Shown here piece by piece: positions 1-28,492 of a DNA stretch of 28,492 nucleotides; positions within the stretch are counted from its first letter, which is position 1; the number at the start of each line of letters is the position of its first letter. Made by a program: the position numbers and the translations under genes. The notes beneath the pieces were generated by a model. That model was not told where the DNA came from and ran no database searches. It saw only the letters and a program-made list of their open reading frames with translations. The DNA comes from a virus. The stretch lies in the IMG/VR virus record IMGVR_UViG_3300039037_000066, positions 1 to 28,492 of that record. One strand, 5' to 3'.

Positions 1-132
1 GGTATCAAAGAGAATCCATTACCGTGGTTAGACTGGGTTATCTCAGCAGACAACGTAACTAACTTCTTTGAACAACGAGTAGCTGATTATAGTGCTGGAG
101 GTATGACAGGAGAATGGGGGTGGGCTGAGTAG
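1..132 (+). CDS. Ribonucleotide reductase small (beta) subunit, C-terminal end only
   Basis: Frame 1 is open from the window edge and encodes 43 residues ending in TAG, so the gene continues to the left. The stretch NPLPWLDWVISADNVTNFFEQRV, read in pieces as NPLPW, then NFFEQRV, then ADYSAGG, matches the conserved C-terminus of class I ribonucleotide reductase beta subunits of the type NPfpWm...knFFExRVxeYqxGG. That tail docks onto the large subunit, and the enzyme makes deoxyribonucleotides from ribonucleotides for phage DNA synthesis. The di-iron ligands are upstream of the window and cannot be checked. The next gene starts 22 bp downstream behind its own AAGGAG, consistent with one + strand operon of nucleotide and DNA metabolism. 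The family call rests on this short tail only. Confidence 0.72.
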   Translation, partial: GIKENPLPWLDWVISADNVTNFFEQRVADYSAGGMTGEWGWAE

Positions 133-154
133 CCTTCCTAACAAGGAGAGAATT

Positions 155-373
155 ATGAAACAGTTAGAACTATTCCAAGAACCTGTATTACTTTCTGACT
201 TGATTTATGCTTGTGAACAATACGTAGAAGCAGAAAGAGAGGATATGGTTTATAAACAAGAGTGTTCTTTTAGAGACCACATGTTAGCTAAAGAACAACT
301 TCTTAGTTTTGTGGACACAATTAACCAAGAAGGTATTAACAATGATATAGGTGGAGTGGGATGGGTAAGCTAG
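155..373 (+). CDS. Small protein of unknown function (72 aa)
   Basis: A 72-residue protein starting MKQLELFQEP. An AAGGAGAG ribosome binding site lies about 6 bases before the ATG, so the start is well supported. The protein is mostly helical in character and acidic (many E and D), without Cys pairs, membrane segments or a recognisable domain. It lies directly after the ribonucleotide reductase gene and before the regulatory gap in front of the DNA polymerase, so it is probably the last gene of the nucleotide-metabolism transcript. I do not recognise the family and assign no function. Confidence 0.7.
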   Translation: MKQLELFQEPVLLSDLIYACEQYVEAEREDMVYKQECSFRDHMLAKEQLLSFVDTINQEGINNDIGGVGWVS

Positions 374-433
374 TAATAGCTCTCAGACTTAATACAAAGC
401 TCACCACGCCTACTTCTACTACAGAGGTAGGTC

Positions 434-503
434 AATGTACTACGGTACATTTTAAATAGCTCTATGGACTCCATAGGGCTTATTATATTTAACCCTATAA
501 GGG
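434..503 (+). promoter_or_regulatory. Cluster of three small hairpins upstream of DNA polymerase; candidate promoter region
   Basis: The 147-bp gap between the 72-aa gene and the DNA polymerase holds three short inverted repeats. At 434-451, AATGTAC and GTACATT form a 7-bp stem with a 4-nt loop. At 462-476, CTATGG-ACT-CCATAG forms a 6-bp stem with a 3-nt loop. At 493-503, CCCT-ATA-AGGG forms a 4-bp stem with a 3-nt loop. N4 virion RNA polymerase promoters are known to be hairpins with a 5-7 bp stem and a 3-nt loop. Because this phage encodes a candidate virion RNA polymerase, the second hairpin is a plausible promoter. The sequence ACTCCATAGGGC at 468-479 also resembles the end of a T7-type promoter. 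AATAGCTCT occurs at both 376-384 and 455-463. Promoter function is inferred. Confidence 0.35.
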
Positions 504-520
504 CAATACGGAAAACAATT

Positions 521-2356
521 ATGAAAAGATTAGTAGTAGATATAGAAACAGACGGCTTAAACGCAACTAAACTATGGTGCTTGGTAGCTCAAGATGTAGA
601 AACAGAGGAGCTATATAGTTTCTCTGATGATGATGACTCTCTCGGATCAATAGCAGAGGGTATCAAACTTTGTGAGTCAGCAGATGTATTGATAGCTCAC
701 AATGGTATTGGCTTTGACTTCGCTATAATAGATAAACTATTCGGCACTAAGCTATTAGAAAAGAATATCCATGACACATGGGTAATGTCACAGACACTCC
801 AGTACAAGCGAGGACATAAACATAACCTAGAAGAGTGGGGTTTAAGATTAGGTAATGAGAAGATAGACTTCCATGATTACTCTCAGTACTCCAAGGAACT
901 TCTAAAGTATTGCCAACAAGATGTAAGAGTTAACTTAGATATCTATCGTAAGCTAATGAAAGACTTCTCTAATATCTACAAGCAGAACCCTATGATTCAG
1001 AAGGGTCTCTATGTAGAAATGGAGATTGCTAAGATGAACTATAAGATCAAGAGTGAAGGTTGGAACTTCGATCATGATAAAGCAATACAAACTCAAGCTG
1101 CTTTCACTGAACGTATGTTTCAGATAGAAAGAATCCTAGAGCCTAAACTTGGAACACACACAGTCTACAAAGATAAAGTTCCAAAGACTGCTAAGTTTAA
1201 GAAGGATGGAACCTACAATGCTAACACCTGTCGAATCTTATCAGAGTACTTCGGATATGAAGTGAAACCTGAGGACACTCACTTAATGCCTATAGGTAAA
1301 GAGTTCAGAAGATTCTCAGAGGAACAGATAGAGCTTGGACAGATTGCCTTGGTTAAGGATTGGTTACTTGAGAATGGTTGGAAACCTGATGAGTACACAA
1401 CTAAAAGAGTTAACGGTAAGTGGGTTAACATAGGACCTAAGCTAACAGAGAAGTCTCTAAAGAAATTTGGTAGGGATGGAGAGTTAATCTCTGAGTACTA
1501 CACATTACGTAATAGATTATCTGTAGTAGAAGGTTGGTTGAAGAAGGTTAAAAATGGTAGATTACATGGTAACATGTGGACTATTGGTACTCCTTCTTTC
1601 CGTGCTCGTCATGAAGTTATTGTTAATCTACCTTCTGTTGATTCCACTTATGGTAAACCATTACGTGAAGTCTTTAAAGCAGATGAAGGTGAAGTAGTAG
1701 TAGGTTGTGACTCAGCTGGTAACCAACTACGTGGTCTATGTCACTTCGTAGGGAACCCTGAGTTTACTAATGAGGTTATCTATGGTGACCAACATCAACG
1801 TAATGCAGATGCACTAGGTTGTAGTAGGCCTGTAGCTAAGACTTACTTGTATGCTTACCTGTTTGGTGCTGGTGATCCTAAACTTGGTAAAACTCTAGGT
1901 GCTACTGGTGCTAAAGCTAAGAAGGTTGGTGCTAAATCTAGAGAAGATTTCTCTAAAGGTATCAAGGGATTAAAAGAACTAGGAGATAATATAACTAATG
2001 AATGGAATAGAAACGCTAGTAGACAAGGGGTTGGTTGGTTCAAAGGTATCGATGGTAGACCTGTGTTCTGCGAAAGCGATCACCAATGTCTAAACTATCT
2101 GCTTCAATCTACAGAAGCTATCACTTGTAAGGCAGCTTGTGTGTATGCACTTGAGAAGATTCGTGAGGAAAGCTTAAGAGCTAAACCTCGTATCTGGTAC
2201 CACGATGAGATGGCTTTCACTTGTCACCCTGATGATGCCAAACGTGTAGGAGATATCCTTAGAGAAGCTTATAAGGAAGCACCTAAATGGTTTGGTGTTG
2301 AGTGTATGGACGGAGGTGATCCACAATTTGGAGAAACTTATGCAGCAGTTCACTGA
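521..2356 (+). CDS. Family A DNA polymerase with 3'-5' proofreading domain (T7 gp5-like)
   Basis: Replicative polymerase of 611 aa, using the ATG at 521. An in-frame ATG at 464 would add 19 hydrophobic residues encoded by the hairpin region and lacks a ribosome binding site. Exonuclease motifs are visible: VVDIETDGL (D7, E9), NGIGFDF (D66) and YCQQD (Y130, D134). Polymerase motif A is GCDSAGNQLR (D397, R404), motif B is RPVAKTYLYAYLFGAG (R436, K440, Y444), and motif C is YHDE (H561, D562, E563). The Tyr at position 444 corresponds to E. coli Pol I F762 and T7 Y526. The invariant Glu of motif A is Gln402 here. It is shorter than T7 gp5 (704 aa). It should act with the primase-helicase and exonuclease downstream. 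Expression is likely driven from the hairpin-containing gap just upstream. Confidence 0.95.
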   Translation: MKRLVVDIETDGLNATKLWCLVAQDVETEELYSFSDDDDSLGSIAEGIKLCESADVLIAHNGIGFDFAIIDKLFGTKLLEKNIHDTWVMSQTLQYKRGHKHNLEEWGLRLGNEKIDFHDYSQYSKELLKYCQQDVRVNLDIYRKLMKDFSNIYKQNPMIQKGLYVEMEIAKMNYKIKSEGWNFDHDKAIQTQAAFTERMFQIERILEPKLGTHTVYKDKVPKTAKFKKDGTYNANTCRILSEYFGYEVKPEDTHLMPIGKEFRRFSEEQIELGQIALVKDWLLENGWKPDEYTTKRVNGKWVNIGPKLTEKSLKKFGRDGELISEYYTLRNRLSVVEGWLKKVKNGRLHGNMWTIGTPSFRARHEVIVNLPSVDSTYGKPLREVFKADEGEVVVGCDSAGNQLRGLCHFVGNPEFTNEVIYGDQHQRNADALGCSRPVAKTYLYAYLFGAGDPKLGKTLGATGAKAKKVGAKSREDFSKGIKGLKELGDNITNEWNRNASRQGVGWFKGIDGRPVFCESDHQCLNYLLQSTEAITCKAACVYALEKIREESLRAKPRIWYHDEMAFTCHPDDAKRVGDILREAYKEAPKWFGVECMDGGDPQFGETYAAVH

Positions 2357-2495
2357 TAAAGAATATATCAAAGAGTTAGAAAAAGAAATAGCTAACCTAT
2401 CAACTGAAGTTAAGTTGCAGGTGACTGAAATAAGAAGGTTAAAGACACAACTGAGGAAGACCAAAGATGAATTACATAATCGTAGACGCAGATAG
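2340..2495 (+). CDS. Small coiled-coil protein (51 aa)
   Basis: The ATG at 2340 lies inside the last codons of the DNA polymerase, in another frame, and is preceded by GGAG with 6-base spacing. A longer reading from 2292 has no such site. The 51 residues (MQQFTDKEYIKELEKEIANL onward) show heptad-like hydrophobic spacing (I, L, I, L, V, L, V, I, L) among charged residues and end in four arginines, so a single coiled-coil helix is likely. The 3' end overlaps the exonuclease start at 2467. The nested overlaps suggest translational coupling of polymerase, this protein and exonuclease. A structural or accessory role with the replisome is possible, but the family is not recognised. Confidence 0.6.
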   Translation: MQQFTDKEYIKELEKEIANLSTEVKLQVTEIRRLKTQLRKTKDELHNRRRR

Positions 2496-3357
2496 TATCT
2501 TATTTAAAGCTGCTATAGTATCAAGTAGTCATAGTGAAGTAAGGAGTAATGTAAAGAATACCCTTAAGAAAATCCAAGGTGAGTGCTTTATGGGTGAGAT
2601 GCTTATCGCTGTTAAAGGCAAGGGTAACTATCGGTATGGTGTGTACCCAGAGTACAAGAGTAATCGTAAGGATATAGATAAGGATATCAAAGAGCGTATC
2701 AACTATGCTCATAAGTATATCAGAGAGAAGTTTAATGCTGTTACTGCTGATGGTATGGAAGCTGATGACTTAGTTACTATCTGGGCATGGGAGTGTATGA
2801 AGAAAGACCAACCATTTATCCTAGCTCATATTGACAAGGACTTAGATCAAGTACCTGGGTTACACTATAACTACAACCGTGAGTCTCACTACTCCCTTAG
2901 TGAAGAAGAAGCCTATAGATTCCTATGTAAGCAATGGGTAATGGGAGATTCCACTGATGGTATCCCTGGTCTTAGAGGTTGGGGTCCAAAGAAAGCAGAG
3001 AACTTTGTCAAAGGTATCAGGGTTGAAGACCTTGAGAGTAGGATTAGAAGTCTCTATAAGATGGAAGGGTACGATGATAAGTACTGTGACCAGATGTACC
3101 ACATGGTATATATGTTACAAGAATGGGATGAGTTGTACGAACACGATCCATCTTTAAAACCAAAAGAAGATAAGGAAGAAATTGATGAAGACGAATCATT
3201 GGAATCACGAGATGGAGTTGAATCCAGAGGAGAACTTCGGGTTCATCTACATGGTGACGAATCTCAAGACGAACAAGAGATACATAGGGAAGAAGCAGTA
3301 CAAGCAACACCTGAAGGTAAGAGTACCAGGAAGGAAGAACAGGAAGTCAGTGACTAA
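2467..3357 (+). CDS. 5'-3' exonuclease, FEN family (T7 gp6-like)
   Basis: A 296-aa protein with the acidic metal-binding motifs of FEN/5'-nuclease enzymes: VDADSILF near residue 7, YPEYKSNRK near 58-66, GMEADDLV near 95-102, IDKDLDQVPG near 120-129, and the helix-hairpin-helix-type GDSTDGIPGLRGWGPKKAENF near 160-180. It also matches the T7 gp6 C-terminal pattern MVYMLQEWDELYEHD. It should remove RNA primers and degrade host DNA. GAGGAAG lies before ATG 2467. The conserved domain appears to end near residue 230. The remaining roughly 60 residues are low-complexity and highly charged (E, D, K, R, S), and they are encoded by the same DNA as the start of the GIY-YIG gene in another frame. That tail is probably overprinted and dispensable. 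Confidence 0.9.
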   Translation: MNYIIVDADSILFKAAIVSSSHSEVRSNVKNTLKKIQGECFMGEMLIAVKGKGNYRYGVYPEYKSNRKDIDKDIKERINYAHKYIREKFNAVTADGMEADDLVTIWAWECMKKDQPFILAHIDKDLDQVPGLHYNYNRESHYSLSEEEAYRFLCKQWVMGDSTDGIPGLRGWGPKKAENFVKGIRVEDLESRIRSLYKMEGYDDKYCDQMYHMVYMLQEWDELYEHDPSLKPKEDKEEIDEDESLESRDGVESRGELRVHLHGDESQDEQEIHREEAVQATPEGKSTRKEEQEVSD

Positions 3358-3667
3358 AGATTCTGGTTGGATTAAGTATACTACTTCTAGTAAAGAAGTT
3401 AATGCTGATATCCAAGAGCTAGGTATGGATAACTTCTTGTTTGAGATTATGTACGAATGTAATACCAAGGGATGTCTTAGGTACGCTGAGATACATGAAC
3501 AACATAACTACAACGTACTTACAGCAAGGGATGCTGAAGGAGAACGTGAGTGGTACAACAATGCTATAGGGGATGTTAAGTTTATCCCACCTAAGGATGA
3601 AGCATACGTCCAAGGGGAACATGAATGGACAGACAAGACGGGTAGACAACTATTTACTGAGGAGTAA
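3185..3667 (+). CDS. GIY-YIG family endonuclease (160 aa)
   Basis: The N-terminal region carries GFIYMV, then NKRYIG, the paired GIY and YIG motifs about 11 residues apart, followed by a basic stretch (KVRVPGRKNRKS) and a Glu-containing helix (RYAEIHEQHNYNV) that may supply the metal ligand. The family cuts DNA through a metal-dependent single active site. ATG 3185 is chosen because AAGGA lies 8 bases upstream; TTG 3182 and ATG 3212 are alternatives. It overlaps the exonuclease gene by 173 nt in a different frame. Its position between exonuclease and primase-helicase suggests a stable replication or recombination role, similar to the endonuclease step of T7, more than a free homing element. 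That role is inferred. Confidence 0.75.
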   Translation: MKTNHWNHEMELNPEENFGFIYMVTNLKTNKRYIGKKQYKQHLKVRVPGRKNRKSVTKDSGWIKYTTSSKEVNADIQELGMDNFLFEIMYECNTKGCLRYAEIHEQHNYNVLTARDAEGEREWYNNAIGDVKFIPPKDEAYVQGEHEWTDKTGRQLFTEE

Positions 3668-3673
3668 TTAGAT

Positions 3674-5305
3674 ATGAGGACACATGAAGAATCACCTTTA
3701 GTTTTAAAGTACCAACCCTGTGAAGCTTGTGGTAGTAGTGATGCTAAGTCATATCGTGAAGACGGTAGTGCCTTCTGCTTCGCTTGCTCTACAAACTTTA
3801 GGAGTCAAGGGGAATATATAACAACTGAAGATAACGAGGATAACTTTGATATGATTGAGACTGTTAACAACATTGGTACTTACAAAAGCTACCCACTAAG
3901 TTCACGTAAGATAACTAAGAAGATAGTAGATCACTTCGATGTTAAGATGGAGACCTCACCTGATGGTAAACCAGTAGCACACTTCTACCCTTACACTAAA
4001 GACGGTCAGGTTGTAGCTTACAAGAAGCGTACATTACCTAAAGACTTCTCTGTTGTTGGTAGCTTCAAACACGTAGAGTTGTTTGGTCAGAGTGTTGTAG
4101 GTGGTGGTAAGATGTTGGTAATCACCGAGGGTGAACTAGATGCACTCTCTGTAGCTCAGGCATACCAAGACCACTACGGTAAGGTATACCCTGTAGTATC
4201 TATACCTTCTGCTTCTATGGTCAACTGTATCTTAGACAACAGAGACTTCGTTCGTAAGTTCCAAGAAGTTGTTCTAATGTTAGATCAAGATGAAGCAGGT
4301 AAGGAAGCAACTGAGAAAGCAGCTAAGATTATTGGTGCTGATAAAGTAAAGATCGCTAAGTTCAACCACAAAGATCCTTCAGATCTCTATAAAGCTGATG
4401 GTAAAGACGGAGTAATGCAAGCTATCTGGAATGCACAAGTGTATTGTCCAGCTGGTGTTGTGATGGGTGACCAGGTATGGGAACAGTTCAAGAAGAGACA
4501 GAACGTAAAGTCTGTACCGTATCCTAGTTGTCTAGAAGGTCTCAATGAAAAACTTGGTGGTATCCGTCAAGGTGAGATTACACTATTCACTTCAGGTACT
4601 GGTTCAGGTAAGTCAACGGTTATCAAAGAGATTATCCTAGACTTACTAGAGAACTCTGAGGATAAGATTGGATTGGTATCACTAGAGGAATCTGTAGGTG
4701 ACACTGCAGAGAAGTTCTATTCTATGGAACTAGGTCGTCCTCTACATGGACATCCTCCAGTAACTGATGAGGAACTTAAGAAAGCACATGATAAAGTATT
4801 CGGTAGTAACAGACTGATATTGTTGGACCACCAAGGCTCTGTATCTGATGCTTCTCTCATTGATAAGATCGAGTACCTAGCTTTGATGGGCTGTAAGTAC
4901 CTAGTGTTAGACCACATTACCATTGCTGTATCTGAGGGTAACGAAGGACTGACAGGTAACGAAGCAGTGGATAAGATGATGTCGGACCTACTTAAGATTG
5001 TTAAGAAGCACGATGTATGGTTGGGACTAATCTCTCACTTACGTAAGGCAGCAGGTGGTAAGTCTTTCGAGGAAGGACACCTAGCGTCTATCGATGACAT
5101 CAAAGGTTCTGGTAGTATCAAACAAATCAGTTTCGATATCGTAGCCTTTGCACGTAACCTGATTGCAGAACAAGAAGAAGAACGTAACACTATCAAGTTA
5201 CGAGTACTTAAATCAAGATTTACAGGTAGAACAGGTGATGCTGGTACTGCTTTATACAATCCTTCTAACAGTCGTCTTAAGGCTAGTGGAGGATTTGAAT
5301 ACTAA
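3674..5305 (+). CDS. Bifunctional DNA primase-helicase (T7 gp4-like)
   Basis: A 543-aa protein, close to the 566 aa of T7 gp4. An N-terminal zinc-binding motif has Cys16/Cys19 and Cys35/Cys38. The TOPRIM primase domain shows ITEGELDALS at 150-159 and MLDQDEAGK at 202-210. The RecA-like helicase domain shows Walker A SGTGSGKS at 307-314, SLEES near 336-340 with the catalytic Glu, Walker B YLVLDHI near 409-415, LISHLRK near 452-458, and the arginine-finger segment LKSRFTGRTG near 512-521. It unwinds the fork as a hexamer and makes primers for the polymerase encoded upstream. It ends FEY without the acidic tail that T7 gp4 uses to bind its polymerase, so that contact may differ. The start lies 6 bp after the endonuclease stop. 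Confidence 0.95.
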   Translation: MRTHEESPLVLKYQPCEACGSSDAKSYREDGSAFCFACSTNFRSQGEYITTEDNEDNFDMIETVNNIGTYKSYPLSSRKITKKIVDHFDVKMETSPDGKPVAHFYPYTKDGQVVAYKKRTLPKDFSVVGSFKHVELFGQSVVGGGKMLVITEGELDALSVAQAYQDHYGKVYPVVSIPSASMVNCILDNRDFVRKFQEVVLMLDQDEAGKEATEKAAKIIGADKVKIAKFNHKDPSDLYKADGKDGVMQAIWNAQVYCPAGVVMGDQVWEQFKKRQNVKSVPYPSCLEGLNEKLGGIRQGEITLFTSGTGSGKSTVIKEIILDLLENSEDKIGLVSLEESVGDTAEKFYSMELGRPLHGHPPVTDEELKKAHDKVFGSNRLILLDHQGSVSDASLIDKIEYLALMGCKYLVLDHITIAVSEGNEGLTGNEAVDKMMSDLLKIVKKHDVWLGLISHLRKAAGGKSFEEGHLASIDDIKGSGSIKQISFDIVAFARNLIAEQEEERNTIKLRVLKSRFTGRTGDAGTALYNPSNSRLKASGGFEY

Positions 5306-5319
5306 GAATAGGAGAGTAT

Positions 5320-7440
5320 ATGGGTTTGAGGACAATAGAAGAATATCTTTTAGATAAATTAAATAACATACCAGGGAGACCTGCCTTCGGTGTCAAGCTA
5401 TTAAAAGAATGTCTTGGTGTCGAAGAACATATCCCTGAGTTAGCTTACACAGCATATGATATTCTCACTACCCATGTACTAAGGGGTAAGTCTGGGGATC
5501 TCCCTGGGTCAGCTAAGTTAACTCAGGTGTCTACTAAGATTGGCTCTACAGTATTCTCTAAGCTATTCGATAGTGATCCAGAGTGGAGAGATGTTGTAAG
5601 ACTAGGAGATGTATTCATAGAAGCTTTCTTTAGATGTGGCTACATCAGTCTCCACTACCCTAAGGTTAGGAACTCTTCTTACATTGTAAAGATTACTGAC
5701 AAGTGGTTAGAGGAACTGTGTGAAGTCTCTAATGACTATGAGAGGTATCGTCTTACAGGTACTGTCTTTGAGAAACCAAAAGAGATTGATACCTTAATGC
5801 AAGAGTATCATAGGGAAGGTGTGTTACCTACAAGGTACCCTATAATAAAGAACTGGGACTACACTTACTCTCACTTGTTTCAGAAGATCAAGAAGCTACC
5901 TTGGTTAAGAGCTGCTAATAAACTACAACAAGTTGGTTGGCAGATTAACAAGAGAGTATATGAAGCTGTTATGGACTCTGAGATTACAGAGACTTCTACA
6001 GATGAACTAGAGATTGAAAGAATAGAATCAAAGAAGATGAAGCTAGGGTACGTTAAGGCTAAAGCTACAGCTCTACTTGATAAAACTTTCTACTCTCTAG
6101 TTGACTTTGATTACCGTGGTCGTATCTACTACAGAGAAACTATGTTTAACTTCCAAGCATCAGATTATGAACGAGGGTTGTTCTTGTTTGATGAAGCTAG
6201 GTTAGTTACTGAGAAAGGTAAACGTTGGTTGTATATCCATGCAGCTAACTCCTTCAACATGTCTTACACTAAAGATAAGATACCAGGATGGTGTACTACA
6301 GATTACTCTAAGTATCTTGAGGGTCAAGGACTTAATGATATCTCTGTTGATAAGATGACTCTCAAAGATAGAGAGTTATGGACAGAGAATAACCTTGAGC
6401 TAATCCAAGAAGTCTCTAGTATGAACAAGCTTGTAAACTGTGAGAAACCTGTGGCATTCCTAGCAGTATGTCATGAGATCGTAGAGTACAACACCTTCAA
6501 AGAGTTTGGTATTGACTACCACTCTTCATTACCTATACCTATCGATGGAAGTAACAATGGATGGCAACACTTAGGAGCTATCTCTAAAGATACTAATACT
6601 GGTGAGCTAGTAGGGTTAGTACCTGTGGATATCCAACAAGACTTCTATGTTAAGACTGCAAAGAAACTTATTGAGATAACACACGATGAACATAGATTAG
6701 ATATCCTCAACAAGATGCCGATGAAGAAGATACGTAAAGGTATTTCTAAACGTGGTAGTATGACTAGAGCATACTCTGCGGGGGCACAGAAGATCGCTGA
6801 GAACATGTTCTTGGATCTACGTAAAGAAGGGTACGATGTAGAATATGGAGTTACTGAGAAGGACTGTATGGGATTCTCAAGAGACCTTATCAAAGCTATC
6901 GAAGCTGTATGTCCAGGACCTCTACAGACTATGAAGTTCTTACAGAAGATAGCTGTATCATCCCTTGAACTAGAACAGAATAGTATCCAATGGGTAACAC
7001 CATCAGGGTTCTTTGTTAACTATGAGAACTTCTATACGAGTACTGAGAAAGTTTCAGGAACTATCCTAGGTGTAGGTAAACGTGATAGGGTTAACCATGT
7101 AGGACTTAAGGTATCTGATAAGCCTAACATTAGAGGGTTCGTATCTGGTATCTCCCCTAACTATGTCCACTCCCTTGATGGTAGTCACATGGCAATAGTA
7201 ATAGCAAACTGGGGTGGTCATTTTGGTGCAGTACATGATAGCTTTAGTACACATCCTGATGATGTAGATGAGTTACTACATTTAACTAAGGAGGTATTTA
7301 TTGAGATGTATGATTACAATAATTACTTTAGTAAGATTAAAGGATCATTCATGACTAAGTTCTTTGAAGATACTGAAGAACCAACGTTAGGTATCTTAGA
7401 TATAAATAAAGTGAGGGAGTCTAACTACTTCTTTGCATAG
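5320..7440 (+). CDS. Single-subunit DNA-directed RNA polymerase (T7/N4 RNAP II type)
   Basis: A 706-aa polymerase with the full set of single-subunit motifs: DYRGR at 264-268, motif A DGSNNGWQH from D409, motif B K477-R478 with MTRAYS ending at S486, PNYVHSLDGSH at 613-623, motif C VHDSF with D640, and a C-terminal FFA like the FAFA foot of T7. It is about 180 aa shorter than the T7 enzyme (883 aa), all lost before DYRGR, so the N-terminal promoter-melting domain is reduced. Its length approximates the two N4 RNAP II subunits joined. Motif B differs from T7 (K for R627, S for G640). AATAGGAGAG precedes the ATG. It probably transcribes middle or late phage genes. Sitting in the replication block, it must itself be transcribed by another polymerase. 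Confidence 0.93.
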   Translation: MGLRTIEEYLLDKLNNIPGRPAFGVKLLKECLGVEEHIPELAYTAYDILTTHVLRGKSGDLPGSAKLTQVSTKIGSTVFSKLFDSDPEWRDVVRLGDVFIEAFFRCGYISLHYPKVRNSSYIVKITDKWLEELCEVSNDYERYRLTGTVFEKPKEIDTLMQEYHREGVLPTRYPIIKNWDYTYSHLFQKIKKLPWLRAANKLQQVGWQINKRVYEAVMDSEITETSTDELEIERIESKKMKLGYVKAKATALLDKTFYSLVDFDYRGRIYYRETMFNFQASDYERGLFLFDEARLVTEKGKRWLYIHAANSFNMSYTKDKIPGWCTTDYSKYLEGQGLNDISVDKMTLKDRELWTENNLELIQEVSSMNKLVNCEKPVAFLAVCHEIVEYNTFKEFGIDYHSSLPIPIDGSNNGWQHLGAISKDTNTGELVGLVPVDIQQDFYVKTAKKLIEITHDEHRLDILNKMPMKKIRKGISKRGSMTRAYSAGAQKIAENMFLDLRKEGYDVEYGVTEKDCMGFSRDLIKAIEAVCPGPLQTMKFLQKIAVSSLELEQNSIQWVTPSGFFVNYENFYTSTEKVSGTILGVGKRDRVNHVGLKVSDKPNIRGFVSGISPNYVHSLDGSHMAIVIANWGGHFGAVHDSFSTHPDDVDELLHLTKEVFIEMYDYNNYFSKIKGSFMTKFFEDTEEPTLGILDINKVRESNYFFA

Positions 7441-7448
7441 GGAATAGT

Positions 7449-7823
7449 ATGGATTATAAAAGAGAGTACTACGAAAAGAATAAACATGTATACAAAGAAA
7501 GATATCAAAGAAAAAGAGAAGATTTAATTACTTATCAAACCAAGTGGAACAAAGAGAACACAGATAAGCGTAGAGCAATCTGTGCTAAAAGGAGAGCAAT
7601 GAAGATCCAAGCTACCCCTATGTGGGTAGACTATGATAAAATTAAAGAGATATATAAGGAAGCTAAGAGACTTGAAGAGTTAACAGGTATACAATTTCAT
7701 GTGGACCATATAGTACCACTGAATCATAAAGAAGTTTGTGGGTTACATTGTGAAGACAACCTACAGATACTAACAGCTATAGATAATATGAGAAAAGGAA
7801 ATGAGTTTAATGGAAGACAATAA
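7449..7823 (+). CDS. HNH endonuclease (124 aa)
   Basis: The N-terminal half (about residues 1-60) is strongly basic with many K, R, Y and E residues, likely a DNA-contacting helix region. The C-terminal half holds the HNH core: FHVDHIVPLNH, then GLHCEDNLQILTAIDNMRKGN, with the His-Asp-His, Asn and terminal Asn-containing helix in the expected order. The enzyme nicks or cuts DNA. It starts 8 bp after the RNA polymerase stop with GGGAATAGT before the ATG, and its end overlaps the next small gene. Stand-alone HNH genes like this often behave as homing elements inserted between phage genes; that is a possibility here because it lies beside an essential polymerase gene. Confidence 0.85.
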   Translation: MDYKREYYEKNKHVYKERYQRKREDLITYQTKWNKENTDKRRAICAKRRAMKIQATPMWVDYDKIKEIYKEAKRLEELTGIQFHVDHIVPLNHKEVCGLHCEDNLQILTAIDNMRKGNEFNGRQ

Positions 7824-8010
7824 GAAGAAAGACTACAACATCAACACACTACGAGGTGTAACTACCTTCACAGATGAAGAGGTATGTGAGACCCTAGGTA
7901 TCCCTATGGAATACGCTAACACACCTAAGATGATTGATGCTCAACTAGAGCGTGATGTATCTCCTGACTTACACGAAGAGATCAAACGTAGCCTAGCTAA
8001 GTACTTATAA
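7810..8010 (+). CDS. Small acidic/basic protein of unknown function (66 aa)
   Basis: The last gene of the + strand block. ATG 7810 (MEDNKKKDYNI) is preferred because AAGGA at 7795-7799 is only 1 base from the other ATG at 7801. The protein includes TFTDEEVCETLGIPMEY and ends EEIKRSLAKYL, with no recognised domain or membrane segment. The TDEEVCETLGIP stretch looks helix-rich. The stop TAA runs directly into the A tract of the convergent terminator. It overlaps the end of the HNH gene. Function unknown. Confidence 0.6.
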   Translation: MEDNKKKDYNINTLRGVTTFTDEEVCETLGIPMEYANTPKMIDAQLERDVSPDLHEEIKRSLAKYL

Positions 8011-8070
8011 AAAAAAAGACCCCCATCGGAATCCTATTAAGGAAACCTTTGGGGGTTTAATTTTTTTCTA
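8009..8070. terminator. Bidirectional intrinsic terminator between convergent blocks
   Basis: GACCCCC at 8018-8024 pairs with GGGGGTT at 8051-8057, with a shorter inner pairing (TCC with GGA) in the loop. On the + strand the stem is followed by TTTAATTTTTTT. Read from the - strand it is followed by a run of about ten T (the A tract at 8008-8017). The same hairpin can therefore stop both the replication transcript ending at 8010 and the late transcript ending at 8093. Confidence 0.9.
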
Positions 8071-8092
8071 CAGTGTTATTATTATTGTTTTA

Positions 8093-11000
8093 TTAGTGAG
8101 AGTAGTACTGGTATATTCTATTATTAGGGTCAAGTAGAATCTTAGCTAACTCTTTCTTATCCCTCTCAACAATACTAATCAGTTTATTCAAACGACTACT
8201 TGTATTCAACTCATAAAAGATACTCTGAATTAGTTTCTCGACTTGCTCTGGTTTAGCTGTAGTAGAACCTACAGGAATCCCTGAGTTTCTGATTAACTTA
8301 GAAGCTACACCTGCTTGCCACTTAAGACCTTCATCCTTTGTATCAAACTTAATATCAGTTAAATTCTTAAGCTTACTACCAAGTAGGGATACACCACTTT
8401 CCTTATCTAAGAAAGCAGCTACCATAGGGAAGTCTGAAAGATTGATAGTTCCATCAGGGTTCCTAGGTGCCTCTCTAAGTTTCTTCTTGAAGTTCTTATT
8501 AGAAGTTATCTGTGCTTCTTTAGCAGCTTGTAAGTAGCTCCACTCTAATGATATCTTAGCCCAGTTAGTATTCACTTCTTCTAATCCAGAGTGGAAGGAA
8601 GCAATGTCAAACTTAAAGGCATCATATATCTGGTGAACATAAGGGGTACCTGAAGAATCGAATGACATCTTCTTCCAAGAGTTACCTGTTACAGACTTAA
8701 CTACAGTAGCAGCATCAACAGCCTGTACTGGTCCAGGGATAACACCACCCCATGCCCAACCACCTACATCTACACTAGGTACATTTGTAGTAGGGTCAAC
8801 CCTAACTCTGGCTGCAGCAGATGTTGGTTTCTTACCGAACCTATCTACACCTACAGTTCTACCATCTACTTTAAAGCTACCTACTCTCTCTGTCATAGAG
8901 GGGTCTTCTACTAGGCCACCAAAGAATAACTTGTTACCTACAGGACCTTCAAGTACTAGTGGTTCATCATAGAGAGCATTAGCAAACGCCACACTTCTCA
9001 TTAACTTACGTGACTCAATACCTTTAGAACCCATCAGTTGTTCTACAGCTGGTAAGTATAAACGCATGAGACTATCTTGAAGGTTCTCAAGTTTCTGAGG
9101 GTTAGTTACAAAATACTCATAAGCTTCTGTAAATGCTACATCACTTGGGTTACTTGAGGTCTTACCTTTCTCAGCTAAGAACTGCATAGCTCCTACTATA
9201 TCTGGTTTAAAACTCTCAATCTCTTTACCATAACCAAAGGTCATTACCATTGCTTTATTAAGTGTACGGTAACCGAATAAACCTTTAGCGATAATACGGA
9301 TGTTAGCTAAAGAAGCTGACTCTTGACGGCCTTGTAGCTTCTCGTTGAGAGTTGCATTGAGATTACTCTCAAGGATATCTCTCATATCCATATCATCTTC
9401 CACAGCGTACACCTGGTCCTTACTTCTGTAAGCACCAACCATTAAAGCTATGTGTTCATCACCCATCATAACACCATTGATAGCAGGACCATTGGTCTTA
9501 CCATCTATAACAGGGTTAATGTAAGAGCGATACACAGGGTTGTCTGATCTCATAGCTTTCTGGAACTTAGAGAAATCAATAAGTCCATCGATAAACGAGA
9601 GACCATCTTCTCCTTTAGAACGGATAGCTTCAATCAACTCCTGATCAACATTAGGGTCTAGTTGCATCTGCTTAACTTGTGGGAAGCTAGGGTCAGTCAT
9701 AGGGATACCAGCAGCAATAGCTTCTGATATAACTTCTACTTCTTCATCTGTCATTGTGTTATCTAACACTTGAGATAATCTATCACCCCAAGCCTCATAC
9801 TTAGAGGCACCAGCTAATAGTTGTTGCTTACGTACAGAAGGAATGAACTGATCGATACTTGGGAACTTACCATTAGGGTCTCTAGTAGGGGAGATACCTA
9901 ACACTAGAGCATACGCTTGTAACGCAGTCTCATAGAACCTACCACCTTTCTTAATAGTCGTAGGCTTAACACTACCAGTAACAAAACGTACAGCCTTGGA
10001 GGTCGTAGGATTGAAGTGAGTTTGGTTAGGTGTTAAACGACCATTGAAAGATTGGAAGAAGTAAGTTAAGTAGTTAGCCTGCTTACGCTCTTGAGATATA
10101 CCATAAACATGTTGGGAGATAACTCTCTTTAGTTTACCGATCTCTTGGAAAGCATTGTAGTTAGAACCTTCGGGTTCATTGTTTTGCTTCGCTCTATACT
10201 CTGTTAGTTTATCTAAACCGAAGTTGTTGATAGTAGCAAAGGTATCTAGTAAAGGGTCTCTACCGTAGTTCTGAGGGTTATGATTAAGAGCAGGTAGGAT
10301 AGTAGATAGAAGTATCTTAAGTCTTTGTGGTAGTACCTTGTGGGCTACCTTACCTAAGTTCTCTCTAGCTTCTTCTTGTTCTTTAGATGTTACAGAACCC
10401 TTAGGTTTCTTACCTGATACATTCTTAGTGTACTGACTAATCTCACCTACAGATTTACCACGAGTGGGTGCTAGTTGAGTCCTAATAATCTTCTTAGGGA
10501 ACATTAGTTTACGTGTGGCTACTGCTTCAGGTGACAGTATCTGCTCTACAAAAGAAGGAGATGGGTTGAACACATATACATCTCTACCACCACTATCTTT
10601 TATCTTCTGTAACATGTTGTCAGGCATAGCCGCAGCGAACATCTCTTTACCAAACACACCTAGTACTGCTGCATCCTCAGGTGATAGGTCAAAGGTCTGA
10701 TCAGTAGGTAATCCTTTCTTCATATTATTAATACGTTGGAACTCTCTACCAATCTCTTGACCTAGCATAGTAGCATCATCACTACGTCGGATAGTTTCTA
10801 CTTGCTGTGAGACCTCCTCAGAAGCTCCCTGTTCAACGATCTCGCTTGGACCCTTAGGTAGTTCCACCCCACTTAAGATATCCTCTTCAGAGCGTCCTGC
10901 TAAACGATTAGCGAAGTAGTTTTCAGTTACCGCACCAATCACTTGACCGAACTCTGGGTTAATCTGTAGTGCAGAAGCAGAACCTTGTTGTAGGATATTG

Positions 11001-11587
11001 TAGTTAGCAGCACCTAGGGCTACTGCAATCTTACCAAAGTTACTTCCTTTGGCTACTGATGAACGTTCACCAGAGATTACAGCTTCAGCTACACGATTCA
11101 TACGTGACTCTACCCCACCATCCCCAGATATATTATCCTTCTCTACCTGAAACAAATTCCAAGTAGGTTGCTGATCAGTAAGGTTTTGAGTATCTAACTG
11201 TAATGGTTCTATACGACTACGCTCAAAGGTCTGGTCAACTTCTAGACCTCTCTCTAACCTTTGTTGTTCAGTCATATAAGGGTCTTCAGCTACACGCTGC
11301 ATCATCCTTTGTCGTTGATTCTCAACACGCATAGAAGCCTCTTGGTTAGCACGTTGCATTTCATCACGCTTTAACCTAGCTGCCTCTGCTCTAGCTGCTT
11401 GCTCTTGGTCAGGAGTAGGTTGTTCCAACTCCATCCCATCGAACATACCCTCAACTTGCTGTAGGAATGCCCCACCTACTGGTAGGGTATCCTCTTGTAT
11501 TTGCTCCACAGGAGTCTTGAGGATTCTATCAGGTACCCCCTCTTGAGGGGCAGGTACATTTCCTGATATGTTAACTCTTTTAGACAT
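8093..11587 (-). CDS. Candidate virion-associated single-subunit RNA polymerase (N4 vRNAP-like, 1164 aa)
   Basis: A large protein with single-subunit RNA polymerase motifs in order. SFNGR at 513-517, with FNP at 525-527, matches T7 DWRGR plus MFNPQ. VIDGKTNGP has the motif A Asp at D695. RTLNKAMVMTFGYG at 774-787 reproduces T7 R627, K631, M635, Y639 and G640 at identical spacing. GVIPGPVQAVD at 948-958 matches T7 GIAPNFVHSQD. HQIYDAF has the motif C Asp at D989. Residues 1-400 are Gln/Glu/Arg-rich and unlike T7. AAGGAATAATCT precedes the start. It lies last in the ejection-protein block, the place of the N4 virion RNA polymerase, so I infer that it is packaged and injected to start early transcription. 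A degenerate inactive homologue is less likely because all catalytic residues are kept. Confidence 0.72.
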   Translation of the reverse strand: MSKRVNISGNVPAPQEGVPDRILKTPVEQIQEDTLPVGGAFLQQVEGMFDGMELEQPTPDQEQAARAEAARLKRDEMQRANQEASMRVENQRQRMMQRVAEDPYMTEQQRLERGLEVDQTFERSRIEPLQLDTQNLTDQQPTWNLFQVEKDNISGDGGVESRMNRVAEAVISGERSSVAKGSNFGKIAVALGAANYNILQQGSASALQINPEFGQVIGAVTENYFANRLAGRSEEDILSGVELPKGPSEIVEQGASEEVSQQVETIRRSDDATMLGQEIGREFQRINNMKKGLPTDQTFDLSPEDAAVLGVFGKEMFAAAMPDNMLQKIKDSGGRDVYVFNPSPSFVEQILSPEAVATRKLMFPKKIIRTQLAPTRGKSVGEISQYTKNVSGKKPKGSVTSKEQEEARENLGKVAHKVLPQRLKILLSTILPALNHNPQNYGRDPLLDTFATINNFGLDKLTEYRAKQNNEPEGSNYNAFQEIGKLKRVISQHVYGISQERKQANYLTYFFQSFNGRLTPNQTHFNPTTSKAVRFVTGSVKPTTIKKGGRFYETALQAYALVLGISPTRDPNGKFPSIDQFIPSVRKQQLLAGASKYEAWGDRLSQVLDNTMTDEEVEVISEAIAAGIPMTDPSFPQVKQMQLDPNVDQELIEAIRSKGEDGLSFIDGLIDFSKFQKAMRSDNPVYRSYINPVIDGKTNGPAINGVMMGDEHIALMVGAYRSKDQVYAVEDDMDMRDILESNLNATLNEKLQGRQESASLANIRIIAKGLFGYRTLNKAMVMTFGYGKEIESFKPDIVGAMQFLAEKGKTSSNPSDVAFTEAYEYFVTNPQKLENLQDSLMRLYLPAVEQLMGSKGIESRKLMRSVAFANALYDEPLVLEGPVGNKLFFGGLVEDPSMTERVGSFKVDGRTVGVDRFGKKPTSAAARVRVDPTTNVPSVDVGGWAWGGVIPGPVQAVDAATVVKSVTGNSWKKMSFDSSGTPYVHQIYDAFKFDIASFHSGLEEVNTNWAKISLEWSYLQAAKEAQITSNKNFKKKLREAPRNPDGTINLSDFPMVAAFLDKESGVSLLGSKLKNLTDIKFDTKDEGLKWQAGVASKLIRNSGIPVGSTTAKPEQVEKLIQSIFYELNTSSRLNKLISIVERDKKELAKILLDPNNRIYQYYSH

Positions 11588-11597
11588 AGATTATTCC

Positions 11598-14500
11598 TTA
11601 TTCAAACGTCCATTTAATAGGGTGATAAAACGGACCTAGTGTTGCACGAGCTATATCTTTCCCTGCTCCTGGTGTATCACCTGATATGGCACCTGCTCCT
11701 GCACCTGCAAGTAATTCTAACTTACCTAGTGCTGGAGATTCACCGAGGGTAGTATTAAACAACCACTCTCCAGGACCATCTGAGCGTTGCTCATAGATAG
11801 GGAAGAACTGATTGAATACACGCTCAGGTGTACCCATTAATCCAGTAGCAAGTAAACCACGTTGTACAAACTCTGCTTCATCTAAGTACGGAGAACTCTC
11901 ACCAAATTTGATAAGGTCTTTTAGATACTGTGAGGCGAAGCCCATCATTACCATACCCATTACCATAGAGAATGTCTGATACTTCATAGCAGGACTACCA
12001 CGCTTAACGTACTCACCCCATAACCTAGGGATATGGTTAGCAGTAAATGTAGCCATGAAACCTTGGAACTGCATGAACAAAGCCATACGAGGATCTTGGT
12101 ACATCAAAGGACGGTTAGCTGATTGTGGCATAGCTACAGCTTCATTAATAAAGTTGAAGACAGCTTCTCTAATGATAGGAGCTACCTTACCTTCAGGCCC
12201 TTCCATTCTTAGTAATTCATCTAAACGGAAATCTCCAGAGTCATTACGAGTATCGTAGATACTTTCTTGTAAGTCTACTAGGAACTCTTTGTTTGTAGGG
12301 ATACCTAGGTTTCTTAACTTCTCTTCTGCTTCACGCCTAGCATTAGACCCATCATACTTATTATCTAATAGTATAGATAAGTTATCCATGATGTAGTCAC
12401 CTGCCATAGCCGCACGTGCTGCACGAGTAAAGTTAGTCCAACCTTGTAGACCTGTCCACTTAAAGTACTTAGTTAGGAAACGGTTATGCCAGTCATGTGT
12501 TTCAGTAACACCTGTTACACTAGCAGCACCTACTTCCCACTCATAGTAACCAGCTTGTTGAAGAAGACTAGAACCTAAAGTATTTCTTGTATCTAATCCA
12601 CCCTTAAACTTAACACCAGCAGGTACAGCACTACGAGGTAATCTACCAATCTCTAACATACCTTCATAAAGTGTACTAGCTAACTCCTTCCCCATCTTAT
12701 TAAGAAGCCCAGGTCTATCTTTAGTTCCAAAGATTTGATCTTTAGTAAGTCCACGGGTAGTTAACATAACTTCAATAAGAGAAGAGACTGTAGCTAAAGG
12801 TAGAGAAGTTACTGTTACAAATAACATAAAGTTCTTTTGGATAGCCTCAAGAGTTTTACCAGTATCTGATGTAGCACGTTTGTAGTTACCTGACTCAGCA
12901 GCTAAGTAGTTCTTCATTTGATAGGCTACCTTATCTACTTCTTCTTTAGGAACTCCTTCTGCTTCCATCTGGTCTAAGTAATGTGCAATGACTTCACCGT
13001 TAGTGCCTACGTATTTCTGGGTAGCTGTGTAACGAGCAGAGGATTTAGCAGCTTGAGATACGTTAGCAAATAAATCTTGCTCCATAAACTCAGAGAACTC
13101 TTTACGCTCTGCTAAGTTGAAGGTACGTCTCTTATGAGACCCAGGAGCGAACTCACCCTTAGTGATATCATAAGCTTCCTCAAGGGTACCTGAGTGTCCA
13201 TTGATAATCTCTTCAGTTAGTTCTGTTGCTTGTTCTTCAGTTAGTTTACCACCACCAGGTAAGTCTACCTTCATCAACTCCTTAATAAATCTATGTTTAT
13301 TTTTATAGACAGCTTTCTTATTGAGTGTCTTATAGCGGAGGAGGTAGTTGTCTAGCTTACCTAACTCTGGGTTAAACTGTTTCTGGTCATCATACATATT
13401 GTTAGAGAGTTTCTCTAGGTCTTCTACTAGCTGCTTAACTACTTCTACTTTAGATTGTTTTAAAGCAGGTACTGTTTTCTCATTACCAAATCTATCTTTA
13501 TAAGTAGAGTCGATAGTAAGTTTCTCAGGATCAAAAGCATCTTTAAATCCATTAGTAGCTTTCTCTACTTGGTTATAGAACTCATCACTGATATTCATCT
13601 CAGCACCATTGAATACATGGTTACCTTCATTGAGCTTAATGAAGTAATCGTTAGCTGTATATCTTAGAGTGTTCTTGTACTTAGTCATCTGGTGATGTTT
13701 AAAGTTCTCGAAGTGAGCACCACCATATACCTTCTGTAAACTACCATCAAACATAGAAGCTAATCTACGTGCTGCTTTAGATTTTCTTTGTAGTTCATGG
13801 TTGAAGATAAAGCGAGTAGACCCTTTCAATAATCTATAACCAGAAGTCATTACATCAATAGCTGAGTCTTTAAAACTTTTTTCTTTCTTAGAAGACTCAT
13901 GCTGCTCAGATCGAGAATCTAAAGAGTTGAAAGGTTCTTGTGCTGATTTTGCTTCTTTAACAAAGTCATCAATCGTAGGTGCAACTTCACGAGTACCTAT
14001 AATCTCCCCAGTAGTAGTATCAACTTCATTAATAATACGGACATCTTCACGTGCCCACTCAGTCTGTTCAGCTACATGGTTAGCATTCTCTCTTTCTAAA
14101 CCGTAGACTGCATTAGCCCATTGACCTGCATCCCAAGCAGCACCAGCAGTAGAGAAAGCCCCACCTAATGCACCACCTGATACGAAGCCATGTATAGCTC
14201 TATCCTGTACGTCCTTCCAATCGATAACCTGGTCACTACCTAAGTCAGCTGCGATAGCCGCAATAGATTCCTGGGTAGCTTCAGTGATACCTTCACCTGT
14301 TGCACCAAGACCTGCTCGCTTAAGAGCATCTATAGTAATCTTCTTAGCAGCAAGTTGTTCTTCAACAACCAGTGCAGAATCTTTAAGTAAGTCTACGAAC
14401 TGCGCTTTAGTAGAAGTAGATAAGAAGTTAGTAGCTTGTTGCTTAGTCATCCCTTGGGAATCCATAACTTTCTTAGTAGCTTCTTCAAAGAGTTTCTTAG

Positions 14501-15572
14501 TACCTACTCTAGATTTTATAGCTAGTCCGATAATCTTAAGACCGAAGATATCCAAAGCAACTTGGAGAGCACCAGCACCCATAGCATAAGCCGCTGATCT
14601 TTCTCCTTCTCCTGCTTCTTTAATTTGATCTCCCATTTCATTCCACACTTGACCAGTGTAGATAGAGACAGGGGCAAGAAGAGAAGCACCACCAGTCATA
14701 GGGATAGTAGCTCCAGCTCCAGCAGCGATAGCCAGGTACGGGATAGACATAGTTGCTAGGTTACCAAGATACTGAGCAGCATCCCCGAACCCATTGATGT
14801 CTTCATAGTCAGTTAAGATATTACCTTCATCACCTATACGAGCTTGTGCTCTATAAGAACCAGCAGTACCTTCACCTTCTAAGTAATCAACACCAGTCTT
14901 CTCACCAATCATTTCTAGTGTACCATATAGACCATCCTTAACACCTTCCATAGCGATATCCCAGGAAGCACCTAGCTGTCCTTTAGCCATTCCAGTATCT
15001 GTATCTATATTGTCGAATTCAAATAACGCACCTTCATCAGTAAAGTATTTACTCTGCTGACCAGGTAGTGTGCGTTTAACCTTATATCCTAAAACATTTT
15101 CACCAATGTCTTTATCTAGTTGTTCTTTAGCTAAATCAAACTCATCAATAGCGTAGTTATCATTAGACTTCATAGCCTCACGGTATAGGTATGACTCTGT
15201 AAGAGCAGCACCTTCATCGTACTGCCCTACAGGAGATAAGATACCAGAAGAAGCTAGAGCTTCAGAGAAGGAACGACCCTCCTCATTCACCAAGTCTACC
15301 ATAGTACGAGTACCAGTAGCATCTACTTCTCCTAGGTTAACAAGGTTAGTGAAGCCAAGGTCATTAGCAAGTTGAACGACTTGATCTGTAGTTAGGTCTC
15401 CACCTACCATACCTTCCTTACCTAACGTGTCTACCTCAGGAGCGTTCACTCCCCTAAGGCGATAGCCTTGACCCTTAGAATCATACAAGGTATCAGCATC
15501 GTAGAACGAATAATCTGTATCACCTAGACGATTAGGGTTTAGCTGTTCAGCCAAGTTTTCAATTGAAGCCAT
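11598..15572 (-). CDS. Large internal virion/ejection protein with N-terminal SNase-like domain (1324 aa)
   Basis: A 1324-aa protein preceded by AAGGAGAGGTCAA. Residues 20-115 resemble staphylococcal nuclease: YDADT (D25, D27), RLRGVNAPE (R38, N43, E46) and GTRTM (R89), followed by RSFSEALASSGIL. The catalytic R, E, R set is kept, while the Ca-binding Asp of the DtPE motif is Asn43. Hydrophobic segments follow near 270-310 (TMSIPYLAIAAGAGATIP and beyond), in the FMLFVTVTSLPLATVSSLIE region and in the MVMGMVMMGFASQYL region, as expected for a protein that inserts into the host envelope. The middle is long, charged and helical. It is the counterpart by size and position of the T7 gp15/gp16 ejection proteins. 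The gene lies between the GH108 protein and the candidate virion polymerase and is probably co-packaged with them. Confidence 0.7.
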   Translation of the reverse strand: MASIENLAEQLNPNRLGDTDYSFYDADTLYDSKGQGYRLRGVNAPEVDTLGKEGMVGGDLTTDQVVQLANDLGFTNLVNLGEVDATGTRTMVDLVNEEGRSFSEALASSGILSPVGQYDEGAALTESYLYREAMKSNDNYAIDEFDLAKEQLDKDIGENVLGYKVKRTLPGQQSKYFTDEGALFEFDNIDTDTGMAKGQLGASWDIAMEGVKDGLYGTLEMIGEKTGVDYLEGEGTAGSYRAQARIGDEGNILTDYEDINGFGDAAQYLGNLATMSIPYLAIAAGAGATIPMTGGASLLAPVSIYTGQVWNEMGDQIKEAGEGERSAAYAMGAGALQVALDIFGLKIIGLAIKSRVGTKKLFEEATKKVMDSQGMTKQQATNFLSTSTKAQFVDLLKDSALVVEEQLAAKKITIDALKRAGLGATGEGITEATQESIAAIAADLGSDQVIDWKDVQDRAIHGFVSGGALGGAFSTAGAAWDAGQWANAVYGLERENANHVAEQTEWAREDVRIINEVDTTTGEIIGTREVAPTIDDFVKEAKSAQEPFNSLDSRSEQHESSKKEKSFKDSAIDVMTSGYRLLKGSTRFIFNHELQRKSKAARRLASMFDGSLQKVYGGAHFENFKHHQMTKYKNTLRYTANDYFIKLNEGNHVFNGAEMNISDEFYNQVEKATNGFKDAFDPEKLTIDSTYKDRFGNEKTVPALKQSKVEVVKQLVEDLEKLSNNMYDDQKQFNPELGKLDNYLLRYKTLNKKAVYKNKHRFIKELMKVDLPGGGKLTEEQATELTEEIINGHSGTLEEAYDITKGEFAPGSHKRRTFNLAERKEFSEFMEQDLFANVSQAAKSSARYTATQKYVGTNGEVIAHYLDQMEAEGVPKEEVDKVAYQMKNYLAAESGNYKRATSDTGKTLEAIQKNFMLFVTVTSLPLATVSSLIEVMLTTRGLTKDQIFGTKDRPGLLNKMGKELASTLYEGMLEIGRLPRSAVPAGVKFKGGLDTRNTLGSSLLQQAGYYEWEVGAASVTGVTETHDWHNRFLTKYFKWTGLQGWTNFTRAARAAMAGDYIMDNLSILLDNKYDGSNARREAEEKLRNLGIPTNKEFLVDLQESIYDTRNDSGDFRLDELLRMEGPEGKVAPIIREAVFNFINEAVAMPQSANRPLMYQDPRMALFMQFQGFMATFTANHIPRLWGEYVKRGSPAMKYQTFSMVMGMVMMGFASQYLKDLIKFGESSPYLDEAEFVQRGLLATGLMGTPERVFNQFFPIYEQRSDGPGEWLFNTTLGESPALGKLELLAGAGAGAISGDTPGAGKDIARATLGPFYHPIKWTFE

Positions 15573-15583
15573 TTGACCTCTCC

Positions 15584-18514
15584 TTATTTATATTTAGATT
15601 CCATGTATGCGAAGAACGGAGTTATCTCTAGGTCTTCATCAGAAGCCATAGATTGATACATACGTTTCTGTTCATCACTCATGCTACTCCAATCCTTAAG
15701 AGCTTGAGAGTAAGCTTGTTTAACTGCTACAGTAGAAGGTACCTTAGAATCCTTAGATTTCTCAATGATAGACCTACGTAAGCTATTAACCTTATCTGGA
15801 CGTACATAAGACTTAATACCATCTTCATCTGTACCAGTTGACATAAGATCTCTAGTACCTGTTTCCATTAAGATTTGCTGTTGTTCTAGATATGGTCTAA
15901 ACTCAGTTAAGTTAACTTTAGTTTTACCACCATTCATACGTTGGTCTTTCCATGAAGCTAAGTAAGAACGATATGCATTCTCTCTCATAGCAGCAACGCT
16001 TGCATCCAAAGGATTCATGTTATTACTTCTAGCCCACTGTACGAAATCTCTAGCTGCAGCATTAGGTGTTAACGGTGCACTGATCTTCTTATCATCTTTA
16101 CCAATAGTACCATACATGTCATACACTTCTTTCAGTGAATCAGTAGTAGATCTATGTGCTCTATCATCTAAGTCAACATAAGCTTTAGATTTAGGGTCAT
16201 GTAGCGCAGGATCAAACTCCTGTATCTTTGTAGATGTCATATCAACACGAGTACCATTCTTATCAATGAAGTAAGTACCTTTACCAATCTTCACCTTCTG
16301 TACTTTAACATTAGTCCACTTAGGCGCTAATGAAGTACCCTGGTTAACTCTCACGAACTTAGACTCACCAGTAGGCTCGAAAGCTCCACCTTTAAGTTTA
16401 AGAAGAGAGATATCGTTGTTATCCATAGCTTCTTTTACTGAAGCAGGTTTGTACTTACCATCTGTAATAAGCTTATTTTTCATAGTTTGCTTATCACCGA
16501 TACTCTTTAAGTATACCTTAGATGAGAACTGAAGAGAATCATTAGAGTCATAACCTAGTAGACGAGAGCCAAGATAAAGACCAGCTAGTTTACCTACCTG
16601 TTGCTTATCAATGAAATCTCCTAGACCCCACTCTTTAAGGAACCCTGTAACATCTTGCCAAGCTGAACGTTTATCTTCGTCTTTAACTTGTACATTAGTA
16701 TTATTAAATGAATATTCTAATTGAGCTTCAATCTCAGATTCATTTAACTCATCATCATTCCACCAAGGACTGATAGGTTTAGGTGCTTTAGGTTTAGACT
16801 TACTACCTTCTACTTTTACCTCTTCAAGAATTGTAGCATTCTCATCACTTCCTTTAACAGTGGTAGATTTAGGACCGCCTGTAGTAGAGAACATCTCTGG
16901 TGCACCATCAACCTTAGTAATTGGGTTATTAAGATCAGCTTTAATAAACTCCTGGTTATCAATATCTTTTTGAGATTGAGTTATATCAGTAAACCCTTCA
17001 GGAATATCACTAATATCTACGTTAGTAGGTACACCCTTTGGTATAGGGTTAGTTACAAAGTTATTAGTTATAAGTGGAGGTATAGCTTCTTTTGGATTAA
17101 TTCCTATTACTTCTAAGTTTGGAGTTTGCTCTTCATCTTTAGTAAAGTGCCAAGGGATTTCGTCTTCATTACCTAAAGGTCGAGGAATATCACTACCATA
17201 ATCAACAGGCTCACCAGAAGATAAGGGGTTATACTCTGGAACTTCTAATGTTCTAGTTTCTTTTCTGGTTAATCTATCACCATATAGAGCTTCATCACCA
17301 AAACGATCCATAGGATTATATAACTTACCATTATCTATAAGATATGATGAGCGATCCATAGAATCACCAACAACACCAGCTGCTAAAGCAGGTGCTCCAC
17401 CATATTTAAGCTTATCCATAATATCAAGTTCAACCATATCTTTAACAAACATATCATAGTCTACGTTAGATGGGCCACTACTCTTTGTTATAATACCACC
17501 TTTTGCTTTATACTTAGGTAAGTAACTATTAGACCTATTCTTCCAACCTTTCAAGAATTTACTTTGAGAAGGATTGTTAGCAACTAACTGATCGTAGTAA
17601 TCATTACGAGCAGAAACAATAGCAGTTCTATCTGTGTTCTTTAAAGCAGCTAAAGTCTTAGGACCTATAATACCATCAGCTTTAACACCAGCAGCTTTCT
17701 GTAGAATCTTAGCAACACCTCTAGGACTATGGTTAGTATACATGTCGAATATTAAATCACGGTTCTCTTCAGGGAACTTGTCTATACCAAAGTGATCATA
17801 GTATTTATTATAGAAGTCTTTAGCTTGGTCACGAGTAAGGTTATATACATCTTCATCACCACCAAACATGTTGTAAGTGCTTTGAGTAATACCGTAGTTA
17901 GTCTTACCACCCTTATCATCAGGGTCGTTAACCTTACCACCTTCATGGCCTAAAGTCTTATTAATGATATCCATACGAGTTGTATTTTCTGGGATATCCT
18001 GAGGAGGCATAGCTTGCTCCTGAGGTACACTCATAGCTTCTCTAGTTGGTTGAGGTACACTCTGTTTAATTGGAGGCACACTTCTTTCTGGGAGAGGTAG
18101 TTGCTGTCTAACCATCTCTGGTTCTTCTTGACCACCACCAAAGTAACCTATTATCTGTTCAACAATATTTGAAATACCACTAAGGTCTAATTTCCCACCT
18201 TCAGCTTTGTACATTGGCGGAATAAGCCCACCTTGAGCGGCTTGTACGATACGGCCATGGTTGTTCATAGCTTCAATCTCAGGACCATACATCTCCACTG
18301 CTTGAGGGTTAACTACAAATTCACCCTCAGATAACCAGGCAGGTATGTTATCCACACCACGGGGTTCTCCTGGGTGTTCCTGAGGATTCCCATAAGTGAC
18401 ATCCCCTTCAACTGGCTGAGGTATACTCTGCATAGGAGGTACATGGAACTCGTAAGACTCCGTAGTAGCCCCATCTGCTGCAGTCTTACGGGTATATTTT
18501 TTAATATTATCCAT
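15584..18514 (-). CDS. Large virion protein with GH108 lysozyme domain (976 aa)
   Basis: A 976-aa protein. Residues 58-85 carry AWLSEGEFVVNPQAVEMYG, a motif recurrent in phage tape-measure and internal proteins. Residues 180-330 form a GH108-type muramidase: LGHEGG with catalytic Glu191, TNYGIT at 205-210, FDMYTNHSPRGVAKILQKA at 256-274, and then the peptidoglycan-binding piece DGIIGPKTLAAL at 280-291. The remaining roughly 640 residues are hydrophilic and unrecognised. YKAEGG (102-107) and YKAKGG (335-340) flank the enzyme. The virion lysozyme should open the cell wall during DNA injection, as the transglycosylase of T7 gp16 does. It is separate from the lysis endolysin at 26633-26980. AAGGAAACAAGCT precedes the ATG. 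Confidence 0.8.
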   Translation of the reverse strand: MDNIKKYTRKTAADGATTESYEFHVPPMQSIPQPVEGDVTYGNPQEHPGEPRGVDNIPAWLSEGEFVVNPQAVEMYGPEIEAMNNHGRIVQAAQGGLIPPMYKAEGGKLDLSGISNIVEQIIGYFGGGQEEPEMVRQQLPLPERSVPPIKQSVPQPTREAMSVPQEQAMPPQDIPENTTRMDIINKTLGHEGGKVNDPDDKGGKTNYGITQSTYNMFGGDEDVYNLTRDQAKDFYNKYYDHFGIDKFPEENRDLIFDMYTNHSPRGVAKILQKAAGVKADGIIGPKTLAALKNTDRTAIVSARNDYYDQLVANNPSQSKFLKGWKNRSNSYLPKYKAKGGIITKSSGPSNVDYDMFVKDMVELDIMDKLKYGGAPALAAGVVGDSMDRSSYLIDNGKLYNPMDRFGDEALYGDRLTRKETRTLEVPEYNPLSSGEPVDYGSDIPRPLGNEDEIPWHFTKDEEQTPNLEVIGINPKEAIPPLITNNFVTNPIPKGVPTNVDISDIPEGFTDITQSQKDIDNQEFIKADLNNPITKVDGAPEMFSTTGGPKSTTVKGSDENATILEEVKVEGSKSKPKAPKPISPWWNDDELNESEIEAQLEYSFNNTNVQVKDEDKRSAWQDVTGFLKEWGLGDFIDKQQVGKLAGLYLGSRLLGYDSNDSLQFSSKVYLKSIGDKQTMKNKLITDGKYKPASVKEAMDNNDISLLKLKGGAFEPTGESKFVRVNQGTSLAPKWTNVKVQKVKIGKGTYFIDKNGTRVDMTSTKIQEFDPALHDPKSKAYVDLDDRAHRSTTDSLKEVYDMYGTIGKDDKKISAPLTPNAAARDFVQWARSNNMNPLDASVAAMRENAYRSYLASWKDQRMNGGKTKVNLTEFRPYLEQQQILMETGTRDLMSTGTDEDGIKSYVRPDKVNSLRRSIIEKSKDSKVPSTVAVKQAYSQALKDWSSMSDEQKRMYQSMASDEDLEITPFFAYMESKYK

Positions 18515-18525
18515 AGCTTGTTTCC

Positions 18526-19290
18526 TTATTTACCACCAGGTAATGTGTTACCAAGCCCTGAGTTAATGGGCCCTTGATTATACTGTTGTTGTGGGGCATC
18601 CATTACTCCACTTACTTGTGGTGTAGTATTTAAAGCACCTCTTAAACTAGAAGTCTGATTGAATTGTTGTGGTGCTTGACTAGCAGGTGTTTGAATAGCA
18701 GCAACAGCTTCTGGATTAACAGAAACAGATACTGGGGCATCCGATACCGTACCACCGCCTTTATAATGTTTAACAGGTCCACCAGTAGCAAAGAATTGCT
18801 TATTAAGAAAATCTGCATCTTGTTGTTGTAATAAAGCAGCCTGTTGACCTTGAGGAATCACTACATCTGAACCACCAAGTCCTGCACCTTCTATACTAAA
18901 CATAGACTGTCCGTCTTGCATAATATTTTTACCTGCCTCTGCACCAAAAGCTTCCGAGATTCCAGAGGTCATTCCAGAAGCTAGAGCACCTGTTGCAGCG
19001 TTTCCTAAAGCTCCTGCAGCTAACTTTGTAGGAGATACCCCAGATAAATCACCTTTACCTGCTAAAGAACCTCCAAGTTGCCCACCTATTTGTCCTCCGA
19101 TTGGTCCTCCAATAGCTGTACCTGCTGCTTGACCTGCTATCTGCCCTATCGCAGCTAACATAGGATCCCCTTGGGGAATTTTAGATGCAGCTTCAGCAGA
19201 CTCTTGTGCACCTTGAGCAGCTAGAGCTCTATTCTTCTGACTAGCAGCTTGCCCTTTACGTTGCATTTCTAATACTTCTTCCCAAGTCAT
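18526..19290 (-). CDS. Glycine-rich internal virion protein (254 aa)
   Basis: The protein is rich in Gly, Ala, Gln and Ser. Residues near 45-80 form glycine-zipper repeats (AIGQIAGQAAGTAIGGPIGG) that often insert into or pack within membranes. Near its middle lies FATGGPVKHYKGGGTVSD, a glycine motif shared in spirit with the neighbouring virion proteins. The C-terminus is Gln/Asn/Pro rich. Its ATG overlaps the stop of the 246-aa gene by one base (TAATG), showing translational coupling. By composition and context it is an internal or ejection protein that may help form the trans-envelope channel. No enzyme domain is visible. Confidence 0.65.
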   Translation of the reverse strand: MTWEEVLEMQRKGQAASQKNRALAAQGAQESAEAASKIPQGDPMLAAIGQIAGQAAGTAIGGPIGGQIGGQLGGSLAGKGDLSGVSPTKLAAGALGNAATGALASGMTSGISEAFGAEAGKNIMQDGQSMFSIEGAGLGGSDVVIPQGQQAALLQQQDADFLNKQFFATGGPVKHYKGGGTVSDAPVSVSVNPEAVAAIQTPASQAPQQFNQTSSLRGALNTTPQVSGVMDAPQQQYNQGPINSGLGNTLPGGK

Positions 19291-20030
19291 TACTTACCCC
19301 CAGAATTTTTAGTTGTTGATTCAGTTGCTTGAGGGGCAGCAGATAGGAATCCACCGTAAGCTGAAGCAGCTTTAAGAGGTGCATCATATTGTTCCTGTTG
19401 TAGAGCACGGATACCTTGAGCAGCCTGTACTTTAGCTCTGTCAGCTTCAATAGCTTGTCCAGCCATCCCAGCAATATCTTGCATACCTTGACGGCCTGCT
19501 TGTTGTGCTTGAGTACCAAGACTCATAAGAGCAGTAGCTCCTTGACCTTTCTGAGCTAAGTCTGCTTGTTGTAGTGCTAGTGCTTTGTCAGCCATAGCTG
19601 AATCCATAGAACGTTGAGCACGAGCAGAAGTAAGACCACCAGCACCTGCTGCTTGTTGTAGTAGGTTACCACGGGTGTTAGTCATCATACGCTGCATAGC
19701 ACCTTCATCTAGACCTTGTAACATCTCTTGTCCTACAGCTCTAGCTTCTGTACGTCCTTCTCCATACTTACCAGACAAGTCTCCAATCTCTGCTGCTACA
19801 CTTTGTAGGTTACCTAGTTTAGTCTTGTAGTCTTCAGCTGCTCCCATACCTTGACGGTACGCTTGTTCAGTTTCTCCAGTATCTGCTACTTTCTCTAGCT
19901 CTCCTGCTGTGTATAAGTTCGAGGCTCTTTCAATAGCTGGTAGAATAGCATCTCTGATAGCTGGGTCTAAGGAAGTAGAAGTAGTAGAAGATCCACCACC
20001 ACCTTTAAAATATTTAGGTTCTTGTTGCAT
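19290..20030 (-). CDS. Ala/Gln-rich internal virion protein (246 aa, T7 gp14-type by position)
   Basis: Starts MQQEPKYFKGGGGSS and continues as long Ala/Gln/Gly-rich helices (GAAEDYKTKLGNLQ, TSARAQRSMDSAMADKALAL, DIAGMAGQAIEADRAKVQAA), the composition of phage ejection proteins such as T7 gp14. AGGAG lies 6 bases before the ATG, inside the end of the upstream gene (17-nt overlap). It lies between the GNAT-like protein and the glycine-rich protein, the same order as T7 gp13, gp14 and then the large internal proteins. The assignment is by composition and position, not by a diagnostic domain. Confidence 0.6.
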   Translation of the reverse strand: MQQEPKYFKGGGGSSTTSTSLDPAIRDAILPAIERASNLYTAGELEKVADTGETEQAYRQGMGAAEDYKTKLGNLQSVAAEIGDLSGKYGEGRTEARAVGQEMLQGLDEGAMQRMMTNTRGNLLQQAAGAGGLTSARAQRSMDSAMADKALALQQADLAQKGQGATALMSLGTQAQQAGRQGMQDIAGMAGQAIEADRAKVQAAQGIRALQQEQYDAPLKAASAYGGFLSAAPQATESTTKNSGGK

Positions 20031-20466
20031 TATTTACTCCTAATGACATATTGTAGACAACATATTGCTTTTGGTATTGTTGTCCATCGACACCTTTTAA
20101 TTTCTTAATTATACGGTCCCACCCTGGTCTTCCCCAGAATGTCACTCTTTCACAACCTACTAACTTCCCAAACTCTTCTAGTGTGTGATGTGCTGTATTG
20201 TAACCTTCCCAGTTTTCTCCAGTAGTAGTAACTAAGTGGAGAGTCTTAATACCCTCCCAAGTTATCACTGTTGTTACTGTAAGGTTGATGATAGAAGAGT
20301 CTTCTCCTCTTACTATCCATAACTGGTGTGAACCATTAATAATCTCTTTTGATAGATCTAGTAGTGTATTACCACCAGATCCATGTTCTAAAGCTTTATT
20401 GATCCATGAAGAATACTCTTTGTAGTTCTCTAGGTATTCTTCTGCTGATACGTATTCTGCTTTCAT
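20014..20466 (-). CDS. GNAT-like phage protein (150 aa)
   Basis: The alternating strands (HQLWIVRGED, INLTVTTVITW, KTLHLVTTTG) followed by HTLEEFGKLVGCERVTFWGRPGWDRIIKKL and a final YVVYNMSL strand follow the layout of acetyltransferase (GNAT) folds found in the virion modules of many podoviruses. The GRPGW segment resembles the region after the acetyl-CoA loop in those proteins, but no clear R/Q-x-x-G-x-G/A loop is visible, so catalysis is doubtful. T7 gp13 occupies the same position. GAGGACAAGAAC precedes the ATG. The 66-bp gap upstream (20467-20532) has no gene or convincing terminator. Confidence 0.5.
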   Translation of the reverse strand: MKAEYVSAEEYLENYKEYSSWINKALEHGSGGNTLLDLSKEIINGSHQLWIVRGEDSSIINLTVTTVITWEGIKTLHLVTTTGENWEGYNTAHHTLEEFGKLVGCERVTFWGRPGWDRIIKKLKGVDGQQYQKQYVVYNMSLGVNNATRT

Positions 20467-20532
20467 GTTCTTGTCCTCATGATATATCTATATAGAAGTA
20501 GTAGCCTCGGTTCTATAAGGGTGCCAAAGTAC

Positions 20533-21987
20533 CTAGACCTCAGCTTCTAGCTCTTCTACTTTCTTATTTAATTCTTTTATAGCTTCTACTAATACTGAAA
20601 CAGTACGAGCATAAGAGACAGCTTTATACTCACCAGCTTCTTCTACTAGCTCAGGCATAACTGCTTCTACTTCTTGCGCTATGAAACCTACTTCTAACTT
20701 ACTTGGGCTATCTATCTTATTAAAGTAAACACCATTAAGATTATTAACAATATCTAAAGCTTTTGTAATAGGCTCAACATTTTCTTTTAAACGGTTATCT
20801 GATGTCTCTACTAGAGTGCCTGATACGTTTATGTTAGTTGTGTTAACTGTACCTGCTGTTACTGTAGTTGAATCTACATTACCTGACAAATTACCATTGA
20901 ATGTACCTGAAGCAGTTACATTAGTAAACGAAGGAGAACTCACTACACTGAACTGGTTACTAGCAAGCGATAAATTAGTACCTGCACTGTAAGTAGTATT
21001 AGTATCTGTAGGAGTAGCCCAAGTAAATGAGCCATCCCCATCAGCTCTTAAGAACTGGGAGGTAGTACCTTTCCCTGAAACATTAAGCTGAGTAGCACCT
21101 ACTCCATTAGTGGCAATACTATAAGTAACTGAGTTATCTCCATCTGCTCCTGCTACGGATAATCCAGTACCTGATTTAAAGTTTAGGTTCTCTGTATTAG
21201 AAGCAGCTGAGAAAGAGTTAATACCGTTTATCTGAATGTTCTTAAAGATATTCTGAGAAGAGCCTCTATCACTATTAGTAAATGTTAAATCAAAAGGATC
21301 AGCATCATTACCGTTAGATATATCCGTCCAGTTAATATCGATACCAGAACCTTCAACAAACTTAACTTCTTGTGTAGAGATAGGAACTTCAGTACCATCA
21401 CCATCTTCAAGAATCCAAGTGAAAGAACCAGGAGTAGACCAAGAGTAAGTGCCATCACCATCAGAGGTCATTACTTGTCCTGATGTACCATTACCCATAG
21501 CGTCTAATTGAACAGTACGGTTGAGGTCAGCAGCATTACCTGTGAATCCATCAAGCTTATTAAGTTCTGTAGCAGTAGATGAAACAGCAGATAACTTCTG
21601 TAAGTCAGCAGTAGTAATACCACTTCCACTTAATCTATTTAGTTCTGCTGTAGTAGAGGTTAAACCATCTAGTTTATTTATCTCTCCAGTAGTAGCTGTT
21701 ACCCCATCTAAGAGATTGATCTCTTGAGAAGTAGCGGTAACACCATTGAGAATATTAAGCTCAGAAGTAGATGCTGTAATACCATCTAAGGTATTTAATT
21801 CAGCAGCAGTAGCTGTTACTTTATTAAGCTTAGTTAAGTCTGCTGCATCACAGTTAGAGAGTTTAACCTCATTAGTATCCACTTGAATTAAAGTATCAGA
21901 TACGCCTGATCTAAAGTCTGTTTCGTTAGTTGTTAAACCTGTCACTTTGTTTTGAATAGTAGACAGGGATTGAGAGTTTATTGCCAT
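20533..21987 (-). CDS. Tail fibre/spike with ELN repeats and C-terminal S74 intramolecular chaperone
   Basis: A 484-aa protein. Residues 48-157 hold about eight short repeats of the form ELNxLDGxTAT, typical of trimeric fibre shafts. The middle is Gly/Thr/Ser/Asn-rich beta-structure (SGNVDSTTVTAGTVNTTNIN). Residues 395-484 are a peptidase S74 chaperone: TSDNRLKENVEPI, then VGFIAQEVEAVMPE, and a final coiled coil (VLVEAIKELNKKVEELEAEV). The Ser396-Lys401 pair matches the autocleavage dyad known from endosialidases, so the chaperone is probably cut off after trimer folding. The protein should recognise the host surface. AAGGAGATA precedes the ATG, which lies just after the fibronectin gene's stop. 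Confidence 0.9.
   Translation of the reverse strand: MAINSQSLSTIQNKVTGLTTNETDFRSGVSDTLIQVDTNEVKLSNCDAADLTKLNKVTATAAELNTLDGITASTSELNILNGVTATSQEINLLDGVTATTGEINKLDGLTSTTAELNRLSGSGITTADLQKLSAVSSTATELNKLDGFTGNAADLNRTVQLDAMGNGTSGQVMTSDGDGTYSWSTPGSFTWILEDGDGTEVPISTQEVKFVEGSGIDINWTDISNGNDADPFDLTFTNSDRGSSQNIFKNIQINGINSFSAASNTENLNFKSGTGLSVAGADGDNSVTYSIATNGVGATQLNVSGKGTTSQFLRADGDGSFTWATPTDTNTTYSAGTNLSLASNQFSVVSSPSFTNVTASGTFNGNLSGNVDSTTVTAGTVNTTNINVSGTLVETSDNRLKENVEPITKALDIVNNLNGVYFNKIDSPSKLEVGFIAQEVEAVMPELVEEAGEYKAVSYARTVSVLVEAIKELNKKVEELEAEV
21517..21846 (-). repeat. ELN-type short repeats within the tail fibre
   Basis: About eight degenerate copies of a 12-17 residue unit, with the readable cores AAELNTLDGITAS, TSELNILNGVTAT, SQEINLLDGVTAT, TGEINKLDGLTST, TAELNRLSG and ATELNKLDG. 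The unit boundaries are clear at the protein level, while the DNA repeats are diverged. Such arrays vary in copy number between related phages. Confidence 0.8.
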
Positions 21988-21996
21988 ATTATCTCC

Positions 21997-24726
21997 TTAT
22001 CGCCCTCGTGCTGTAGCATCTACTGTACAGGTATCAGCTGCGTGTATTCTACAAGATGTGGCAGATTTATCAGTTACCCATACACGAGTATCTGCGTTGG
22101 GGGTTACGAATATCTTAGGTGCTGCTTCAAAGTCTTCAGAGAATTCCCAAAGAGTTCCATCTGGATCTGATGAAGAAGCTGTTATTGAATAGTCATCTAT
22201 ATCATCCATCAACTCAGTAGCGAATGCTTCTAACTTAAGAGCACTACCAGAATCTAAAGAGATTACAGGTGCTTCTTTGTTAGCTCTGAATGTTAGTTTA
22301 ATTAGAGTATTAGCTGCTTGCCTAAATGTAAATGTACGTTTCATAGTAAGACTAATGTAATCTCTAGATGCATACATGAACTCTCCCTCTTCTCGGTCTG
22401 AGTATGTACGAATATCACTTGAGGTTTCATTAGAACCTACGTATATGAAGTTATCTAAAGGTGTACCATCATTAATATAAAAGTCTTCAGTGTCTGCACT
22501 ACTTGTAAGTACTTCGACTAACACATTATTTCTATCAATAGTCCAAGGTGAGGGGTTAGTAGACACAGTCTCTACGTTGTTTACATTAAGGTAGAAGTGT
22601 CTCTGTCTATTAACCATGTTGAATGAGATATTAGTATACCAATGTAATACCAAGTCTGTATCTACTTGACCTGTAATCTTATTAGATACTCCATCATAAG
22701 TCCCACCAGAAATAATATCTACATCACCAGGTAATGTTAATTCAAAATCATCTGTATTAACAGAGTAGTGTTTAGTAGATAAGAAACCAGAGTCACCATT
22801 ATAAATAGCATTATCTGTAGCTGAACCACCTGCAATGTATATAGATCTTTCTACAGAGTGTTCTGAAGAAATACCATTAACTGCTGTTGAGCGAAGTCTA
22901 AAGGAGAGAGTACCTTGACGAGAAGGTTGAAACTCTACCTGAGTAGATTCTGCTGGTACTACAGCTACATCCTTCCATACATTATCTGACTCATGTTTTA
23001 ACTGAGCAGTAATTGTAGAGTATTGGTTATACAGGTCTGAAGGTTTAGTCCAAGTTAACTTAACAGATGTTACTGTACCTACGTTCTCTACAGCTTCTAG
23101 AGATAAACCAGTAGGAGCCACTGGGGTACTTGGAGATACTAAGGTAGAAGCAGAAGCGTTAGAAGTACGACCATACAAACCAACTGCTTTAATTCTATAT
23201 TCAAATACCGTAGACCTTACAGAGATACCTTCTACAATAAACTCTCTATCATTACCATCTACTGTAGCTACTGTTATATATCCGCTTTGTGTATTAGCTT
23301 GCCTAGCTTCAATAATAAAGTTACGAGTAGTTGTAAATCCTTCATTGTGTTCCCAACTTAACTTGACCTGATCCTTAGATAACTTTTCTTGTGCTAAGTT
23401 AATAGGAGCATTAGGCACCCCTGGGATAAACTGAGCAGAGTTTGAAGGACCATTAGATAGCCTATTCATACCTACTGAAGTTATTCTAAAGAACAACTCA
23501 TCATCTTCTGTTTGTAATCCAGAGTATCTATAAGTGTTTGCTGGAGCACCAAGAGAACCAATTAGAGTATAATTATCTTCGTTACCTACTGACATTTCAA
23601 TGTCATAGTGAGATATAACCGCATCATTCTCTACAATTACCCAAGACAAACTACCTTCATTCTTAGAGACTCTAAGGAAATCTAAGTCAGTAGGAGTGTT
23701 AGGGATTACTGGTTCTACTTCAACTACACTTGAGAACCCACTTCTTCTTTCGTTAATCCCTACTGCTCTAATCTTATAAGAAATAGTATCAGTGACACTA
23801 CCAATACCTTCAATGATTAAAGAGTTATTAGTACCTGGCACTTCTTGTAATCTTTTATAGATACCATCAGAGTACGCATACTGTATCTCAAAGAAATCTA
23901 ACTTAGCAAAGTTAGGAGTGTATTCCCAAGACAGAGTAGCAAGGTCCCCTTCACGTACTACTGTTAATGTATTAGGGATACTTGGAGTAAGAGGTGTTAA
24001 TGTTCTAACGTTAGAATAATCACTTTCCTCTTGTACTAATACATTACCTGCTTTAACTCGAAAAGATATATTAGTATCAATCTCAGTATAATCACTAATG
24101 TCTAGTGTATTAGAAGGGTATGTTAAGTACGCTTTAGTTTCCCAAACACTTCCCGTTATACCAGGATAGAGAACTTCAACAACTGCATAGAGACCAGGAT
24201 GTTCTATATCTGCTGTATCATAATCAAATGAAAGATTAGCTTTAGAAGCAGATGTTCTAGTTATAGAAATATTCTTAGGTCTTGATGGAGTAGGTATCCT
24301 TGAGGTTCCTACTGAATCTGATTGTAACTCAGGGACACTCCAACTATCTGATTCTATAGTCTCTCTATTAAGACGAGAAGATATATGTACATAAGTTTGC
24401 CATATAAGATCACCATCAAGAACTGAAGGAGGTACATTGAAACTCCAACCATCTACTTCAGTGAGAGGTTGATTGTTATCTGTAGTTGTTAATCTACCAT
24501 TAGTGTAGGTGTACTCAAGATCCGTTTGAATACCATCTGGAATTTCATCGGGTCCAGTACGTCTATACAAGAACAAAGTAGCAGAAAATGTATTGGAAGC
24601 AACCTCTAATAAACTCTGTTCTAATGCTGCAGTAGAAAAAGTAGCAAGAGATAACTCTTGTGCTACCTGGTCTAGATACGAATCTAGTACCACATCTCCT
24701 GTAACTGGAGGTCTTATAACTGCCAT
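21997..24726 (-). CDS. Tail protein with five fibronectin type III-like repeats (909 aa)
   Basis: Residues 1-145 form an N-terminal region (MAVIRPPVTGDVVLDSYLDQ) that likely attaches to the tail. From about 146 to 635 there are five beta-sandwich repeats of fibronectin-III type, each with the pattern P-x-x-P-x-x-L...LSWE...F-x-I-x...YKIRAVG. Examples are ATLSWEYT, GSLSWVIV and VKLSWEHN, with YKIRAVGINER, FFRITSVG and YRIKAVGLYGR. The C-terminal 270 residues are beta-rich and unrecognised. Proteins like this carry host-recognition or carbohydrate-binding modules and stand next to the tail fibre. The gene starts 1 base after the upstream stop with AGGAG about 12 bases away. It is not gpJ of long-tailed phages, whose core domains are absent. 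Confidence 0.75.
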   Translation of the reverse strand: MAVIRPPVTGDVVLDSYLDQVAQELSLATFSTAALEQSLLEVASNTFSATLFLYRRTGPDEIPDGIQTDLEYTYTNGRLTTTDNNQPLTEVDGWSFNVPPSVLDGDLIWQTYVHISSRLNRETIESDSWSVPELQSDSVGTSRIPTPSRPKNISITRTSASKANLSFDYDTADIEHPGLYAVVEVLYPGITGSVWETKAYLTYPSNTLDISDYTEIDTNISFRVKAGNVLVQEESDYSNVRTLTPLTPSIPNTLTVVREGDLATLSWEYTPNFAKLDFFEIQYAYSDGIYKRLQEVPGTNNSLIIEGIGSVTDTISYKIRAVGINERRSGFSSVVEVEPVIPNTPTDLDFLRVSKNEGSLSWVIVENDAVISHYDIEMSVGNEDNYTLIGSLGAPANTYRYSGLQTEDDELFFRITSVGMNRLSNGPSNSAQFIPGVPNAPINLAQEKLSKDQVKLSWEHNEGFTTTRNFIIEARQANTQSGYITVATVDGNDREFIVEGISVRSTVFEYRIKAVGLYGRTSNASASTLVSPSTPVAPTGLSLEAVENVGTVTSVKLTWTKPSDLYNQYSTITAQLKHESDNVWKDVAVVPAESTQVEFQPSRQGTLSFRLRSTAVNGISSEHSVERSIYIAGGSATDNAIYNGDSGFLSTKHYSVNTDDFELTLPGDVDIISGGTYDGVSNKITGQVDTDLVLHWYTNISFNMVNRQRHFYLNVNNVETVSTNPSPWTIDRNNVLVEVLTSSADTEDFYINDGTPLDNFIYVGSNETSSDIRTYSDREEGEFMYASRDYISLTMKRTFTFRQAANTLIKLTFRANKEAPVISLDSGSALKLEAFATELMDDIDDYSITASSSDPDGTLWEFSEDFEAAPKIFVTPNADTRVWVTDKSATSCRIHAADTCTVDATARGR

Positions 24727-24727
24727 A

Positions 24728-26614
24728 TCATCTTACTCCTGCTTTACCTGCTTCTACTACTATACTAGATAGAGTCCATGCATTATCATTATCACTACCG
24801 TCACTTATACGGTATCCCATGAATCGCCCATTAACTCTAACATCTGCTTTATAATCACTAGTAGAGTTACCTTGGCCATCAACTGTATTCGATAAGAAGT
24901 AATACTCTTTATCATTAGTGAAATCAGTAGCGTCACTAGGGTTATCTTTTTGGTTTACTTTAAACTTTAGAGTTACTGCATCTTCTGATTGTAAGTACAA
25001 AGCAAAAGAACGAATATACTCAGTATCAATTATTGGTCTTAACTCTAGATTAGTTCTCTGGATATAAGACTCATAAGGTGCATCATCAGCGTCTGTATAT
25101 GTTAAGTCTGCAGCTACTAATGTATTACCACTACACAAGATAGGGTAAAGCTGATTAGCATCTACACTGTCATTTACTTCTACTAGACCTGTAGTGATAC
25201 CTTGGAAATCCGAGATAATTCTCTTGGTCCATAGGTTAGTACGGTAGTTCCAAATAAGAGTTTCATTTAGCTCACCATTAACTGAATCGTTGTTAGGGAA
25301 GTTAAACCATACTTCATTATATCTGTTATATCTAATAACTCTTACACTATTCGCATAGTCTTTATTTAGGTTGTCATAGAAGTAATAACGAACACGATCA
25401 TCAGCGATACTCTGGAGATTACCAGGGTGTCCTGAGAAAACATAGATGTCATTAGAACCTACTACGATATGCTTACCGTCTACTTCAACTACAGAGTCCA
25501 TAGACTGAGCACCATAAGCAGAAGATACTACATTCAATGAGAATGGTACAGAGGTACTATTAGTAGGTGTGAGAGAGTGTATACTGTGAGTTGTGTAGAT
25601 GTATGCTCTGCCTTGTAGCTCAACGATATCTCTTATCACACCTGTAGAACTTAGGATATACTCATCCGCTGTAGTTACACCAGCAGCAAATGGATTCCAG
25701 TTAGTTGGTACTGCACCAGGTTGAGCGATATCAGATGTACGGATAGCACCAGTAAGTCTACGGATAACCTCACCACTACCTACTGCAGTTTCCTTCAAAT
25801 CTCCAGCAATTAATAAGTTACCAAATGCTCTTATAACACCTGCTGTTAAGACTACATTATCTACTGACTGTAAGTAAATAACAATTTGATAGTTATCTAA
25901 TAAAGCAGTTGAAGCGGTTAGAATGTGAGTGTTAGTAGGACCATCAAGGGCAAGTGTGAACTCCCCTTCAGTACCGTTAGACTCAAGCTCAGAACGTTCT
26001 ACTGCTACTCCTTGGTCATCAAGGATATATGCCAATACTCTAGTAGTTGTAAAGTCTACTTCAAGACCTAAAGAATAATCTCTTGTATCTGTATCATTGT
26101 TGTATGTTAAGTTTACTACTTCTTCTAATGTAGAGTAGTCATCATTCCAACCTACTAAGTCGTAAGCTTGAATGTCTGAAATATCTGTATTACCTGTCTT
26201 ATCAGAGAGGTACTTAGGTACATCTTTACCATTGTTTAGGATTAAGATGTAACCACCTTGGAATACTGTTGATTGCCAATTACCACCAGAGTCTTCTGTG
26301 TATAGTACATTAACAGTATCACCAGTAACACTACGCATAGCTACTGTATCAGTCACACCATCTGAGTAGACGTAGACATAGTAACCATTATTAAGTGTTA
26401 GGTTTGGGTTAGCCCAGTATGTTACAAAGATGATATCGTTTGAGCCATTACCGAAATTACCTAGACCTACTTCACCCTCTATCTTACGGATAGCGTTGTT
26501 TCTAAAGCGTACATTTAGTACATCTGAGCATGCACTTTGGGGAAGTGTTAAATCAGGTGTATCTTTTATTAGCCCTACCTGAGCTAAATTATCAAATTGA
26601 ATGACTTGGCTCAT
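24728..26614 (-). CDS. Tail nozzle/stabilisation-type protein (628 aa)
   Basis: The N-terminus SQVIQFDNLAQVGLIKDTPD, then LPQSACSDVLNVRFRNNAIRK, then EGEVGLG, follows the pattern of podovirus tail tube or nozzle proteins (T7 gp12, P22 gp10 type), which begin with a gly/asp segment, a Pro-x-Asx loop and a Arg-x-Asn...IxKxxG strand. The body consists of beta strands rich in Y, T, N, V and D with alternating hydrophobics, consistent with a beta-propeller. It ends VEAGKAGVR. AAGGAG lies 5 bases before the ATG. Position between endolysin and host-recognition proteins supports a tail component. The exact homologue is not certain from sequence alone. Confidence 0.6.
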   Translation of the reverse strand: MSQVIQFDNLAQVGLIKDTPDLTLPQSACSDVLNVRFRNNAIRKIEGEVGLGNFGNGSNDIIFVTYWANPNLTLNNGYYVYVYSDGVTDTVAMRSVTGDTVNVLYTEDSGGNWQSTVFQGGYILILNNGKDVPKYLSDKTGNTDISDIQAYDLVGWNDDYSTLEEVVNLTYNNDTDTRDYSLGLEVDFTTTRVLAYILDDQGVAVERSELESNGTEGEFTLALDGPTNTHILTASTALLDNYQIVIYLQSVDNVVLTAGVIRAFGNLLIAGDLKETAVGSGEVIRRLTGAIRTSDIAQPGAVPTNWNPFAAGVTTADEYILSSTGVIRDIVELQGRAYIYTTHSIHSLTPTNSTSVPFSLNVVSSAYGAQSMDSVVEVDGKHIVVGSNDIYVFSGHPGNLQSIADDRVRYYFYDNLNKDYANSVRVIRYNRYNEVWFNFPNNDSVNGELNETLIWNYRTNLWTKRIISDFQGITTGLVEVNDSVDANQLYPILCSGNTLVAADLTYTDADDAPYESYIQRTNLELRPIIDTEYIRSFALYLQSEDAVTLKFKVNQKDNPSDATDFTNDKEYYFLSNTVDGQGNSTSDYKADVRVNGRFMGYRISDGSDNDNAWTLSSIVVEAGKAGVR

Positions 26615-26632
26615 ACTGACTCCTTTTATCTT

Positions 26633-26980
26633 TTAGTATGACCATATCACTGGGGTAGACTTTCTAGTATCTACATGAATAAAATGTTTATCCACGCCTA
26701 TACCTGTAAACCCTAACTCTAAAGCATTACTAATAATTTTAAATCTTTCATATCCATTGCTTACATGTATATCTGCAGCAATTCCTTCAGCATGGGTTCC
26801 TGGTTTACTTTTCTTAGCTTCTATTGAGTGATTAATTGAACGATAACCTGATGTAATCTTAAAAGGAAAACCACACAGCTCTCTAAGAGTGTCTAGCTTT
26901 TCTAAGAAGTCTTCATCCATTTCATTTTCACCAGTTTGTTTACAATCAAATTCACTTAATGTAAAATGCTTTAACTCCAT
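26633..26980 (-). CDS. Endolysin, peptidase M15-type zinc peptidase (115 aa)
   Basis: A 115-aa M15 family peptidase, D-Ala-D-Ala carboxypeptidase or L-Ala-D-Glu endopeptidase type. ITSGYRS at 42-48 and THAEGIAADIHV give zinc ligands His63 and Asp70, while HFIHVD supplies His102. It is close in size to minimal phage endolysins of this family and lacks a signal peptide, so it needs a holin. That fits the coiled-coil membrane protein encoded immediately upstream. It cuts peptidoglycan peptides at the end of infection. CGGAG lies 6 bases before the ATG inside the end of the upstream gene. Confidence 0.93.
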   Translation of the reverse strand: MELKHFTLSEFDCKQTGENEMDEDFLEKLDTLRELCGFPFKITSGYRSINHSIEAKKSKPGTHAEGIAADIHVSNGYERFKIISNALELGFTGIGVDKHFIHVDTRKSTPVIWSY

Positions 26981-26981
26981 A

Positions 26982-27356
26982 CTATACTCCGTAGTTTTGT
27001 ATCATCCAGTAAACAAATGAAACCATACCACCAATAACCAACCAAGATGCCTTAGAGATTAAATCAGTGACCCATGTGTTTCTAGCTTGTGATTCACCAA
27101 TCTCTCTTAGTTTAATCCATTGGCTATCCATATCACGCTTTAACTCTTCTTGTTTAGACATTAACAAAGCTTGTCTCTCCTTACAGTTATCGTAGTTGTT
27201 CTCAGCTTCTTTCCTAGCTTCTCTTAAGTCATAGCGAATATCAGCAAGCTTTCTTACCGAGTCACTCATTGAAGTGACAGCCTCAGACATCTGTTCCATC
27301 TTAGTTTCTAGCTTAATTACTGCTTCCCTGATTTCTACTGTTTCTGGGATGTTCAT
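26982..27356 (-). CDS. Coiled-coil protein with C-terminal membrane anchor; holin/XhlA-like lysis protein
   Basis: Residues 1-90 are a charged, heptad-rich coiled coil (MEQMSEAVTSMSDSVRKLAD, REARKEAENNYDNCKERQAL). Residues about 98-120 form one hydrophobic segment (ISKASWLVIGGMVSFVYWMI), with NYGV at the end. This layout resembles XhlA-like holin partners or spanin-like proteins. Its place directly before the endolysin, with AGGTAACTAAC before the ATG, supports a lysis role: letting the M15 peptidase reach the cell wall, or linking membranes. Which of these it does is not decided by the sequence. An inner-membrane location with the coiled coil in the cytoplasm is expected. Confidence 0.65.
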   Translation of the reverse strand: MNIPETVEIREAVIKLETKMEQMSEAVTSMSDSVRKLADIRYDLREARKEAENNYDNCKERQALLMSKQEELKRDMDSQWIKLREIGESQARNTWVTDLISKASWLVIGGMVSFVYWMIQNYGV

Positions 27357-27365
27357 GTTAGTTAC

Positions 27366-27545
27366 CTATTTGTTTAGTTTCTCTTTAATCTCTGCTACGA
27401 CTTTATCATCAATAGTGTTCTTAGTAGAAGCTGATAACTTCTCCATCAAACCTACAACAACAATAGACATTACCTTCTCTGAGAACGTAGCCATAATAAT
27501 ACTTTTAAATGTAGCACCTAAGATGCCTGTTAAGATGTTAATCAT
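27366..27545 (-). CDS. Small membrane protein, possible holin (59 aa)
   Basis: Translated from the reverse strand, this short gene starts MINILTGILGATFKSIIMAT and continues with FSEKVMSIVVVGLMEKL before a charged C-terminal helix ending KEKLNK. Two moderately hydrophobic stretches (near 2-20 and 26-38) separated by charged residues suit a small holin or membrane-associated helper. GGAG lies 6 bases before the ATG at 27545. It ends in TAG 9 bp before the ATG of the XhlA-like gene. Downstream of the inverted repeat at 27584-27630, it may be the first gene of the lysis/tail transcript. Function is inferred from position and composition. Confidence 0.6.
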   Translation of the reverse strand: MINILTGILGATFKSIIMATFSEKVMSIVVVGLMEKLSASTKNTIDDKVVAEIKEKLNK

Positions 27546-27583
27546 AATATACTCCTAATTGTTCCATACAAGCCCGTACAGAA

Positions 27584-27630
27584 GACTTTAGATACTACCC
27601 TATACGTTTGCATAAGGTAGTAGTAAAGTC
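27584..27630 (-). repeat. 47-nt imperfect inverted repeat in the gap between two late genes
   Basis: GACTTTA pairs with TAAAGTC (7 bp), then TACTACC pairs with GGTAGTA (7 bp), with a 2-by-1 internal loop between them. Three more A-T pairs close an 8-nt loop. There is no T run on either side, so it is not an ordinary intrinsic terminator. Read on the - strand, the apical part contains CGTATAGGGTAGTAT, like the core and start site of T7-type promoters (CACTATAGGGAGA), upstream of the lysis genes. It could be a late promoter or an RNA processing site. Confidence 0.5.
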
Positions 27631-27648
27631 CTCTCAGTAAGGCTCTAT

Positions 27649-27825
27649 TTACTTAATAGATATATCTCCGTTTTCCCAATCTTCGTAAGGCACCTGCATT
27701 GAAAAGATTAAAATATATCTTGGCGTTTTCCCTTCTACTTTTGTTACTGCGTGGGTATGTTGATTCACTTCATAACAATGAAGCTCTCGTTCGGTGATGA
27801 AATCTTTAAAGGATTCAGTCCGCAT
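27649..27825 (-). CDS. Small protein of unknown function (58 aa), possibly a 2OG-oxygenase-like C-terminal piece
   Basis: This short gene begins at an ATG that overlaps the cupin stop by one base (TAATG), so translation is coupled. It encodes MRTESFKDFITERELHCYEV, followed by NQHTHAVTKVEG and KTPRYILIFSM. The HAVTKVEGKTPRYILIF stretch resembles the last strand region of 2-oxoglutarate/Fe(II) oxygenases, where a His is followed about 10 residues later by the 2OG-binding Arg. At 58 aa it lacks the HxD part, so it cannot be a full enzyme. The resemblance may be accidental. It is paired with a cupin, another double-stranded beta-helix fold. Confidence 0.6.
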   Translation of the reverse strand: MRTESFKDFITERELHCYEVNQHTHAVTKVEGKTPRYILIFSMQVPYEDWENGDISIK

Positions 27826-28235
27826 TATTCTAACGGTTTTAATGCACGAGGTGGTTGTTTGTAGAAAGTCTCACCGACACCACCCTCAATGAGTGTATGA
27901 GTGGTATTTTCATTTAGACCTTCTGCTATTTCTTCAGGTGATGCAATGTCTTCAATATTTTCATCTTTACGTAATGCATGAACACACATTGCTTTAGCAT
28001 TAGGTGTTTGTGCAATAATCTCATGTACGATACCTGCTTTAGTAATAAAAACCGACGGTGATGTTACTTTGTAGGTTTTGTCGTTAGCTTTTATATGAAA
28101 CGTTCCTTCTATGAATACTGTTTGATGGTCAAACGTATGCTTGTGACCACACGTGCTGTCACCAACTGATTCAAAAGACATTAATCGAATCCATGTGTTA
28201 GCACATATTGAATGCTGTAGTTTAGGTGCTGCCAT
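27825..28235 (-). CDS. Cupin-domain protein (136 aa)
   Basis: A single cupin barrel. Motif 1 reads CGHKHTFDHQTVFIEG, with His31, His33, His37 and Glu43 as likely metal ligands. Motif 2 reads FITKAGIVHEI, with His71. The C-terminal 50 residues are acidic and end PPRALKPLE. Cupins bind a metal and small molecules. The protein could be a sugar or metabolite enzyme, or a metal-binding accessory; the substrate is not readable. AGGAATAAGATT precedes the ATG inside the end of the upstream gene. It lies in the late block upstream of the lysis genes, where auxiliary genes are common. Confidence 0.8.
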   Translation of the reverse strand: MAAPKLQHSICANTWIRLMSFESVGDSTCGHKHTFDHQTVFIEGTFHIKANDKTYKVTSPSVFITKAGIVHEIIAQTPNAKAMCVHALRKDENIEDIASPEEIAEGLNENTTHTLIEGGVGETFYKQPPRALKPLE

Positions 28236-28239
28236 AATC

Positions 28240-28467
28240 TTATTCCTGTATAGTAATTGTTGGTATTTGTCCAGGTGGTATTTGTGTAATCACTACCTGG
28301 CCATTTTCATATTTTGGGTAATTATTCTCAGGCACGTCGTTGATTAAATTGACATCTTCTTCACTTAAGACCACCATTGTCAGCCCATCTTGTAACCCTT
28401 GAAACACATTGTCCCCAAAACCTATAGCATCTACATACCCTTCATTAGTTAGTATTGCTTGATACAT
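28240..28467 (-). CDS. Small protein of unknown function (75 aa)
   Basis: A 75-aa acidic protein starting MYQAILTNEGYVDAIGFGDN and ending with a Pro-rich segment (ITQIPPGQIPTITIQE). GGAGAGGGG lies upstream of the ATG. Four bases separate its stop from the cupin gene, so the two are co-transcribed. The NYPKYENGQVVI segment looks like the short beta hairpins seen in phage fibre-assembly or tail-accessory proteins, but the family is not recognised. The promoter must lie to the right of the window. Confidence 0.65.
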   Translation of the reverse strand: MYQAILTNEGYVDAIGFGDNVFQGLQDGLTMVVLSEEDVNLINDVPENNYPKYENGQVVITQIPPGQIPTITIQE

Positions 28468-28492
28468 AATCTACCCCTCTCCATAAAGTACA

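Follow-up and report, generated by a model that had tools for sequence, protein, structure and literature searches.

A predicted compact RNA polymerase of the N4 virion type encoded next to a T7-like RNA polymerase in marine podoviruses

The closest described systems are the giant virion RNA polymerases (vRNAPs) of N4 and related phages. Reported N4-type enzymes are 2,842-3,820 aa long (PMC10654107), and earlier work regarded the giant N4 enzyme as the hallmark of a single family (PMC7650795, PMC10654107). In N4 gp50, the polymerase core (mini-vRNAP, residues 998-2103, PDB 2PO4/3C3L) shares one chain with N-terminal membrane and autoinhibitory C-terminal domains, and its residues K437 and R440 contact the +1 nucleotide (PMC4496689). 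Because N4-like or presumed vRNAPs have been reported for Poorviridae and StenR_269, N4-type enzymes outside the Schitoviridae are not wholly new. We came across no stand-alone compact vRNAP in the searchable literature; what is new here is the compactness of the enzyme and the two-promoter setting in which it occurs. An IMG/VR survey that used N4-vRNAP profiles discarded every hit below 2,500 aa (PMC10654107).

The window that we analysed is a stretch of 28,492 nt comprising the 28.5-kb IMG/VR virus record IMGVR_UViG_3300039037_000066. Its plus-strand genes encode a DNA polymerase, an exonuclease, a primase-helicase, a T7-like single-subunit RNA polymerase of 706 aa (5320-7440; PF00940 1.3e-55, phrog_414 2e-102) and an endonuclease VII. 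On the minus strand, the ORF that a sequence-only reading had placed at 8093-11587 was found at these positions and encodes a protein of 1164 aa. It is the last gene of the minus-strand block and starts 10 nt past the stop of the gene for a 1324-aa putative ejection protein (11598-15572, minus strand), with which it shares an operon; a second putative ejection protein of 976 aa, carrying GH108 lysozyme and peptidoglycan-binding domains (PF05838 3e-20, PF09374 1e-12), is encoded at 15584-18514 on the same strand. The replication side and the 8093-11587 gene converge across a bidirectional terminator that can be read off the sequence at 8009-8068 (A-run, ACCCCC...GGGGGT, T-run). The position had been likened to that of N4 gp50, and the likeness holds, as each gene closes the late block and runs convergently to the replication genes. 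The phage encodes two single-chain RNA polymerases, an ordinary T7-like enzyme and the predicted, N4-related product of 8093-11587.

Searches with tblastn using the 1164-aa protein and two other family members against 50,697 phage records returned no significant match, and the sole matches at E values up to 10 (2.3 Gb of phage genomes) fell in the 'virion RNA polymerase' of two phCDa records (E=0.07). The protein had no match in Pfam, and nothing significant was found among PDB sequences with either the single sequence or a family profile (A4). As annotated phages offered no close relatives of the sequence, we used the better conserved T7-like RNAP as bait for related phages in IMG/VR. A minus-strand ORF of 1,100-1,300 aa adjoined the T7-like RNAP gene in every sufficiently long locus, and these ORFs formed two clusters. 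The profile of the cluster that contains our protein, hereafter window-type, retrieved 66 IMG/VR loci and 2 MAG contigs, with complete members of 1117-1385 aa. The window-type family is thus a widespread one, found in a marine podovirus group. In 68/68 loci the T7-like RNAP gene was convergent with and adjacent to the window-type gene, and the family of the 1324-aa protein lay directly upstream of the latter in every locus with enough sequence.

Conservation was assessed on 47 distinct complete window-type homologues, using an alignment seeded by members that are 27-34% identical, and motifs GR, A, B and C were found conserved and in polymerase order. Every motif string quoted in the sequence-only reading is present in the protein, namely SFNGR, FNP (residues 525-527), DGKTNGP (D695-P701), GVIPGPVQAVD, YDAF (D989) and the motif B pattern R774-x3-K778-x3-M782-T783-x2-Y786-G787. 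Invariant in all 47 sequences are R517 of the TxxGR motif (G516-R517, equivalent to T7 R425; 10037-10042, minus strand, as are all following motif coordinates); K531 and R534 (9986-9997); D695, G696, K697, T698 and G700 of motif A (D695-G-K-T-N-G700, DGVTNG in N4, T7 D537; 9488-9505); K778, Y786 and G787 of motif B (T7 R627/K631/Y639; 9227-9268); D958; Y988 and D989 of motif C (T7 D812; 8621-8626); and Q1160 and H1164 of a C-terminal QYxxH motif (8096-8110). Position R774 in motif B is arginine in 40 homologues and lysine in 7. The string GVIPGPVQAVD had been equated with the H784 region of T7 RNA polymerase; it lacks the histidine, and the invariant residue at this place is D958. The 13 Schitoviridae vRNAPs that we fetched carry 'NPQxxKxxR' after the GR region and, in most cases, 'DGxTNG' as motif A, and N4 K437/R440 align with K531/R534 of the 1164-aa protein. 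This N4-specific pair, which the sequence-only reading did not mention, is the better diagnostic.

Relationship to known RNA polymerases is visible only by profile-profile and fold comparison. With hmmscan, the protein matched PHROG 2206 'virion RNA polymerase' at E=6.9e-5, and 5 of 12 family members matched PHROG 414 'RNA polymerase' (best E=3e-7). We then used hhalign to compare the window-type profile with the 13 Schitoviridae vRNAPs, divided by N4 domain. The RNAP domains aligned over 731 columns with a score of 94.9 (P=1.5e-9), against a background of at most 21.5 for 20 column-shuffled controls, whereas neither the N-terminal nor the C-terminal domains of these vRNAPs matched the window-type profile (P 0.81 and 0.54). 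The T7-like RNAPs that these phages also encode gave a far weaker match (P=0.017). An AlphaFold model of the protein was of moderate confidence (pLDDT 71, pTM 0.63), with low pLDDT at residues 508-528 around the GR motif. Foldseek, the check that had been proposed against T7 RNA polymerase and N4 mini-vRNAP, returned as top matches only the single-subunit RNAPs of T7, mitochondria and N4 (E 1e-8 to 2e-11); T7 gave the best E value (2e-11), and N4 mini-vRNAP (9e-10) had the highest query-length TM-score, 0.39. In the predicted structure, the fold class, the right-hand polymerase fold of single-subunit RNAPs, is secure but its fine geometry is not, as TM-scores are modest. The proposal that the phage has a second single-subunit RNA polymerase finds support in the sequence profile, in the invariance of the catalytic residues and in the predicted fold; RNA synthesis itself is inferred in the absence of an enzyme assay.

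The window-type family resembles N4 gp50 in its single-subunit RNAP motifs, including DGxTNG and the K-x2-R pair after the GR motif, in the near-absence of cysteine, in gene position and in the company of a second phage RNAP. At 1117-1385 aa its members are about a third the size of the 13 fetched N4-type vRNAPs (3,264-3,644 aa) and lack both the membrane and the autoinhibitory domain, so that they do not meet the description of an N4-type giant chain (2,842-3,820 aa with N- and C-terminal domains). The second RNAP also differs, being encoded by two genes (RNAP1/RNAP2) in N4 and being a long single chain of T7-like type in window-type phages. The Schitoviridae hallmark of N4-like genes plus a giant vRNAP is not met, given the compact vRNAP and the single-chain T7-like RNAP; the source record does not extend to portal, MCP and terminase. 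With T7 RNA polymerase and Autographiviridae-type RNAPs (PF00940, phrog_414) the protein shares fold and catalytic residues, but unlike them it is cysteine-free and encoded among ejection proteins, and their mutual profile match is the weak one given above. The virion RNAP of phiKZ-like phages is a multisubunit enzyme of the beta/beta' type, whereas the protein described here is of the single-subunit T7/N4 type. The phiKZ-like jumbo phages, too, carry two phage polymerases, one of them packaged to transcribe early genes (PMC10612078).

Cysteine content bears on the question of packaging. The 1164-aa protein contains none, nor do its neighbours of 1324, 976, 254 and 246 aa. The 13 N4-type vRNAPs are likewise devoid of cysteine, whereas T7-like RNAPs of the same phages contain 8-14. 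As other virion proteins of the source record are cysteine-poor (about 0.28%), the probability of finding zero cysteines in one protein is about 0.04, and absence from a single protein is by itself only weak evidence for packaging. The total of 3 cysteines in 53 complete homologues is stronger evidence, even though these sequences are related and not independent. The protein is probably packaged in the virion, an indirect inference without a virion proteome that we draw because its gene stands in an ejection-protein operon at an N4-like position, it has no cysteine and its profile is nearer to the N4 enzyme than to T7-like RNAPs.

By synteny, Roseobacter phage CRP-7 (MK613349), which is not a schitovirus, is the nearest isolate. 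Its gp33 (1235 aa) belongs to the second cluster of polymerase-neighbour ORFs and is annotated as 'hypothetical protein', which, together with the survey's length cut-off (PMC10654107), agrees with the suggestion that such a polymerase may be undescribed or poorly annotated. The CRP-7 paper mentions no RNA polymerase other than the T7-like RNAP and does not call gp33 one (PMC6918029). Like the 1164-aa protein, gp33 is encoded beside a T7-like RNAP and has no cysteine, but identity between the two is very low, and BLASTP of gp33 against the 1164-aa protein found nothing. A 16-member profile was needed to compare the clusters, and the CRP-7-type and window-type profiles then matched with P=1.8e-17 over 725 columns. 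Both catalytic aspartates and the motif B YG (D678, YG774-775 and D979) are invariant in the CRP-7-type cluster; at the motif B lysine position its members have K or R, and they show no clear GR motif. The predicted structure of an 83%-identical CRP-7-type relative, of lower confidence than our model, had only single-subunit RNAPs as top matches. From these profile comparisons gp33 is a diverged relative of the 1164-aa protein, and a cultured test system therefore exists.

Some close relatives carry a repeated hairpin. In the contigs behind five of the window-type loci, we found 2-4 copies per contig of the element GAG-C-CACRC-loop-GYGTG-T-CTC-TTT, with a 5-bp stem, a loop of 2-4 nt and then TCTCTTT in most copies (sequence form GAGCCACACNNNGTGTGTCTCTTT). 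Copies occurred on the early strand only and between genes, including sites ahead of the primase/T7-like RNAP operon and sites where early and late genes diverge. Across 17 copies, 98.5% of cells preserved the pairing; compensatory pairs numbered three, and doubly changed cells 13, against 3.6+-2.4 after shuffling. Early promoters of N4-type enzymes are hairpins with a 5-7-bp stem and a 3-nt loop; the early-strand hairpins of five relatives, with loops of 2-4 nt, resemble this type. Applied to the N4 early region, the same structural scan recovered GAAGC-TCC-GCTTC-TTTT and GCTGC-TCC-GCAGC-TTTT, which agree with the published N4 promoter design (PMC4496689). The element was found in one clade of relatives, 15 other large contigs lacked it, and searches for repeated hairpins in the source record (whose early region is missing), in CRP-7 and in several other clades revealed no equivalent of GAGCCAC...GTGTCTC. 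Three of the hairpin contigs also contain a second, T7-type promoter-like motif, CTCGCTAGTCCCTATAGGA, that occurs on the late as well as the early strand. These data suggest that the hairpin is a candidate early promoter of the packaged polymerase, although promoter use is inferred and none was seen in the source phage.

Could the protein be something other than a packaged polymerase? The absence of any Pfam match and of significant PDB hits, by single sequence or profile, would be compatible with an ordinary internal virion protein that resembles RNA polymerases by chance. Profile-profile comparison, PHROG matches, conservation and fold all concur against this, and with the shuffled-profile controls a chance motif match is effectively refuted. 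A catalytically dead descendant, in which the RNAP fold is retained as an injection-channel scaffold of an ejection or structural protein, is harder to dismiss outright, given that activity is only inferred and that some CRP-7-type members show the K-to-R change and the unclear GR motif; we nevertheless regard it as very improbable, as the full catalytic set is invariant in the 47 window-type sequences, which is not expected once catalysis is lost, and a candidate dedicated promoter class occurs in the same clade. Polymerase fold and active site are, moreover, independent of location, and the protein might be a late-expressed second RNA polymerase that is not packaged and acts only in the producing cell, for instance in late or replication-priming transcription. 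We consider this unlikely, though it is the least implausible of the three: the protein lacks cysteine as do the adjacent lysozyme-bearing ejection protein and the N4-type vRNAPs, its gene ends the ejection operon as gp50 does in N4, and the packaged N4 enzyme is its best profile match. In our judgement, then, ORF 8093-11587 is likely to encode a compact stand-alone N4-type virion RNA polymerase. Family membership, the invariant catalytic set, the single-subunit RNAP fold, the conserved gene order and the absence of cysteine were established computationally, as were, in relatives, the covarying early-strand hairpins and the both-strand T7-type motifs; packaging, injection, catalytic activity and the pairing of enzyme with promoter are inferred.

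The function of the hairpin is less certain. It could instead be a terminator, an RNA-processing site or a signal for the T7-like RNAP, an appreciable possibility that we hold to be the weaker one. In its favour, the GAG...CTC outer stem followed by TTT resembles a weak intrinsic terminator, and in three contigs the hairpin follows a T7-type promoter at a short distance. Against it, the CCAC...GTGT stem and the C.T mismatch are conserved as sequence, beyond structure, and several copies stand between diverging early and late genes, where no early-strand gene close upstream would need a terminator. The architecture of the hairpin resembles that of N4 promoters, and it is restricted to the early strand, unlike the T7-type motif, which both strands carry. 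Most simply, the packaged enzyme would transcribe early from the hairpins before the T7-like RNAP takes over, with the assignment of enzymes to promoters inferred. Under this scheme, the compact polymerase would be made late, from the final gene of the ejection-protein operon, and packed into the capsid; it would then be threaded through the tail along with the other ejection proteins, likewise free of cysteine, and would refold in the host. From the hairpin promoters on the entering DNA it would transcribe the early strand, with the primase-T7-like RNAP operon among its targets, and the T7-like RNAP would then transcribe early and late genes from its own promoters.

A small N4-type relative in widespread marine podoviruses would mean that packaged single-subunit polymerases are broader in distribution than thought, compact ones having been missed through length filters and 'hypothetical protein' labels. 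It would amount to a naturally occurring mini-vRNAP, complete with candidates for its hairpin promoters, that can be studied without accessory domains and in a cultured phage, CRP-7; it may also provide a new compact enzyme for work on single-stranded templates. It also offers a means of asking whether the N4 enzyme arose by fusion. More tentatively, and with the balance of our judgement against it, these podoviruses may need no host RNA polymerase, relying on the compact packaged enzyme with hairpin promoters on the early strand plus the T7-like one with promoters on both strands, and the compact enzyme may represent the state before ejection domains became fused to a separate polymerase gene to give gp50. 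Our initial guess that both terminal domains of gp50 reside in the 1324-aa neighbour was not borne out, as the gp50 C-terminal domain was not found in that protein by hhalign (P=0.15), and the full fission/fusion idea, in which gp50 corresponds to separate genes, has only weak support. What did match the N4 vRNAP N-terminal domain was a 107-aa hydrophobic stretch of the 1324-aa protein (hhalign P=8e-5), a weak resemblance which hints that the giant N4 protein may join what are separate genes here.

A T7-type promoter-like motif, CTCGCTAGTCCCTATAGGA, was found on both the plus and the minus strand, the late strand included, and we consider it a candidate promoter of the T7-like RNA polymerase, the second, ordinary polymerase of these phages. 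Among the loci of relatives (L-numbers), the motif lies on the plus strand at L090:11722, L092:670 and L097:3503, and on the minus strand at L090:6979, L095:2929, L096:17005, L098:9503 and L099:3474. In the Roseobacter phage CRP-7 (L002), an intergenic motif, TAGTCC..TATTAAAAGG, is repeated at 2017-2044, 7138-7165 and 14762-14791 and represents a candidate promoter in that phage.

Another clade of the compact vRNAP-type polymerase family carries a repeated TCCC-GAA-GGGA hairpin (L178:190-215, with matching sites at ~56120 and ~58673 of contig G016), the copies of which include a compensatory change; this is possibly the clade's own hairpin promoter. In the window, a 7-bp hairpin, AATGTAC-TACG-GTACATT (434-451), is followed by TTAAA and immediately precedes the DNA polymerase gene.

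In each of the contigs G030 (L175-L177), G016 (L178-L180) and G020 (L184-L186), the two ends share identical stretches, which suggest direct terminal repeats and near-complete genomes of ~57-59 kb. The viral locus also occurs in MAGs labelled Bacteroidetes and Dehalococcoidia (L107, DNHN01000098.1, and L108, CALGTL010000115.1), and both are probably viral contigs that were mis-binned.

With regard to the ejection proteins, window 15584-18514 encodes a putative one that combines a peptidoglycan-binding domain with a GH108 lysozyme domain. The 1324-aa ejection protein shows homology, in its C-terminal part, to a 1,600-aa structural protein of Pseudomonas phage YMC17/07/R4900a (L003), which belongs to Kochitakasuvirus, KPP25 group.
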